The notes beneath the pieces are model-generated. The model was given only the letters and a program-made list of their open reading frames with translations, made no database searches and was not told where the DNA came from. Below, piece after piece: positions 1 through 64,000 of a stretch of DNA of 64,000 nucleotides. The first letter of the stretch is position 1. Every line of letters begins with the position of its first letter. Made by a program: the position numbers and the translations under genes. This stretch comes from Billgrantia saliphila. Lineage in GTDB: Bacteria > Pseudomonadota > Gammaproteobacteria > Pseudomonadales > Halomonadaceae. The DNA lies in assembly GCF_002930105.1 (NCBI RefSeq), contig NZ_PJRN01000003.1, forward strand, positions 124,001-188,000, written 5' to 3'.

Positions 1-245
1 GAGGCCACGTTGGAGTAGCTGTTGGTGATCACCGCCATCATGATCAGCCCGGGCACGATGAAGTCCATGTAGCTGAAGCCATCCATCTCGCCGATACGCG
101 AGCCGATCAGGCTGCCGAAGATGATGAAGTACATGGTCATGGTGATCGATGGCGGCAGCAGGGTCTGCGGCCAGATGCGCGTGAAGCGCTTGACCTCCTT
201 GTACACCACGGTCCAGAGAGCGATGGCGACCTGAGTGGGATTCAT
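1..245 (-). CDS. yadH: ABC-2 type transporter permease, YadH family (partial, 3' end outside window)
   Basis: Membrane subunit of a two-component ABC exporter, partner of the ATPase encoded just upstream. Translating the minus strand from the ATG at 245 gives MNPTQVAIALWTVVYKEVKR and then a stretch with IWPQTLLPP, MYFIIFGSLIG and YMDFIVPGLIMM, which matches the N-terminus of the E. coli YadH permease family. The first hydrophobic membrane segment (about residues 28-45) is visible. The ATG overlaps the stop of the ATPase gene by four bases (ATGA), so the two are translationally coupled. Only about 81 residues lie inside the window and the reading frame runs off the left edge. The substrate of YadGH is not known. 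Confidence 0.9.
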   Translation of the reverse strand, partial: MNPTQVAIALWTVVYKEVKRFTRIWPQTLLPPSITMTMYFIIFGSLIGSRIGEMDGFSYMDFIVPGLIMMAVITNSYSNVA

Positions 246-1201
246 TGACTCACCTCCGCCTTCTTGACCGGATTGGCGCGATTCCCCTCCTCCACCATGG
301 AAACGAACATCTCCTCCAGCCGGTTGGCCCGGTTGCGCATGGAGACGACCTCGATGCCGCGCTCGCCCAGGGCGGTGAATACATCATTAAGGCGCTGGCC
401 GCGGTGCACCACCACGGCAAGCTGGGCACTGTCCACCTGCCTTACCTCGAAGCCCTCGATCGCCGGCGCATCTTCTACCGGATGAGCCAGGTCGAGCAGG
501 AAGGTCTCGGTATCGAGTTCGGCCAGCAGGCCGCGCACGCTGGTGTTACGCACGATCTCGCCGTGGTTGATGATCGCCACGTTGCGACACAGGCTCTCGG
601 CTTCCTCGAGATAGTGGGTGGTGAGAATGATGGTGGTGCCCTCGTCGCGATTGATGCGGCGCATGTATTCCCACATGCTGCGACGCAGCTCGATATCGAC
701 CCCGGCAGTGGGCTCGTCGAGAATCAATAGCTTGGGCCGATGCATCAGCGCGCGGGCGATCATCAGGCGGCGCTTCATGCCGCCGGAGAGCATGCGCGCG
801 CTGCCGTTACGCTTGTCCCACAGGCCGAGGTCCTTGAGCAGCGTTTCGGCACGGGGCAGCGCCTCGCGCCGCGGCATGCCGTAGTAGCCCGCCTGCGCCA
901 GCACGATGTCGATCACCTTCTCGAACTGGTTGAAGTTGAATTCCTGCGGCACCACGCCCAGGTGATACTTGGCGCGTGCGAAGTCTCGGTCGATGTCGAT
1001 GCCGAAGATCGAGACCGCGCCGGCGGTTTTCTGTACCAGAGAGCACACGACGCCCAGCGTGGTGGACTTGCCGGCCCCGTTGGGGCCCAGCAGGGCGAAG
1101 AAATCGCCCTGCTCGACGTCGAGATCGATGCCCTTCAGGGCGTGAAAGCCGTTGCCGTAGACCTTGGTCAGGCCACGGATCGACAGCGCCGGTTCGGCCA
1201 T
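242..1201 (-). CDS. yadG: ABC transporter ATP-binding protein, YadG family
   Basis: Cytoplasmic ATPase that powers the YadH permease. The 319-residue product has the full nucleotide-binding signature: Walker A GPNGAGKST at about residues 39-47, the LSGGMKRRL signature, and Walker B LLILDEPTAG followed by the H-loop TTHYLEEAE. Beyond about residue 230 lies the roughly 80-residue C-terminal extension usual in drug/polysaccharide-type ABC-2 ATPases. E. coli YadG is about 308 residues, so length agrees. The start ATG is preceded by AAGGA at a good distance. It lies downstream of the tRNA cluster on the same strand, and read-through from that operon is possible because I see no convincing terminator between them. 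Confidence 0.95.
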   Translation of the reverse strand: MAEPALSIRGLTKVYGNGFHALKGIDLDVEQGDFFALLGPNGAGKSTTLGVVCSLVQKTAGAVSIFGIDIDRDFARAKYHLGVVPQEFNFNQFEKVIDIVLAQAGYYGMPRREALPRAETLLKDLGLWDKRNGSARMLSGGMKRRLMIARALMHRPKLLILDEPTAGVDIELRRSMWEYMRRINRDEGTTIILTTHYLEEAESLCRNVAIINHGEIVRNTSVRGLLAELDTETFLLDLAHPVEDAPAIEGFEVRQVDSAQLAVVVHRGQRLNDVFTALGERGIEVVSMRNRANRLEEMFVSMVEEGNRANPVKKAEVSQ

Positions 1202-1335
1202 GGGACATCCTTGGTTTAGATGGAAAACGAGTTCAGGACATTAGGGCGCGAAGGAATTTTTCAAGCCTGACCCAGGAAAAACGCAGCGTGACCTCGCCCA
1301 TGGGCAAGGTAAGCAAATTTTTTTGGGGGAGAAAA

Positions 1336-1578
1336 TGGAGCGGGAAAGGAGATCGACCGGGCTGGCGCACCAGATCACGACCCGAGCCATGGCACCCTGG
1401 AAAACGGATAAGGAAATGGAGCGGGAAAGGAGATCGACCGGGCTGGCGCACCAGATCACGACCCGAGCCATGGCACCCTGGAAAATGGATAAGGAAATGG
1501 AGCGGGAAAGGAGATCGACCGGGCTGGCGCACCAGATCACGACCCGAGCCATGGCACCCTGGAAAATGGATAAGGAAA
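1336..1578 (-). repeat. Three tandem 81-bp direct repeats, each starting with the 3' end of tRNA-Gly
   Basis: Units start at 1336, 1417 and 1498 and the next period (1579) is the 3' end of the last real tRNA-Gly gene. The three units are identical except for one base (C at 1405, T at 1486 and 1567). The first 18 bases of each unit, on the plus strand, equal the terminal 18 bases of the tRNA-Gly gene including the encoded CCA. The other 63 bases are not tRNA. In the transcribed (minus) direction the repeats form the trailer of the Glu/Gly tRNA operon, and each contains a small CTGG/CCAG hairpin. The arrangement resembles the rtT repeats behind tyrT in E. coli (units of about 178 bp starting with 19 bp of tRNA 3' end). 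Between 1202 and 1335 I see only the yadG ribosome binding site and a weak GCCCATGGGC palindrome, without a clear terminator. Confidence 0.9.
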
Positions 1579-1653
1579 TGGAGCGGGAAAGGAGATTCGA
1601 ACTCCCGACCCTCGCCTTGGCAAGGCGATGCTCTACCACTGAGCTATTCCCGC
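1579..1653 (-). tRNA. tRNA-Gly (GCC), third pair
   Basis: The minus strand folds as a complete cloverleaf: 7-bp acceptor GCGGGAA/TTCCCGC, D-arm GCTC/GAGC, anticodon stem TCGCC/GGCGA with loop TTGCCAA (anticodon GCC), T-arm with TTCGAAT loop, discriminator T and encoded CCA. It is 75 nt long including CCA. The sequence is identical to the two other glycine tRNAs of the operon. It is followed directly, at zero spacing, by the 81-bp repeats that copy its 3' end. Confidence 0.98.
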
Positions 1654-1675
1654 TTATCGACACGGTACGTCGAGG

Positions 1676-1751
1676 TGGCGTCCCATAGGGGGTTCGAACC
1701 CCTGTTCCCGCCGTGAAAGGGCGGTGTCCTAGGCCACTAGACGAATGGGAC
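1676..1751 (-). tRNA. tRNA-Glu (TTC), third pair
   Basis: A 76-nt cloverleaf on the minus strand beginning GTCCCATTCGTC, with anticodon loop CTTTCAC (anticodon TTC), T-loop TTCGAAC, discriminator G and encoded CCA. It lies 22 bases upstream of the third tRNA-Gly in the same transcript. The D-arm region reads AGTGGCCTAGG here, whereas the other copies read AGTGGTCTAGG and AGTGGTCCAGG, so the three glutamate genes have begun to diverge at this place. Confidence 0.98.
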
Positions 1752-1789
1752 GCAAAAGACAGGCATGACAACATCACCTGAAAAGATGA

Positions 1790-1871
1790 TGGAGCGGGAA
1801 AGGAGATCGACCGGGCTGGCGCACCAGCTCCCGACCCTCACCTTGACCTGCTCACCTGCCGAAGCAGGATT
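1790..1871 (-). repeat. Degenerate tRNA-Gly remnant between second and third tRNA pairs
   Basis: This 82-bp unit begins with the same 18 bases of tRNA-Gly 3' end (including CCA) as the 81-bp repeats and shares with them the next 20 bases or so (CGACCGGGCTGGCGCACCAG). It then differs: it continues with CTCCCGACCCTCACCTTG, which matches the T-stem to anticodon-stem part of the tRNA-Gly gene with one change. It therefore looks like a tRNA-Gly gene broken by a short insertion in its T-loop and missing its 5' half. It abuts the second tRNA-Gly. Confidence 0.8.
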
Positions 1872-1946
1872 TGGAGCGGGAAAGGAGATTCGAACTCCCG
1901 ACCCTCGCCTTGGCAAGGCGATGCTCTACCACTGAGCTATTCCCGC
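1872..1946 (-). tRNA. tRNA-Gly (GCC), second pair
   Basis: A 75-nt minus-strand cloverleaf identical to the glycine tRNA at 1579-1653, with anticodon GCC and encoded CCA. It is the second member of the middle Glu/Gly pair. The remnant unit starting at 1790 directly follows it in the direction of transcription. Confidence 0.98.
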
Positions 1947-2004
1947 ATGCACGACAGTCTATGCTATCACTGACGCAACCGCTATCGCTGCTGCAACCGG
2001 AAAA

Positions 2005-2080
2005 TGGCGTCCCATAGGGGGTTCGAACCCCTGTTCCCGCCGTGAAAGGGCGGTGTCCTAGACCACTAGACGAATGGGAC
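2005..2080 (-). tRNA. tRNA-Glu (TTC), second pair
   Basis: A 76-nt cloverleaf with anticodon TTC and encoded CCA, differing from the other two copies only in the D-arm (AGTGGTCTAGG). A 58-base spacer separates it from the second tRNA-Gly. Amplification of the Glu-Gly pair is the simplest origin for this layout. Confidence 0.98.
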
Positions 2081-2085
2081 GCAGC

Positions 2086-2181
2086 TGGAGCGGGAAAGGA
2101 GATCGACGGGGCTGCCGTCGCCGGGCTGGCGCACCAGCTCCCGACCCTCACCTTGACCTGCTCACCTGCCGAAGCAGGATT
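2086..2181 (-). repeat. Degenerate tRNA-Gly remnant between first and second tRNA pairs
   Basis: This is a 96-bp version of the remnant at 1790-1871. It has the 18-base tRNA-Gly 3' end including CCA, then an extra 14 bases or so containing a CGACGG/CCGTCG hairpin, then the shared GGGCTGGCGCACCAG, then the CTCCCGACCCTCACCTTG segment matching the middle of tRNA-Gly. It abuts the first tRNA-Gly. Its presence after pair one, and of the similar unit after pair two, shows that pair and remnant were duplicated together. Confidence 0.8.
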
Positions 2182-2256
2182 TGGAGCGGGAAAGGAGATT
2201 CGAACTCCCGACCCTCGCCTTGGCAAGGCGATGCTCTACCACTGAGCTATTCCCGC
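2182..2256 (-). tRNA. tRNA-Gly (GCC), first pair
   Basis: A 75-nt minus-strand cloverleaf identical to the two other glycine tRNAs, with anticodon GCC and encoded CCA. It lies 31 bases downstream of the promoter-proximal tRNA-Glu. Confidence 0.98.
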
Positions 2257-2287
2257 ACTCCGGTACCTTGCTGAAGGTGAAAACGAG

Positions 2288-2363
2288 TGGCGTCCCATAG
2301 GGGGTTCGAACCCCTGTTCCCGCCGTGAAAGGGCGGTGTCCTGGACCACTAGACGAATGGGAC
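2288..2363 (-). tRNA. tRNA-Glu (TTC), first gene of the operon
   Basis: A 76-nt cloverleaf with anticodon TTC and encoded CCA. It is the first gene after the promoter at 2401-2429. Its D-arm reads AGTGGTCCAGG, different from the other two copies. Six tRNAs follow in the order Glu-Gly-Glu-Gly-Glu-Gly. Confidence 0.98.
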
Positions 2364-2400
2364 GCAGCCGTCTCGCTCTCGCCTCAACGAGGTGGCGCGA

Positions 2401-2429
2401 ATGTTACTCAAGCCCCTCGGGGCTGTCAA
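2401..2429 (-). promoter_or_regulatory. Sigma70 promoter of the tRNA-Glu/Gly operon
   Basis: On the minus strand TTGACA (2424-2429) and TAACAT (2401-2406) are separated by exactly 17 bases. The -35 is consensus and the -10 has four of six consensus bases. The region after the -10 (TCGCGCCACC) is GC-rich, as in stringently controlled stable-RNA promoters. Transcription would start around 2394, about 30 bases before the first tRNA-Glu. A small GCCCCGAGGGGC palindrome lies in the spacer. Confidence 0.85.
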
Positions 2430-2513
2430 CAGTCGGCCTGGGTTGGCCGAAGGAATGGAAAGCAGCCAGACTTTCGGTGTCAGATGACGAGTCGCATCAG
2501 CAGGAGAGAGGCC

Positions 2514-2915
2514 ATGCGCAAGAAGATCGAGAAGAGCGACGCCGAATGGCGCACCCAGCTCACCCCGGAGCAGTACCGCGTGACGCGACAGCAGGGCACC
2601 GAGCCGCCCTTCTCCGGCGACTACCAGGTCAGCAACGAGCACGGTATCTACCACTGCGTCTGCTGCAATGCCCCGCTGTTCGAGAACGAGCACAAGTTCG
2701 AGGCCCACTGCGGCTGGCCGAGCTTCGACCGACCTCTCGGCCAGGCCGCGGTGGAGGAGCGCTTCGACGAATCACACGGCATGCGCCGCACCGAGGTGGT
2801 TTGCGCACACTGTGACGCCCACCTGGGTCACGTTTTCCCCGACGGCCCGCCTCAGACCACCGGACTGCGCTACTGCATCAACTCGGTGGCCATCTCGTTC
2901 CACCCCGGCGAATAG
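2514..2915 (+). CDS. msrB: Peptide-methionine (R)-S-oxide reductase MsrB
   Basis: Reduces the R epimer of methionine sulfoxide in proteins, a cytoplasmic repair enzyme. The 133-residue product has the two zinc-binding CxxC pairs (CVCC near the start of the SelR fold and CAHC further on), the GWPSFDRP segment and the catalytic cysteine in [13 protein letters not shown]. The ATG at 2514 is chosen because AGGAGAG lies six to twelve bases before it. The frame is open further upstream but into the tRNA promoter. No signal peptide is present. The methionine-S-sulfoxide counterpart MsrA is encoded separately near 50.1 kb and is exported, so the two epimer repairs are split between compartments here. 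Confidence 0.96.
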
Positions 2916-2986
2916 CCCGCCCTCTGCCCTGCCAAGGCCGCCCTTCTGCTATGATGGGCGGCCTCGTACGTTTGCAGGAGTGGCAC

Positions 2987-3967
2987 ATGCTCGGCTGGTA
3001 TCCGGGACACATGAACAAGGCGCGCCGCCAGATTCAGGAGGCGCTGCCGGAAATCGACGTGGCGATCGAAGTGCTCGACGCCCGCCTGCCCTACTCCAGT
3101 GCCAACCCCATGCTTGCCGGACTGACGCGCCATAAGCCGGTGCTCAAGGTTCTCTCGCGAGCCGACCTGGCCGACCCGGAGCGCACCCGTGAATGGGTGG
3201 CGCATTTCGATTCGCTGCCCGATACCCGCGCGCTGGCCGTGACCACCACCAACGCCCGAGAACTCAAGCGCATTCCCAAGCTGTGCCATGAGCTGGCTGG
3301 GCAAGTGCGCGCCGATCGAGACGTGCGTGTAATGGTCATGGGCATTCCCAACGTGGGCAAGTCGACCCTGATCAACGGCCTGGCCGGTAAGGCCATCGCC
3401 AAGACCGGCAACGAGCCGGCGGTGACCAAGCGTCAGCAGAAGGTGCGCATCCAGGGCCGCGTGGCGCTGATCGACACTCCCGGAGTGCTGTGGCCCAAGA
3501 TCGAGGATCAGGCCAGCGCCTATCGCCTGGCCGCCACCGGCGCCATTCGCGACACCGCCATCGACTATGTCGACGTGGCGGTGGTCACCGCCGCCGAGCT
3601 GGCCCGCCGCTACCCCGAGGCGCTACAGGAGCGCTACAAGCTCGGCGAGCTGCCGCGCTATATCCCCCATCCCGAGGCCGAACGGGTCGAGGCTGACGGC
3701 CCCCAGCGCATCGACCTGCTGGCCGTGGCCGGCTTCGACGGCCATGCGATTCTCAGCGAGATCGCCAGCCGTCGCGGCGGCCTGCGCCCCGGCGGCGAGG
3801 TGGATCTGCACCGCGGTGCCGAGGTGCTGCTGCATGAATTACGCGACGGCAAGCTCGGCCGCCTGACGCTGGAGACCCCGGCCGACGTGCCCGCCCCCGA
3901 AGCCGTTGAAGATACCGCATCGGCTGCGGCTGATGGCGATAGCGGCGAAGGCGCCGAGCCCGCATAA
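2987..3967 (+). CDS. ylqF: Ribosome biogenesis GTPase YlqF/RbgA family
   Basis: Circularly permuted GTPase of about 326 residues that acts in large-subunit ribosome assembly in its relatives. The permuted motif order is visible: a G4-like element SRADLAD near residue 57 comes before G1 GIPNVGKST (about 119-127) and G3 DTPG (about 163-166). The N-terminus MLGWYPGHMNKA is the family hallmark. CAGGAG seven bases before the ATG at 2987 fixes that start over upstream in-frame ATGs. The C-terminal tail from about residue 300 is rich in Glu, Asp and Ala and looks disordered. Gammaproteobacterial members are less studied than Bacillus RbgA, so the exact assembly step is inferred. Confidence 0.93.
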   Translation: MLGWYPGHMNKARRQIQEALPEIDVAIEVLDARLPYSSANPMLAGLTRHKPVLKVLSRADLADPERTREWVAHFDSLPDTRALAVTTTNARELKRIPKLCHELAGQVRADRDVRVMVMGIPNVGKSTLINGLAGKAIAKTGNEPAVTKRQQKVRIQGRVALIDTPGVLWPKIEDQASAYRLAATGAIRDTAIDYVDVAVVTAAELARRYPEALQERYKLGELPRYIPHPEAERVEADGPQRIDLLAVAGFDGHAILSEIASRRGGLRPGGEVDLHRGAEVLLHELRDGKLGRLTLETPADVPAPEAVEDTASAAADGDSGEGAEPA

Positions 3968-4031
3968 TCAACGAGCTCCGGCAACCCGCCTGACCGGAGC
4001 CACCGGACATCACAGGAATTCGGACATCTCC

Positions 4032-5264
4032 ATGGACACGCCCTCCCTATTCAGGAAATCGCATAAGCTCGACAACGTCTGCTACGACATCCGCGGCCCC
4101 GTGCTCGAGCACGCCAAGCGGCTGGAAGACGAAGGCCAGCGCATCCTCAAGCTCAACATCGGCAACCCGGCGCCATTTGGCTTCGAAGCGCCCGAGGAAA
4201 TCCTCCAGGACGTGATGCGCAACTTGCCCACCGCTCAGGGTTACTGCGATTCCAAGGGGCTCTATTCGGCACGCAAGGCGATCATGCAGGAGTGCCAGCG
4301 CAAGGAGATTCCGGGCGTCGGCATTGAGGACATCTTCATCGGCAACGGCGTCTCCGAGCTGATCGTGATGGCGCTGCAGGCGCTGCTCAATGACGGCGAC
4401 GAAGTGCTGATTCCCGCTCCCGACTACCCTCTGTGGACTGCCGCCGCCAACCTCGCCGGCGGACGCGGAGTGCACTACCGCTGCGATGAGCAGGCCGATT
4501 GGGCGCCGGACATCGCCGATCTGCGCTCCAAAGTGACCAGCCATACCCGAGCCCTGGTGATCATCAACCCCAACAACCCCACCGGCGCGGTCTACCCGCC
4601 CGAAGTGGTGCGCGAGATGCTAGAGGTGGCTCGCGAGCACGACCTGGTGGTGTTCTCCGACGAAATCTACGACAAGATCTTGTACGACGGCACCGAGCAC
4701 GTCTCCACCGCCGCCCTGGCCGACGAGGACCAGCTGGTGGTGACCATGAACGGGCTGTCCAAGAGCTACCGCTGCGCCGGCTTCCGCTCCGGCTGGATGA
4801 TCCTCTCCGGCAGCGTCGCCATGCAGCGCGCACGCGACTACGTACAGGGTATCAACATGCTCGCCTCGATGCGCCTGTGCGCCAACGTGCCGGCCCAGCA
4901 CGCCATCCAGACAGCGCTGGGCGGCTATCAGTCGATCAACGACCTGATCCTGCCGGGTGGGCGGCTGTTGGCCCAGCGCGACATCACCTACGAGAAGCTC
5001 AACGCCATCCCAGGGGTGTCGTGCACCAAGGCCAAGGGTGCGCTCTACGCCTTCCCGCGGCTCGACCCCAAGGTCTATCCCATCCAGGACGACCAGAAAC
5101 TGGTGCTCGACCTGCTGTTGCAGGAGAAGATCCTGTTGGTGCAGGGCACGGCCTTCAACTGGCCGGAGCCGGACCACGTGCGCATCGTCACCCTGCCCTG
5201 GGCCGACCAGCTCGGCGACGCCCTGGATCGCTTCGCTCACTTCCTGTCGCGCTATCGCCAATGA
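4032..5264 (+). CDS. alaA: Alanine aminotransferase AlaA (glutamate-pyruvate transaminase)
   Basis: PLP-dependent class I aminotransferase that makes alanine from pyruvate and glutamate. The 410-residue protein resembles E. coli AlaA (405 residues) throughout: RGPVLEHAKRLE, LNIGNPAPFGFEAP, ALINPNNPTGAVY-like VIINPNNPTGAVYPPEV, and the PLP lysine in NGLSKSYRCAGFRSG (K at about 244). The ATG at 4032 gives MDTPSLFRKSHKLDNVCYDI, aligned with the family N-terminus, whereas the upstream part of the open frame has no such similarity. The ribosome binding site is weak. It is followed 136 bases later by htpX, which appears to have its own promoter. Confidence 0.95.
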   Translation: MDTPSLFRKSHKLDNVCYDIRGPVLEHAKRLEDEGQRILKLNIGNPAPFGFEAPEEILQDVMRNLPTAQGYCDSKGLYSARKAIMQECQRKEIPGVGIEDIFIGNGVSELIVMALQALLNDGDEVLIPAPDYPLWTAAANLAGGRGVHYRCDEQADWAPDIADLRSKVTSHTRALVIINPNNPTGAVYPPEVVREMLEVAREHDLVVFSDEIYDKILYDGTEHVSTAALADEDQLVVTMNGLSKSYRCAGFRSGWMILSGSVAMQRARDYVQGINMLASMRLCANVPAQHAIQTALGGYQSINDLILPGGRLLAQRDITYEKLNAIPGVSCTKAKGALYAFPRLDPKVYPIQDDQKLVLDLLLQEKILLVQGTAFNWPEPDHVRIVTLPWADQLGDALDRFAHFLSRYRQ

Positions 5265-5305
5265 ACCGCCAGAGACGCCGCCGCGAGCCGAAATGACGTT
5301 ATGCC

Positions 5306-5337
5306 CTTGAAACCTCCCTTAACGAGCCGTATCTAAT
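5306..5337 (+). promoter_or_regulatory. Candidate sigma32-like (or sigma70) promoter of htpX
   Basis: The sequence CTTGAAA at 5306-5312 is followed after 14 bases by CCGTATCT. This fits the heat-shock promoter pattern CTTGAAA-N11-16-CCCCATnT with one or two deviations. The same site can be read as sigma70 TTGAAA-N17-TATCTA. It lies about 64 bases before the htpX start. HtpX belongs to the heat-shock regulon in E. coli, which supports the first reading, but no experiment is implied here. Confidence 0.5.
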
Positions 5338-5400
5338 CAGCAGATTACAGGCCGAGCTTCCACGGCCCCCGACTCTCATGACGACCGGAGTTTTCCGACG

Positions 5401-6303
5401 ATGATGCGAATATTGCTCTTCCTGGGCACCAACCTGGCGGTGATTATCGTCGCCAGCATCACGCTGCGCCTGCTCGGAGTGGAGGGTTACCTGACCGAGC
5501 AGGGCATGAACTTCAACGCCCTGCTGATCTTCTGCTTCATCTTCGGCATGGCCGGTTCGATGATCTCGCTGTTCATCTCCAAGTGGATGGCCAAGCGCTC
5601 CACCGGCACGGTGGTGATCGAGCAGCCGAGCAACGCCACCGAGAAGTGGCTGCTCGATACCGTGGCCGAACTCTCGCAGCAGGCCGGGATCAAGATGCCG
5701 GAAGTGGGCATCTTCCCCGCACAGCAATCCAACGCCTTCGCCACCGGCTGGAATAAGGACGACGCCCTGGTGGCCGTCTCCGCGGGGCTGCTCAATCGCA
5801 TGCGCCCGGAGGAAGTGCGCGCGGTGCTGGCCCACGAGATCGGCCACGTGGCCAATGGCGACATGGTCACCCTGGCACTGATCCAGGGCGTGGTAAATAC
5901 CTTCGTGATGTTCTTCGCGAGGGTGGTGGCGCATCTGGTGGACAACTTCCTGCGCTCTCGCAGCGACGGCCAGGGCGGACTCGGCTTCATGGGCTACTTC
6001 GCCGTGGTGATCGTCGCCGAGATCGTGTTCGGCCTGGTAGCCTCGGCCATCGTGGCGTGGTTCTCGCGCTTTCGCGAGTACCGTGCCGATGCCGCGGGGG
6101 CCCAGCTCGCCGGCAGCGGCGCGATGATCAATGCCCTGGCGCGGCTCAAGGCCGAGAGCGACATGCCCAACCAGATGCCGGAAACCCTGACCGCCTTCGG
6201 TATCAATGCCGGCCAGACGCGCAAGATCATGGAACGCCTGTTCGCCAGCCACCCGCCGCTGGACGACCGGATTCGGGCCTTGAAGGAAGCCGCTTACCGG
6301 TAA
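5401..6303 (+). CDS. htpX: Membrane-bound zinc protease HtpX
   Basis: Inner-membrane M48 metalloprotease that degrades misfolded membrane proteins together with FtsH. The 300-residue product has two N-terminal membrane segments (about residues 4-24 and 38-58), the zinc motif HEIGH (H145, E146, H149) and two further hydrophobic stretches (about 160-185 and 196-222). A glutamate in [10 protein letters not shown] probably supplies the third ligand. E. coli HtpX has 293 residues. Two adjacent ATG codons (5401 and 5404) could start it. A terminator hairpin follows at 6339. Confidence 0.96.
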
Positions 6304-6338
6304 GCCCGGCTGCTGTGAACCCGGTGCTGTATACCAGA

Positions 6339-6364
6339 AAGGGCCCGTCGGATGACGGGCCCTT
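6339..6364. terminator. Bidirectional terminator between htpX and pdxB
   Basis: An 11-bp perfect stem (AAGGGCCCGTC/GACGGGCCCTT) with a 4-base loop lies between two convergent genes. The A-rich and T-rich flanks are short, so efficiency is uncertain. Confidence 0.8.
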
Positions 6365-6375
6365 CTCATTGAGCT

Positions 6376-7536
6376 TCACCTCACGCTCAGCCTCAGCCCC
6401 GCGCTCTGCAGCCATGTCGACAAGGCCTGGCCATCGTGACCCAGCTCGACCGCGAGCGTCGAGAATTCCCGACGCAGCGGGTAATTCGCTCGGCAGGCGT
6501 CGAAGCCCTTGGCCATGCCCTGCCGATGGCTCTCGCGCAACAAGCTGTCATGGTCGCGACGCACGTCGTAGACCGTGCGCAGGCAGAGCCGCAGCGCCTC
6601 CTCCGGCGCCAGCCCGCCCTGTAGCGCCAGCAGCGACACGGGCGGAGCCGGCAGCAGGTCGGTCAGGGCGAGCCGCGCCGGAAGCCCCAGACAGCGTGAC
6701 AGCGCCGTGTAGACTTGGTGAGTGCCGCGCAGCTTGCCGTCGAGGCTATGGCCGGCGATGTGCGGCGTGGCCAGCTCCGCGAGACCGCGCAGGGTCGGGT
6801 CGATGTCCGGTTCGTTCTCCCAGACGTCGAGAATAACGCTGATGTCGCCCGCGTTCGCCAGGCGCTGCCCCAGAGCCCGGCCGTCGACGCAGTCGCCGCG
6901 CCCGGCGTTGAGCAGCACCGTGCCGGGGGTCAGCCGGGCGATGCGCGGCGCATTCAACAAATGATGGGTGGCATGCGGGCCTTGGCGAACGAGCGGCGTA
7001 TGCAGGCAGAGCACGTCGCACTTCTCGACCAAGGTGTCGAGGTCGTCGTAGCCTTCGCCGCCTTCCGCCTCAGCCCGGGGCGGATCGCAGGCCAGGCAGT
7101 CGAGACCCATGGCGGCGAGACGAGCCCGCAACCGCCCACCCACGTTGCCCACCCCGACGATGCCGATACGCCGCTCGGCGAGCCGCCAGCCCTGGCGTTC
7201 GGCCAGGGTGAGCAGGCTGCCCAGCACGTAGTCGACCACCGCCTCGGCGTTGCAGCCCGGCGCACTGGCAAAACTGATGCCGTGTCGTGCCAGCGCCGCC
7301 TGGTCGACGTGGTCGGTACCGATGGTGCAGGTACCGACGAAGCGCAGCGGCGATCCCAGCGCCCTGGCCGCGTCGAGCGTCGCCGCATCCAGCCGGGTAA
7401 TGGAGCGAATGACCAGGATATCGATATCCGCCAGCGCCGCGGCATCGATCTCGCGCCCTGGCAACCGGACGAGTTCGCCCAGCGGGCCGAAACAGGCCTC
7501 TGCTCCCGGCACGTTGGCATCGACCAGTATCTTCAC
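6376..7536 (-). CDS. pdxB: Erythronate-4-phosphate dehydrogenase PdxB
   Basis: NAD-dependent D-2-hydroxyacid dehydrogenase for the second step of the DXP-dependent pyridoxal phosphate pathway. The protein (386 residues from the GTG at 7536) begins VKILVDANVPGAEACFGPLG, has the Rossmann motif GIVGVGNVGGRL, the LLNAGRGDCVDGRAL active-site region and the HIAGHSLDGKLRGTH segment followed by the PdxB-specific C-terminal dimerization domain. GTG is preferred because GGAGAGGG lies just before it. The longer frame to an upstream ATG adds residues unlike the family. E. coli PdxB has 378 residues. Confidence 0.94.
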   Translation of the reverse strand: MKILVDANVPGAEACFGPLGELVRLPGREIDAAALADIDILVIRSITRLDAATLDAARALGSPLRFVGTCTIGTDHVDQAALARHGISFASAPGCNAEAVVDYVLGSLLTLAERQGWRLAERRIGIVGVGNVGGRLRARLAAMGLDCLACDPPRAEAEGGEGYDDLDTLVEKCDVLCLHTPLVRQGPHATHHLLNAPRIARLTPGTVLLNAGRGDCVDGRALGQRLANAGDISVILDVWENEPDIDPTLRGLAELATPHIAGHSLDGKLRGTHQVYTALSRCLGLPARLALTDLLPAPPVSLLALQGGLAPEEALRLCLRTVYDVRRDHDSLLRESHRQGMAKGFDACRANYPLRREFSTLAVELGHDGQALSTWLQSAGLRLSVR

Positions 7537-7615
7537 GCTGATTCCCTCTCCATGCAGTGTTCCATGCACGCGGTGTGCTCATGAAGCCGGCATCCCGCGA
7601 ACCCTCGGCCATGGC

Positions 7616-7643
7616 TTGTCCAGCCGGCTCGATGCCTTACAAT
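7616..7643 (+). promoter_or_regulatory. Candidate sigma70 promoter for the WGR-like gene
   Basis: TTGTCC at 7616-7621 and TACAAT at 7638-7643 are 16 bases apart, about 59 bases before the proposed GTG start. Four of six bases match the -35 and five of six the -10 consensus. Confidence 0.5.
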
Positions 7644-7701
7644 ACCGCGACCCGATTCTTCGCGCCGCCCGGGGCGGCGCCTGACGCTTGTGGGAGCCTT
7701 C

Positions 7702-7983
7702 GTGATCGTCCGCTGGGAAAGTGACCATGACTACGTGCTGGTGCATATCCACCAGGACATGTTCGGCGACTGGATCTTCAGCCGCGCCTGGGGGCAGATC
7801 GGCACCCAGTTCGGTGGGCTGAAACATAGGCTGGCCGACGATCACGATCAGGCGATGATGTGGCTCGGCGACGAGGCCACCATTCAATCGTCCCGCGGAC
7901 TGCACAAGGTGCTCGAGGTGGACGCCGAGAGCGACGAGGGACGGGCTGCCGTACGGCAGCTTTCCCTGCTGGACAACGCCTAG
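7702..7983 (+). CDS. Small WGR-domain-like protein of unknown function
   Basis: A 93-residue protein that appears to consist only of a WGR-like fold: DYVLVHIHQDMFGDWIFSRA followed by WGQIGTQFGG recalls the WGR pattern in which a beta strand, a FG-W turn and W-G-R/Q-I-G occur in this order. WGR domains elsewhere accompany poly(ADP-ribose) polymerases, MolR-like and nucleic-acid-related proteins. Here no other domain is present. The GTG at 7702 is chosen because GGGAG lies five bases before it. A GTG at 7690 would add four residues. The gene stands alone, convergent with the glutaredoxin-like gene. Function cannot be assigned. Confidence 0.75.
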   Translation: MIVRWESDHDYVLVHIHQDMFGDWIFSRAWGQIGTQFGGLKHRLADDHDQAMMWLGDEATIQSSRGLHKVLEVDAESDEGRAAVRQLSLLDNA

Positions 7984-8003
7984 GGAAACACTGCAGTACT
8001 TCT

Positions 8004-8360
8004 CTAAAGCAAGTACCGTCGCCCGCTTGGCCGCCGTGCAGGCGCTCCACCCTCCTCTTCCCTTAGGTCCCGGGGTTCTGGTTCGCCAGTCTTCAGCTGC
8101 TGCCAGGCAGCCTCGTCGAGCCGGTCTCGCTCGGCCAGCCAGGCCGCCAGGCGCGGCGCCTCGAAGCCCATGTCGAGTTCCTCCCCCGCCTCGTCGACCA
8201 GTACCGGGATGCGCACCCCGTAGCGTGCCATCAGGTCGTCGTCTTCGCTGATCTCAACCCTGCTCAGCTTGAGCTCGCCGCGGTGCAGCTGCGACAGCAG
8301 CGCCTCGAGCCGTTCGCACAAGTGACAGCCCAGGGTGGTGTAGAGCGTCAGATGCGTCAT
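8004..8360 (-). CDS. Glutaredoxin-like protein (DUF836 family)
   Basis: Small thioredoxin-fold protein of 118 residues starting MTHLTLYTTLGCHLCERLEA, with a CxxC redox pair (GCHLCE) near residue 11 and the cis-proline segment GVRIPVLV. Relatives are commonly encoded next to RlmKL, as here, where the start codon overlaps the rlmKL stop by four bases (ATGA), showing coupled translation. The last 30 residues, rich in Glu, Arg and Pro, are an extension beyond the fold. Substrate unknown. The frame is open much farther upstream inside rlmKL, which I disregard. Confidence 0.88.
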   Translation of the reverse strand: MTHLTLYTTLGCHLCERLEALLSQLHRGELKLSRVEISEDDDLMARYGVRIPVLVDEAGEELDMGFEAPRLAAWLAERDRLDEAAWQQLKTGEPEPRDLREEEGGAPARRPSGRRYLL

Positions 8361-10558
8361 GCGGCCTCCCGGTGGCGAATCAGGAACACGTGATGAATAT
8401 CGGGGCGACGCTGGAAGTCGGGGTCGAAGGTGCGCGCCGAGATGTCCTCGATGGCGAAGCGTTCGACCAGCCCCGCGTCGATGTTGAAGCGCCGCTGGTT
8501 GTTGGAGAACACCAGGATGCCGCCCGGGGCCAGCCGCGCCATGGCCAGCTCGACCAGGCGGACATGGTCGCGCTGCACGTCCAGGGTTCCCTCCATCCTC
8601 TTCGAATTGGAGAAAGTCGGCGGATCGAGGAAGATCAGGTCGAACTGCGCCGAGGCGGTCTCCAGCCAGCGCAGGCAATCGTCGCGCACCACGCGATGCC
8701 GCGCCGGGTCGAGCCCGTTCAGGGCGAAGTTGTCGCGCGCCCACTCCAGGTAGGTGTTGGACAGATCCACGCTGACGCTGTCACTGGTCCCGCCGGCCTC
8801 CTCGGTGCCCAACGCCGCCTGCACGGTGGCCGCCGCGGTGTAGCAGAACAGGTTGAGGAAGCGCTTGCCGGGCGCCATCTCGGCAAGCATGCGGCGCACC
8901 GGGCGATGATCGAGAAACAGCCCGGTATCGAGGTAGTCGCGCAGGTTGACCCATAGCCGGGCTCGCCCCTCGCGTACCTGAAAGCGCTCACCGGTGGCGG
9001 CCTGCTTGACGTACTGCGCCTTGCCGCTCTGCTTCTCGCGTCGCTTGATCACCACCTGGCCGGCATCGACGCCAAGCACCTCGGGAATCACCTGCAGGGC
9101 ATCGTACAGCCGCTTCTGCGCCTGGGCGGGGTTGATCGAGCGCGGCGGCGCATACTCTTGCACGTGTACGCGACCGTCATAGACATCTACCGCCAGCGCA
9201 TACTCCGGCATGTCGGCGTCGTAGAGCCGATAGCAGGTTTCGCCGCTCTGTTTGAGCCATTTCTTCAGCCGCTTGCGGTTCTTCTCCAGGCGATTGGCGA
9301 ACATCTGCGCCCCTTCGCTGCGCGATGCGGCCGGCGTTTCTCGCTCGCCCGTGGCTCGCACCTCACCGGTAGCTGGCACATCCATCAGCAGCAGCTTGGC
9401 CTCCAGTGGCCCGTTTCTCAGCGAATACTGCTTGTCGGCGCGCAGCCCGATGCGGTGACCCAGATCCGGGTTGGCGGTGAACACCGCGAGGCGCCAGCCG
9501 GGAAAGGCATGGCGCACACCCTCGCCCAACGCGCCGTAGAGCGTCACAAGTTCAGGCAACTCCCCCAGGCGTTCGCCGTAGGGCGGGTTGGTGACGATCA
9601 GCCCGCGCGTCTTATCGTCCAGCTCGGCCGGCCGCTGCAACTGGTTGAGCGAAGCCCCCGAGAACTCGATCAGTGCCGGAATGCCGGCGCGCATGGCATT
9701 CGACTTCGCGGCAGCCAGCGCCGGCGGGCTCTCGTCGAAGCCATACAGGCGGTTGCGACAGCGTTTGCGCCCGATGCTGGCGCGCGCCTCGGCCTCGCGC
9801 TTGAGTTCGGCCCACAGCGCCTCGTCGTGCTGTGCCCAGCCATGGAAGCCGAAACGCCCCCGATTAAGGTTGGGCGCCATATCGGCGGCCATCAGCGCCG
9901 CCTCGATCAGCAGGGTGCCCGCGCCACACAGCGGATCGACCAGCGCCTCGCCGTCGCGCAGGCGCTGCGGCCAGCCGGCACGGATCAAGAGGGCCGCCGC
10001 CAGGTTCTCCTTGAGCGGGGCATGGCCCACATCGCGGCGATAGCCACGCCGATGGAGACTCTCACCCGAGAGGTCCACGCCCAGGGTCAGCCGCCCCCGG
10101 TGCAGATGGGCGTAGAGACGCAGGTCGGGACGCTCCAGATCGACACTCGGACGCGCCTGGCCGGCCGCCTGCAAGGCATCGATCACCCCGTCCTTGACGG
10201 TCTGAGCACCGAACCGGGTATGACGAATCTGCTCGCTGCGACCATGAAAGTCCACCGCCAGGGTGGCGCCGGGCCGCAGGTGGCGCGTCCAGTCGACGCC
10301 CGACACCGCGAGCAGCAGCGCCTCGGGGCGCTCGATGCCCTCCTCGCGCAGCAGGCTGAGCACGATGCGATTGGCCAGCCGCGACCACAGGCAAGCGCGG
10401 TAGGCCGCCGCCAGGTCGGCCTGGAAATGCACACCGGCCACGGTGGTCTTATGCGGCTCGGCGCCGAGCGCGCGCAGCTCGTCGGCAAGCAGCTCTTCCA
10501 GCCCCTTCGGACAGGTGGCCAGGAAGGTCAGGGTGCGATGTTGAAATGGCTCGTTCAT
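8357..10558 (-). CDS. rlmL: Bifunctional 23S rRNA methyltransferase RlmKL (m7G2069 and m2G2445)
   Basis: A two-headed enzyme: the N-terminal RlmL half makes m2G2445 and the C-terminal RlmK half makes m7G2069 in 23S rRNA. The 733-residue protein has a THUMP region (about residues 45-155), the RlmL catalytic NPPYGERLG at about 322-330, and in the RlmK half LNLFCYTAAATVQAA and DPPTFSNSKR at about 644-653. E. coli RlmL has 702 residues. It is divergent from rmf with 276 bases between, and shares an operon with the downstream glutaredoxin-like gene. The order rlmKL-rmf-pyrD is also seen in Pseudomonas. Confidence 0.96.
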   Translation of the reverse strand: MNEPFQHRTLTFLATCPKGLEELLADELRALGAEPHKTTVAGVHFQADLAAAYRACLWSRLANRIVLSLLREEGIERPEALLLAVSGVDWTRHLRPGATLAVDFHGRSEQIRHTRFGAQTVKDGVIDALQAAGQARPSVDLERPDLRLYAHLHRGRLTLGVDLSGESLHRRGYRRDVGHAPLKENLAAALLIRAGWPQRLRDGEALVDPLCGAGTLLIEAALMAADMAPNLNRGRFGFHGWAQHDEALWAELKREAEARASIGRKRCRNRLYGFDESPPALAAAKSNAMRAGIPALIEFSGASLNQLQRPAELDDKTRGLIVTNPPYGERLGELPELVTLYGALGEGVRHAFPGWRLAVFTANPDLGHRIGLRADKQYSLRNGPLEAKLLLMDVPATGEVRATGERETPAASRSEGAQMFANRLEKNRKRLKKWLKQSGETCYRLYDADMPEYALAVDVYDGRVHVQEYAPPRSINPAQAQKRLYDALQVIPEVLGVDAGQVVIKRREKQSGKAQYVKQAATGERFQVREGRARLWVNLRDYLDTGLFLDHRPVRRMLAEMAPGKRFLNLFCYTAAATVQAALGTEEAGGTSDSVSVDLSNTYLEWARDNFALNGLDPARHRVVRDDCLRWLETASAQFDLIFLDPPTFSNSKRMEGTLDVQRDHVRLVELAMARLAPGGILVFSNNQRRFNIDAGLVERFAIEDISARTFDPDFQRRPDIHHVFLIRHREAA

Positions 10559-10834
10559 GGGTCGTGCCCGCCCGTACGGCGGGCATATTCCTTTCGTTAC
10601 AAATTTGTCTCGGTCTTATGACGAAACATGGGTCGACAATGAGCCCCATGATGGGCTAAGACTAGTCATGGTAGCTACTGGAAAGACGCATGCGTTCACT
10701 TCGCGGGCCCTTATGCCCCGCATGACCTCGCTCTGCCGTCGTAATGGACTGGGTACGGCTGGCGAACGAACGGTGGAACGCCGGGATGCGCATGTCGTGC
10801 GTCCCCAATTGGTACCTTTTAAAGAGGTCATCCG
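10559..10834. other. Divergent intergenic region rlmKL/rmf
   Basis: 276 bases without a credible gene. It must hold the promoters of rlmKL (minus) and rmf (plus). I find no near-consensus sigma70 pair. A weak AGCCC/GGGCT hairpin lies near 10640, and AAAGAGG at about 10821-10827 is the rmf ribosome binding site. An open frame runs through it but lacks a ribosome binding site and family resemblance. Confidence 0.5.
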
Positions 10835-11041
10835 ATGAAAAGACAGAAACGTGATCGCTACCAACGCGCCTATGTCCATGGCTACAAGGCCGGAATTTCC
10901 GGGCGCTCCCGCGACGACTGTCCCAGTCAGGATGTCAACATACGTGAATACTGGATGAGTGGTTGGCGTGAAGGTCGAGGCGACCAATGGGCCGGCATGA
11001 CCGGCGTCTCCGGCATTCACAAGAACCCCATGGTGTTGTAA
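10835..11041 (+). CDS. rmf: Ribosome modulation factor Rmf (100S dimer formation)
   Basis: Small basic protein that binds the 30S subunit near the Shine-Dalgarno interaction site and drives formation of inactive 100S ribosome dimers in stationary phase or stress. The 68-residue product starts MKRQKRDRYQRAYVHGYKAG, nearly the same as E. coli Rmf, followed by GISGRS, a CP residue pair and a WMSGWREGRGD segment. It is longer than E. coli Rmf (55 residues) by a C-terminal tail GVSGIHKNPMVL. A ribosome binding site lies seven bases before the ATG, and a strong terminator follows 57 bases after the stop. Confidence 0.96.
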   Translation: MKRQKRDRYQRAYVHGYKAGISGRSRDDCPSQDVNIREYWMSGWREGRGDQWAGMTGVSGIHKNPMVL

Positions 11042-11097
11042 CGAACCCGCCACTCATCAACGTCCCTCCGTCATCGACAAGATGGCGCAGTTGAGCT

Positions 11098-11119
11098 AAG
11101 CCCGTGCATGCACGGGCTT
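11098..11119. terminator. Terminator after rmf (and facing pyrD)
   Basis: A 22-base perfect palindrome AAGCCCGTGCA/TGCACGGGCTT is followed on the plus strand by TCTTGTTT. It lies between convergent rmf and pyrD and can serve both. Confidence 0.85.
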
Positions 11120-11160
11120 TCTTGTTTAGCCCTCCCGACGCCAGCGCTCGCCAAGTTTCC

Positions 11161-12198
11161 TCACAAGCCGCCTCGCGACTTGCCTGACGCGGCCCTGATC
11201 GCGCGGGCACACCCGTCGACCAGCGCGGGTCCGCGATAGATGAAGCCCGAGTAGAGCTGCACCAGGTCGGCGCCCGCCTCGAGCTTGGCCACTGCCGCCT
11301 CGCCGCTGTCGATACCCCCCACGCCGATGATCGGCAGCCCCGACAGGCGTTGGCGTAGCTCGCGTATCACCGTGTTGGACGCCTCGAACACCGGCCGCCC
11401 CGAGAGTCCGCCCGCCTCGTCGGCATGAGGCAACCCGGCCACGGCGTCGCGCGAGACGGTGGTGTTGGTAGCGATCACCGCGTCGATCCCGCTCCCGGCG
11501 ATGCTCTCTGCCACCAACCCCACTTCCTCAGCGCTCATGTCGGGGGCGATCTTGACGGCCAGCGGCACCCGCCGCCCCGTAGCCTGGTCCAAGCGGCTAC
11601 CCGCCTCGCGCAGGGCGCCCAGCAGAGTGTCGAGATGTTCGCCGAATTGCAAATTGCGCAGCCCCGGGGTGTTGGGCGAGGAGATGTTGACCGTCACGTA
11701 ATCGGCGTGGGCGTGCACTTTCTCCAGGCAGGCCAGGTAGTCATCGACGGCATTCTCCACCGGCGTGGTGAGGTTCTTGCCGATATTAATGCCGACGATG
11801 CCGTCGAAATGCGCCGCCTTCACCCGTTCGACCAGGTGGTCGACACCGGCGTTGTTGAAGCCCATGCGATTGATGATCGCGCCGCGCTCCGGCAGACGAA
11901 ACAGGCGCGGCCTGGGGTTGCCGTCCTGGGGCTTGGGCGTGACGGTACCGACCTCGACGAAACCGAAGCCGAGCGCTCCCAGCGCATCGAGGTGATCGGC
12001 GTTCTTGTCCAGCCCCGCAGCCAGGCCCACCCGGTTGGGAAAACGCAGCCCCATCAGCTCCACGGGATCGTCGACCCGCGCGGCGGCGAACCGCCCCGAC
12101 AGTTTCAGCCGATGCGCCAGGTCCAGGGCCGAGAGCGCAACCCCATGGGCGGTTTCGGCATCGAGGCGAAACAGGATCGAGCGGGCAAGCGCGTACAT
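11161..12198 (-). CDS. pyrD: Dihydroorotate dehydrogenase (quinone), class 2
   Basis: Membrane-associated flavoprotein for the fourth step of pyrimidine synthesis, passing electrons to quinone. The 345-residue protein starts [19 protein letters not shown], the amphipathic helical N-terminus of class 2 enzymes, followed by [36 protein letters not shown], the [15 protein letters not shown] segment with the catalytic serine, and the FMN phosphate site [12 protein letters not shown]. coli PyrD has 336 residues. An extended -10 element lies 39 bases before the ATG. Confidence 0.97.
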
Positions 12199-12236
12199 GG
12201 CAACTCCTGGCGGTTGGCTGGCAACGAGGCGGGCGG

Positions 12237-12245
12237 ATTATACCA
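12237..12245 (-). promoter_or_regulatory. Extended -10 promoter of pyrD
   Basis: On the minus strand TGGTATAAT gives a perfect TATAAT with the TGn extension, 39 bases before the pyrD start. No good -35 is present at 16-18 bases. The expected place is occupied by the edge of the gdhB terminator. Confidence 0.6.
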
Positions 12246-12264
12246 GCGCCGCGAAGCCAAAACG

Positions 12265-12291
12265 ACGAACCCCGCCATCGGCGGGGTTCGT
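12265..12291 (-). terminator. Rho-independent terminator of gdhB
   Basis: A 12-bp perfect stem ACGAACCCCGCC/GGCGGGGTTCGT with a 3-base loop follows the gdhB stop by 26 bases. Downstream on the minus strand comes a short TTTT tract. Confidence 0.85.
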
Positions 12292-12316
12292 CTATCGCAT
12301 ATGCTGCTTCGCGCGA

Positions 12317-15300
12317 TCAGGTCTCGCCGTTGCTCTCGGCCAGATCAACCAGCTCGCGCACCGCCACGGCGAATAGCGGGAAGCTCGCCTGAGTACCGCC
12401 GCTATGCACCTCGGCGAGCAGGCGACACCAGCGGTCGTGCAGCGAGGCGTGCGTCGACAACCAGTTGTCGACCCGCTCATCGGCTTCACGCCCGACCTCG
12501 GATTTGAGCACGCTGATGGTCAGCGCCAGCTGCTGGCGATCGATGTCGTCGCGGAAGGTCTCGCGGGCCTGAGCTTGCCAGCTGTCGCGCACGTGTAGCT
12601 CGCTCACCTGCTGGATCATCCAGGGCAGCTCGAGGCGGTTGCCGATTTCGAAGAACACCTCGGCCACGCGCTGCGGTTTCTCGTCGGTCTGGCGTGCCGC
12701 CTGGATGATACCGAGCGCCCCGTACAGGCTGCCCGATGCCGCTACCGTGGCGGCCAGCTCTTCGGGCACACCGGCGTCGAGTAGCTCGTCGCGCTTGTGC
12801 TCCCAGCGGCTGTGCTCCTCGCCGCGCAGCAGTTCGCCGATATCCTCCTGCAGCTGGGCGACACGCGGAGCGAAGTATTCGATCGCGTCCCGCGTCGAGA
12901 GCCCCAGACGCTGGCGCAGGAACCAACGCGTGGTGCGCCGGATCAAGCGCATCAGATCGAGCATCATCGAATACTGCACCTCGCTCGGCACCTGATTGTC
13001 CAGCAACTCGATGCGCTCCCACAGCGTGGAGAGCTGGAAGCTGTCGCGGGCAACGATGTAGGCGCGGGCGATGTCGGCGGGATCGGCACCGGTGGAATCG
13101 ATGAGCCGACGCACGAAGACGATACCCATGTGATCGACCAGGTCGTTGGCCACTTGGGTCGTGACGATTTCCCGCTTCAGGCGGTGTTCGTACATCTCGT
13201 CGCGGAAACGCTCGACCAGCACGCGCGGGAAGATCCGCTCCACGTACTGCTGGATATACGGGTCGTCGGGCACGTCCGAGGCCAACACGTCGCCCTTGAG
13301 CACGCTCTTGGCGTAGGAGATGAGCACCGAGAGTTCCGGATGGGTCATGCCCTGGTCGGCGTTGGCCCGTTCCTGCAGCACCTCGTCAGAAGGCAGGAAC
13401 TCCAGTTCCCGGTCGAGCTGGCCGGCGGCCTCCAGTTCGCTGATGAAACGCCGGAAAGGCGCGATGCCGAAGCGCGACAGCCTCAGCGAGAGGTCGAGCG
13501 CCTGGGTTTGGCGATAGTTGTCGAGAATGACCAGGTCGGCCACCTCCTCGGTCATGTCCGCCAGCAGCTGATTGCGCTGCTTGTCGGTCATGTCGCCGCG
13601 CTTGACCACTTCGTCGATGAGGATCTTGATATTGACCTCGTGGTCGGAGCAGTTCACCCCGCCGGCGTTGTCGATGAAGTCGGTGTTGACCAGCACGCCC
13701 TTGGCGGCGGCTTCCATCCGTCCGCGCTGGGTCAGGCCCAGGTTGCCGCCTTCGCCGACCACCCGGCAGTTCAGCTCGTAGCCGTTGATGCGCAGCGCGT
13801 CGTTGGCCTTGTCGCCGACCTGGGCATCGGTCTCGTCGCCGGCCTTGACGTAGGTACCGATGCCACCGTTCCACAACAGGTCATAGTGCGACTTGAGCAT
13901 GGCGCGAATCAGGTCGTTGGGCGAGAGCCGCTCCTCCTCGATGCCGAAGGTCTCCTTCATCTGCGGCGAGATCGGGATGGACTTGGCGCTGCGCTTGAAC
14001 ACGCCGCCCCCTTCAGAGATCAGCGAGGCATCGAAATCCTCCCAGCTCGAGCGCGCCAGCTTGAACATCCTTTCGCGCTCGGCAAAAGTGGCGACCGCAT
14101 CGGGGTTGGGGTCGACGAAGATATGCAAATGGTTGAAGGCGCCAACCAGGCGAATCTTGTCGGATAGCAGCATGCCGTTGCCGAACACGTCACCGGCCAT
14201 GTCGCCGATGCCGAGCACAGTGAATTCTTCCTGCTGCGTGTTGAGACCGAGATTGCGGAAGTGGCGCTTCACCGATTCCCAGGCACCGCGCGCGGTGATG
14301 CCCATCTTCTTGTGGTCGTAGCCGTTGGCCCCGCCGGAAGCGAAGGCGTCGCCCAGCCAGTGGCCGTACTCGGCGGAGATCTCGTTGGCGATGTCGGAGA
14401 AGGTCGCGGTGCCCTTGTCCGCAGCCACCACCAGGTAGACGTCGTCATCGTCGTGGCGGACCACGTCCCGCGGCGGCACCACCTCCCCGGCGACCAGGTT
14501 GTCGGTGACGTCGAGCAGCGCGCGGATGAAGGTCTTGTAGCAGGCAATACCTTCCTGCTGGATGGCGTCGCGATCACCGCCCTCGGGCAGGCGTTTGCAG
14601 ATGAAGCCGCCCTTGGCGCCCACCGGCACGATCACGGCGTTCTTGACCTGCTGCGCCTTGACCAGCCCCAGCACCTCGGTGCGGAAGTCCTCCTGGCGGT
14701 CGGACCAGCGCAGGCCGCCGCGGGCCACCTTGCCCCCGCGCAGGTGCACCCCTTCCACGCGCGGCGAGCAGACGAAGATCTCGTAGGCCGGGCGCGGCTT
14801 GGGTATGCCGGTAACCTGGCGAGGATCGAGCTTGTAGGCGATGTAGTCCTTGGGTCGTCCGTCGCCACCGGGCTGGAAGTAATTGGTACGTAGCGTGGCC
14901 TGGATCAGCTCCATGAAGCGGCGCATCAATTGATCGTCGTTGAGGCTGGCCACACCCTCGAGGTGACGATGGATGCGCTCCACGCAGGCGTCGACCTCGC
15001 CCTCCTCGGGGCGCCGGGCCGGATCGAAGCGCATGCGAAACAGGGTGACCAGCTCGTGGGTGATCTCGGGATAATTGGTCAGCGTGGTGGCGATGTAATC
15101 CTGGGACATGCCGAAGCGGATCTGCTTCAGGTAACGCGCATAGCCGCGCAACATGGCGACTTCGCGCCAGTCCAGGTTGGCGGCGATCACCAACCGGTTG
15201 AAGCCGTCGTTCTCGGCCTCGCCCCCCCAGATACGCTTGAACGCCTCGATGAATGGCTCGCGCATCTGCTGCAGGCTGACCTCGGTGGTGGTGTGATGCT

Positions 15301-17158
15301 CCAGGTCGAAGTCGTGCAGCCAGTAGCGCACTTCCGGCGTATCGATCTCGTACGGGCGCTCGCCGATGACACGCAGCCCCAGGTTCTCCATCACCGGTAG
15401 GACGTCGGAGAGCGGAATCGGGCGGTCGCGCTGGAACAGCTTGAGGTTGACCCCGCTGCCCTCCTCCTCGACCAGTCGATAGAGTGTCAGCGCCAGCGGC
15501 TCGCCCTCGTCGAGCTCGGCCAGGTACTGCAGGTCGAAGACCGCCGTGCGAGAGCCGAAGTCATCTCGATAGCTGGCCGGGAAAGCGTCGCGGAAGCGAT
15601 CCATCAGCCGGTTGGCCTGCTCCTCGCCGTAGCCTTCGATCAGCGCCTCGTGCAGCTCGTCGCGCCAGCTCCGGGCGAGCTGGGCCACCTTGGCTTCCAG
15701 ACGCTTGAGATCGACCTCGCGGGGCGTCTCTCCGCGGAAGCGCAGGATGAACTGGATGCGCGCCAGAATCGACTCTGAGAGATAGGTGTTGAAGTCGCCG
15801 AAGGTGGCGTCGAGCTCTTCGCACAGCAGGTTCTGAATACGCACGCGCAGGTCGGTGGAGAACACGTCGCGCGGCACGAACACCAGGCAGGAATGGAAAC
15901 GCCCGGAGCGGTCGGTGCGGATGAACAGGCGCACCCGGCGTCGCTCGCGAATGTCGAGGATGCCGAGCGCCGTGCGCGCGAGCTCTTGGGTATCGATCTG
16001 GAACAGGTCGTCGCGCGGGTAGACCTCGAGGATCTGCAGCAACTGCTTGCCGTTGTGCCCCTTGGGGTTGAAGCCGGCAATCTCCATCACCGCGCGAAGT
16101 TTACGTCGCAGCAACGGAATGTTGCGCGGCGAGTCGTTGTAGAGGCTCGAGGTGAACAGGCCCAGGAAGCGATGCTCACCGATCACCCGCCCTTGCTTGT
16201 CGTAGCGGTCGACGGAGATGTAGTCGGGATAGGTAGGCCGATGCACCCGGGCATGGTGGGCACTCTTGGCGAAGGAGAGCAGTTGAGGTACCAGCACGAA
16301 GCGATTGCCCTCGATCCCGAGCTCGGTGCGGATGCGCTCCTGATAGCGCGGCAGATCCAGGCGGAACACGCCGAGATCGCTGCCCTCCATCTTGGCCAGC
16401 CGGTCGCCGTCGGGGCCGGATTCGACGGTATAGGCGTCGTAGCCGAGAAAGGTGTAGTTGTCGCGCCGCAGCCATTCGAGAAAGGCGATGGCCTCCTCGT
16501 GGTCGCCGGCCTCGATCTGCTCGGGGCAGCCCGCCTTGAGCTCATCGATCGCTTGCTGCACGCGCTCGCTCATCGCTTGGTAATCGCCCACGGCGATACG
16601 CACGTCGCGCAGCACCTCGTGCAACGACCGCTCGATATCGGCCAGCACCTCGGGGTTGGAGTGGCGATCGATCTCGATGGCGATCAGCGACTCTCGGCTC
16701 TCCGGGGCTTGCGTATCGCGCGGCGAGCAGACCTGTACCAGTTCATGGCTGCGATTGCGCTCCACCGCCAGGACGGCATTGTGAATGGCGTGCACGGTCA
16801 GCCCGCGACGATTGAGCTCGATGCGCACCGAGTCGACCAAGAACGGCATGTCCTCGTGCAGCACGGCAACGAAGGTATGCGACGACTGCCAGCCGTGTTC
16901 TTCGAAGTCGGGATTGAAAACCCTCACCTTGGGTTCGGCATGATCGAAGTGTTGGATGAAGTGCCATACCGAGAGAGTGGCGCCGTAGAGGTCGTCGAGC
17001 CGACGGTCGATCAGGTCCTCCAACGGCACCGTGGCGTAGAAATGCCGGGCGAAGGCTTCCACCTCTTCCGCCCGCTCCTTCTCCAGTCGGCTGTCCAGGC
17101 GTTCGCGCAACTGCTTGAGAATATCCTGTCGGCCAACTTCGATCGTCTCGTATTGCAT
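12317..17158 (-). CDS. gdhB: NAD-specific glutamate dehydrogenase, 180-kDa class
   Basis: Very large catabolic glutamate dehydrogenase (L-glutamate + NAD to 2-oxoglutarate + ammonium). The 1613-residue protein matches the size of the Pseudomonas and Streptomyces 180-kDa class (about 1620). The first 700 residues or so are the long N-terminal regulatory part (ACT-like folds in known structures). The catalytic core contains [20 protein letters not shown], the lysine-bearing [31 protein letters not shown] and [14 protein letters not shown]. The rest is a C-terminal helical extension. The gene is monocistronic, with its own terminator. In a halophile it would control turnover of the abundant solute glutamate, which is inference. 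Confidence 0.96.
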   Translation of the reverse strand: [1613 protein letters not shown]

Positions 17159-17208
17159 CCCTCACCTCGGCTGCCTGGGGCCCGTCTCGGCCCTGGGAAT
17201 AAAATCGG

Positions 17209-17225
17209 CGTGGCCCGGGGCCACG
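17209..17225 (-). other. Hairpin in the presumed gdhB leader
   Basis: CGTGGCC/GGCCACG forms a 7-bp stem with a 3-base centre about 50 bases before the gdhB start. It may be an operator half-site pair or a leader structure. The 216-base gap between gdhB and trmA holds nothing else I can name. Confidence 0.3.
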
Positions 17226-17374
17226 TGACGGGAAGCTTACTGTAGCCTCGCGCCGCACCCCATCGACTTGCCAGTCTTCTCATGGAGCATGTCGGTTGTG
17301 CATCGAGGCTCGACGTTTTGTCACTTGACATTTCTCGCGGAACGGGAAAATGAAACGGTCTGACGAGCGACGAC

Positions 17375-18484
17375 TCAGGCGAATTTCCTCTCCAGCAGCA
17401 CCCCGCACTCGCAATGGTGAGTCCAGGGAAACTGGTCGAACAGGGCGAAACGGTTGATCCGATGGGTGCGGCACAAGGTCTCCAGGTTGCGCTCCAACGT
17501 ATCCGGGTTGCATGAAATATAGACGATTCGTGGGTACTCGCTCAGTTGGCGGCAGCTCACCTCGTCGAGACCGGCGCGGGGCGGGTCCACCAGCACGGTG
17601 GAGAAGTCGTAGTCCTCGAGCGCCATGTCCGCCACTCGACGCCCACCCTTGTCGCCACGCAGCGCAGCGGCGAATTCCTCCGCCGACATGCGCCCGACCT
17701 CGGCGTTGTCGACGTCATTGGCCGTCAGGTTCTCGCGCGCGCTGGCAACCGAGGTGCGCGAGATCTCGGTGGCCAGCACGCGGCGGAAGTTCTCGGCCAG
17801 GGCGATGGTGAAGTTGCCGTTGCCGCAATAGAGCTCGACCAGGTCGCTTGCCTGGCTGCCACGCGTCACGTCGCGTGCCCAGGACAGCATGGCGCGGCTG
17901 ATCTCGGCATTGGGTTGAGTGAAGCTGTTCTCAACCTGCTGATAGTGCAGCGTGCGGTCATCGACCTCCAGGCGCTCCCAGACGTGGTCGCGTTCGAGTA
18001 CCAGGCGCTGCTTGCGCGAGCGGCCGATAACGAGAATGTCCAGGCGCTTCTGCAGCCGCCGCGCCTCGTTTTCCCAGGCGTCATCCAGCGGGCGGTGGTA
18101 GATCAGGGTGACCAGCGCCTCGCCGGCCAGCGTGGTCAGGAATTCGACCTGGAACAGCCGCCGACGCAGCACATCGCTCTCGAGCAACGCCTCGCGCAGT
18201 CGCGGCATCAGTTCGTTGATGCGACGACTGGCCACCGGATAGTCGTCGAGACGAATCACTCGCTTCTTCTTCGGATCGTCGGGGTCGACCTCGAACATGG
18301 CGTAGTAGAGATCATCGCCCTCGTGCCACAGGCGAAACTCGCAGCGTTGACGATAGTGGCTCGGGGGGGAGGGAAAGACCTCCAATGCCGGCGGCGAGAA
18401 GCGTTCGAACTGGCGGACGATGCGCTCACGCTTGGCCTCGAGCTGCGCGTCGTAGCGAGCGGGTTCGACAACGGGAATGGACAC
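17375..18484 (-). CDS. trmA: tRNA (uracil-54,C5)-methyltransferase TrmA
   Basis: Makes ribothymidine at position 54 of tRNA. It starts at a GTG (18484) with GGAG five bases before it. The 369-residue product shows the TrmA N-terminal block (QFERFSPPALEVFPSPPSHY, RQRCEFRLWHEGDDLYYAMF), VELYCGNGNFTIALA for SAM binding, VDPPRAGLD and the nucleophile cysteine in YISCNPDTL at about residue 325. E. coli TrmA has 366 residues with its nucleophile at 324. No TRAM domain is present, as expected for TrmA. It is followed upstream by murI with 36 bases between, so both may share a transcript. Confidence 0.96.
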   Translation of the reverse strand: MSIPVVEPARYDAQLEAKRERIVRQFERFSPPALEVFPSPPSHYRQRCEFRLWHEGDDLYYAMFEVDPDDPKKKRVIRLDDYPVASRRINELMPRLREALLESDVLRRRLFQVEFLTTLAGEALVTLIYHRPLDDAWENEARRLQKRLDILVIGRSRKQRLVLERDHVWERLEVDDRTLHYQQVENSFTQPNAEISRAMLSWARDVTRGSQASDLVELYCGNGNFTIALAENFRRVLATEISRTSVASARENLTANDVDNAEVGRMSAEEFAAALRGDKGGRRVADMALEDYDFSTVLVDPPRAGLDEVSCRQLSEYPRIVYISCNPDTLERNLETLCRTHRINRFALFDQFPWTHHCECGVLLERKFA

Positions 18485-18520
18485 GGCGGCTCCTGTCGCA
18501 TGCGTGGGTGGAAAAGGTAT

Positions 18521-19297
18521 TCAGCCGACCGTCAGCAGCTGCGGTTCAGCAAAATCGAAGGCGGCGACGGCCCGCACCAGCCGGGCATCGGGCCCCGTTG
18601 CCAGGCAGCGGTCTCTCTCCCGGCGCAGTGCCGCCACGCCCATCACCTGAACCGTGCGCTTGGCGATGGCATCGCTTGAGTCCACCAGCTGGATCGTTCG
18701 CGGGGCCGCGGCGGAAATTCGCTCTTTCAGAAGGGGGAAGTGGGTACAGCCGAGCACCACGGTATCGAGATCCTGCTGCTGCCATAGCGGCGCGGTGACC
18801 GCTCGGATCACGTCGGGGTCCGGGGCATCGCCGGCCAGTACACGCTCGGCCTCCCTGACCAGCGGGTCGGCAGCGACTCGGGTGACTCGGCAACCGGCGG
18901 CGAACGCCTCGATCAGGCGGTCGGTGTAGGGGCGCGACACGGTGGCGCTGGTCGCCAGCAAGCCGATATGTCGGCTGCGGCTCAAGACGGCGGCCGGCTT
19001 GATCGCCGGCACGGTACCCACCACGGGGACCGCCAGTCGTGCCCGCAGCGCATCCAGCGCCAGCGTGCTGGCAGTGTTGCAGGCCACCACCAGCACGCTG
19101 CAGCCGCTAACGGAGACAGCGGCTTCGCACACCGCGAGGATGCGCTCCACCAACCAGGCGTCCGGACGCGTGCCGTACGGCAACATGGCGTTGTCGCATG
19201 CATAGACCAGCGCGGCATCGGGCAGCCGCTGGCGCATCGGCGCAACGACCGACAGGCCGCCGACGCCGGAATCGAAGATCAGTATCGGGCCGGACAT
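18521..19297 (-). CDS. murI: Glutamate racemase MurI
   Basis: Supplies D-glutamate for peptidoglycan. The 258-residue enzyme begins with the FDSGVGGLSV motif and has both catalytic cysteines, VACNTAS at about residue 71 and LGCTHFPLL at about 180. YACDNAMLPYGTR corresponds to the family D-x-A-x-x-PYG region. Length is normal. In E. coli murI lies next to the trmA/btuB region as well, so the neighbourhood trmA-murI is old. It is read towards trmA with 36 bases between. Confidence 0.95.
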   Translation of the reverse strand: MSGPILIFDSGVGGLSVVAPMRQRLPDAALVYACDNAMLPYGTRPDAWLVERILAVCEAAVSVSGCSVLVVACNTASTLALDALRARLAVPVVGTVPAIKPAAVLSRSRHIGLLATSATVSRPYTDRLIEAFAAGCRVTRVAADPLVREAERVLAGDAPDPDVIRAVTAPLWQQQDLDTVVLGCTHFPLLKERISAAAPRTIQLVDSSDAIAKRTVQVMGVAALRRERDRCLATGPDARLVRAVAAFDFAEPQLLTVG

Positions 19298-19393
19298 GAC
19301 GAAACGGCACTCATGGGAATCGCTCGGCTGCTGCGGGAAAAGCCGTCATTCTAGCAGCTAGCCGAGCGACCTGAAGCCTTCGTCTTGAGGGGG

Positions 19394-19951
19394 TCACGCC
19401 GCCGTTTCGGGGGCTCGGGTCTCGCGAAGTTCGGCGTAGAGTTCGGGATAGGCCTCCTGGAGCCGCTCCAGTTTGGCCGAGGCCCCATCGGGGAGCGCGC
19501 TGGTCAGCAACTCCATGTCGTGATCGTCGAAATGCTCGCGGAGCAGCGGGAACAGCAGTTCACGTTCGTCACGCAGATAATTGCGATGTGCGGTGAGATA
19601 GGCCCGGAGGTCATCGGCGAAGCGATCCATGGGGATCACGGCATCCATCAGGATCATGTCGATGTCGTCGGACAAACGCTTGAGGCGCTTGCGCAGGGCC
19701 TGATAGTCGCTTGACAGACGCTCGGTCAGGTCCCGGCACTCCGGCGCCAGTTCCTGCAGGCGCTGCGAACAGACGCGCTCCAGCGGTACGGTGAAATCTT
19801 CCATGTAGCCGAGGATGTAGTCGACCACTTCCCGAACGAGCTGGAAGTTGGGCCGTTCACCGGCAGCCAGGGCTTTCTGCTTGAGCTGAAGGACGTGCAA
19901 CATGCGCGCCATATTGGCATGATCCTGACGCAGCTGAGTCAGCATGGGCAT
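19394..19951 (-). CDS. Hemerythrin-like (HHE) domain protein
   Basis: A 185-residue all-helical protein with HHE-type metal-binding candidates: QDHANMARML near the N-terminus, EDFTVPLERVC, and TAHRNYLRDERELLFPLLREHF with further DDHD. Such proteins bind a di-iron centre and sense or carry oxygen or repair iron-sulfur proteins. GAGGAGG lies seven bases before the ATG at 19951. The frame is open far beyond but without further similarity. It is divergent from rarA (201 bases between). The spacing of histidines is not classic hemerythrin, so metal binding is inference. Confidence 0.82.
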   Translation of the reverse strand: MPMLTQLRQDHANMARMLHVLQLKQKALAAGERPNFQLVREVVDYILGYMEDFTVPLERVCSQRLQELAPECRDLTERLSSDYQALRKRLKRLSDDIDMILMDAVIPMDRFADDLRAYLTAHRNYLRDERELLFPLLREHFDDHDMELLTSALPDGASAKLERLQEAYPELYAELRETRAPETAA

Positions 19952-20152
19952 GTCGAGGCCTCCTCTATGCGATGAGCGGTTATAGTGGTTGGATTCGCGG
20001 GACAGAAGCAGGTTCAGTCTTGCCGATGCAATGATGCGGCGCGAAAGGCAGGATGCTGTATCCACCGTAGACCCTTTGATCCGATCCCGCACATCGCCCA
20101 AGGTCGTATTGACGACCAACGGCATCCCAAAGCTGTAAAGGAGAAAGTCCTC

Positions 20153-21496
20153 ATGGATCTGTTCGGCCAGGCGTCCGACGCTTCCGCACCGCTGGCCTAT
20201 CGCATGCGCCCCCGTCGCCTGGAGGATTACGTGGGCCAGCAAGCCCTGGTGGGCCCGGGCAAACCGCTGCGGCGCATGGCCGAGACCGGCACCGTGCGTT
20301 CCATGATCCTGTGGGGCCCACCCGGCACCGGAAAAACCACCCTGGCCGAAATTCTGGCCGAAGAGTCCGGCGCCCACCTGGAGCGGCTCTCGGCGGTCAT
20401 GGCGGGAGTCAAGGATATTCGCGCCGTCGTGGACCGGGCCCGTGCCCTGCAGGCTCAGGGCCGCCCCACCCTGCTGTTCCTCGACGAGATTCACCGCCTC
20501 AACAAGAGCCAGCAGGACGCTCTGCTGCCGCATGTGGAGTCGGGCTTGCTGACCCTGATCGGCGCCACCACCGAAAACCCCTCCTTCGAGGTCAATTCGG
20601 CACTGCTTTCGCGCGCCCGGGTCTATGTATTGCAATCGCTAGAGCAAGCCGAGCTGATCGAGGTGATGCGTCGCGCACTGAACGATCGCGAGCGGGGCCT
20701 CGGTGAACGCCATATCGCCGTTGAGCATGACGTCCTGGCCACGCTTGCCCGCGCCGCGGCCGGCGATGCCCGCCGCGCCCTGGGGCTGCTGGAAACCGCC
20801 TGCGACTTCACCCAGGCCGAGGCCGACGGTGAACGCCTGACCCACGATGCGCTGGAAGCGGTGATCGGGCATCAGGCCAGCGCCTTCGACAAGCAGGGCG
20901 ACCATTACTACGATCTGCTCTCGGCGATCCACAAGTCGGTGCGCTCGTCGCGCCAGGATGCCGCCCTGCTCTACATTGCCCGCTTCATCCAGGGCGGGGG
21001 CGATCCGCTCGACGTCGTCCGCCGACTGGCGGCGATCGCCTCCGAGGATGTCGGCAACGCCGATCCGCGCGCCCTGCCCCTGGTGATGGCGGCCTGGGAT
21101 GCCTATCTGCGGCTGGGTGATTACGAAGGCCAGCGCGCCATCGCCCACGCCGCCATTCATCTCTCCATTGCCCCCAAGAGCAATGCCATCGACCAGGCCT
21201 GGAAACGGGCCAAGGCATTCGTCACCGCCCAGCCGCGCCTGGAGGTTCCCACCTATCTGCGCAACGCCCCGACCAAGCTGATGGAGTCGCTGGGTCATGG
21301 CCATGGCTATCGCTATGCCCACAACGAGCCGGAAGGCTATCCGGCGGGCAGCGCCCACGACTGCTGGCCCGAGGAACTGCCGCGCGAGGCCTTCTACCGG
21401 CCCAGCGAGCACGGCCAGGAAAAGCGTTACGCTCAGCTGATGGCGTGGCGCACCGAACTGGATACCCGGGCCGACCAAGGCAGCACGGACGAGTAG
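20153..21496 (+). CDS. rarA: Replication-associated recombination protein RarA (MgsA)
   Basis: AAA+ clamp-loader-like ATPase acting at stalled replication forks and interacting with SSB. From the ATG at 20153 (AAAGGAG ten bases before) the protein has 447 residues, the E. coli length. It starts [20 protein letters not shown], with Walker [10 protein letters not shown] at 55-63, Walker [12 protein letters not shown] near 110, sensor [18 protein letters not shown], and the tetramerization C-domain with [18 protein letters not shown]. It is convergent with lolA. In Pseudomonas rarA runs in the same direction as ftsK-lolA, whereas here it is inverted. Confidence 0.96.
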
Positions 21497-21570
21497 CCAC
21501 CTGCCGAAAACGGCAGCGACGCCCCGAGGGCGGCGCTGGGTGAAGCAAGAGACGCGATGTCAGGGCACGA

Positions 21571-22209
21571 TCAGTGCGTGTCGCGGATGACGTCGGCCCC
21601 GTCAGGAATCTGGAAAGCAAAGCGGCCGTCGTCGAGGTCATGGTTCATGCGTACGTCGCTGAACTCGATGACGGTCTGCTGGCCGGTGCTGTCGGTCATC
21701 TGCAGTGCCGCCAGTTGCTGACCGCGGAAGGTCATCTGCAGCTCCTCGAAGAGGGTGTCGTTCGACTTCGGCACCAGCCGAAACGTCTCGTTGTCGCCCT
21801 GCTGCTGGTGCGACACCTCGTAACTCTCGGTCAGCTCGCCGGTTCTGCCGGAGAGCAGCAGCGCGGGGGTATGAGTAACGCGCTGGTCCAGCTCCTGCAC
21901 GGTGACTTGTTCGAGGTCGGGGTCGTAGAGATAGACCTCGTTACCGCCTGAGACCACTTCCTGCTGGTAGGGGGCATCCACTTCCCAGCGGAACTTGCCG
22001 GGCCGCGACAACCACATCCGGCCGTTGGCCTGCTGCAGGCGCTCGCCACTGGCGTCGAGGATCAGCTGCTCGAAGCGCGCCTCGTAGGTTTCCAGCGGCT
22101 CCAGGATACGCGCCAGACGGTCGGCGCCTTCACTGGCCAAGGCGGCAACGGGCACGGCGATCGTCAGGGCCAGTGCGGCTAGGGTCTTTTTAACGCTCAT
22201 CACGCTCAT
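21571..22209 (-). CDS. lolA: Outer-membrane lipoprotein carrier protein LolA
   Basis: Periplasmic chaperone that ferries lipoproteins from LolCDE to LolB. The 212-residue precursor has a signal peptide (VKKTLAALALTIAVPVAALA, cleavage after ALA about residue 25), then LARILEPLETYEARFEQLIL and the conserved beta-sheet segments NGRMWLSRPGKFRWEVDAPY and VVSGGNEVYLYDPDLEQVTV. GGAG six bases before the ATG at 22209 supports this start over the ATG three codons later. It follows ftsK by 125 bases on the same strand, the ftsK-lolA order known in other gammaproteobacteria. Confidence 0.95.
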   Translation of the reverse strand: MSVMSVKKTLAALALTIAVPVAALASEGADRLARILEPLETYEARFEQLILDASGERLQQANGRMWLSRPGKFRWEVDAPYQQEVVSGGNEVYLYDPDLEQVTVQELDQRVTHTPALLLSGRTGELTESYEVSHQQQGDNETFRLVPKSNDTLFEELQMTFRGQQLAALQMTDSTGQQTVIEFSDVRMNHDLDDGRFAFQIPDGADVIRDTH

Positions 22210-22334
22210 CTATCACTCCCTGGGCGGGTTCCGGTTGGATCCTGTCCTTCGGACCCGTTACGTGCCGGCGGGTTGCATTCCCGCCGGTGCTTTCACGGTT
22301 GCTGCATGGTTGTCGCTCGCAGCCGACGCCGCCA

Positions 22335-25300
22335 TCAGTTTCCTACCGGCGGCGGCGCCAGCACTTCGCGGCTCCCATTGGTGCCCATGGAGGAGACCAC
22401 GCCGGCCGCTTCCATGGCTTCCACCAGGCGGGCGGCACGGTTATAGCCGATCTTGAAGCGCCGCTGTACCGCCGAGATGGAGGCGCGCCGGCTCTCGGTA
22501 ACGAACTGCACCGCCTCGTCGTAGAGCGCATCCTGCTCGGCATCGCCGCCACCCTCGCTGCCGTCGGCCTCGAGCCCGGTCAAGGCTTCGGCCGAGACGC
22601 CGCCGGCAAGAATCTCGTCGATGTACTCCGGTTCGCCACGACGTTTCCAGTCCTCGACCACCCGGTGGACTTCGTCATCGTCGACGAAGGCACCGTGTAC
22701 GCGAGTCGGCAGCCCTGAGCCGGCCGGCAGGTAGAGCATGTCGCCGTGGCCCAGCAGGTTTTCGGCGCCGCCCTGGTCGAGAATGGTGCGCGAATCGACT
22801 TTCGACGACACCTGGAAAGCCATGCGCGTGGGAATGTTGGCCTTGATCAGGCCGGTGACCACGTCCACCGAGGGCCGCTGGGTCGCCAGGATCAGATGGA
22901 TACCGGCCGCCCGCGCCTTCTGCGCCAGGCGGGCAATCAGCTCCTCGACCTTCTTGCCGACGATCATGAACATGTCGGCGAACTCGTCGATCACCACCAC
23001 GACGTAGGGCAGCTTCTCCAGCACGGGCGGCGGCTCGTGCATTTCCCAGGGCTGCGGCTCCCACAGCGGATCGGCGACCTGCGCGCCGGCGCGCTCGGCC
23101 TCGTCGAGCTTGCCGTTGAAGCCAGCGATGTTGCGCACCCCCATGGCCGCCATCAGCTTGTAGCGACGCTCCATCTCGGCGACGCACCAGCGCAGCGCGT
23201 TGGCGGCCTCCTTCATGTCGGTCACCACCGGCGCCAGCAGGTGCGGAATGCCGTCGTAGACCGACAGTTCCAGCATCTTGGGGTCGACCATGATCAGACG
23301 CAGCTCCTCGGGCGTGGCCTTGAGCAGCATCGAGATCAACATGGCGTTGACGCCCACCGACTTGCCCGAACCGGTGGTGCCGGCCACCAGCAGGTGGGGC
23401 ATCTTGCCCAAGTTGGCCACCACGGGACCGCCACCGATGTCCTGACCCAGCGCCATGGTCAACGCCGAGGCTTCCTGCTGGTAGCGGTCGGAGTCGATCA
23501 CCTCGCGCAGGCGGATCATCGCCCGGTGCGGGTTAGGAATCTCGATGCCGACCGTGGGCCGGCCGGGGATCACTTCCACCACGCGCACGCTCTTGACCAT
23601 CAGCGAGCGCGCCAGGTCCTTGGCCAGGTTGCTGATCTTCGACACCTTCACGCCAGCGGCGGGCTTGATCTCGAAGCGGGTGATCACCGGCCCCGGCCAG
23701 GTGTGCACCACCTCGGCCTTGACCCCGTACTCGCGCAGCCGGGTCTCCAGCAGTTCCGCCATGTCGGTCAGTTGCTGCTCGGTGTAGTTCTGCTGATGCG
23801 GCTCCGGGGGCGTCAGCAGGCGCAGGCTGGGCAGCTCGCCATCCGGCTCCGGCATGTCGTCGAGCACCGGACGCTGGCTCTGCAGATGCTCCACCGTCCA
23901 CAGCGCGGGGCCATCCGGCTCGGCAGCCGCGGCACGAGCCTGCTCGGCGGTGGCAACCCGCCCATGCTGCGGCTCGCCTTCGGCATCGAAGTCGCCATCG
24001 GCATCGAAGTCGCCATCGGAATCAGGCAAAGCCGCAGCCGGCGTTTCGCGCCAAGAGCGCAGGCCCTCGGCTTGATCGGCGTAATGCCGCGAGGCAGGCT
24101 CTTCCGGCGCGCTCGCTTGCGATTCGGACTCGTCGGCTTCGGGCTGGACGTCCTGGCGAGCGTCGGCGCGCTCGTGCGACTCGCCGCCGATCTCGCCCCA
24201 ACTCAGGCGAGGTTCCTGCGCATCGGCCGGTTCCGCGGGCTGCAAGTCGCCAAGACCCGGCTCGCGACGTGTTGCCTCGCGCTTTCCTGACACCGCCGCA
24301 TGCGACTCACCCTGCCTCGGAGCCGGCTCGGCAGATGCCCTCGGCTCCTCGGACCGAGCTTCCGGGCGCGCCGCGGCAGGCGTCGCTGCGCGGGCATCTT
24401 CGTCATCCGTCGCCCGGAGCGGCATGGCGCCGGTCGCTGTCGGCTCGTCGTGGCGACTGGCCGTGAGCGCACCGGCGACGGTCACAGGCACTGTGTCGCG
24501 CTCGGCCCCCAGGCTCGGCTCCGGCGGCGCCACCGAAGCCGGTGTCGGCCGCTGCGAGGCGACCTCTGGCCGTGAGAGCTTCGGCTCGGCCTGACGGGCG
24601 CTGTAGGCCGCCTCGGGGCGCTTCGCCGACGGTGTTCGCTCGGGCACGTCCCAGGGAATATCGGTATTGCCGTCGTCGCCGAATTCCGAGGCCAGGCCGG
24701 GCTCATGCTGCGGGGAGGCGGCGGCGTCGCGACGACGCCAGAAACGCCAGCGACGGCGCGGCGCGGCGGTGACCGACTCCTCCTTCGGCCCCTCCTCCGT
24801 CAGGTCTTCCTCATCGTCCCAATGCGGTTCGTGGCGACCGCGTGCCAGCCCGAACGGGGCTGCCGCCCAGCGCCACAGACGCAGAGAACGATGGCCGATT
24901 TCATCCATCACCGTCAGCCAGGACTGACCGGTGAAGAGCGGGAAGCCGCACAGCATGGCCGCGACGGCCAGCAGACCCGTGCCCCCCGATTCGACCAGCG
25001 GCACCAACGCGCCGACCAATCCCTCGCCGAGAATGCCGCCCGAGGCATAGGGCAGCACGCTGTCGGGATGGTAGAAATGCAGCGCCCCCAGGGTGGTAGT
25101 GCCCAGCAGCAGCAGCACCAGGCCACCCAAGCGCACGGCCAAGGCCGTGGCATCCCATTCGAGGCGTACCTTGCGCGTGCGGATCAACCACCAACCGGCA
25201 AAGCCCAGCATGCCCGGCCACCATAGGGCACTGGCGCCGAACAACGAATAGAGCATATCGGCCAACCAGGCACCGAAGGGTCCCATCCAGTTGGCCACCT

Positions 25301-25505
25301 CGGTTTCCGGGCCACGATGGGACCAGCCGGGATCCGACGGCTGGTAGCTGAACAGTGCCAGCAGCAGAAACACACACGCCGCCAACAGCAAAATGGTGGC
25401 CCCTTCTCGAGCCGCGCCGTGCAGGTGGAGTCCCCGGCGTTCGGTCGGCTGCTGGGCGTCTTCCGCCGACTCGCGTCCCGACACGCTCTTTTCCTTTGCA
25501 CTCAA
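22335..25505 (-). CDS. ftsK: DNA translocase FtsK
   Basis: Septal DNA pump that clears and sorts the chromosome terminus and activates XerCD at dif. The N-terminal 200 residues carry four or so membrane segments (for example [20 protein letters not shown]). Residues about 200-560 are a low-complexity acidic/Pro/Ala linker with a [12 protein letters not shown] double repeat. The motor has Walker [15 protein letters not shown] near 710 and Walker [13 protein letters not shown] near 838. The winged-helix gamma domain ([20 protein letters not shown]) ends the protein. Start is uncertain: TTG at 25505 (GGGGG upstream, 1056 residues) or GTG at 25484 (AAGGA seven bases before). Confidence 0.96.
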
Positions 25506-25684
25506 CTCGCCAACCCCCTCGCACCGTACGCGACGGTGCCTCTTCTGAACTTGCCATCCGAAATGGATTCAGCCGCCATCATACCGGGAGTGGAGCCACC
25601 GGCACAGTGGCCGCGAAGGCAGTTGAGCCGAAGCGACTCCAGCGTCAGACTAATGTCACCCAAGCCAACGAGGAGCGCCCCTGT

Positions 25685-26425
25685 ATGCTGCCCTGGCTTC
25701 CCGAGCGCCCGGTGCGTTTTCCACCCGTCTCGCAGGCCCTGCGCGATCCCGAGGGATTACTGGCCGCCGGGGGCGAGCTGACGCCGGACTGGCTGCTGGC
25801 CGCCTACCGGCACGGCATCTTTCCTTGGTTCAGCGACGACCAGCCGATCCTGTGGTGGTGCCCCAATCCGCGGATGGTGCTCTTTCCCGATGAGCTACGC
25901 GTATCACGCAGCCTGGGCAAGCGGCTGCGCAACGGCGCCTTTCGAATTACCTTCAACCGCGACTTCGACGCCGTGGTCGAGGCCTGCGCCGCGCCGCGAC
26001 AGGGCCAGCCTGGCACCTGGATCACCGGCGAGATGCGCGACGCCTACGCTGCGCTGCATCGCCTGGGCTATGCCCGCTCGGTGGAGGTGTGGCGCGACAC
26101 GCGATTGGTGGGAGGGCTCTACGGCGTGGCCATGGGCCCGATGTTCTTCGGTGAATCGATGTTTTCGCACGAGAGCGATGCCTCGAAGGTTGCCCTGGTC
26201 CATCTGGTGACGGCCATGCGCGCCGGCGGCGGCCGCTTGATCGACTGCCAGATGCATACCCGCCATTTGGCCAGCCTCGGGGCGCGCGATATCGCCCGCG
26301 CCGAGTTCATCAACTATCTTGAGAAATGCCTGGCGACACGGGATTCGACGGACGGCCATCCGCTGCCCTGCTGGCCGCTGCCCGACGATCCCGCGCGAAT
26401 CGAGACCCTGTCCGCACTCACTTAG
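25685..26425 (+). CDS. aat: Leucyl/phenylalanyl-tRNA-protein transferase Aat
   Basis: Adds Leu or Phe from tRNA to N-terminal Lys/Arg, creating N-degrons for ClpS/ClpAP. From the ATG at 25685 (AGGAG nine bases before) the protein has 246 residues, close to E. coli (234). Motifs are [19 protein letters not shown], the active-site region [39 protein letters not shown] and the [15 protein letters not shown] segment. It is followed 12 bases later by bpt, so the two transferases form an operon divergent from ftsK. The trxB gene found here in many relatives is absent. Confidence 0.96.
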
Positions 26426-26437
26426 GAGGCGATCCAC

Positions 26438-27187
26438 GTGAGCAGCAATGCGCCTCACCATCCGATTCGGGACCTGCGCTTCTTCCTGACGGTGCCCCAC
26501 GCCTGTAGCTATCTGGAGGAACGCGAGGCCACCACGCTGTTTCTCGACCCCCAGGAGTCCCATGGTCAGGGCGTCTACGACTCGTTGGCCCTGCTCGGCT
26601 TTCGGCGCAGCGGGCGCCACCTCTATCGACCGCATTGCGAGGGTTGCAACGCCTGCCTGTCGGTACGCATACCGGTCAACGACTTTCATCCCAGCCGCAG
26701 CCAGCGACGCGTTGCCAAACGCAACGGCGACTTGCGGCTGGTCGAACGTCCCGCGCTGTTCGATGCCGAGCACTACGCACTCTACGAGCGCTACATCGAG
26801 GTTCGCCACAGCGATGGCGACATGTACCCGCCGAGCCAGGAGCAGTACCGCACGTTCCTGACCCTCGACGAGCCTTACGCCCGCCTGCTCGAGTTTCGTC
26901 TCGGCGAACGACTGCTGGCGGTGTCCGCCTTCGACCGGCTGGAACACGGCCTGTCCGCGATCTATACCTTCTTCGATCCATCATCCGAATGGGAACGTCG
27001 CTCGCTCGGTACCTACGCCGTGCTGAGCCTGGTGAACGAGGCCTATCGACAGGGGCTGCCTCATGTCTACCTGGGCTATTGGATAGAAGAGTGTCGCAAG
27101 ATGTCCTACAAGGAAGCCTATCGGCCGCTGGAAGTGCTCGAAGGCCGCCACTGGCGCCGCCTTCTACCCATGACCGCCCCGGCATAG
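26438..27187 (+). CDS. bpt: Aspartate/glutamate leucyltransferase Bpt
   Basis: Transfers leucine to N-terminal Asp or Glu, the second bacterial N-degron transferase. The 249-residue protein starts at GTG 26438, preceded by TAGGAGG, and shows FFLTVPHACSYLEEREATTL, the cysteine-rich GRHLYRPHCEGCNACLSVRI and SQRRVAKRNGDL. Its C-half has HVYLGYWIEECRKMSYKEAY. These are the hallmarks of the Ate1-like Bpt family, formerly annotated as arginyl-transferases. With aat just upstream, Leu tagging of basic and acidic N-termini is encoded as a unit, next to clpA-clpS. Confidence 0.95.
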   Translation: MSSNAPHHPIRDLRFFLTVPHACSYLEEREATTLFLDPQESHGQGVYDSLALLGFRRSGRHLYRPHCEGCNACLSVRIPVNDFHPSRSQRRVAKRNGDLRLVERPALFDAEHYALYERYIEVRHSDGDMYPPSQEQYRTFLTLDEPYARLLEFRLGERLLAVSAFDRLEHGLSAIYTFFDPSSEWERRSLGTYAVLSLVNEAYRQGLPHVYLGYWIEECRKMSYKEAYRPLEVLEGRHWRRLLPMTAPA

Positions 27188-27215
27188 CGAGGCGCGCTTT
27201 GCCTTGACGCTCGGC

Positions 27216-27245
27216 TTGCGGCACAATATCGCGCTATCGTATAAA
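27216..27245 (+). promoter_or_regulatory. Candidate promoter of infA
   Basis: TTGCGG (27216-27221) and TATAAA (27240-27245) are 18 bases apart, 90 bases before infA. An overlapping alternative is TTGACG (27204-27209) with TATCGC 17 bases on. Either would serve infA separately from aat-bpt. Confidence 0.45.
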
Positions 27246-27334
27246 CGGGCGTCGCTTTTTCACGCCCCTTTCTTGCATGCCTGACGTCGCGCAGGGCGAC
27301 GTTGCATCGACATCATCAGCGAGGAACCGCCTAT

Positions 27335-27553
27335 ATGGCACGTGAAGACCATATCGAAATGGAAGGCGTCGTCGTCGATACCCTTCCCAACACCACGTTT
27401 CGCGTCGAGCTGGAGAACGGCCACGTCGTGACCGCGCATATCTCGGGCAAGATGCGCAAGAACTACATCCGCATCCTCACCGGCGACAAGGTCAAGGTCG
27501 AGCTGACTCCGTACGACCTGACCAAGGGCCGCATCGTCTACCGCTCGCGCTGA
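27335..27553 (+). CDS. infA: Translation initiation factor IF-1
   Basis: Small OB-fold factor that binds the 30S A site during initiation. From the ATG at 27335 the product is the standard 72 residues: [20 protein letters not shown], then [36 protein letters not shown] and [15 protein letters not shown], nearly identical to E. coli IF-1. GAGGA lies nine bases before the start. It sits between the two N-degron transferases and the clpA-clpS pair, the same context as in E. coli and Pseudomonas, and ends in a terminator shared with clpA. Confidence 0.98.
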
Positions 27554-27606
27554 TCCTACCTCGAGCATCGCAGCGACCCCGCCGGGGCATACCCCGGACA
27601 AGACAA

Positions 27607-27628
27607 CGCCCCGTCCGGAGACAGGGCG
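27607..27628. terminator. Terminator between infA and clpA
   Basis: A 9-bp stem (CGCCCCGTC/GACAGGGCG with one G-T pair) and loop CGGA lie between convergent genes. On the minus strand TTGTCTTG follows. A second small CGGGG/CCCCG hairpin precedes it. Confidence 0.65.
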
Positions 27629-27655
27629 CTGTGTCTAGGCCGAGGGAGCACCGGA

Positions 27656-29932
27656 TCAGGGCGCGTCGGCCATCTCCGACTCCGTGGAGAGATGCAGTTC
27701 GCCGTCCTCCACCGTGACGTGCACCACCCCACCGTGTTCGGATAGCTCTCCGAACAGGATCAGCTCTGCCAACGGCTTCTTGAGCTTCTCCTGGATCAAC
27801 CTGGCCATGGGGCGTGCGCCCATGCTCGGGTCGTAGCCCTGCTCGGCCAGCCAGTCGCGAGCGTCCATGTCGACATCCAGCTGGACCCGCTTCTCGTCGA
27901 GCTGCGCCTGCAGTTCCACCAGGAACTTGTCCACCACGCTGCGTACCACCGAGGTGGGCAGAGAGTGGAACTGGATGATGCCATCCAGGCGGTTGCGGAA
28001 CTCCGGCGAGAAGGTCTTGCGGATCACTTCCATCGCATCAGTGGAATGATCTTGGGTCTGGAAGCCAATGGAACGACGCGCCTGCTGCTCGGCACCGGCA
28101 TTGGAGGTCATGATCACGATCACATGGCGGAAGTCCGCTTCGCGGCCATTGTTGTCGGTCAGGCGCCCGTGGTCCATCACCTGCAGCAGCAGGTTGAAGA
28201 CTTCGGGATGCGCCTTCTCGATTTCGTCGAGCAGTAGCACGCAGTGCGGCTGCTTGGTGATCGCCTCGGTCAGCAGACCGCCCTGGTCGTAACCGACATA
28301 GCCGGGGGGGGCGCCGATCAGCCGCGACACGGTGTGCCGCTCCATGTACTCCGACATGTCGAAGCGCACCAGCTCGATGCCCATGTTTCGGGCCAGCTGA
28401 CGGGCCACTTCGGTCTTGCCCACCCCGGTGGGGCCTGCAAAGAGGAAGCTGCCCACCGGCTTGTCGGGCGACTTGAGTCCGGCCCGCGACAGCTTGATAG
28501 CGGCTGACAGGCTGTCGATGGCCTCGTCCTGACCGAACACCAGCATCTTGAGGTCGCGATCGAGGTTCTCGAGCAGCTTACGGTCGGAGCTGGAGACGCT
28601 CTTCGGCGGAATCCGCGCGATCGATGCCACTACCGCTTCGACCTGATCGACATCGATGGTGTCGACCCGCACCTCCGGCGGTAGCAGCCGCTGATGGGCA
28701 CCGGCCTCGTCGATCACGTCAATGGCCTTATCGGGCAGGTGGCGATCGTTGATGTAGCGATCCGCCAGCCGTGCGGCGCTTTCCAGGGCGGCATCGGTGT
28801 ACTTGAGGCTGTGGTGCTCCTCGAAGCGCGAGCGCAACCCCTTGAGGATGCGGATGGTGTCGTCCACCGAAGGAGCCATGACATCTACCTTCTGGAACCG
28901 GCGCGCCAGCGCGCGATCCTTCTCGAAGATGCCGCGGAACTCCTGGAAGGTGGTGGAACCGATGCAGCGCAGCTCACCCGAGGAGAGCAGCGGTTTGAGC
29001 AGGTTGGAGGCGTCCATCACGCCGCCGGAAGCCGCACCGGCGCCGATCACCGTATGGATTTCGTCGATGAACAGGATCGCGTTGGGCTGCTTCTTGAGCT
29101 CCGCCAGCAGGCTCTTGAGGCGCTTCTCGAAGTCGCCACGGTACTTGGTACCGGCAAGCAGCGCGCCCATGTCCAGTGCATAGACCACGGCGTCGCCGAT
29201 CACCTCGGGGACGTCCTCCTCGACGACGCGCTTGGCCAGCCCCTCGGCGATGGCGGTCTTGCCGACACCGGCCTCGCCCACCAGCAGCGGGTTGTTCTTG
29301 CGCCGCCGTGCCAGAATCTGGATGACACGCTCAAGCTCATGCTCGCGGCCGATCAGCGGATCGATCTTGCCCATGCGAGCCTGCTCGTTGAGGTTGGTGG
29401 CGTATCCGGTCAACGGGTTGGCGCTGGTCTCGCCGCCGCCCTCCTCGGCCTCCTCGGCATCGCTGGGCGACGACGAGGGGTTCTGGCCATGGCCAGCCAC
29501 CTTGGAGATACCGTGGGCGATGTAGTTGACGGCATCGACCCGGGCCACATTCTGCTGTTTCAGGAAATAGACCGCCTGGCTCTCCTGCTCGGAGAAAATC
29601 GCCACCAGCACGTTGGCCCCGGTGACTTCGCTCTTGCCGGAGGACTGCACGTGAAACACAGCCCGCTGCAACACACGCTGGAAGCCCAGCGTCGGCTGCG
29701 TCTCGCGATCGCTCTGATCCTCGGGGATCAGAGGCGTGGTGGAGTTGATGAAATCCTGCAGGTCGGACCGCAACTTGTCGAGGTTGGCCCCACAGGCTCG
29801 CAGCACGTCTGCCGCCGAGGCGTTATCGAGCAATGCCAGCAGCAGGTGCTCCACGGTCATGAATTCGTGGCGCTTGGAGCGTGCCACGGTAAATGCCGTG
29901 TTCAGGGTCAGTTCAAGTTCTTTGCTCAGCAT
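27656..29932 (-). CDS. clpA: ATP-dependent Clp protease ATP-binding subunit ClpA
   Basis: Hexameric unfoldase that feeds substrates to ClpP and, with ClpS, degrades N-degron proteins. From the ATG at 29932 the protein has 758 residues, exactly the E. coli length. The N-domain (about 1-145) starts MLSKELELTLNTAF. D1 has Walker A GEAGVGKTAIAEGLAKR near 219 and D2 has GPTGVGKTEVARQLA near 499. The IGF tripeptide in RRSIGFQTQ is the ClpP-docking loop, so it should partner ClpP. It lies 141 bases downstream of clpS on the same strand. The usual gene order is kept apart from a missing cspD. Confidence 0.97.
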   Translation of the reverse strand: MLSKELELTLNTAFTVARSKRHEFMTVEHLLLALLDNASAADVLRACGANLDKLRSDLQDFINSTTPLIPEDQSDRETQPTLGFQRVLQRAVFHVQSSGKSEVTGANVLVAIFSEQESQAVYFLKQQNVARVDAVNYIAHGISKVAGHGQNPSSSPSDAEEAEEGGGETSANPLTGYATNLNEQARMGKIDPLIGREHELERVIQILARRRKNNPLLVGEAGVGKTAIAEGLAKRVVEEDVPEVIGDAVVYALDMGALLAGTKYRGDFEKRLKSLLAELKKQPNAILFIDEIHTVIGAGAASGGVMDASNLLKPLLSSGELRCIGSTTFQEFRGIFEKDRALARRFQKVDVMAPSVDDTIRILKGLRSRFEEHHSLKYTDAALESAARLADRYINDRHLPDKAIDVIDEAGAHQRLLPPEVRVDTIDVDQVEAVVASIARIPPKSVSSSDRKLLENLDRDLKMLVFGQDEAIDSLSAAIKLSRAGLKSPDKPVGSFLFAGPTGVGKTEVARQLARNMGIELVRFDMSEYMERHTVSRLIGAPPGYVGYDQGGLLTEAITKQPHCVLLLDEIEKAHPEVFNLLLQVMDHGRLTDNNGREADFRHVIVIMTSNAGAEQQARRSIGFQTQDHSTDAMEVIRKTFSPEFRNRLDGIIQFHSLPTSVVRSVVDKFLVELQAQLDEKRVQLDVDMDARDWLAEQGYDPSMGARPMARLIQEKLKKPLAELILFGELSEHGGVVHVTVEDGELHLSTESEMADAP

Positions 29933-30073
29933 GGCAGTCCCCTTCTCGCCGCTTAGGGCTTGCATCGGATCTTTCGTGGTCCGGCATCTTCAACATCGGG
30001 CACAAACGCTGCCGTTGCAAGTCCTCTTCCTCAACGACTGCCATTCCTACCCCGTCTCGAGCATGACCGGGAA

Positions 30074-30412
30074 TCAGTCCGCCGCCTCGATATCGCTGAG
30101 CAGCGGATGCTGACACTCTCTTGCATATTGATTGACCTGATGACTTTTGGTTTCCGCGATGTCACGCGTGAAGATGCCGCAGGTGGCCCTGCCCTGGGTA
30201 TGTACCGTCAGCATTACCTGGACCGCGGTCTCGCTGTCCATGTGGAAAAAGCTCTGCAGCACCTCCACCACGAACTCCATGGGGGTGTAGTCATCGTTGT
30301 GCAGAACCACCTTGTACATGGGCGGGCGTGCCACCTCGGGATCCGACGACTGTACCGACAGATCGCCGTCGTCTTCCTCCTCGGGGCGTGTCGGCCGCGT
30401 CATGCCTGACAT
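30074..30412 (-). CDS. clpS: ClpA adaptor protein ClpS
   Basis: Adaptor that recognises N-terminal Leu, Phe, Trp and Tyr and hands the substrate to ClpA. The core [52 protein letters not shown] and the C-terminal [12 protein letters not shown] are typical. I choose the ATG at 30412 because GGAG lies eight bases before it and it gives 112 residues with a 32-residue flexible N-terminal extension like that of E. coli. An ATG at 30457 with no ribosome binding site would add 15 residues. The extension is rich in Glu and Asp. Products of Aat and Bpt are its substrates. Confidence 0.95.
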
Positions 30413-30553
30413 GATACCGACCGACTCCCACTCGCTCGGGTCGTCTTTCTTGAACATAAAAGCCACACACCGTCTCGACAAGCCGTCCACACCAGGCGTC
30501 TCTGCATCGCTTAGACGCCGTGCGGTCGACTGGGTTCAGGTTAGCACGCAAAA

Positions 30554-30582
30554 GGCCCCCGTCCGCCAAGCGAACGGGGGCC
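30554..30582 (-). terminator. Rho-independent terminator of icd
   Basis: A 13-bp stem with one mismatch, GGCCCCCGT-CGC type, loop of three bases, then TTTTG on the minus strand, 22 bases after the icd stop. It separates icd from clpS transcription. Confidence 0.85.
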
Positions 30583-30603
30583 CCGGATGGTTCATCGGCC
30601 CGC

Positions 30604-31860
30604 TTACATATTGTCCGCGACGGCCTGTCCGAACTCGGAGCACTTAAGAAGCTTGGCATCGTCCATCAGGCGATGGAAGTCGTAGGTGACCTCGCCTTTG
30701 GAAATTGCCTTCTCCATGCCCTTGAGCACCAGGTCGGCAGCCTCGACCCAACCCATGTGACGCAGCATCATCTCGGCGGAGAGAATCAGCGAGCCGGGGT
30801 TGACCTTGTCCTGGCCCGCATACTTCGGCGCGGTGCCGTGAGTGGCCTCGAACATGGCCACGGCGTCGGCCAGGTTGGCGCCCGGTGCGATGCCGATACC
30901 GCCCACTTCCGCCGCCAGAGCGTCGGACAGGTAGTCACCGTTGAGGTTCAGCGTGGCGATGACGTCGTACTCGGCCGGACGCAGCAGGATCTGCTGCAGC
31001 ATGGCATCGGCGATGACGTCCTTGACCACGATGTTCTTGCCGGTCTTGGGGTTCTTGAACTGCATCCACGGGCCGCCGTCGAGCAGCTCGGCACCGAACT
31101 CCTCCTTGGCGAGCTCGTAGCCCCAATCCTTGAAGGAACCTTCGGTGAACTTCATGATGTTACCCTTGTGTACCAGGGTCACCGACTCGCGATCGTTGTC
31201 CACGGCGTACTGCAGGGCCTGACGCACCAAGCGCTTGGTGCCTTCCACGGAGACCGGCTTGACGCCGATACCGCAGTTCTCGGGGAAACGGATGTTGGTC
31301 ACACCCATTTCCTCGCGCAGGAACTTGATGACCTTGTCGGCTTCGGCGGTACCCGCCTTCCATTCGATGCCGGCGTAGATGTCTTCGGAGTTCTCGCGGA
31401 AGATGACCATGTCGACGTCGGCGGGCTTCTTGACCGGGCTCGGCACGCCCTCGAACCAGCGCACCGGGCGCAGGCAGGTGTACAGGTCGAGCTTCTGGCG
31501 CAGGGCCACGTTCAGGGAGCGAATGCCACCGCCCACGGGAGTCGTCAGCGGCCCCTTGATGGAGACCACGTAGTCCTTGACGGCTTCGAGGGTTTCTTCC
31601 GGCAGCCAGGTGTCGGGGTCGTAGACCTGGGTGGCCTTCTCGCCAGCGTAGACTTCCATCCAGTGGATCTTGCGCTCGCCGTTGTAGGCCTTCTGCACGG
31701 CGGCATCGATGGCGATCTTCATGGCCGGCGTCACGTCGACGCCGATACCGTCACCCTCGATGAACGGGATGATCGGCTTGTTCGGCACGTTCAGGGTGTT
31801 GTCGGCGTTGACGGTAATCTTCTCGCCGCCTTCAGGGACGACAATTTTCTGGAACCCCAT
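30604..31860 (-). CDS. icd: Isocitrate dehydrogenase, NADP-dependent
   Basis: TCA-cycle enzyme making 2-oxoglutarate, CO2 and NADPH. The 418-residue protein is of the E. coli homodimeric type (416 residues): [57 protein letters not shown] with the substrate-binding Sxxx[19 protein letters not shown], and the NADP-binding [20 protein letters not shown]. The serine of SLNVALRQ is the residue phosphorylated by AceK in E. coli, so control of the glyoxylate branch point with the aceA gene at 43.7 kb is possible. Divergent from rluE. Confidence 0.97.
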
Positions 31861-31898
31861 TGAGAACTCCCCTGTCTGGTCTGTTCAGTGGAGCGCGG

Positions 31899-31907
31899 AG
31901 TATAGCA
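31899..31907 (-). promoter_or_regulatory. Extended -10 promoter of icd
   Basis: On the minus strand TGCTATACT gives a TATACT hexamer with TGn extension, 39 bases before the icd start. No clear -35 is seen. Confidence 0.5.
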
Positions 31908-31978
31908 TTCACCCGGACTCTCGGAGTAGGCTTGCCCCCACATTTGTCGACAATCTATGGTAGCAAGACCTTGGTCGC

Positions 31979-32587
31979 ATGAGCGCACTCTACCTGCTGC
32001 ACAAGCCCTACTGCATGCTGTCCCAGTTTACCGACCGCCCGGCCCCCGGCGAGACGCGGCGGGCGACGCTGGCCGACGTCATCGCCGTCCCGGGCATCTA
32101 CCCCGCGGGACGGCTGGACTACGACTCGGAGGGGCTGCTGCTGCTGAGCGACGACGGCGAACTGATCCACCGCATCAGCGACCCGCGCCACAAGCAGCCC
32201 AAGACCTACCGCATGCAGGTGGAGGGCGTGCCCGACGATGCCGCGCTGCAGGCGCTGCGCCTCGGCGTCGAGCTGGGCGACGGCCCGACCCGTCCGGCCA
32301 AGGTGCGGCGCCTCGACGAGAGCGGTTTGCCGGAACGCTCACCGCCGCTGGACCCGCGACGCCATCCGGTGACAAGCTGGCTGGAGTTGACCATCAGCGA
32401 GGGTCGCAACCGTCAGGTACGTCGCATGACCGCCCATGTCGGGCATGCCACCCTGCGCCTGGTTCGCGTGGCCATCGGGCCCTGGCGGCTGGATGGACTG
32501 GCCCCGGGAGAATGGCGCAGGGAAACGCTGCACGCCCCGCGCAGTACAATAAGGCGCCCGACGCGCCGTAAAGGAGGTCGCCGATGA
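31979..32587 (+). CDS. rluE: 23S rRNA pseudouridine(2457) synthase RluE
   Basis: Makes pseudouridine at position 2457 of 23S rRNA. The 202-residue protein has the RsuA-family catalytic motif GIYPAGRLDYDSEGLLLLSD with the essential Asp, the LHKPYCMLSQF start typical of members without an S4 domain, and TISEGRNRQVRRM. The C-terminus is a basic tail (RRPTRRKGGRR). It is divergent from icd and overlaps nudJ by four bases (ATGA). The order icd-rluE-nudJ is the same as in E. coli, which supports RluE over other RsuA-type enzymes. Confidence 0.93.
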   Translation: MSALYLLHKPYCMLSQFTDRPAPGETRRATLADVIAVPGIYPAGRLDYDSEGLLLLSDDGELIHRISDPRHKQPKTYRMQVEGVPDDAALQALRLGVELGDGPTRPAKVRRLDESGLPERSPPLDPRRHPVTSWLELTISEGRNRQVRRMTAHVGHATLRLVRVAIGPWRLDGLAPGEWRRETLHAPRSTIRRPTRRKGGRR

Positions 32588-33036
32588 GCCGCTGGCATCC
32601 GCAGGTCACCGTGGCCACCGTCGTGGAACGCGCCGGTCGCTTCCTGATGGTGGAGGAGGCGCCGAGGGGCAGCCGGGACACCGTCCTCAACCAGCCGGCC
32701 GGCCATCTCGAGCCCGGCGAGCGGATCAAGGAGGCGGCGCTGCGCGAGCTGCGCGAGGAGACCGCCTGGCAGGTCGGCATTACCGACTATCTGGGGCTTT
32801 ACATCTACGAGACGCCTAACGGCCAGACCTTCCACAGCCATGGCTTCTTCGGCATGGCACTGGCGCATCTCGGCACCCCGCTGGACCCGGCCATCGTTGC
32901 CGTGCACTGGCTGACCCTCGACGAACTCGAGGCACTGGACCGCCAGGGCCGGCTGCGCAGCCCGCTGGTGCTTCGACGTGTGCGCGATGCCTTGGCCAGC
33001 CGGTTCTATCCCATGGATGTGCTGCACGAACGCTAA
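32584..33036 (+). CDS. nudJ: Nudix phosphatase NudJ
   Basis: Nudix hydrolase whose E. coli relative removes phosphate from thiamine pyrophosphate precursors and nucleoside di/triphosphates. The 150-residue protein has the Nudix box GHLEPGERIKEAALRELREE, but the position normally Gly after EE-x is Ala (EETAW). WHPQVTVATVVERAGRFLMV at the start and LRSPLVLRRVRDAL near the end follow NudJ. Translation is coupled to rluE (ATGA). Its stop overlaps, tail to tail by four bases, the stop of the RND gene on the other strand, leaving no room for a terminator. Confidence 0.9.
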   Translation: MSRWHPQVTVATVVERAGRFLMVEEAPRGSRDTVLNQPAGHLEPGERIKEAALRELREETAWQVGITDYLGLYIYETPNGQTFHSHGFFGMALAHLGTPLDPAIVAVHWLTLDELEALDRQGRLRSPLVLRRVRDALASRFYPMDVLHER

Positions 33037-36035
33037 TCCCGCATCAGCAGCCGGTACAGCGCCGGAATCACCAGCAGCGTGAGCAGCGTCGAGGCGACCA
33101 GCCCCGAGATGATCGCCCAGGCCATCGGCGGCCACAGGGTCGACTGGGTCAGGGTCAGCGGCACCAGGCCGGCCACGGTGGTCGCTGTAGTGAGCAGCAC
33201 CGGTCGCGTGCGCCGCGCCACCGCGGCGGTCACGGCCTCCCCTACCACCAGCCCCTGGCGACGATTGGCGTTCATCAGATCGATCAGCACGATGGCATTG
33301 TTGACCACTATGCCGACCAGCGCCACGACACCGAGTATCGCGGTGAAGCCGAACGGCTGCCCAGTCAGCCACAATCCCGGCACCACGCCGACGATCGCCA
33401 GCGGCACGGTGGTCAGCACGATAAACAGTTGGCGGAAGGAGTTGAATTGGGCCAGCAGGAACACCACCAGCAGCAGGCCACCGAAGGGTAGCGTCTGGAA
33501 CAGTGCCGTATTGGCGTCTCCCGCCGATTCGGCCGCCCCGCCCACGACATAGCTCGCCCCGGCGGGCAGCTCGAGTTCGGCCAGCCGTGGCAGCACCTCC
33601 TCAAGCACCCCGTCATAGGTCCAGCCGTCGGCCACCTCGGCCAACACCGCGGTCATCCGGCGCAACCCGCGGTGCTGAATCACCGCCGGACGCCAGCCCA
33701 CTTCCAGCGCGGCGACTTCACCGAGCGGCACCGTGCGCCCGTCGTCGGCGCTCAGGCGCAGCCCCTCCAACCCCTCGGTCGGAAAGCGCTCTCCCTCCGG
33801 GGCTCGCACCAGCAGCGGTGCGGGATCGCGGCCGGCGCGCCAGGTACTGACCTCGACACCCCGACTGGCCCCGGCCAGCGCCACGGCGACATCGCGGCGT
33901 GAGAGGCCGTATTCGGCGGCACGAGCGTCGTCGGTGGCGACCCGCAGCGTCGCCAGCCCCTCCCCGAGACGATGACGCGCATCGCGCGCACCCTCGGCGG
34001 CACGCACCACCGAAAGGATGCGCCCAGCGGCCTCGGCCAGCGCCGCCCGATCCTCGGCGAAGACGCGAATTTCCACCGGCGCCTCCAGCGGCGGCCCCTG
34101 CCCCAGCCGTCTCGCCACCACTTCGGCCTCCGGCAATCGCTCCGGCGCCACCGACCGCACCCACGCCATCAACTCCCCCAGGTCGTCGGCCGATTTAGCC
34201 TCCACGACGAGACGGGCCAGATGCGGCTGACGCGGCTGTTCGACCAGGTTGTAGTAGAAGCGCGGCCCGCTGAAGCCGACGAAGCGGTGCACCGCATGCA
34301 CCGCGGGTCGCTCGGCCAATGCCACGGCCAGCGTCTCGGCTTCATGGGCGGTGTGCTCAAGATGGGTGCCTTCGGGAAAATTGAGGTCGACGATCAACTG
34401 GTTGCGATCGGTATCGGGGAAGAAATCATGATTGAGCAGCGGCATCATCGCCATCGCTCCGGCCAGCAGCGCCCCGGCTCCCAGCAGCACCCAGACCGGC
34501 CAGGCCACGGCGACCCGACCGATGCGATGCCCCATTGCCTGCAGGCGTTCGCGCCCTGTCGTGGCGCGCGGCTTGAGAATGGCCGCGGCGAATACCGGCG
34601 TAACGAACACGGCATAGACGTAGCTCACCGCCAGCGTCAGCATCACCATGACCGGGATGGCGCGGGTGAAGTCGGCGGTGTTGCCGCTGGAGAGCAGCAG
34701 CGGCACGAACGCTGCCAACGTGGTCCCGGTCGCGGCCAGCAGAGGGGTGGCGAGTTCACGCACCGAACGGATCACGGCCTGGGCCGCCGAGCGGCCCTGG
34801 TCGCGGTACCACTGGATGTTCTCGACCATGACGATGGCGTTGTCCACCAGCATGCCTAGCGCAATCACCATGCCGGCCACGGCAATCTGGTGCAGCACGC
34901 CGCCTCCCATGGCATACAGCGCCAGGGAAGAGAAGGTCACCAGCGGCACGATCACCATCACCGCAAGCCCCAGCCTCAGCCCCATGGACAGAAACAGCAG
35001 CACGCCGAGGATACCGATGCCCAGCAGCAGCGAGGCGCCGAGCTCGGCCAGGCGCCGCTCGACCCAGCGCGGCTGGTAGAAGGTTTCCTCTATCGTGAGC
35101 GGCGCATAGGCCGGGCGCAGCTCTTCCACCAGCGCCCGCAGCCGTTCGCCGAAGCGCACGGCGTTGACCCGGTCGTTGGAGAGCACGAGACCCAGTGCCA
35201 CGGCGGGGCTACCGTCGTGCCAGAAGCGCTCGGTGGGCGGTTCCTGGGCAGCGAGACGAACGTCGGTCAGCTCGCCGAGTGGCACCAGGTCGCCCTGGAC
35301 GGTGCGAATCGGCGCGGCGGCGAGCTCGTCGAGGGAGCCGAACTCGGTATGCGGATCGAGAACCAACGAGCGCCCGCCGATCGCCAGGCTGCCGCCGGGC
35401 GAGGTCAGGTTGCGCGCCGCAAGCTGATCACCGAGCGCGCGCGCATCGAGCCCGGTCAGTTCCGCCAGGGTATCGTCCCAAGCGATCACCACCTGCGGCT
35501 CTGGGTCGGCGAGCAGATCGATGCGGGCGATCTCCGTGAGCCGAAAGAGGTCCCGCCGCAGCCGCTTGGCCGCTTCACGCAGCTCGAGCAGGTCATCGGA
35601 GCCGGTCACTGCCAGCACGACGCCATGCGCATCGGAGTCGCGGTCGTTGACTTCCGCCTCGCCCACACCGTCGGGAAATTCTCGGCTCGCCCGGTCGACG
35701 GCAATACGCACGCGCTCCCAGGCGGCATCGGTATCGTAGACGTGCTCGTGCATCTCGAGGGTGACGTGCGCCACGCCCAGCCGGGCGGTGCCGATGATGT
35801 CGTTGACCTCCTCGACCTGCGCCAGTTCTTCTTCCAACGGATTGAGCACCAGCCGCTCGACCTGCTCCGGCTCCGCCCCGGGATAGGGCACCAGCACCTG
35901 GCCGAAACGATAGGGAAAGAAGGGGTCCTCCTGACGGTCCATGGCCACCCAGGCCGCCAACCCCAGCAATGCCAGCAGCCCTGTAACGGTCAGCAGCAGC
36001 CGCTTGTACTGCAGCGAGGCGAGCAGCCAGCTCAT
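33033..36035 (-). CDS. RND efflux transporter permease subunit (AcrB/MexB superfamily)
   Basis: Inner-membrane proton-driven pump of 1000 residues that works with the adaptor encoded upstream. The N-terminal helix LLLTVTGLLALLGLAAWVAM is followed by FFPYRFGQVLVPYPGAEPEQ with the porter domain, then clusters of helices (GIGILGVLLFLSMGLRLGLA, the TM4 region LGMLVDNAIVMVENI, and AFVPLLLSSGNTADFTRAIP). The duplicated second half has VALVGIVVNNAIVLIDLMNA and TVAGLVPLTLTQS. It is closer to the HAE1-like group of uncharacterised pumps than to CusA metal pumps. Substrates are unknown. No outer-membrane channel gene is adjacent. It overlaps the adaptor gene by four bases. Confidence 0.93.
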   Translation of the reverse strand: MSWLLASLQYKRLLLTVTGLLALLGLAAWVAMDRQEDPFFPYRFGQVLVPYPGAEPEQVERLVLNPLEEELAQVEEVNDIIGTARLGVAHVTLEMHEHVYDTDAAWERVRIAVDRASREFPDGVGEAEVNDRDSDAHGVVLAVTGSDDLLELREAAKRLRRDLFRLTEIARIDLLADPEPQVVIAWDDTLAELTGLDARALGDQLAARNLTSPGGSLAIGGRSLVLDPHTEFGSLDELAAAPIRTVQGDLVPLGELTDVRLAAQEPPTERFWHDGSPAVALGLVLSNDRVNAVRFGERLRALVEELRPAYAPLTIEETFYQPRWVERRLAELGASLLLGIGILGVLLFLSMGLRLGLAVMVIVPLVTFSSLALYAMGGGVLHQIAVAGMVIALGMLVDNAIVMVENIQWYRDQGRSAAQAVIRSVRELATPLLAATGTTLAAFVPLLLSSGNTADFTRAIPVMVMLTLAVSYVYAVFVTPVFAAAILKPRATTGRERLQAMGHRIGRVAVAWPVWVLLGAGALLAGAMAMMPLLNHDFFPDTDRNQLIVDLNFPEGTHLEHTAHEAETLAVALAERPAVHAVHRFVGFSGPRFYYNLVEQPRQPHLARLVVEAKSADDLGELMAWVRSVAPERLPEAEVVARRLGQGPPLEAPVEIRVFAEDRAALAEAAGRILSVVRAAEGARDARHRLGEGLATLRVATDDARAAEYGLSRRDVAVALAGASRGVEVSTWRAGRDPAPLLVRAPEGERFPTEGLEGLRLSADDGRTVPLGEVAALEVGWRPAVIQHRGLRRMTAVLAEVADGWTYDGVLEEVLPRLAELELPAGASYVVGGAAESAGDANTALFQTLPFGGLLLVVFLLAQFNSFRQLFIVLTTVPLAIVGVVPGLWLTGQPFGFTAILGVVALVGIVVNNAIVLIDLMNANRRQGLVVGEAVTAAVARRTRPVLLTTATTVAGLVPLTLTQSTLWPPMAWAIISGLVASTLLTLLVIPALYRLLMRD

Positions 36036-37102
36036 GGCAGTACCCTCACCCGCATCCCCGCTTCGAGACGCCCCTGCCCAGCCGTCACCACCTGCGTGCC
36101 GGGCTCGAGCGATGCCGTGACCGTGACCCAGCCCCCCGCCAAGCGGCCCGGGGTCACCGCTATCCGCTGAACGATGTCGTCGCGCAACGCCAGTACATGG
36201 GGATCATGTCCGCCGGGATCGACCACCGCCGCCAATGGCACCTGCAGGGCCGGCTGCGCGGCGACGGCCAGCTGCACCCTGACCGGCTCGCCCAGCGCCG
36301 GGCCGGGATCGGCGTCGATCCCGACGATGACCGGCGCCAGGCCTTCGCCCGCGCGGCCGATGTCGCGAATCGTTCCCGCAAAGCGCTGCGCACCGGACGT
36401 CGCGAACAGGTTCGCCGCCTGACCCGTGGCCAACCGAGCGGCAAAGGCCGCGGGCACGTTAATCTCCACCTCTCGTTCGCCGATGCCCGCCAGGCGCAGC
36501 ACCAGCTGGCCGGCAGTGACGAACTCGCCGGGCTCGACCAGCAGGTCGGTGACCTCGGCGTCGAAGGGCGCTCGCAGGGTCAGTTCCTCGAGTTGCGCGT
36601 GGGCATCGGCACGCCGCGCCAGAGCCTGCTCGCGAGCCTGAACGGCGGCGTCGCGCTCCGCCGTCATGCGATCCAGCTCCTCTTCGGCACTGAGGTTGCG
36701 CTCGCGCAGGGTTCGCGAACGCTCCACGTCACGCCCCAGCTGGCGCAAGCGGGCATCCCACTCGGCTACCTGAGCTTCGGCCGCCGCCAGCGTAGGCGCC
36801 ATTGCCGGGTTGTGCAGTGTCGCCAGCGGCTCACCCTGCGCCACTCGCTGCCCACGCACCACATGCCGCTCGCGGAGCACGCCGGCATGCAGGAAGGCCG
36901 GTGCGGCCCTCTCGCTTGCCCGCACCGTGCTGGGGAAACGGTAGTGCGCCTCGCCGTTCGCCATGCGCACCGTCGCACTGCGCACCAAGGGCTCGGCGGC
37001 CACATCCGGCTCGGCCTGAGCGGCCGCCCCATCGCCGCCCACCAGCCATGCAAGCGCCACCGCCAAAGCGCCTCCCCGTAACCAGCTCACCCCCCTTCCC
37101 AT
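36032..37102 (-). CDS. RND efflux periplasmic adaptor (membrane fusion protein)
   Basis: Periplasmic adaptor that links the RND pump to an outer-membrane channel. From the ATG at 37102 (GGAG ten bases before) it has 356 residues with a signal sequence (GGALAVALAWLVGG, cleavage near AAAQA). The lipoyl half-motifs are VLRERHVVRGQRVAQGEPLA and LRAPFDAEVTDLLVEPGEFV. Between them is a long coiled-coil hairpin (LAAAEAQVAEWDARLRQLGR and following, about residues 95-165). The last part is beta-barrel and membrane-proximal domain. The upstream in-frame codons to 37171 cross the proposed operator and are not counted. First gene of the two-gene pump operon. Confidence 0.92.
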   Translation of the reverse strand: MGRGVSWLRGGALAVALAWLVGGDGAAAQAEPDVAAEPLVRSATVRMANGEAHYRFPSTVRASERAAPAFLHAGVLRERHVVRGQRVAQGEPLATLHNPAMAPTLAAAEAQVAEWDARLRQLGRDVERSRTLRERNLSAEEELDRMTAERDAAVQAREQALARRADAHAQLEELTLRAPFDAEVTDLLVEPGEFVTAGQLVLRLAGIGEREVEINVPAAFAARLATGQAANLFATSGAQRFAGTIRDIGRAGEGLAPVIVGIDADPGPALGEPVRVQLAVAAQPALQVPLAAVVDPGGHDPHVLALRDDIVQRIAVTPGRLAGGWVTVTASLEPGTQVVTAGQGRLEAGMRVRVLP

Positions 37103-37146
37103 GATTCTTCTCCTCTCGGCATTGCCATGGCGAACCAACTTCAACG

Positions 37147-37163
37147 AACTGGTCGACCAGTCA
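37147..37163. promoter_or_regulatory. Candidate TetR operator upstream of the adaptor gene
   Basis: AACTGGTCGACCAGTCA contains a perfect 14-base palindrome (37148-37161), 45 bases before the adaptor start and just after the tetR stop. It matches the sequence in front of tetR at 14 of 17 positions, with symmetrical differences, as expected of two operators for one repressor. Confidence 0.65.
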
Positions 37164-37189
37164 GTTAGCAAGATAAACGAATCCCCGCG

Positions 37190-37795
37190 TCAGTCGCGGG
37201 GCGTGACCCCTTCCATGAAGATTTTCAGGAAATCCTCGAGAAACGCCTCGTCGGTCCCCATGCCCGGCCAGTGCTGATGGTGGCACTTGGCCTCGAACCA
37301 CTGGGTACAGGTCATCACGAACAAGGCGATCACGTGGGTAGGGTTGATATCCTGACGCAGCAGGCCCCTTTGCTGCGCCTGGCGTACCCATTCTGCCCCC
37401 GCCCCGACGAGCTGGTTGTCGAGTTCGCCACAATGGCTGTCGCCTTCCAGATGCGTCCAGGCGAAAAGCCGCACCACGCCGGGGTTGTCGCGCAGGAAGT
37501 GGAAATAGGCTTCCACGGAGCTGCGCAGCAAGGCGGCATCGGGTTCGCCCGCCTCTTCCAGCATGGCCATCTGCGCGGTGAAGTAACGCTCGAAAGCGCG
37601 GTCCTTGACCGCCTCCCACAGCTGTTCCTTGCTGCCGAAGTGGTGATGGATCAGGCTCTTGGTCACCTCGGCCGAACGCGCCAGCGCGCTGAGCTTGACG
37701 GCGGAGAAGCCCTGCTCGATGAACAGCGCCTCCGCGGCGTCAAGGATACGGACGCGGGTCAGCTCGGGATCTCGGGTCTGGATTCGGTTGGTCAT
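37190..37795 (-). CDS. TetR-family transcriptional regulator of the efflux cassette
   Basis: A 201-residue repressor-type protein. The N-terminal DNA-binding domain has RILDAAEALFIEQGFSAVKL and the recognition helix region AEVTKSLIHHHFGSKEQLWE. The C-terminal part has the helical ligand-binding fold with FHFLRDNPGVVRLFAWTHLE and FEAKCHHQHWPG. It lies upstream of the adaptor and pump genes on the same strand, and matching palindromes precede both tetR and the adaptor gene, which points to autoregulation and control of the pump. Inducer unknown. Confidence 0.93.
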   Translation of the reverse strand: MTNRIQTRDPELTRVRILDAAEALFIEQGFSAVKLSALARSAEVTKSLIHHHFGSKEQLWEAVKDRAFERYFTAQMAMLEEAGEPDAALLRSSVEAYFHFLRDNPGVVRLFAWTHLEGDSHCGELDNQLVGAGAEWVRQAQQRGLLRQDINPTHVIALFVMTCTQWFEAKCHHQHWPGMGTDEAFLEDFLKIFMEGVTPRD

Positions 37796-37801
37796 ATCAC
37801 G

Positions 37802-37830
37802 ACGATAGCCCTAACTGGCCGGCCGGTCAA
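37802..37830 (-). promoter_or_regulatory. tetR promoter with overlapping operator
   Basis: Minus strand TTGACC (37825-37830) and TATCGT (37802-37807) are separated by 17 bases. The near-palindrome AACTGGCCGGCCGGTCA (37813-37829) covers the -35 and most of the spacer, a typical arrangement for autorepression. Confidence 0.7.
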
Positions 37831-37917
37831 TAAGCTGTTCCGCCTCTGAGACCGTTCGCTCGCGTCGCCTTCATGGTGCGGCCACGCCACAGGATGAAGC
37901 CCTCGGGCAAGATGCGG

Positions 37918-37923
37918 TATAAT
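37918..37923 (+). promoter_or_regulatory. -10 element before mnmA
   Basis: A perfect TATAAT lies 39 bases before the mnmA start. No convincing -35 is found at 16-18 bases. Confidence 0.5.
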
Positions 37924-37961
37924 CCCCGCCCATTTGCGACCCATCCAATCCGAGAGCGCCC

Positions 37962-39074
37962 ATGACCGCCACCTCAGGCAAGGTGATCGTCGGCATGTCC
38001 GGCGGCGTCGACTCCTCCGTTTCCGCTCTGCTGCTGCTCGAGCAGGGCTACCGGGTCGAAGGCCTGTTCATGAAGAACTGGGACGAGGACGACGGCACCG
38101 AATACTGCACCGCCAAGGAGGATCTAGCCGACGCCCAGGCCGTGTGCGAGAAGCTCGACATCAAGCTGCACACCGCCAACTTCGCCGCCGAGTACTGGGA
38201 CAACGTGTTCGAGCACTTTCTGGCCGAGTACCAGGCCGGGCGGACGCCGAATCCGGACATCCTGTGCAACCGCGAGATCAAGTTCAAGGTATTCCTCGAG
38301 TATGCCGAGATGCTCGGCGCCGCGAAGATCGCCACCGGCCACTACGTTCGTGGCGGCGAGCGCGGCGGGCGACCGCGGCTGTTAAAAGGGCTCGATGCCA
38401 ACAAGGACCAGAGCTATTTCCTGCACGCCGTGCCGGAGGCCGCCATCGCCCGTACGCTGTTTCCGGTCGGTGAATTGGACAAGCCCGGGGTGCGCACCAT
38501 CGCCGAGCGCCATGGCCTGGCCACGGCGCGCAAGAAGGACTCCACCGGTATCTGCTTCATCGGCGAGCGACGCTTCCGAGATTTCCTGCAGCAGTACCTG
38601 CCGGCCCAGCCGGGCGTGATCGAGACTCCGGAGGGCGAGGTCATCGGTGAGCACATGGGGTTGATGTACTACACCCTGGGCCAACGGCAGGGGCTCGGCA
38701 TCGGCGGGCTCGCCAATCACCCCGAGGCCCCGTGGTACGTGGCGGCCAAGGATCTTGAGCGCAACGTGCTGATCGCAGTACAGGGCAAGCACCATCCGCT
38801 TCTCTATACCGATTCGCTGGCCACCGAGGCGATGGATTGGGTCGCCGGCGAGCCGCCCGCAAGCGAAGGGCGTTTCACCGCCAAGACCCGCTATCGCCAG
38901 ACCGACGTGCCCTGCCACATGCGCACCCTTCCGGATGGCGGCGTCGAGGTCCGCTTCGATGCCTCCCAACGCGCCGTCACTCCAGGCCAGTCGCTGGTGC
39001 TCTACGATGGTGATATCTGCCTCGGCGGCGGCGTGATTCGCGATACCTGGAACGCCACGGAGACCGGCGCATGA
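37962..39074 (+). CDS. mnmA: tRNA-specific 2-thiouridylase MnmA
   Basis: Makes 2-thiouridine at wobble position 34 of tRNA-Glu, -Gln and -Lys using sulfur relayed by the Tus system. The 370-residue protein has the PP-loop SGGVDSS near residue 14 and both catalytic cysteines, C102 in NPDILCN and C198 in DSTGICFIG, the same spacing as in E. coli. [16 protein letters not shown] is a family block. One of its substrates, tRNA-Glu(TTC), is encoded three times in this window. The stop overlaps hflD by four bases. Confidence 0.97.
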
Positions 39075-39709
39075 ATACCACTCCCATCCATCGCGCTCCT
39101 GACTCCTCCACGGCGCGCCAGGCGCTGGCCCTGGCCGGCGTATTCCAGGCCGCCAGCCTGGTCGACGAACTGGCCCGCACCGGACAGGTCGAGCCGCGCG
39201 CCTGGGAGACGCTGATCCGCGCCACACTGGACACCGATCCTGAAAGCTTCGAGGCGATCTACGGCGGTCATCCCAACAATCTGCGCCGCGGCCTGGAAAC
39301 GCTGGAGGGCGTGGTTGGACGTCGCCAGGCTAACCCCGCCGTGCTGCGCTACGGCTTCACTCTGCTGTTGCTGATGAATCGGCTGCGCGGCGACGACGCC
39401 ATGATGACCGCCCTCGGCCAACACTTGAACCGCATCCAGGGCCAGGCCGAGCGGTTCGGCGCCACTCACGAGAACGTCATCGCGAGCCTCGGTGAGGCCT
39501 ACCAGGAAACGCTCTCCACGCTCAAGACACGCATCGTGGTCCAGGGCGATCCTTCGATGCTGCAGAGCCGAATGATGCCCGAACGGGTGCGCGCCATCCT
39601 TCTTGCCGGCATCCGCTTCGCCCTGCTCTGGCACCAGCAGGGCGGACGCCGCTGGAAGCTGGTGTTTCAGCGCGGCGCCCTGAAGAAAGCCCTGGATCAA
39701 CTGGGCTGA
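39071..39709 (+). CDS. hflD: High-frequency lysogenization protein HflD homolog
   Basis: Peripheral membrane protein, in E. coli a partner of phage lambda CII and located between mnmA and purB, as here. The 212-residue product is helical, with [38 protein letters not shown] and [20 protein letters not shown], and the C-terminal [20 protein letters not shown]. Start ATG overlaps the mnmA stop (ATGA). Its cellular role outside phage infection is not established. Confidence 0.94.
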
Positions 39710-39712
39710 TAG

Positions 39713-41131
<1,419 letters not shown>

Positions 41132-41158
41132 TCCCGACGCTTCGAGGAGGGAGGCAGG

Positions 41159-41722
41159 ATGGTCAAGCTGACCAAGATCTATACCCGCACCGGCGACAAG
41201 GGCGACACCGGCCTGGGCGACGGCAGCCGGGTGGCCAAGCACGATCTGCGCGTCGAGGCGTTCGGCTCGGTGGACGAGACCAACGCCGTCATCGGCATGG
41301 CCCAGCTGCATGCCGAAGGCGAACTGCATGAGGTCCTGGCCCGCATACAGAACGACCTGTTCGACGTGGGCGCCGACCTGTGCACACCGGAGCAGGAAGC
41401 GCCGGAGTACCCGCCGCTGCGAGTCACGCCGGCGCAGGTCGAAAACCTTGAGCGGCGAATCGACACCTACAACACGGAACTCGCCACTCTACGCTCCTTC
41501 ATCCTGCCGGGAGGCACGCCGCTGGCCGCCCATCTGCACCTGGCGCGTACCGTCACCCGCCGCGCCGAGCGGCTGGTGACGGCGCTGATGGCCGAGCAGA
41601 CGGTCAATCCCGACGTGCTACGCTACCTCAACCGCCTTTCCGATTTGCTGTTCGTCCTCGCGCGCCGGGCCAACGGCAACGGCGAACGCGACGTGCTATG
41701 GGTACCCGGCGCCAATCGATGA
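41159..41722 (+). CDS. PduO-type ATP:cob(I)alamin adenosyltransferase
   Basis: Forms adenosylcobalamin from cob(I)alamin and ATP. The 187-residue protein shows the PduO-family N-terminal ATP site KIYTRTGDKGDTGLGDGSRV, the FGSVDETNAVIGMA block and the C-terminal RRAERLVTALMAEQTVNPDV with YLNRLSDLLFVLAR. No other cobalamin gene is near, and no B12-dependent enzyme is in the window. GGAGG precedes the ATG. It sits where E. coli has phoPQ, between purB and roxA. Confidence 0.92.
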   Translation: MVKLTKIYTRTGDKGDTGLGDGSRVAKHDLRVEAFGSVDETNAVIGMAQLHAEGELHEVLARIQNDLFDVGADLCTPEQEAPEYPPLRVTPAQVENLERRIDTYNTELATLRSFILPGGTPLAAHLHLARTVTRRAERLVTALMAEQTVNPDVLRYLNRLSDLLFVLARRANGNGERDVLWVPGANR

Positions 41723-41741
41723 GCTTTCTCAGGAGAACACC

Positions 41742-42917
41742 ATGGCGAGCGACACGCCCCTGCCCCTGCTCGGCGGCCTAAGCGCCGCCGAGTTCCTGCG
41801 CGACTATTGGCAGCGGAAGCCCTTGCTGATCCGCGGCGCGCTGCCCGACTTCGAGAGCCCGCTCGAGCCCGACGAACTGGCGGGACTCGCCTGCGAGGAG
41901 GGCGTCGAGGCCAGGCTGGTGGAGGAAGACGGCCCCGATGGCCCCTGGCAGGTCAGTCACGGGCCCTTCGACGAGGCCGTGTTCGGTGAACTGCCCGAGC
42001 GCGACTGGACGCTATTGGTGCAGGCCGTGGACCACTACGTGCCGGAAGTGGCCGAACTGCTCGACCGGTTCGATTTTCTGCCGCGATGGCGCCTTGACGA
42101 CATCATGGTCAGCTACGCTCCGCCCGGCGGCAGCGTCGGCCCCCATGTCGATCAGTATGACGTCTTCCTGCTACAGGGCAGCGGCCAGCGTCGTTGGCAG
42201 CTCGGCGGAAAGGTGACCGACGATGCTCCTATCCTTGCCGGCATCGATCTGCGCATCCTCGAGCGCTTCGAGATCGAGCCGGGCGACGACTGGGTGCTGC
42301 AGCCCGGCGACATGCTCTACCTGCCGCCGGGCTGGGCGCATCATGGTGTCAGTCAGTCCGAAGACTGCATGACCTACTCGGTCGGCTTCCGCGCCCCCTC
42401 TGCGGACGAAGCGATCACTTCCTTCGCCGACTACCTAGGCGAGCAGTTGCCCCCGTCGCTGCGCTACGCCGATGCCGGCATGACCCCGCCGGCCGACCCC
42501 ACGGAGCTGGACGACGCCGCACTCGAGCGCATGCGCCGTTTTATCCTCGAAACCCTCGACGAACCGGCCCAGCTCGCCCAGTGGTTCGGTCGCGTGATGA
42601 CCCAGCCCAAATATGTCGACCAGCTCGTACCCAGCGAGACCCCTACCGACGTCGATGAGCTTGTCGCTCTACTACACGAGGGTGAAGAACTGCTGAGGAG
42701 CCCCGGTTCGCGTTTCGCCTGGCGCGCGCTGGACGACGAGAACGCCACCCTGTTCGTCGATGGCGACGGCATCGAGTGTCCGTCACCGCTGGCTCGTGCC
42801 GTCGCTGCCGATACGCCGCTGGATGTCGAGCTCCTGGAATTCCCCGGCGCCGCCGAGCTATTGGCCGCGCTGCTCGATGCCGGCAGCCTGACCTGGCCCG
42901 ATGACGAAGAGGAGTAG
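41742..42917 (+). CDS. roxA: Ribosomal protein uL16 3-hydroxylase RoxA (YcfD-type JmjC oxygenase)
   Basis: 2-oxoglutarate/Fe(II) oxygenase that hydroxylates an arginine of ribosomal protein L16 in E. coli. The 391-residue protein has the JmjC iron triad: H135 and D137 in GPHVDQYD and H200 or H201 in PPGWAHHGVS. DYWQRKPLLIRGALPDFESP near the N-terminus and GSGQRRWQLG (2-oxoglutarate region) fit the family, and the acidic C-terminal winged helix completes it. E. coli RoxA has 373 residues. Neighbour purB and roxA are also close in E. coli. Confidence 0.92.
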   Translation: MASDTPLPLLGGLSAAEFLRDYWQRKPLLIRGALPDFESPLEPDELAGLACEEGVEARLVEEDGPDGPWQVSHGPFDEAVFGELPERDWTLLVQAVDHYVPEVAELLDRFDFLPRWRLDDIMVSYAPPGGSVGPHVDQYDVFLLQGSGQRRWQLGGKVTDDAPILAGIDLRILERFEIEPGDDWVLQPGDMLYLPPGWAHHGVSQSEDCMTYSVGFRAPSADEAITSFADYLGEQLPPSLRYADAGMTPPADPTELDDAALERMRRFILETLDEPAQLAQWFGRVMTQPKYVDQLVPSETPTDVDELVALLHEGEELLRSPGSRFAWRALDDENATLFVDGDGIECPSPLARAVAADTPLDVELLEFPGAAELLAALLDAGSLTWPDDEEE

Positions 42918-42920
42918 CGC

Positions 42921-43352
42921 ATGACCGGTTCCATCGAAATACGCGAAGGCAGTTGGGCCGAGCTCGGCGCCGAGGCCAGCGAGATCCGCCGGATAGTATT
43001 CATCGAGGAGCAGCAAGTCCCGCTGGAAGAGGAGTGGGACGGTCGCGACGATGAATGCCGCCATTTCCTGGCCTGGCACCGAGAAAAAGCGCTGGGAACC
43101 GCCAGGCTGCTACCCGACGGACATATCGGCCGTGTCGCCGTGCTCGAGGAAGCACGCGGCGTGGGCATTGGCGCGGCGCTGATGCAGGCCGCCATCGAGT
43201 CGGCACGCCGGCTCGGCCATGCTCAGGTCGAACTCGCCGCCCAAACCCACGCTCTCGCCTTCTACGAGAATCTCGGCTTCACCGCCGTTGGCGACACCTT
43301 CATGGACGCCGGCATTCCGCACCGCAATATGCGCCTTTCCTTGAGCGCCTGA
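42921..43352 (+). CDS. GNAT family N-acetyltransferase
   Basis: A 143-residue acetyltransferase with the acetyl-CoA loop RVAVLEEARGVGIGAALMQA and C-terminal LAFYENLGFTAVGDTFMDAG. The N-terminal RRIVFIEEQQVPLEEEWDGR recalls ElaA-like proteins. It starts three bases after the roxA stop and is probably its operon partner. The substrate cannot be told from sequence. Confidence 0.9.
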   Translation: MTGSIEIREGSWAELGAEASEIRRIVFIEEQQVPLEEEWDGRDDECRHFLAWHREKALGTARLLPDGHIGRVAVLEEARGVGIGAALMQAAIESARRLGHAQVELAAQTHALAFYENLGFTAVGDTFMDAGIPHRNMRLSLSA

Positions 43353-43380
43353 ACCTCTCCGCCACCTTCTGATCACGAAA

Positions 43381-43425
43381 TTCGACTACAGGAATGGAGG
43401 CCCGAACCTCCATCTTGTAGTCGAA
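43381..43425. repeat. 45-base composite inverted repeat upstream of aceA
   Basis: Outer arms TTCGACTACA/TGTAGTCGAA pair perfectly over 10 bases, and inner arms ATGGAGG/CCTCCAT over 7, separated by a small asymmetric internal loop and closed by CCCGAA. It begins 28 bases after the GNAT stop. It has no T tract, so it may be an mRNA 3' stabiliser, an attenuated terminator or a mobile palindromic unit rather than a classic terminator. No second copy is visible in this window. Confidence 0.75.
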
Positions 43426-43743
43426 CTACAACCCTTCTTCCCCCCAAGTGATGATTGTGAAGGCCAGTCTTCATGGGCATAGTGAACCCAAGACGACGTT
43501 AAAACGGCCGTTCGATAATGCTCGAAAAAATTGAGCACATGAGCCGTTCGAACATCGCACCGGATTCGACCAACGCCGTAGAGACAAGCGATTCGTTCTG
43601 GTTGAACCTGACATTACTTCGCAGTTGCAGCATGACTCCGGCTCGACCGGCTGAATGCTACCAGCGAGCGATCGACAAGGCAGCGAGCGCCGCCGCAGGC
43701 AATCAAAGCCGACGTCCCAACCTCTGATCGGAAGGATGGCACC
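43426..43743. other. Gene-free leader region of aceA
   Basis: 318 bases before aceA. It contains AAAAACGGCC-type and other short AT-rich patches but no promoter I can call with confidence. A 69-codon open frame at 43518-43727 lacks a ribosome binding site and similarity. AAGGA at about 43733 is the aceA ribosome binding site. The length suggests a regulated promoter or long 5' UTR. Confidence 0.5.
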
Positions 43744-45339
43744 ATGTCATACAAAGACGACATCAAGGCACTGGCTCAACTGCGTGAAGCCCAGCAGGGC
43801 AAGTGGGCGAGCATCAGCCCCGAGAATGCCGCCCGCATGCGCGCCCAGAACCGTTTCAGGACCGGCCTGGACATTGCCCGCTATACGGCAAAGATCATGC
43901 GCGAGGACATGGCCGCCTATGACGCCGACAGTTCCCAATACACACAGTCGCTGGGTTGCTGGCACGGTTTCATCGGCCAGCAGAAGCTGATTTCGATCAA
44001 GAAGCACTTCGGCACCACCAAGCGCCGCTACCTCTACCTCTCCGGCTGGATGGTCGCGGCGCTGCGTTCCGAGTTCGGCCCGCTGCCCGATCAGTCCATG
44101 CACGAGAAGACCTCCGTATCGAGCCTGATCGGGGAACTCTACACCTTCCTGCGCCAGGCCGATGCCTGGGAACTCAACCACCTGTTTCGCGACCTGGAAG
44201 CGGCCCAGAAGGCCGGCGACAAGGCCAAGGCCGATGAGCTGATCGCCAAGATCGACAATCACGAGACCCACGTGGTACCGATCATTGCCGATATCGACGC
44301 CGGGTTCGGCAACGCTGAGGCCACCTACCTGCTGGCCAAGCAGATGATCGAAGCCGGTGCCTGCTGCATCCAGCTCGAGAACCAAGTCTCCGACGAGAAG
44401 CAGTGCGGTCACCAGGACGGCAAGGTCACCGTGCCGCATGAAGACTTCCTGGCCAAGATCAATGCCGTACGCTATGCCTTCCTCGAGCTCGGCGTGGAAG
44501 ATGGCGTAATCGTTGCTCGCACAGACTCCCTGGGCGCCGGTCTGACCCAGAAGATCGCCGTGACCAAGGAGCCGGGTGATCTGGGCGACCAGTACAACAG
44601 CTTCCTCGACGGCGAAGAGATCACTTCGGCTTCCGACATCGACAACGGCGACGTGGTCATCAAGCAGAACGGCAAGCTGGTCAAGGTCAAGCGCCTGGCT
44701 TCCGGCCTCTACCAGTTCAAGCCGGGCACCGGTGAGGATCGCGTGGTGCTCGACTGCATTACCAGCTTGCAGAACGGCGCCGACCTGCTGTGGATCGAGA
44801 CCGAGAAGCCCCACGTCGGCCAGATCGCCAGCATGGTCAATCGCATCCGCGAAGTGGTGCCGGACGCCAAGCTGGTCTACAACAACTCGCCGTCCTTCAA
44901 CTGGACCCTGAACTTCCGCCAGCAGGTATTCGATGCCTGGGAGAAGGAAGGCAAGGACGTCTCCGCCTATGACCGCGCCAACCTGATGAGCGCCGAGTAC
45001 GACGACACCGAGCTTGGCAAGCTGGCCGACGAGTGGACGCGCAACTTCCAGCGCGACGCTGCCCGCGAGGCCGGGATCTTCCACCACCTGATCACGCTAC
45101 CGACCTACCATACCGCGGCCCTGTCCACCGACAACCTGGCCAAGGGCTACTTTGGCGACGAGGGCATGCTGGCCTACGTGGCGGGCGTGCAGCGCCGCGA
45201 GATCCGCGAAGGCATCGCCACCGTCAAGCACCAGGACATGGCCGGCTCCAACATCGGCGACGATCACAAGGAGTTCTTCCACGGCGAAGCGGCGCTCAAG
45301 GCCGGCGGCAAGGACAACACCATGAATCAGTTCGGCTGA
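43744..45339 (+). CDS. aceA: Isocitrate lyase, 531-residue Pseudomonas type
   Basis: First enzyme of the glyoxylate shunt, splitting isocitrate to glyoxylate and succinate. The 531-residue length and the active-site KQCGH (C221) mark the long-form group found in Pseudomonas and marine gammaproteobacteria, different from the 434-residue E. coli enzyme (KKCGH). HVVPIIADIDAGFGNAEATY holds metal-binding aspartates. GLIARTDSLGAG-like VARTDSLGAG and YNNSPSFNWTLNF complete the site. No malate synthase or AceK gene is in the window. A strong terminator follows. Confidence 0.97.
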   Translation: MSYKDDIKALAQLREAQQGKWASISPENAARMRAQNRFRTGLDIARYTAKIMREDMAAYDADSSQYTQSLGCWHGFIGQQKLISIKKHFGTTKRRYLYLSGWMVAALRSEFGPLPDQSMHEKTSVSSLIGELYTFLRQADAWELNHLFRDLEAAQKAGDKAKADELIAKIDNHETHVVPIIADIDAGFGNAEATYLLAKQMIEAGACCIQLENQVSDEKQCGHQDGKVTVPHEDFLAKINAVRYAFLELGVEDGVIVARTDSLGAGLTQKIAVTKEPGDLGDQYNSFLDGEEITSASDIDNGDVVIKQNGKLVKVKRLASGLYQFKPGTGEDRVVLDCITSLQNGADLLWIETEKPHVGQIASMVNRIREVVPDAKLVYNNSPSFNWTLNFRQQVFDAWEKEGKDVSAYDRANLMSAEYDDTELGKLADEWTRNFQRDAAREAGIFHHLITLPTYHTAALSTDNLAKGYFGDEGMLAYVAGVQRREIREGIATVKHQDMAGSNIGDDHKEFFHGEAALKAGGKDNTMNQFG

Positions 45340-45370
45340 CATGGCGAAGCGGTAAACGACTGGAACCCTT

Positions 45371-45395
45371 GGGAGGCCTTGCGCCTCCCTTTTTT
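45371..45395 (+). terminator. Rho-independent terminator of aceA
   Basis: A 7-bp GGGAGGC/GCCTCCC stem with a 5-base loop is followed directly by six T residues, 31 bases after the aceA stop. Confidence 0.92.
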
Positions 45396-45609
45396 GTGTC
45401 TTTTACGTCACGGCCGCTGTCCGGTACCTCACTGTCAGCTCAAGAAATTTCCTCATTTTTTGACGCCTCTTCTTCCCTTCGCGTGGCAACGAAGCCGCCC
45501 CGTGCTGGTCAAACGATTCACGACTGATTAAGCTGCTTTGCAAACAGCGTTTTCCTAACACGACAGGATGAGCCGCAAACGCGGCTTCGACTCGACCATG
45601 GAGGTGTTC

Positions 45610-46077
45610 ATGAAGCGTCTTCTCCCCGTAGTGGCCCTAGGTATGTTGACCCTGGCCGGCTGCGCCAACACATCCACCATGGGTGGCGAAGTCTACCGAG
45701 GCAGCCAGGCCCAGACCTCCCAGACCGTAACCTTTGGCACCATCACCGCACTGCGCCCAGTTCAGATCCAGGCCGACAGCCGCCTGGGCGGGCTGATCGG
45801 CACCGGCGGCGGCGCCGTGATCGGCGGCCTGCTCGGCAGCCAGGTAGGCGGCGGTTCCGGTCGGCGCCTGGCAACCGCGGCCGGGGCCATCGGTGGTGCC
45901 GTGGCGGGCAGCTCGGCCGAAGAGTCGGCCAACCGGGTACGCGCTTGGGAGATGGAAATCCGTCGCGATGACGGCCAGAACGTCGTGGTGGTACAGAAAG
46001 CCGATCGCGACTTCCAGGTAGGCCAGCGCGTGCGCCTCATCGGCAGCGGTGCCAACGTTAGCGTTGCGCCCTACTGA
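45610..46077 (+). CDS. Glycine-zipper outer-membrane lipoprotein (SlyB/Pcp-like)
   Basis: A 155-residue lipoprotein with signal peptide and lipobox LTLAGC (Cys at about residue 18). The mature part has a glycine-zipper two-helix region GGLIGTGGGAVIGGLLGSQV and GAIGGAVAGSSAEE, then a beta-rich C-terminus with WEMEIRRDDGQNVVVVQKAD and VGQRVRLIGS. This is the plan of SlyB, an outer-membrane stress protein. Start ATG at 45610 has GGAGGT before it. It is a single gene between two terminators. Confidence 0.9.
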   Translation: MKRLLPVVALGMLTLAGCANTSTMGGEVYRGSQAQTSQTVTFGTITALRPVQIQADSRLGGLIGTGGGAVIGGLLGSQVGGGSGRRLATAAGAIGGAVAGSSAEESANRVRAWEMEIRRDDGQNVVVVQKADRDFQVGQRVRLIGSGANVSVAPY

Positions 46078-46123
46078 GCGGCCCCCTGCGAGAGCCCCAT
46101 CGCTTCAGTTCTATCGATACGGA

Positions 46124-46150
46124 AAGGCCCGCGGCACTGCCGCGGGCCTT
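46124..46150. terminator. Terminator after the SlyB-like gene
   Basis: An 11-bp perfect stem AAGGCCCGCGG/CCGCGGGCCTT with a 5-base loop, followed by CTTCATT, between convergent genes. It can serve both sides. Confidence 0.85.
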
Positions 46151-46178
46151 CTTCATTCCGTCACCGGCAAGATCACCC

Positions 46179-46463
46179 TCAGTGGAAATTGGCCCTGCCC
46201 AGCGCCCAGTCCGCCAGCTTCTTGACGACCAGCAGCAGGACCGCCACGACGATGGCCGTCAGCAACATGTCGATGGGGCGTACCAGCGTGGTGGCACCGA
46301 TCACCGCGAGCGCCAGGCTCCATACCCAGCGATTGTCGTGACCGCTCTTGAGGACCCGGGGCATGATCTTGTTAAGCCCCGGGCTGACGGACGATTCCCA
46401 CTTGATGTAGCTGAAGTAGAAAATCAGAGCGAAGGCGATCAGCCAGAGCACAGTTACGGTCAT
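46179..46463 (-). CDS. Small membrane protein of unknown function
   Basis: A 94-residue protein starting MTVTVLWLIAFALIFYFSYI, with three predicted hydrophobic stretches (about residues 3-20, 46-62 and 66-84) and a basic linker SGHDNRWVW. GGAG seven bases before the ATG at 46463 supports the start. The open frame continues upstream but without a better start. I do not recognise a family. It is divergent from the SlyD-like gene. Confidence 0.75.
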   Translation of the reverse strand: MTVTVLWLIAFALIFYFSYIKWESSVSPGLNKIMPRVLKSGHDNRWVWSLALAVIGATTLVRPIDMLLTAIVVAVLLLVVKKLADWALGRANFH

Positions 46464-46674
46464 GGGCACACTCCAAGCAAAGGGTTGGCTCGATAAGGGA
46501 TGTAAAGTGAATTCAGCTAGGGTAGTCGCGGGGCTCCAAGGGCGCAACCGCGCGAAAAGGCGTGAATGACATTCAGGTGCTGCCTGGCCTGCCTGAAAAT
46601 TTCTCCCAACCCCTGACAGTCCCGGCATCGCGCGTTACCATGGTTTCTACATGCACTCACCGAAAGGTTCCTTC

Positions 46675-47157
46675 ATGCAGATTGCGCAGAATTCCGTCGT
46701 CAAGTTCCATTACACCCTGACCAACGACGCAGGTGAGGTGCTGGACAGTTCGGAAGGCCGTCAGCCGCTGACCTATCTTCACGGCGCCGGCAATATCATT
46801 CCTGGGCTGGAGAAGCAGCTTGAAGGCCACGAAGTCGGCGAAAAGCTCAACGTATCCGTCTCTCCCGAAGAGGGGTACGGTGAAGTGCAGCCGCAGCTGG
46901 TGCAGGAAGTGCCGCGCGATGCCTTCCAGGGCGTCGAAGCCGTGGAGCCGGGCATGCAGTTCCAGGCCCAGACCCAGGGCGGCCCGCTGATGGTCACCGT
47001 GACCAAGGTGGAAGGCGACACCGTGACGGTGGACGGCAATCATCCGCTGGCCGGCCAGAAGCTCAACTTCGACGTCGAGATCGCCGATGTGCGCGAAGCC
47101 AGCCAGGAAGAGCTCGAGCACGGCCATGTGCACGGCGAAGGTGGCGTCGAGCACTGA
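46675..47157 (+). CDS. FKBP-type peptidyl-prolyl isomerase, SlyD-like
   Basis: Chaperone-isomerase of 160 residues with an FKBP domain split by an insert-in-flap domain. VVKFHYTLTNDAGEVLDSSE opens it, PLTYLHGAGNIIPGLEKQLE and GEKLNVSVSPEEGYGEVQPQ follow, and NHPLAGQKLNFDVEIADVRE is the SlyD-type closing strand. The C-terminus has a short histidine cluster (HGHVHGEGGVEH), much shorter than the metal-binding tail of E. coli SlyD. Start ATG at 46675 is preceded by AAAGG. A terminator follows. Confidence 0.92.
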   Translation: MQIAQNSVVKFHYTLTNDAGEVLDSSEGRQPLTYLHGAGNIIPGLEKQLEGHEVGEKLNVSVSPEEGYGEVQPQLVQEVPRDAFQGVEAVEPGMQFQAQTQGGPLMVTVTKVEGDTVTVDGNHPLAGQKLNFDVEIADVREASQEELEHGHVHGEGGVEH

Positions 47158-47182
47158 ACATCCCCGTTCGACACGACACCGA

Positions 47183-47207
47183 GGGCAGCCGAAGAGGCTG
47201 CCCTTTT
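47183..47207 (+). terminator. Rho-independent terminator of the SlyD-like gene
   Basis: An 8-bp stem GGGCAGCC/GGCTGCCC, 5-base loop, then TTTTCGTTT, 26 bases after the stop. Confidence 0.88.
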
Positions 47208-47221
47208 CGTTTCCTGGCGTT

Positions 47222-47842
47222 CTATCGCTCCAGTTGGCGCAGGGTGCGATAGCCACCCCATAGTCGCATGGTCGTAGTGATCAGGCAGGCCACGGCGAAG
47301 AGCGTGGCGAGCAGCGGAAAGTGGGCCGGGAAAAGGCAGAAGACCACAAAGGCCAGGATGGTTTCGGTGCCTTCGGTGAGCCCATGCAGGTAATAGAAGG
47401 CCTTCTTCTGGAAATGCGGCCGCTCCAGGCCGTGTCGTGTCGCCATGATGGCGAACGCCAGGAACGAAGTGCCGGTGCCGATGAAGGCGAACAGCAATAG
47501 GGCCGCCGGCAGCGCATGGGTCTCGGGCTCGGCCAGAGCGAAGCCCAGGACCACCGCGGCGTAGAAGACGAAGTCCAGGCCGATATCGAGGAAGCCTCCC
47601 GCGTCACTGGCTCGGCCACTGTGGCGAGCCACGGCGCCATCCACGCCATCGCCAAGGCGATTGAGCAAGATCGCGACCAGCGCGGTGAGGTACCACTCCA
47701 GCGCCAGCAACGGTAGAGACAGCATACCGACGGCGAAAGCCACCACGGTTACCTGGTCGGGTTGCACTCCCCAGGCGTCGAGTCGCCTCGCCAGCCACCG
47801 GAGGGGCGGCTGGGTCATCGGCATGGTCCAGCGGTCAAGCAT
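47222..47842 (-). CDS. CDP-alcohol phosphatidyltransferase family protein
   Basis: Integral membrane enzyme of 206 residues. The family signature D-x2-DG-x2-AR-x8-G-x3-D-x3-D is perfect: DGVDGAVAR followed by GGFLDIGLD at the right spacing. About five hydrophobic helices surround it. The alcohol acceptor cannot be told. The protein does not resemble PgsA or PssA closely by eye. ATG 47842 has GGGAGGG eight bases before it and overlaps the end of the upstream flavoprotein gene by eight bases, so they are one operon. Confidence 0.9.
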   Translation of the reverse strand: MLDRWTMPMTQPPLRWLARRLDAWGVQPDQVTVVAFAVGMLSLPLLALEWYLTALVAILLNRLGDGVDGAVARHSGRASDAGGFLDIGLDFVFYAAVVLGFALAEPETHALPAALLLFAFIGTGTSFLAFAIMATRHGLERPHFQKKAFYYLHGLTEGTETILAFVVFCLFPAHFPLLATLFAVACLITTTMRLWGGYRTLRQLER

Positions 47843-50021
47843 TCCGACGACCCTCCCTGCGCCAACGGAAATAGCGTGCCATCCAGCCCAGCAGGCGTTC
47901 GGGCTTATGGGCATTTTTCCAGCGCCCGGCCGTTGCCTTGGTCGCCTCCGACCAGGTCGGATAGGGGTGTACCGTGCCCAGCAGCTTGTTGAGACCGATG
48001 CCTCGCGTCATCGCCAGAGTGAACTCGGCGAGCATTTCGCCAGCACCCTGCCCGACGATGCTGGCGCCGAGAATACGATCCCTGCCGGGCACGGTCAGCA
48101 CCTTGACGAAGCCTTCGGTACGACCCTCGGCAATGGCCCGATCCAGGTCGGACAATGCATAGCGGGTCACCTCGAAGTCGATGCCCTGGGCACGGGCTTC
48201 GCACTCGCTTAGCCCCACCCGCGCCACTTCCGGCTCGGTATAGGTGACTGACGGCAGCGCCCGATAGCTGACCCGGAAGCGCTTGAGCTCACCGAACAGT
48301 GCGTTGATCGTGGCATGCCAGGCCTGGTGGGCGCTGGCATGGGTCAACTGGAACGGCCCCGCCACGTCGCCGCAGGCCCAGACGTTGGGCAATACGCTCT
48401 GCAGCTGTTCGTTCACCGCCAAGGTGCCGTCCTCGCGCGTTTCCACGCCCAGCGCCTCCAGTCCCAGGCCCTCGACGTTGGCCTGCCGCCCCACCGCCAC
48501 CAGCAAACGGTCGAAAGCCAGTCGCTGGGTTTCGAGTTCGCCGCCCGCCCGGCGTCGCTCCACCACCAGGACATCGGCGCCATCCTCGTCGGCCCCCGGC
48601 TCCACGCGCACGGCGCGAGTCTCGAGCCAAAGGTCGATACCCTCTCGCTCGAATCGCTCGCGCAGGGCTTCGGCCGCATCCGAATCCTCGCGCGGCAACA
48701 GCTGGGGGCCCTTCTGCACCAGGCTGACACGACTGCCCAGACGCGCAAAGCTCTGCCCGATCTCGCAGCCGATGGGGCCGCCACCGAGCACCACGAGGCG
48801 CCCGGGCAGCGCGTCGAGCTGCCATAGGTTGTCCGATGTCAGCGCCTCGATCCGTTCGAGCCCCGGCAAGTCGGGCATGCGTGGCCGGGCGCCGCTGGCA
48901 ATGATCACGTGGCGCGTGGTCAACACGCGTTCGCCCTCGGCGCCGCCTACGCGTATGCGCCAGGGATCGTCGAGCCTCGCCTCGCCCGGCACGACCTCGA
49001 CCCCCAGCTCTTCGTAGCGTTCGCGACTGTCGTGGGGCTCCACCTCGCCTACGGCGCGTCGCACGTGAGCCATGACTTCGCCGAACGCGATGCGCGGCTC
49101 ACCCGCATGAATACCGTAGCGACGGGCCCCGCGAACCTCCTCCGCCACCCTTGCCGCGCGAATCAGCGCTTTTGACGGCACGCAGCCGGTATTGAGGCAA
49201 TCCCCTCCCAGGCGGTCGCGCTCGACCAGCCCCACCCTCGCCTTCACTGCCGCGGCGATATAACTCGCCACCAGCCCGGCGGAGCCGGCGCCGATCACCA
49301 CGATGTCATAATCGAAGCGTGACGGCCGGTGAAAGCGCCGAGCCAGGCGACGTCGCCGAACGACGGCCACCAGGGCGCGCGCCATCCACGGGAACAGACC
49401 GATCAGCACGAAAGAGCCGACCAGACCCGGCGAAAGGATGCCGGACAGCGACTGAAGTTCACCCAGTTCGCGCCCCGCGTTCACGTATACCGCCGTGCCC
49501 GGCAGCATGCCCAGTTGGCTGATCCAGTAGAATGTCCACAGGCGCATGCGCGTCAGCCCCATCACCAGGTTGATGACGAAGAAGGGAAACAGCGGGATCA
49601 GTCGCAGCGTAAAGAGGTAGAAGGCCCCCTCCCGTCGGATGCCGGCGTTGATGCGTTCGAGCTGGGGAGCAAAGCGCCTCTCGAGCGGACCGCGCAGCAG
49701 GGTGCGAGCGATCAGCGCGGCCAGGGTCGCCCCCAGGGAACTGGCGAAGGAGATGATCAAAAGCCCCCAGCCGAGGCCGAACAGCGCCCCACCCAGTACC
49801 GTCAACAGTGTGGCCCCGGGCAGGGACAGCGCCGCCATGAGCACATAAATGGCGAAGAATCCACCGATGACCGTGACCGGATCACGCACCAGCCAGGCCT
49901 GGAAACGCGCCTGCTCCGCTTGTAGGTTGGTCAGGGTCAGCAGCTCGTCGACGCCGCTCAGGAAAAAAGCGACGACCAGGACAACGATAAGCGCAACGAT
50001 CCACAGGCGGTGGCGAGACAA
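47835..50021 (-). CDS. Fusion of VTT (DedA/TVP38) membrane domain and mercuric-reductase-like flavoprotein
   Basis: A 728-residue protein with two parts. Residues about 1-235 form a VTT membrane domain: helices around VALIVVLVVAFFLSGV, GGALFGLGWGLLIISFASSL and the FRLIPLFPFF-like LRLIPLFPFFVINLVMGLTR. Residues about 240-728 are a FAD/NAD(P) disulfide oxidoreductase with VIGAGSAGLVASYIAA, the redox pair GGDCLNTGCVPSK (C275, C280), GGGPIGCEIGQSFARLG and the C-terminal HPYPTWSEA that supplies the catalytic His-Glu. The extra C-terminal cysteines of MerA are absent, so mercury reduction is unlikely. Start is TTG with GGAG seven bases before. Such fusions exist in other proteobacteria but their reaction is unknown. 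Confidence 0.92.
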   Translation of the reverse strand: MSRHRLWIVALIVVLVVAFFLSGVDELLTLTNLQAEQARFQAWLVRDPVTVIGGFFAIYVLMAALSLPGATLLTVLGGALFGLGWGLLIISFASSLGATLAALIARTLLRGPLERRFAPQLERINAGIRREGAFYLFTLRLIPLFPFFVINLVMGLTRMRLWTFYWISQLGMLPGTAVYVNAGRELGELQSLSGILSPGLVGSFVLIGLFPWMARALVAVVRRRRLARRFHRPSRFDYDIVVIGAGSAGLVASYIAAAVKARVGLVERDRLGGDCLNTGCVPSKALIRAARVAEEVRGARRYGIHAGEPRIAFGEVMAHVRRAVGEVEPHDSRERYEELGVEVVPGEARLDDPWRIRVGGAEGERVLTTRHVIIASGARPRMPDLPGLERIEALTSDNLWQLDALPGRLVVLGGGPIGCEIGQSFARLGSRVSLVQKGPQLLPREDSDAAEALRERFEREGIDLWLETRAVRVEPGADEDGADVLVVERRRAGGELETQRLAFDRLLVAVGRQANVEGLGLEALGVETREDGTLAVNEQLQSVLPNVWACGDVAGPFQLTHASAHQAWHATINALFGELKRFRVSYRALPSVTYTEPEVARVGLSECEARAQGIDFEVTRYALSDLDRAIAEGRTEGFVKVLTVPGRDRILGASIVGQGAGEMLAEFTLAMTRGIGLNKLLGTVHPYPTWSEATKATAGRWKNAHKPERLLGWMARYFRWRREGRRNA

Positions 50022-50127
50022 GGGGCGACTCCGAGTTGAAGGCGTTCCGAAGATATTAAACAGAGGTTATACGGAACCTGGGTCTCGTAATAGCCTCAAA
50101 CCTGAAGCCTGTCACGAGGAGAGCCCC

Positions 50128-50754
50128 ATGGCCCTGTTACGCAACGCTTCGCTCGTCAGTTTGATATCGATAGCCCTGTCGGTCGGCGCGGCCAGTGCCG
50201 AGGAGGAGGCTGAGGGTACGGCCACTGCGGTTTTCGGCGGCGGCTGCTTCTGGTGCGTCGAGGAGGCGTTCGACGAGGTGGAGGGTGTCGTCTCGACCAC
50301 CTCGGGGTACAGCGGCGGCCATGTCGAGAATCCCAGCTACGAACAAGTCGTCGCCGGCGGTACCGGCCATGTCGAGGTCGTCGAGGTGGAATACGACCCC
50401 CGACAGGTCGACTACGCGGAACTGCTGCACGTGTTCTGGCGCAATGTCGACCCCTTCGCCGAGAATCGTCAGTTCTGCGACGAGGGCGAGAGTTATCGTA
50501 GCGTGATCTACACCGCCAGCGATGAGGAGCGTGAACTGGCCGAGGCCAGCCGAGACGAACTCGTCGAGCGCTTCGATCGGGACATCGCCACAGAGATCAC
50601 TTCCTTCGAGACGTTCTATCCCGCCGAGGAGTACCATCAGGACTACTATCGCAAGAATCCGGTGCGCTACAACTTCTACAAGTCGGCCTGCGGCCGCGAG
50701 GATCGTCTCGAGGAAGTGTGGGGCGACGAAGCCGGAGGTGGGAAGGCGCACTGA
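50128..50754 (+). CDS. msrA: Peptide-methionine (S)-S-oxide reductase MsrA, exported
   Basis: Reduces the S epimer of methionine sulfoxide. The 208-residue product has a signal peptide (LVSLISIALSVGAASA, cleavage near residue 24), so it acts in the periplasm. The active site is GGGCFWCVEEAFDEVEGV, with TTSGYSGGHVENPSYEQV and VEVVEVEYDPRQVDYAELL. The usual DPTTxNRQGxDxGxQYRS block reads DPFAENRQFCDEGESYRS. The Cys in it is unusual and might be a resolving cysteine. GAGGA precedes the ATG. It stands alone, divergent from the flavoprotein gene. Confidence 0.93.
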   Translation: MALLRNASLVSLISIALSVGAASAEEEAEGTATAVFGGGCFWCVEEAFDEVEGVVSTTSGYSGGHVENPSYEQVVAGGTGHVEVVEVEYDPRQVDYAELLHVFWRNVDPFAENRQFCDEGESYRSVIYTASDEERELAEASRDELVERFDRDIATEITSFETFYPAEEYHQDYYRKNPVRYNFYKSACGREDRLEEVWGDEAGGGKAH

Positions 50755-50810
50755 GCTTCCCCAGCGTGACACGGCCGGATCGGGCGGCGTTTACCGCTCG
50801 CACCCGATAG

Positions 50811-52031
50811 TCAATGGGTCGGTTTACCTGAAGCCGCTGGCGCCCCTCGCTGCGAGGCGCACTCGCCCCACCATAGCCGCAGCGCAATACCCAGTGTCAC
50901 CGTCAGCAGTAGCCAGGAGCCGATGGCCACGCCGAGCCAGCCGCCACGCTGCCAGAACGGCTCCAGCCAGACGCTGCCCAGGCTCGCTCCCATGTAATAG
51001 AACACCAGATAGAGCGCGGAGGCGCTGCCCCGGGCCCGCTGTGCCTGACGACTGACCCAGCTCGACGCCATGGAGTGAGCGAGGAAGAAGCCAACGGCAT
51101 TGACGGTGAGGCCCGCGACGATCCAGGCCAGCGAGTTCGACAACGTGATCAGGGTACCGCCCATGAGGATCGCGATGCCGAGCAGCATGCAGGCCGGCTG
51201 GCTCAGGCGGCGCGCCAGCCGCCCCGAGAGCGCCGAACTCAGGGTCCCGCCCAGGTAGGTCAGAAAGATCATGCCCAGCCAGCGTGCGCCGAGTCCGAAC
51301 GGCTCGTCGGCCAGGCGAAAGGTGATGTAGCTGTACTGATTGATGAAAATGAGAAAATTGACACCGCCAAGCAGGTAGGCCGCAAGCAGTGGCGGATGGC
51401 GCAGATGCCCTCCCAGGTCCGCCAGCGCCGCGCGCAGTTCGAAGCGGCGCGGGGTGAACTGTCGGGGCGCTGGCAGCAGTTTCCAGAACAGCGCCACTCC
51501 GGCCAGGGTCAGCCCCCCCACCGCCAGGAAGCCAGCGCTGGCGCCGCCGATCTCGCCGACGCCCCCTCCGATCAGGCGACCTCCGATGCCGCCTAGGGTG
51601 TTGGCCCCGATATAAAGCCCCACGGCCGAGAGCAGCGCCGGCCGATCGAATTCGTCGCCCATCCAGGCAATCGCCACCGCCGGCAGCCCACCGAGAACGA
51701 ACCCCTGAACCAGACGCACTGCCAGCAGCGTCTCGAAATTGGGCGCAAGGGCCAGGGCCAGCGAACAGAGCCCCGCCAGCAGCAACGTCACGCGCATGAT
51801 AGCGCCGCGACCGATGGCGTCCGACAGCGGTCCGAAGACCAGCAGCGCGCCTGCGAGGGACAGGGTGGCGACCGACATGACCAGGCTGACCCCCAGCGTC
51901 GAAACCCCGTAGGCGTGACGCAAGTCAGGCAGCAGCGGCTGTGGGGCATAGAGATTGACGAACACCAGGATGGAGCCGAGGCAGAGCGCCAGGGTGGCGC
52001 GCCACCAGGCTCGCGTACGCAATGTGATCAT
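50811..52031 (-). CDS. MFS transporter, YnfM-like
   Basis: Major facilitator protein of 406 residues with twelve predicted helices. LVFVNLYAPQPLLPDLRHAY at the first loop and VFGPLSDAIGRGAIM, the MFS motif A, are typical of the YnfM/drug-proton antiport group, as is VRLVQGFVLGGLPAVAIAWM in helix 4. It is divergent from a LysR gene, the arrangement of ynfM-ynfL in E. coli. Substrate unknown. Confidence 0.92.
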   Translation of the reverse strand: MITLRTRAWWRATLALCLGSILVFVNLYAPQPLLPDLRHAYGVSTLGVSLVMSVATLSLAGALLVFGPLSDAIGRGAIMRVTLLLAGLCSLALALAPNFETLLAVRLVQGFVLGGLPAVAIAWMGDEFDRPALLSAVGLYIGANTLGGIGGRLIGGGVGEIGGASAGFLAVGGLTLAGVALFWKLLPAPRQFTPRRFELRAALADLGGHLRHPPLLAAYLLGGVNFLIFINQYSYITFRLADEPFGLGARWLGMIFLTYLGGTLSSALSGRLARRLSQPACMLLGIAILMGGTLITLSNSLAWIVAGLTVNAVGFFLAHSMASSWVSRQAQRARGSASALYLVFYYMGASLGSVWLEPFWQRGGWLGVAIGSWLLLTVTLGIALRLWWGECASQRGAPAASGKPTH

Positions 52032-52140
52032 TCAGGCAACCTGAGCGGGAAACTTGCCTTGCATGTTCGCCTGTGCTGTATGATAAGCCAAACAGGATAA
52101 AACGATCACAGCCATCTTGATTTCTTATGGATATCCACAC
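52032..52140. promoter_or_regulatory. Divergent control region of the MFS and LysR genes
   Basis: 109 bases between opposing start codons. Two related AT-rich elements, TGATAAGCC and GGATAAAAC, lie at 52081-52102 and could be part of a LysR binding site or a promoter, but I cannot define a T-N11-A box with certainty. Confidence 0.4.
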
Positions 52141-53028
52141 ATGGCCCTCCCCTTCGATCTGCGTGCGCTGCGGGTTTTCCTCTGCGTCGCCGACCGCGGC
52201 GGCTTCAGCGCCGCCGCCCGCAACCTCCACGTGGCGCAGTCGGCCGTCAGCCAGACCGTGGCCAATCTGGAGCGTCAGCTCGAACTGACCTTGTTTCATC
52301 GGCATGAACGGCGCATTGGCCTGACGCCCGAAGGCGAGGCGCTCTATGCGCATGCGCACGAACTCATTGAGCGCGCCGAAGCCACCCACTTGGCCATGCG
52401 CGAGCTGCACGGCCTGGTGAAGGGGGAAGTTCGCATCGGTATTCCGTCGATGCTCGGCTCCTATTACTTCCCGCCGCTATTGATGGGGTTCAAGGCGCAG
52501 CACCCCGGCATCCGGCTGACCGTGGTGGAAGCCGGCGCGCGCCGCCTGCAGCGTATGATCGCCGACGGTGAGCTGGATCTCGGCGTGGTGATCGACGACG
52601 AGCAGAGCCAGCCCATGGAGCGGCGGCGGTTGCTCCGCGAGGAGATGGTGGTCTGCGTGCCGCGAGCACACCCCTTTTCCGGGCGGTCCAGCGTCAGCGC
52701 CGAGGAGTTCTTCCGAGAGCCGCTGGTGCTGTTCCAGGATGGCTACTTCCACCGGGAATTCGTCGACACCCTATCGCAGCGAACCGGCTTCGTCGCCAAC
52801 GTGGCCTTTCAGTCGAACCTGATCCCGTTGACCAAGGCGATCGTGCGTCAAGGCTTCGGCATCACTACCTTCCTGCGCCGGGTCGTGGACGAATCGGAGC
52901 TGGCCGCCGTCTCCTTCGACACCCCGGCCTGGCTCGACCTGTCGCTGGCCTGGGCGCGGAATGCCTATCTCTCGCGCGCCGAGCGCGCGTTTGTCGAGTA
53001 CGTCGTCGCCCACCGCGAAGTCTTGTAG
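52141..53028 (+). CDS. LysR-family transcriptional regulator, YnfL-like
   Basis: A 295-residue LysR protein: winged HTH FDLRALRVFLCVADRGGFSA followed by AARNLHVAQSAVSQTVANLE, then the effector domain with KGEVRIGIPSMLGSYYFPPL. It presumably controls the divergent MFS gene. The ATG at 52141 aligns with the usual family start. A TTG at 52117 would add eight residues (MISYGYPH) with no better ribosome binding site. Confidence 0.93.
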   Translation: MALPFDLRALRVFLCVADRGGFSAAARNLHVAQSAVSQTVANLERQLELTLFHRHERRIGLTPEGEALYAHAHELIERAEATHLAMRELHGLVKGEVRIGIPSMLGSYYFPPLLMGFKAQHPGIRLTVVEAGARRLQRMIADGELDLGVVIDDEQSQPMERRRLLREEMVVCVPRAHPFSGRSSVSAEEFFREPLVLFQDGYFHREFVDTLSQRTGFVANVAFQSNLIPLTKAIVRQGFGITTFLRRVVDESELAAVSFDTPAWLDLSLAWARNAYLSRAERAFVEYVVAHREVL

Positions 53029-53097
53029 CTGGTAAAAGACCTGTCGGAGATAAAGTGCCTGCGCTCAAGCCACGGGATTGGAAATGTCAGCCTTGCT

Positions 53098-53715
53098 TCA
53101 ACCTTGGTCCGGCTCGGTAATGCGCAGCGCCAGGGTGGTCGGCTCCAGGGTCCGGCGGGCCTGCCAGTAGTAGCGCTGCCAGTAGCTGTTGTCGAGCTCG
53201 GAGATGATTACGCCCTGAGAAGTCGAGGCGTGGAGGAAGTAGCCATCGCCGACGTAGATGCCCACGTGATCGTAACGTCCGGGAGGACGGAAGAAGACCA
53301 GGTCGCCGACCTGCAACTCGTCACGGGCAATCGGCGTGCCTTGCTGAACCTGCTCGCCGGTTGAACGCGGCAGCTCGAGGCGAAAGGTCTCACTGAACAC
53401 GTTCTGTACCAGCGCCGAACAGTCGATGCCGCGGCGGGAGGTTCCCCCCAGCCGGTAAGGGGTCCCCGCCCAGCGCTCGTGCTGTGCCAGCAATGCCTCG
53501 CGCACCAGCTCGGGCGGCGGGTTGTGCAGACTGCTGACGCGCGAAATGGGGTTATCCACCGGCGACATCATGGGATTCGACGACATGCCGGGAAGCTGTC
53601 GTGCGAAGTAGTCGTCGGGTGCTTCCAATGAAGAGGACGAGGTTCCGGCACATCCGGACAGCAAGGCGAGCAAAAAACCCAGCAACGCGATACGACGCGA
53701 TCCCGTGGCAACCAT
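53098..53715 (-). CDS. NlpC/P60 family lipoprotein (Spr/MepS-like peptidoglycan endopeptidase)
   Basis: A 205-residue lipoprotein with signal and lipobox LLSGC (Cys near 21) and a C-terminal NlpC/P60 cysteine peptidase domain: nucleophile in RRGIDCSALVQNVF, first histidine in RYDHVGIYVGDG and second polar residue in YFLHASTSQGV. Preceding WAGTPYRLGGTS is the family block. It should cut peptide cross-links or stems in peptidoglycan. ATG 53715 has AGGA somewhat far upstream. The frame is open to 53781 with no signal-like start there. Confidence 0.92.
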   Translation of the reverse strand: MVATGSRRIALLGFLLALLSGCAGTSSSSLEAPDDYFARQLPGMSSNPMMSPVDNPISRVSSLHNPPPELVREALLAQHERWAGTPYRLGGTSRRGIDCSALVQNVFSETFRLELPRSTGEQVQQGTPIARDELQVGDLVFFRPPGRYDHVGIYVGDGYFLHASTSQGVIISELDNSYWQRYYWQARRTLEPTTLALRITEPDQG

Positions 53716-53872
53716 CTTGCGAGGTTCCTCGTTCTCTGAGCCGCACGCATACTCGGGTGGAGCAATGGCTCTACCTGACATTCCCGAGAGGATCGCTGTG
53801 GGAGTGATGCTGACAGCACCGCTGTCCGTACCACTGCCAGAGCGGCCTTGCGGCGACTCGTGACATGGTGAA

Positions 53873-53892
53873 GGCTCCGTTAATCGGGAGCC
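53873..53892 (-). terminator. Possible terminator after the DUF1266 gene
   Basis: GGCTCC/GGAGCC stem of 6 bp with an 8-base loop, followed on the minus strand by TTCACC, about 50 bases after the stop at 53943. The rest of the 53716-53942 gap shows only a CACTATAAAC-like AT patch. Confidence 0.45.
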
Positions 53893-53942
53893 GATCTCGA
53901 AACAAGCCGACTATAAACTACATCTAAGTTTCATGGCGATGC

Positions 53943-56402
53943 CTAATGTAGCGTTCTTATATCACCCGGTAATGTATCGATATGCAGCGGTGCCCAATGC
54001 CGCGGCCTGGCGCCGGGAAAATCGAGGCTCGCCCAAGGGCCGGCCAGCGGCGGCGCTCCGGACAGCCAGGCCACCAGCGCTTGGCGGAAGCCACCGAGAA
54101 AGGCCTCCCGTTCGGGCGTCTCGCCCATGAAGAACGAGAACCCGGCGTATAGTCCACGCGCGTACTCTTCCCAGCTGCCGTAGTGCTCGGCAGCTAAGGT
54201 ATAGGCCCGCTCCAGCACGCTGCTGAACGCCGCGCCGTCCAGCCAGCCGAGCTGACGTCCGGCGATGGCCAGGTCCACGGCCTGGGCCACGTCCCAGGCG
54301 GTCATGTCCAGTTCGTTGCAACCGTCGGTATTGTCACGCACGCGCTGCAGGCGCAGCAGGTGGTTGCGATCATCTTCGCTGCAGTCACCCGATTCCAGCA
54401 CGGCGATTTCAGAGCCCAGCCGCTGGCTATTCAATGTATAGGGAGCATAGTTAATCTGATACTCCTGCCGATCGCCGGCTTCGAGCAGGAAGTCAAGAAA
54501 CTCAACCAGCTCGGCGCGTCCGTGCAGCCCATAGTGACCATCGATCCACTCATGTATGGCGGTCGACTCGCGCTCGCTCTCCCTGTGCGGCTCGCTCCAG
54601 GCGGCATTATTGAGCGGCCCGACCAGTGCCATGGCGGTGAAGCGCGACAACGTGGGGCGTGGCCCCGGCTCCTGCCACTGGGTGCTACGCCAGTCTAGCC
54701 AATGGAACGGGCTGCCCGGGTCCTCGAGATGCCAGCGGATCTCGTTGACCAATGATGGATGTTCGCCCTCGGGCAGCAGCGTCTCCCATTGGGCCCAGGC
54801 CTCGAGCAGGCGGCGCGAATCGGGATAGAAGCGACACAAGGTACCGCGCAACGCCTCGGCCAACGCTTGCAGGGCGGCGTCATCGAAGGCTTCGCTATCC
54901 ATCGCCATTTGCAGATAAAAGGCGTACTTCTCGGCCATATGAATGGTGGCGGCATGGCGTGAGCCCTGCTTCAGCGCCTCCAGGCTGACGAGATCGGCAG
55001 CCTCGGGGCGTCCGAACGGCGTATTCGGCGATGGCAAGGCGCCGTGAACGGCATCCGCTGCCAGCTGATTGAGATGGTGCGCCTGGGCGGGTAGCCAATA
55101 GCGCGCCAGTGCCTCCGTCCCCTCGTCGGGATGCAGTCCCAGGGTCTCGTCGAGATAGCGCAGCGCATCGGCACGCCGCTCGGGCGCCAGGGGAGCGGCC
55201 GGACCCTGGCGCATGCCGAATTCGGGTTCGCGTACCGATGCCAGCGCCAGCACCCAGTGGCGCGGCGAACGTCGCCAGTCCGCCAACGCCCGGCGCGATG
55301 CGTCACGCTCCTCGTCGCTCAAGAGCTGTGGCAGCGGGGTACGCCACGGGCTGACCGGCGACTGCAACAATAGCCCCCAGTCGCGCTGCATCTCGCCCAG
55401 ACGATCGCGCCCTTCGAACAGGCTGCATCCCCGCTGGTAGGCGCGCGCCACCGCGGACCAGTCGCTATAGCGGCGCAGGACCAGATCTGCCCCATGATTG
55501 GCAAACGCCTGCGCTTCGACGGCCTCGAGCCAGCCGGCACAGATACCGGCCCAGGCCAGGTCGACCAGTCGCAGCCAGTCCCAGGCGGCCCATTCCAACG
55601 GCTCGCCGCGCTCGACGAAGGCGAGCAGCACCTGGCCATACTCGCGCTCGGCACCGGCGAGCCCTGTCAGCCATTCCTGTCGTCCGCGCTCGTCTTCCAT
55701 CAACAGCCGTGTGGCATCGAGATCCCACCCCTGACGGTGCCCGTGGCCGGCCAGCCACAGCAGGCTCTGAATCAGCCCGGTGCGATCGTTGATCTGCCAG
55801 TGGCTCCCCAGCCATTCGCGTGCGTCCGGCCAGTCGACCGCGCCCGCCGGCGCGACCAGCACCGGGGAAAAAGCCGCGCGCAGGCGCCAGGCACGCGCCT
55901 CGGGGGCATCCGGCCATAGCGACGCCGTCTCGCGATGGGTTGTGATCCATTCGGTCAACGTCTGCCAGGTAATTCCCTCGCCGTCGCGCTCTAGGGCGGC
56001 CAAGGCTTCGCACGCTTCATGAAAGCCATCGTCGCCCCGCACCCAACCCTCCGCGCTCCGGGCGCGTCGCAGCGCTTCGAGCCAGGTTTCCAGGCTCGCG
56101 TGCTGACGAACGATCTCATCGGTCAACCGCAGCAGCCAGCTGCGCACGCGCGCTTCGGGTAGCCAGCCGGCCGCCCCCGCCAAGGCCAGCAGTTCGAGCG
56201 CTGCCAACAACTTGGCCGGGTCGGCCGGGCCGACGCCGAAGGTCTCGACCAGGCGCCAGCCCAACTCGCCGCGATCGGCCACGTCCAACGCTCGCAGCCT
56301 GGCCTGGGCCGCATCGGGTTCGATCGCGATGGGTTCGGGCTCGAAGGCCCAGCCGCACAACACCAGCTGTTGAGCCCACCAGGCGTAAAGGGGATCGACC
56401 AA
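53943..56402 (-). CDS. Large protein with two DUF1266-like regions
   Basis: An 819-residue soluble, Trp- and Ala-rich protein starting at TTG 56402 (GAGG six bases before). Two regions match the DUF1266 pattern in which a D/N-x-A-R-x-V-D/N-L-A helix is followed some 40 residues later by a W-x-E/A-Y/F-A-x-x-Y-x-x-G element. The first is AWDWLRLVDLAWAGICAGWL (near 267) and YSDWSAVARAYQRGCSLFEG (near 312). The second is AWDVAQAVDLAIAGRQLGWL (near 700) and YGSWEEYARGLYAGFSFFMG (near 740). DUF1266 has no known function. No signal peptide or membrane segment is seen. It is a single gene divergent from gabD. Confidence 0.8.
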   Translation of the reverse strand: MVDPLYAWWAQQLVLCGWAFEPEPIAIEPDAAQARLRALDVADRGELGWRLVETFGVGPADPAKLLAALELLALAGAAGWLPEARVRSWLLRLTDEIVRQHASLETWLEALRRARSAEGWVRGDDGFHEACEALAALERDGEGITWQTLTEWITTHRETASLWPDAPEARAWRLRAAFSPVLVAPAGAVDWPDAREWLGSHWQINDRTGLIQSLLWLAGHGHRQGWDLDATRLLMEDERGRQEWLTGLAGAEREYGQVLLAFVERGEPLEWAAWDWLRLVDLAWAGICAGWLEAVEAQAFANHGADLVLRRYSDWSAVARAYQRGCSLFEGRDRLGEMQRDWGLLLQSPVSPWRTPLPQLLSDEERDASRRALADWRRSPRHWVLALASVREPEFGMRQGPAAPLAPERRADALRYLDETLGLHPDEGTEALARYWLPAQAHHLNQLAADAVHGALPSPNTPFGRPEAADLVSLEALKQGSRHAATIHMAEKYAFYLQMAMDSEAFDDAALQALAEALRGTLCRFYPDSRRLLEAWAQWETLLPEGEHPSLVNEIRWHLEDPGSPFHWLDWRSTQWQEPGPRPTLSRFTAMALVGPLNNAAWSEPHRESERESTAIHEWIDGHYGLHGRAELVEFLDFLLEAGDRQEYQINYAPYTLNSQRLGSEIAVLESGDCSEDDRNHLLRLQRVRDNTDGCNELDMTAWDVAQAVDLAIAGRQLGWLDGAAFSSVLERAYTLAAEHYGSWEEYARGLYAGFSFFMGETPEREAFLGGFRQALVAWLSGAPPLAGPWASLDFPGARPRHWAPLHIDTLPGDIRTLH

Positions 56403-56602
56403 GGCTCACCTCGACGTTCAAACACGGGAAGGATACGGACTCGCCGTACCGAGAAATCGGCGCCTAGTGTAGCGGAAAGCGTAGCGTACGCCGATGGCTG
56501 GCCGGTGGAAAAAAGCCGCATGGCACAGGGTGAGGAAGCTTGGCGAAATGTTTTAAATAATGCACACTCAGCTGACAAGATAATCAACACAGTGGAGCCC
56601 CC

Positions 56603-58045
56603 ATGCCCTTCTCAGCGGAAATCATCGACAAGGCCTACATCGCGGGCCAGTGGCGCGGCGGCGAGCGCCGCTTCGCCGTGACCGACCCCGCCACCGGCGA
56701 GACCCTGGCCAACGTACCCGACCTTACCGCAGACGACGCCCGCGACGCTCTCGCCGCTGCCGAAGCAGCCTGGCCGGCCTGGCGCCGGCAAACCGCCAAG
56801 CAGCGCGCCACCCTGCTGCGTGCGTGGTACGACGCCATCATGGCCCATCAGGAGCCGCTGGCCCGACTGATGACGCGCGAACAGGGCAAGCCGCTGGCGG
56901 AATCCCGAGGCGAAGTCGCCTATGGTGCGTCGTTCGTGGAGTTCTACGCCGAAGAAGCCAAGCGCATGGCAGGCGAGACGCTGCCAAGCCATGGTGCCGA
57001 CAAGCGCATCCTGGTGCTGCGCGAGCCCATCGGCGTAGTGGCAGCGATCACGCCGTGGAACTTCCCGCTGGCGATGATCACCCGCAAGTGCGCCCCGGCA
57101 CTAGCGGCCGGCTGCCCGGTGGTGATCAAGCCGGCCGAGGCCACGCCGCTGACCGCCCTGGCGCTGGCGAAGCTGGCCGAGGACGTCGGCTTCCCCGCCG
57201 GCGTACTCAACGTGATCACGGCGAGTCAGCCGGCGGTGATCGGCGAGGTGCTGACCACCGACCCGCGCGTGCGCAAGGTCTCCTTCACCGGCTCCACCCC
57301 GGTGGGCAAACGCCTGCTGGCCCAGTGCGCCGCAACGGTCAAGAAAGCTTCAATGGAACTCGGCGGCAATGCCCCCTTCATCGTCTTCGATGATGCCGAC
57401 CTGGATGCCGCCGTCGAGGGCGCGGTGGCCTCGAAGTATCGCAACTCGGGCCAGACCTGCGTATGCACCAACCGCCTGCTGGTGCAGGCAGGCGTCTACG
57501 ACGCCTTCGTTGCCAAGCTGGCCGCCCGCGTGGCTGAGCTCAAGGTAGGCAACGGCCTCGATGAGGGCGTGATGCAAGGGCCGCTGATCAACCCGGCCGC
57601 GGTCGACAAGGTGCGCTCGCATATCGCCGACGCGCTGGGCAAGGGTGCGCGCCTGGTATGCGGCGGTGAGCCCCATGCCCTGGGCGGCACCTTCTTCCAG
57701 CCCACCGTGCTCGCCGACGTCACCGACGAGATGCGCGTGGCCCGTGAAGAGACCTTCGGTCCCCTGGCGCCGGTCTTTCGCTTCGACACCGATGCACAGG
57801 CCGTCGCCATGGCCAACGCCACCGAGTTCGGCCTGGCGGCCTATTTCTACGCGCGCGACTATCGGCGTATCTGGCATGTCATGGAGGGCCTGGAGTATGG
57901 CATGGTGGCAGTCAACGAAGGGATTCTCTCCACCGAGCTAGCGCCCTTCGGCGGTGTCAAGGAATCCGGCCTGGGTCGCGAAGGGTCGCATCACGGTCTG
58001 GATGAATTCACTGAACTAAAATACGTCTGTGTCGGCGGCCTGTGA
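56603..58045 (+). CDS. gabD: Succinate-semialdehyde dehydrogenase, NADP type
   Basis: Oxidises succinate semialdehyde to succinate, the second step of GABA use. The 480-residue ALDH has WNFPLAMITRKCAPALAAGC, PAEATPLTALALAKLAED, the FTGSTPVGKRLL motif, the glutamate in MELGGNAPFIVFDDAD and the nucleophile cysteine in NSGQTCVCTNRLL, where the second Cys two residues on is typical of GabD. E. coli GabD has 482 residues. GGAG precedes the ATG. gabT follows after 33 bases. Confidence 0.95.
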   Translation: MPFSAEIIDKAYIAGQWRGGERRFAVTDPATGETLANVPDLTADDARDALAAAEAAWPAWRRQTAKQRATLLRAWYDAIMAHQEPLARLMTREQGKPLAESRGEVAYGASFVEFYAEEAKRMAGETLPSHGADKRILVLREPIGVVAAITPWNFPLAMITRKCAPALAAGCPVVIKPAEATPLTALALAKLAEDVGFPAGVLNVITASQPAVIGEVLTTDPRVRKVSFTGSTPVGKRLLAQCAATVKKASMELGGNAPFIVFDDADLDAAVEGAVASKYRNSGQTCVCTNRLLVQAGVYDAFVAKLAARVAELKVGNGLDEGVMQGPLINPAAVDKVRSHIADALGKGARLVCGGEPHALGGTFFQPTVLADVTDEMRVAREETFGPLAPVFRFDTDAQAVAMANATEFGLAAYFYARDYRRIWHVMEGLEYGMVAVNEGILSTELAPFGGVKESGLGREGSHHGLDEFTELKYVCVGGL

Positions 58046-58078
58046 TCGCCCGCAACGTTCTTGCATGGAGGTAGCTAG

Positions 58079-59371
58079 ATGACTAACGCACAGCTCAACG
58101 AACTCAAGCAGCGCTACGTGGCCAACGGTGCCGCAAGCCCAGCAACCCAGTTCGCCGATCGCGCCGAGAACGCCCTCGTGTGGGATGCCGACGGCAATCG
58201 TATCATCGACTTCGCCGGCGGCATCGGCGTGCTCAATATCGGGCATCGCCATCCCAAGGTGGTGGAGGCGGTGAAAGCCCAGCTCGACCGTGTCATGCAC
58301 ACCTGTCAGACCGTGATGCCCTACGAAGGCTACGTGAAGGTCGCCGAAAAGCTGAGCCAGATCACCCCCGTGCGTGGCCACGCCAAGGTGATGCTGGCCA
58401 ACTCCGGCGCCGAGGCGCTGGAAAACGCGGTGAAAATCGCCCGTGCCGCCACCGGCAAGAACAACGTGATCTGCTTCGACGGCGGCTATCACGGCCGCAC
58501 CTTCATGACCATGGCCATGAACGGCAAGGTGGCGCCCTACGCCACCGACTTCGGCAGCATGCCGGGCAACGTCTTCCGCGCGCCCTACCCGGTGCCCTAT
58601 CACGGGGTCAGCGAGGACGAGGCGCTGCGTGGCCTGAAGATGGCCATCAAGACCGACGCCAACCCGCACGACACTGCAGCCATCGTGCTCGAGCCGGTGC
58701 TCGGCGAAGGTGGCTTCTACCCCGCCCCGACCAGCTTCCTCAAGGCGATCCGCGAGATCTGCGACGAGCACGGCATGCTGATGATCGTCGACGAAGTGCA
58801 GTCCGGCTTCGGCCGTACCGGCAAGATGTTCGCCATCGAGCACAGCGGCGTCGAACCGGACATTATCACCATGGCCAAGAGCATGGCCGACGGCATGCCG
58901 ATCTCCGCCGTAGTGGGCACCGACAAGGTGATGGACGCCTCGGGCCCCAACTCGCTGGGCGGCACCTACACCGGTAGCCCGGTCTCGTGTGCGGCAACGC
59001 TCGCCGTGCTCGAGGTCTTCGAGCAGGAGAACATTCTCGAGAAGAGCCAGGCGCTCGGCGACAAGCTGGCCAAGCGCTTCGCGCAGTGGCAGCAGGAGTT
59101 CGACTGCGTGGACAACGGCCGCAACCTGGGCGCCATGGCGGCGATCGACCTGGTCACCGACAGGGCCAACCACACCCCGGATGCCGACCTTGCCGCCGCA
59201 CTGTGCAAGAAGACTCGCGAGAAGGGTCTGATCCTGCTCTCCTGCGGTCTCTACGGCAACACCATCCGCTTCCTGATGCCGGTCACCATAGAGGACGAGG
59301 TGCTCGAGGAGGGCCTCGGCATCGTCGAGGCCGCGCTCAAGGAACTGGTCGGCACCACGGCTACCGCCTGA
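58079..59371 (+). CDS. gabT: 4-aminobutyrate transaminase
   Basis: Moves the amino group of GABA to 2-oxoglutarate, making succinate semialdehyde for GabD. The 430-residue class III aminotransferase has RIIDFAGGIGVLNIGHRHPK, the ANSGAEALENAVKIARAATG cofactor loop, FDGGYHGRTFMTMAMNGKVA, IVDEVQSGFGRTGKMFAIEH and the PLP lysine in MAKSMADGMPISAVVG. E. coli GabT has 426 residues. TGGAGGT precedes the ATG. Read with gabD and ended by a terminator at 59388. Confidence 0.95.
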   Translation: MTNAQLNELKQRYVANGAASPATQFADRAENALVWDADGNRIIDFAGGIGVLNIGHRHPKVVEAVKAQLDRVMHTCQTVMPYEGYVKVAEKLSQITPVRGHAKVMLANSGAEALENAVKIARAATGKNNVICFDGGYHGRTFMTMAMNGKVAPYATDFGSMPGNVFRAPYPVPYHGVSEDEALRGLKMAIKTDANPHDTAAIVLEPVLGEGGFYPAPTSFLKAIREICDEHGMLMIVDEVQSGFGRTGKMFAIEHSGVEPDIITMAKSMADGMPISAVVGTDKVMDASGPNSLGGTYTGSPVSCAATLAVLEVFEQENILEKSQALGDKLAKRFAQWQQEFDCVDNGRNLGAMAAIDLVTDRANHTPDADLAAALCKKTREKGLILLSCGLYGNTIRFLMPVTIEDEVLEEGLGIVEAALKELVGTTATA

Positions 59372-59387
59372 TCTCTTCCCGTCGCTA

Positions 59388-59417
59388 AACGCCCGCTGGC
59401 TCTTGCCGGCGGGCGTT
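59388..59417. terminator. Terminator between gabT and katE
   Basis: A 13-bp stem AACGCCCGCTGGC/GCCGGCGGGCGTT (one G-T pair) with loop TCTT, between convergent genes, followed by TCCGTTT on the plus strand. Confidence 0.85.
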
Positions 59418-59447
59418 TCCGTTTGCGCCATATCGTCGCGCAGGAAG

Positions 59448-61598
59448 TTATGCAGGCATATCGTTCGCTTTCGGATCCCGCGCCCAAACCCGATGCTGCC
59501 CCATGGCATCGCGCAGCGGGGTAAAGACATCGTCCACTGCGGCGCCCAACAGAATGCCCTCCTCGGCAGTGGGCACGCCCGCAGCGTCCAGCAACGCCTT
59601 GCCCTCGCCCACCGCGGCGATGGCTTTGAGGTGCTTGTAGGCCTCCTGGACGTAGTAGCGGCCCTGCCCCGACCGGGCCAGCGAATCGACGCTCGCACTT
59701 CCACCCGGCACGAATACCGCATCCATGGCCACCGACGGCATGCCATTGAGCATGGCGTCGGGCGTCACGCTTTTGCCGTCGGCCGCCTTCACCGGTGCCA
59801 TGCTGGGAGCGATCACCATGCCCTGGGCGCCTTCGGCCTCGAGCCGTTTCTTGATCGCCTCGACCTGACCGGCGTCGACGCCCTCGGCCACCAGAATGGC
59901 AACCTTGCGATACTTGATGTTGCCGGGCAGGCGCGCCATGAGGCTCAGCGCCGGAGAGTCCAGCTGTGAACTGGTGCCCAGCTCCTCCGGGGCGGCCGGC
60001 TTGCTCGTCGGCGCTTCGAGGCCGTGGTTCTCGCCTACGCGGCGCGCCAGTTCCAGGTCGATGTTGGGCAGTATCTCCTTGATCATGCGCTCGCGAATCC
60101 AGGGACGCTTCACCTTGGAGAGTTCAAAGGTATAGGCGGCGATGATGTGCTCCTTCTCCACTTCGGTCTGGCTGTTCCAGAACAGGGTGGCCTGGGAGTA
60201 GTGATCGCCGAACGAGGGGCTTCGGGCGCGGACCTTGCGCGCGTCGATACGCTCGTGATAGCTCTCGAAGCCGCCGTTCTCGGGGCCCGCCGGCGTCTCG
60301 GTGGGCCAGCCATCGTCGATCGAGTTGGGCTCGTAGGACGCCTGGCCCTTGTTGATGGTCTGGCGGTGCATCGAGTCGCGCTGATTGTTGTGCACCGGGC
60401 ATACCGGCTGGTTGATGGGGATCTCGTTGAAGTTGGGCCCGCCCAGACGCAGCATCTGAGTATCCAGGTAGGAGAACAGCCGCCCCTGCAGCAACGGATC
60501 GTTGGTGAAGTCGATGCCCGGAATCACGTGGGCCGGATTGAAGGCGACTTGCTCGGTCTCGGCGAAGAAATTATCCGGGTTGCGGTTGAGCACCATCTTG
60601 CCGATGGGAGTGACGGGCACCTGCTCCTCGGGAATGATCTTGGTCGGGTCGAGCAGATCGAAGTCGAACTTGTGCTCGTCCTCTTCCTCGACGACTTGAA
60701 TGCCAAATTCGTATTCGAGGTAGTCGCCGTTCTCGATGTCCTCCCACATCATGCGGCGATTGAAGTCGGGATCGCGTCCCCAGAGCTTCTGCGCCTCGTC
60801 CCAGATCAGCGAGCAGGTGCCAGCCAGCGGCTTCCAGTGGAACTTCACGAAGCGCGACTTGCCCTGCTTGTCGATCAAGCGGAAGGTGTGCACGCCGAAA
60901 CCTTCCATGTTGCGATAATGCCGGGGAAAGGCGCGGTCGGACATGGTCCACAGCACCATGTGGGTCGACTCCGGCATCAGCGAGACGAAATCCCAGAAGG
61001 TGTCGTGGGCCGACTGACCTTGGGGGATCTCGTTGTGCGGCTCGGGCTTCACCGCGTGCACGAAGTCGGGGAACTTGATGGCATCCTGAATGAAGAATAC
61101 CGGCATGTTGTTGGCCACCAGGTCCCAGTTGCCCTCGTCGGTATAGAACTTGGTGGCGAAACCGCGTACGTCGCGCACGGTATCGTTGGAGCCACGTGAG
61201 CCCTGTACCGTGGAGAACCGTACGAAGACCGGCGTTTTCTTGCCGGGATCCTGAAACAGGCCGGCCTTGGAGTACTGGGCGGCGTTGTCGTAGGGCTGGA
61301 AGTAGCCGTGAGCCGCCGCGCCGCGGGCGTGCACGATGCGCTCGGGGATACGTTCGTTGTCGAAGTGGTTGAGCTTCTCGCGGAAGATGAAGTCCTCGAG
61401 CAGCGTCGAGCCCCGTTCACCCGCTTTCAACGAGTTGTGGTTGTCGGCGATCCGTGTGCCGTGGTTGGTACGCAGGTCGTGCCCCTCGGCGTCACTGCGG
61501 TATTTCTCCAGGTTTTCCGACTTGCTGTGTTCGGTGGTCTTGAAGCTTGTGTCGTTCGGCTTTCCGCTGTTGGGCGTGGTGTGGGGATTGTTCGCCAT
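59448..61598 (-). CDS. katE: Large-subunit catalase HPII-type KatE
   Basis: Monofunctional haem catalase of the large clade. The 716-residue protein has the distal His in [18 protein letters not shown], the Asn in [18 protein letters not shown], the proximal haem Tyr in [20 protein letters not shown] and, from about residue 560, the flavodoxin/DJ-1-like C-terminal domain ([35 protein letters not shown]) that defines clade 2. The N-terminus is hydrophilic without a signal. E. coli KatE has 753 residues. Haem d conversion cannot be judged. Confidence 0.96.
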
Positions 61599-61852
61599 GA
61601 TCGCATTCCTTTTCGGCCGGTTCGTTTCCTCCCTCGCTCCCCCGCCGGTCGAAGACAGTTAGGCGGAGGCGATGGTTTGCGCTTCGCCTGAAAGGTAGTT
61701 CCGCCCTCAAGGGGTGCCAATCAACCGAAACTATGGGTACAAAAGGAAACATTTATCGCGTTTCACTTCATTTAGCGTCGACCGATACTCGGGGAGCGAA
61801 GCGGGGCGGCATTAGCTGCCTCATCCGAGCATGGTGATCAAGGGACCCTGAC

Positions 61853-62536
61853 ATGAAGCAGAAGACGACGACCGGACTTGCCCTCGCCCTATGCCTGCTG
61901 GGCACACCGCTGGTCCAGGCCGACGATGGCCGTATGACGCTGGGGGCGGTAGCCGGTACCACCGGACTCGGCGTGGACCTGGCCTGGCGCTACAACGAAC
62001 GCTTCGGTGTCTCCGCCCGCTATACCGGCGGGATCGAATGGAATACCGACTACAGCACCGACGACGTCAATTACGATGGTGACGTGAATCTGGCGGGCGG
62101 CAAGCTGACGCTGGACTACTACCCCTTCACGACCGGCTTCTTTCTGAGCGCGGGCCTTATGTTGCCCGATATCGACGCCGACATCGTGGGTCGTCCTCGG
62201 AATGCAACCTACCGGTTCAATGGCCAGGAATACCCGGTCGATGCCCTCGGCACTCTGAATGGCAAGGTCACCCTCGCCGACGGCGTCCAGCCCTACGCGG
62301 GGCTCGGCTGGCGCCAATCGCACCGCAGCGGTTTCGGGATCTTCGCCGAGGTCGGCGTGATCCCCACCGATCCGGACGTTTCGCTGAGAACATCGGAAGG
62401 ATACGAAAACTGGGACAATCCGATTTCGGCACAGCTGCGCGAGGAGATCCGCCAGGAGGAAAAGCGGCTCAAGGACGAGGCCGAAAAATGGCCGGTGTAT
62501 CCCGTTGCCGTGCTGGGCGTGAGCTATACGTTCTAG
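61853..62536 (+). CDS. Outer-membrane beta-barrel protein, function unknown
   Basis: A 227-residue precursor with a signal peptide (TTTGLALALCLLGTPLVQA, about residues 5-23) and alternating beta-strand pattern (GVDLAWRYNERFGVSARYTG, KLTLDYYPFTTGFFLSAGLM, VQPYAGLGWRQSHRSGFGIF). It ends YTF, the terminal aromatic signature of outer-membrane barrels. Before the last strand a charged helical segment (AQLREEIRQEEKRLKDEAEK) interrupts the barrel on what would be the periplasmic side. Similar proteins are known in pseudomonads, without function. Confidence 0.88.
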   Translation: MKQKTTTGLALALCLLGTPLVQADDGRMTLGAVAGTTGLGVDLAWRYNERFGVSARYTGGIEWNTDYSTDDVNYDGDVNLAGGKLTLDYYPFTTGFFLSAGLMLPDIDADIVGRPRNATYRFNGQEYPVDALGTLNGKVTLADGVQPYAGLGWRQSHRSGFGIFAEVGVIPTDPDVSLRTSEGYENWDNPISAQLREEIRQEEKRLKDEAEKWPVYPVAVLGVSYTF

Positions 62537-62572
62537 GGGCCCGCTCGCGCCCGCTGGCAATAGACGCAAACG

Positions 62573-62600
62573 ACTCGGCCCGGGCAAGCCCGGGCCGAGT
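62573..62600. terminator. Terminator between the barrel protein and the GlsB-like gene
   Basis: A 12-bp perfect stem ACTCGGCCCGGG/CCCGGGCCGAGT with loop CAAG. T tract is lacking, so strength is uncertain. Confidence 0.75.
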
Positions 62601-62621
62601 GGTGTCAGGAGAGTTGAACGG

Positions 62622-62864
62622 CTAAGTCTTACGAACCTTGGCGATGATCCATAGCAGCACGACCGCGCCCACCGTCGCCGTGACCAGCGAGCCGATGAAG
62701 CCCCCGGCCTCGAGTCCCAGCAGACTGAACATAAAGCCGCCGATCAGCGCGCCCACAATGCCCACACCAATGTTCCCAAGAATGCCGAAACCGCCGCCGC
62801 GCATGATATTGCCGGCGATCCAGCCGGCCAGGCCACCGATGATCAGCCAGGCGATGAATCCCAT
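62622..62864 (-). CDS. GlsB/YeaQ/YmgE family stress-response membrane protein
   Basis: An 80-residue protein of three membrane helices, MGFIAWLIIGGLAGWIAGNI, GILGNIGVGIVGALIGGFMF and SLVTATVGAVVLLWIIAKVR. The glycine-rich pattern is that of the transglycosylase-associated YeaQ family. GGAG seven bases before the ATG at 62864 fixes the start. The role is unknown beyond association with stress in relatives. Confidence 0.92.
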   Translation of the reverse strand: MGFIAWLIIGGLAGWIAGNIMRGGGFGILGNIGVGIVGALIGGFMFSLLGLEAGGFIGSLVTATVGAVVLLWIIAKVRKT

Positions 62865-62949
62865 ATCGTCTCTCCTTTCCTTGTGGTCGATACTATCGTT
62901 CGAGGCAGCTCCAATGATGCCCCGGTGCATCCTTTAAAAAAAGGGTAGC

Positions 62950-63504
62950 TCAAAATGACGAGCCGGGCTGTTCTAGGAAAGCCAGCTCCTCGGTCGTGGA
63001 TGCCCGGCCGAGAATGGCGTTGCGGTGCGGGTAGCGGCCGAAACGCAGCAGAATGTCCCGGTGCAGGCGCTCGAAACGCAAGTTCTCTTCCAGCCCCGGC
63101 TGATCGAACAGTCGCAATGCCTCGTCGTGAACCTTGAGCGACTCGCTGTGCATGTAAGGCATGTAGAGAAAGCTACGCCAAAGCACTCCGAATTCACGGT
63201 CGATGTCCAGGGCCACGGCCTCCTGGGCCAGTACCAGCGCCATCGGATCCTGAGCGAACGCCCGCGGGTCGTCGCGGTAAAGGTTGCGCGAAAACTGGTC
63301 AAGCACCAGGATCTCGGCAAGCCGGCCCTGAGGCGTGTCGCGCCATTGCCATAGCTCGCCGGCGGCGGCCGCCGCATGCAACGCACCGAAGCGCTGGCGA
63401 ATGTGCGCATCGAGCTCGGCATCCTTGCGAAACCAGTGGACGGGCTGGAGCTCCTCGAACCAGAAGGCGATCACTTCGTCCTGCAGCGGCAGCATCGCGC
63501 TCAT
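62950..63504 (-). CDS. DUF924 family protein
   Basis: A 184-residue helical protein with the DUF924 blocks VIAFWFEELQPVHWFRKDAE, LAEILVLDQFSRNLYRDDPR, SFLYMPYMHSESLKVHDEAL and FGRYPHRNAILGR. AGGA before the ATG at 63504 supports this start. A second ATG three codons on is possible. Biochemical function is not known for the family. Confidence 0.9.
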   Translation of the reverse strand: MSAMLPLQDEVIAFWFEELQPVHWFRKDAELDAHIRQRFGALHAAAAAGELWQWRDTPQGRLAEILVLDQFSRNLYRDDPRAFAQDPMALVLAQEAVALDIDREFGVLWRSFLYMPYMHSESLKVHDEALRLFDQPGLEENLRFERLHRDILLRFGRYPHRNAILGRASTTEELAFLEQPGSSF

Positions 63505-63587
63505 ACGTTTCCTCGCGGTCGGACAGCGACTGGTATCATCGCTCAAGGTTTAGCACCTTTTCGTTTGCATTCGCTACAGGAGTCGTC

Positions 63588-63773
63588 ATGGCGCCTCTGG
63601 ACATGCTGGGCATGTTCGCCTTCGTCTTCAATCTGGTCGGGCTGATAATCTGCATCGTCGGGCTGACCCTGGCCCAGCGCATGCCGAAGCGTTGGCCGGG
63701 CTATACCCTGGCCGGCGTGGGCTTCGTCATCGCTGCCACGCCGCTCTGGGCGCAGCTGCTGGCCAACCTTTGA
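63588..63773 (+). CDS. Small membrane protein, function unknown
   Basis: A 61-residue protein MAPLDMLGMFAFVFNLVGLI with a second hydrophobic stretch GYTLAGVGFVIAATPLWAQL, so two membrane helices joined by a basic loop (QRMPKRWP). AGGAG before the ATG supports it as real. No family recognised. Confidence 0.75.
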   Translation: MAPLDMLGMFAFVFNLVGLIICIVGLTLAQRMPKRWPGYTLAGVGFVIAATPLWAQLLANL

Positions 63774-63915
63774 GCGACAGCGCCACGCTGGGTGAAGGTG
63801 GCGTACCGCCCGGGTGTCGGGAACGGTGCGATGATGTCTGTTTCGGTGGGACATTGGTCATTGCGGACATGCGTCGCCGAGGTGAAACTGGCCTCTCAAC
63901 CCGGAGGGAGCCGTC

Positions 63916-64000
63916 ATGCCCCGCACCGTCGTCTTTCTGGCTTACCCCGACTGCCAACTGTTGGATGTCAGCGGGCCGTGGCAGGTGTTCGCCTCGGCCA
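63916..64000 (+). CDS. GlxA-type AraC regulator (partial, N-terminus only)
   Basis: From the ATG at 63916, preceded by GGAGGGAG, the frame reads MPRTVVFLAYPDCQLLDVSG followed by PWQVFASA and leaves the window. This is the start of the DJ-1/PfpI-like domain of GlxA regulators (AraC-family HTH expected at the C-terminus, not visible here). Confidence 0.8.
   Translation, partial: MPRTVVFLAYPDCQLLDVSGPWQVFASA

Follow-up and report, generated by a model that had tools for sequence, protein, structure and literature searches.

An rtT-like Array of Probable tRNA-Gly(GCC)-Derived Repeats in Billgrantia saliphila, and a T-Loop Hairpin Shared with Dispersed Repeats

Introduction

Repeats built on the 3' end of a tRNA gene, called rtT, are best known from the tyrT operon of Escherichia coli. 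A further comparison is offered by 3'ETS-leuZ, a tRNA-derived external transcribed spacer that is a by-product of tRNA processing. In our E. coli K-12 control, the 19 nt that end tRNA-Tyr appear again in the tyrT-tyrV spacer and, past tyrV, three more times with a spacing of 178 bp; each of these tail copies ends a match to RtT (RF00391, RttR RNA), and the tyrT region holds four such matches. One source describes RtT as an RNA freed from a tRNA operon transcript and implicates it in the response to amino-acid limitation (PMC4986893).

Two mobile systems also bear comparison. For ICEclc, recombination takes place at the terminal 18 bp on the 3' side of tRNA-Gly genes, exclusively those with a GCC anticodon (PMC6563109). 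REP elements are short hairpins moved by TnpA-REP (RAYT), for which cleavage at CT is reported (PMC8266576).

Here we describe an array of tRNA-tailed repeats, which we call modules, in a 64,000-nt stretch of Billgrantia saliphila DNA (the window). We consider it reasonably probable that the array is the end of a recombination-driven repeat system derived from tRNA-Gly(GCC). A search of open-access papers found nothing on these modules or their hairpins.

The Operon and Its Terminal Array

The operon lies on the minus strand and reads Glu-Gly-module-Glu-Gly-module-Glu-Gly-three modules; it thus comprises three tRNA-Glu/tRNA-Gly pairs, with the array at its downstream end, after the third tRNA-Gly (Table 1). 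Tandem Repeats Finder (TRF) gives this terminal array a period of 81, 3.3 copies, and 99% matches at 1333-1596; its units differ from one another by at most one base, and their exact number rests on a draft assembly of 47 contigs. The array unit and both internal modules that were compared share the final 18 nt of tRNA-Gly, ATCTCCTTTCCCGCTCCA (minus strand), without a mismatch. This 18-mer occurs eight times in the window, on one strand only—three true tRNA ends and five modules.

The initial annotation had described three near-identical tandem units of 81 bp, each opening with the last 18 nt of tRNA-Gly including CCA and in phase with the tRNA end at 1579, and had likened them to E. coli rtT repeats with tRNA tails of about 19 bp; the repeats are confirmed, and the likeness holds for architecture. 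It had overlooked the minus-strand operon, the two further modules, the T-stem, the T-loop hairpin, and the link to dispersed repeats. The two internal modules differ solely by a second insert of 14 nt that lies directly 5' of TCGA in module 1. Past the array lies a terminator-like hairpin that looks similar, by eye, in several relatives; a terminator scan did not report it.

Table 1. Features of the tRNA-Glu/tRNA-Gly operon and its modules in the window.
Feature	Position	Strand	Basis
Promoter-like site TTGACA-17-TAACAT, 5' of first tRNA-Glu	2401..2429	minus	consensus match only; 1 in 1-3000, shuffles mean 0.7
tRNA-Glu(TTC) 1	2288..2363	minus	tRNA model match
tRNA-Gly(GCC) 1	2182..2256	minus	tRNA model match
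Module 1, 96 nt, internal spacer	2086..2181	minus	18-mer match, comparison with module 2
14-nt second insert CGACGGCAGCCCCG, module 1	2107..2120	minus	module comparison
17-nt hairpin unit CTGGTGCGCCAGCCCGG, module 1	2121..2137	minus	sequence
tRNA-Glu(TTC) 2	2005..2080	minus	tRNA model match
tRNA-Gly(GCC) 2	1872..1946	minus	tRNA model match
Module 2, 82 nt, internal spacer	1790..1871	minus	18-mer match, module comparison
17-nt hairpin unit, module 2	1811..1827	minus	sequence
tRNA-Glu(TTC) 3	1676..1751	minus	tRNA model match
tRNA-Gly(GCC) 3	1579..1653	minus	tRNA model match
Terminal array unit 1, 81 nt	1498..1578	minus	TRF, 18-mer, comparison
Terminal array unit 2, 81 nt	1417..1497	minus	TRF, 18-mer, comparison
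Terminal array unit 3, 81 nt	1336..1416	minus	TRF, 18-mer, comparison
17-nt hairpin unit, array unit 1	1519..1535	minus	sequence
17-nt hairpin unit, array unit 2	1438..1454	minus	sequence
17-nt hairpin unit, array unit 3	1357..1373	minus	sequence
Terminator-like hairpin (1291-1310) and T5 run (1277-1281), past the array	1277..1310	minus	sequence, fold

Module Anatomy and the Link to tRNA-Gly(GCC)

What the module retains of tRNA-Gly is the T-stem, TCGA from the T-loop, the acceptor strand on the 3' side, and CCA; the 5' side of the acceptor stem is gone, as are the D and anticodon arms for the most part. The hairpin unit (CTGGTGCGCCAGCCCGG in the window) sits between T-stem and TCGA. The upstream part of the module is short and variable. 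D-loop and anticodon-arm sequence can still be recognised there in some relatives (L062, L035), which argues that the modules are decayed copies of tRNA-Gly. A tRNA model run on positions 1-5000 at E<=1 matches six tRNA genes but not the modules. Modules that our script could split are 73-102 nt long; two 184-nt stretches of one locus (L005) stayed unsplit and were excluded.

Defining a module as a hairpin followed by a tail resembling that of tRNA-Gly, we counted 183 distinct modules in the loci collected. A tRNA-Gly lies upstream of 181 of them, always with the anticodon GCC—some loci were fetched with a tRNA-containing query, which favours this outcome—and the other two (L011, L023) lie at contig starts. 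The distance from tRNA end to hairpin is at most 150 nt in 160 modules and reaches 585 nt. The last 18 nt are identical to those of the upstream tRNA-Gly in 129 of 180 modules, and the T-stem strands CTCC and CTCG match the upstream tRNA in 89 and 63 cases, respectively, with no exchange between the two; where an operon holds both tRNA types (two cases), each module matches its own tRNA. Such agreement implies that modules evolve in concert with the adjacent tRNA, or were duplicated with it. All five T-stem pairs can form in 79 modules, four of five in 83, and fewer in 21; several arrays have near-identical units inside and decayed copies at the end.

Operons of the Gly-Cys-Leu type likewise have modules behind their tRNA-Gly (L012, L035, L121). 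Saccharospirillum sp. MSK14-1 (L155, L159) has, upstream of its true tRNA-Gly, a pseudogene that resembles tRNA-Gly but whose anticodon and T arms are altered.

We also scanned the B. saliphila genome for tRNA tails repeated within 420 nt downstream of their genes, allowing up to three mismatches and merging identical contexts. Among 55 distinct tRNA contexts, tail copies follow only the tRNA-Gly(GCC) of the operon and one tRNA-Met(CAT); another tRNA-Gly(GCC) of the genome has no module downstream. The tRNA-Met(CAT), probably an initiator, lies outside the window (contig G000:C19; L306 663-739, 831-957) and is followed by an intrinsic terminator, past which stands a tandem pair of units of about 109 bp, each bearing the 3' end of the tRNA along with a copy of the terminator. 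These units are a second rtT-like case in this genome; as they lie behind the terminator, co-transcription is no general rule.

Distribution of the Modules

A DNA search matched 72 of 90 genomes of the genus at E<=0.001, part of the matches being mere tRNA tails or dispersed repeats. We then built a covariance model from 47 modules and ran it on 275 genomes of the family, applying the stricter filter settings meant for large sets. Modules were found in about 166 of these 275 Halomonadaceae genomes and in 14 of 24 genera, counted by hand at a cutoff of our choosing (best E < 3e-10; tRNA-Gly genes themselves appear to score at E of about 1e-9 to 5e-8). By this cutoff at most 109 of the 275 genomes are without modules, an overestimate because divergent modules are missed—one genome (G038) falls below the cutoff yet has divergent double-hairpin modules (L222). 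Their lack in up to that many genomes argues against the modules being essential.

In an order-level sample, 21 of 390 genomes match at E<=1e-9, 11 of them outside Halomonadaceae and in three families. An exact pattern scan of a one-genome-per-species collection returned 75 stretches, and beyond Halomonadaceae it names Oceanobacter, Thalassolituus, Alcanivorax, Alloalcanivorax, Saccharospirillum, and Aliikangiella. Taxonomic placement was checked for Oceanobacter kriegii, Alloalcanivorax balearicus, Saccharospirillum, Aliikangiella marina, and Billgrantia montanilacus. In the ten pattern-scan loci that were read, nine or ten of them outside the family or of unclear family, tRNA-Gly(GCC) precedes the module. 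A typed 51-nt core had no match in 50,697 phage records and a single match in 72,556 plasmid records, namely a 1.8 Mb Halomonas replicon listed as a plasmid.

The initial annotation had proposed a search of related genomes, and modules do stand behind tRNA-Gly(GCC) in many relatives; beyond the single array that it described, the architecture recurs across Halomonadaceae and in several neighbouring families. It had also allowed for an assembly artefact, which like arrays in single-contig genomes (e.g., G067, G017) make unlikely.

Covariation and Folding of the Hairpin Unit

The T-loop hairpin measures 14-17 nt, lies just 5' of TCGA, and is conserved across families. We compared 37 distinct 17-nt units, chosen by a regular expression that fixes letters 21, 28, 30, 32, and 35 and limits others to two; the constancy of 28-35 is therefore by construction and the pair percentages are inflated, with the mutual-information shuffles unaffected. 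The strongest couplings are 22-31, 27-36, 33-37, and 24-29. The pair 22-31 is T-A in 22 units, C-G in 14, and C-A in one (34/13 in the alignment); 24-29 is G-C in 35 and A-T in two (44/3 in the alignment); 27-36 is exclusively C-G, T-A, or T-G (37/37), and 34 of the 37 units have a standard pair at 33-37. In shuffles that ignore relatedness, the observed mutual information was reached 0 times in 20,000 for 22-31, 0 for 27-36, once for 33-37, and 21 times for 24-29, against 805 to 6,041 times for four control pairs. Compensatory stem changes, as expected of a single-stranded hairpin (RNA or ssDNA), are thus present at 22-31 and 24-29. This pattern suggests a 4-bp hairpin whose loop would touch the following tail.

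A second assessment used an alignment of 47 of 48 chosen modules, from which one (L006:1583-1640, with 8 nt of its hairpin lost) was excluded and from which modules with a second insert had been removed beforehand. The named structure, which was drawn from the same sequences, pairs in 94.5% of cells, compared with 26-54% for slid versions. The covariation score is 0.254 against a shuffled mean of 0.149, with none of 500 shuffles as high. Two other measures do not exceed shuffles: pairs changed on both sides (5 versus a mean of 3.9; 67 of 500 as high) and further pair types (6 versus a mean of 9.9). In 19 of the 47 modules, the T-stem positions 17 and 47 do not pair.

Thermodynamic folding stands out for one internal module. 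Neither the window array as a whole (z -0.23) nor one array unit (z +1.38) nor the typed consensus core (z -0.01) surpasses its shuffles, whereas the two internal window modules reach z -1.59 and -2.77, the latter beating 200 of 200 shuffles. Pairing between a module's own 5' part and its tail is modest in internal-type modules (n=35, mean z -0.46, 9 below -1 and none above 1) and absent from terminal-type modules (n=44, mean z +0.37, 4 below -1 and 10 above 1).

The Same Hairpin in Dispersed Repeats

The hairpin unit is also found inside dispersed repeats with terminal inverted repeats, and inside related palindromic repeats, where it again precedes TCGA or a close variant, for example TCGG. 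A dispersed repeat family whose ends are GGGAAACACTG and CAGCGCTTCCC (L166-L180, L317-L346, L348-L387) was matched in 70 of the 90 genus genomes and has no copy within the window; 16 of the 275 family genomes, from 4 of 24 genera, hold the exact pattern of the repeat form. We had considered dispersed 27-nt matches as noise and rejected this, since they belong to a repeat family with terminal inverted repeats.

Sites in these repeats can be empty or filled. For one repeat family, an exact pattern run on 61 genomes gave 19 matches: seven empty, 11 with a 16-nt insert, and one with a different, 15-nt hairpin. A second repeat context gave one empty and two filled sites. Among 65 repeat copies with distinct left flanks, some of them from one locus in several genomes, five are empty, 41 hold a CTGG-type hairpin, and 19 a CCG-type, in a sample biased by the many copies fetched for carrying the unit. 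Three 17-nt units are identical between modules and repeats, and tandem double units occur at the TCGA junction in modules. Within genomes, hairpins are shared between modules and repeats in 4 of 18 genomes against a shuffled mean of 4.3, for the loci in hand as read by regular expression. No unit was found at a unique TCGAA site; matches outside modules and repeats look, by eye, like coding sequence.

Comparison with Known Systems

The likeness to rtT that the initial annotation drew holds for architecture: as in E. coli, operon spacer and trailer repeat the 3' end of their own tRNA, and the tRNA-derived part of E. coli rtT likewise starts inside the T-loop (AATCC; L347). It does not extend to the Rfam RtT model: a search of 1283-1660 at E<=10 and one of 1-5000 at E<=1 both came back empty. 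The modules also differ from rtT in their tRNA (Gly, not Tyr), their unit length (81 rather than 178 bp), their retained T-stem, and their T-loop hairpin. The analogy is apt for architecture, and the function of the modules remains putative. Like 3'ETS-leuZ, modules would be by-products of tRNA processing, and they also occur in operons of the Gly-Cys-Leu type.

Compared with REP elements, the modules and repeats share a short hairpin present in many repeats, and the empty-site junction reads C^T; unlike REP elements, the hairpin has a 4-bp stem and is always followed by TCGA or a close variant. The 5-nt flanks on its 5' side, tallied for 183 modules, and the repeat contexts read show neither a GTAG nor a CGTC tag.

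Explanations for the Array

We favour, with moderate confidence, a repeat system derived from tRNA-Gly(GCC) and driven by recombination. Each module would start as an incomplete copy of the tRNA-Gly gene that directly precedes it and then decay, and copies would be gained or lost by recombination or slippage across the 18-nt direct repeats of the tRNA tail, an enzyme and a course of events that we infer from the pattern. Because the tRNA transcript would run through the array, module RNA should be made, and it may be cut away at tRNA maturation as rtT is in E. coli; the modules are, by this analogy, probably co-transcribed as an rtT-like trailer. The placement of 181 of 183 modules behind tRNA-Gly(GCC), the agreement of tails and T-stems, the E. 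coli tyrT architecture, and the tRNA-Met(CAT) units all support this repeat system. Against it stand a hairpin that is conserved across families and covaries, more than plain decay predicts; the one internal module that outfolds all of its shuffles; the presence in several families, which needs great age or transfer; and the other tRNA-Gly(GCC) of the genome that has no module.

The hairpin could instead have moved by itself. A unit of 14-17 nt, perhaps transferred as single-stranded DNA, may have inserted into T-loop-like YTCGAA sites of tRNA copies and repeats, a minority possibility that we nonetheless take seriously: identical 17-nt units occur in modules and repeats, one repeat family has empty, filled, and differently filled sites, double units stand at one junction, and two window modules differ by nothing but a 14-nt insert. 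The absence of units at unique TCGAA sites (by eye) and the within-genome sharing that does not rise above shuffles weigh against such movement, and in modules insertion is not polarised against deletion. Its fuller form is put forward slightly more tentatively still: the hairpin, typically C[T/C]GGNNYGCC[A/G]GYCCRR, as a putative site-specific micro-insertion at YTCGAA that entered tRNA-Gly copies repeatedly, also in tandem, as well as repeats, with a fold in which loop and tail pair (27-36, 33-37). Selection for an rtT-like small RNA, with CCA-ended tRNA mimics freed at tRNA maturation and titrating an RNA or a tRNA enzyme, strikes us as rather unlikely. It would account for a module core conserved where the 5' flank is not, for hairpin and T-stem pairs that change together, for the ability of internal-type modules to pair their 5' part with the tail, and for the folding of the internal window modules; however, the whole array, its unit, and the consensus core fold no better than shuffles, terminal-type modules lack the tail pairing, and up to 109 of 275 family genomes have no modules by our cutoff.

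Improbable, in our judgement, is an origin as attachment-site scars or decoys, that is, attR-like remnants of integrases that target the 18-bp tail of tRNA-Gly(GCC) in the manner of ICEclc. The block shared by module and tRNA is exactly 18 nt and ends in CCA, the length given for the ICEclc site (PMC6563109). Unlike attB/attR of ICEclc, the units are about 80 bp long, have no cargo or integrase in the places examined, and duplicate the tRNA T-stem too, including its 5' strand, and they adjoin the tRNA closely. No integrase family appeared among nine downstream ORFs, a small sample from nine of the 14 loci with ORFs listed, in which one ORF had no Pfam match and, at one locus (L155), a nearer frame of 123 aa was passed over; the record searches with the 51-nt core also speak against this origin. 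A chance repeat or assembly artefact can be given hardly any weight and was rejected: the assembly is indeed a draft, but the array detected by TRF is real, like arrays occur in single-contig genomes, and modules reach over half of the genera sampled in the family.

Conclusions

The modules place the rtT architecture on another tRNA, across Halomonadaceae and several neighbouring families, so that its origin and use become testable by comparison. More interesting than the array itself is the shared hairpin. Its presence in both tRNA-tail repeats and dispersed repeats raises the question of whether a sequence of about 16 nt moves by itself or whether the repeats recombine with one another. Micro-insertion, if true, would make the hairpin one of the smallest known mobile sequences and would trace the beginnings of tRNA-tail repeats to insertion into the T-loop.
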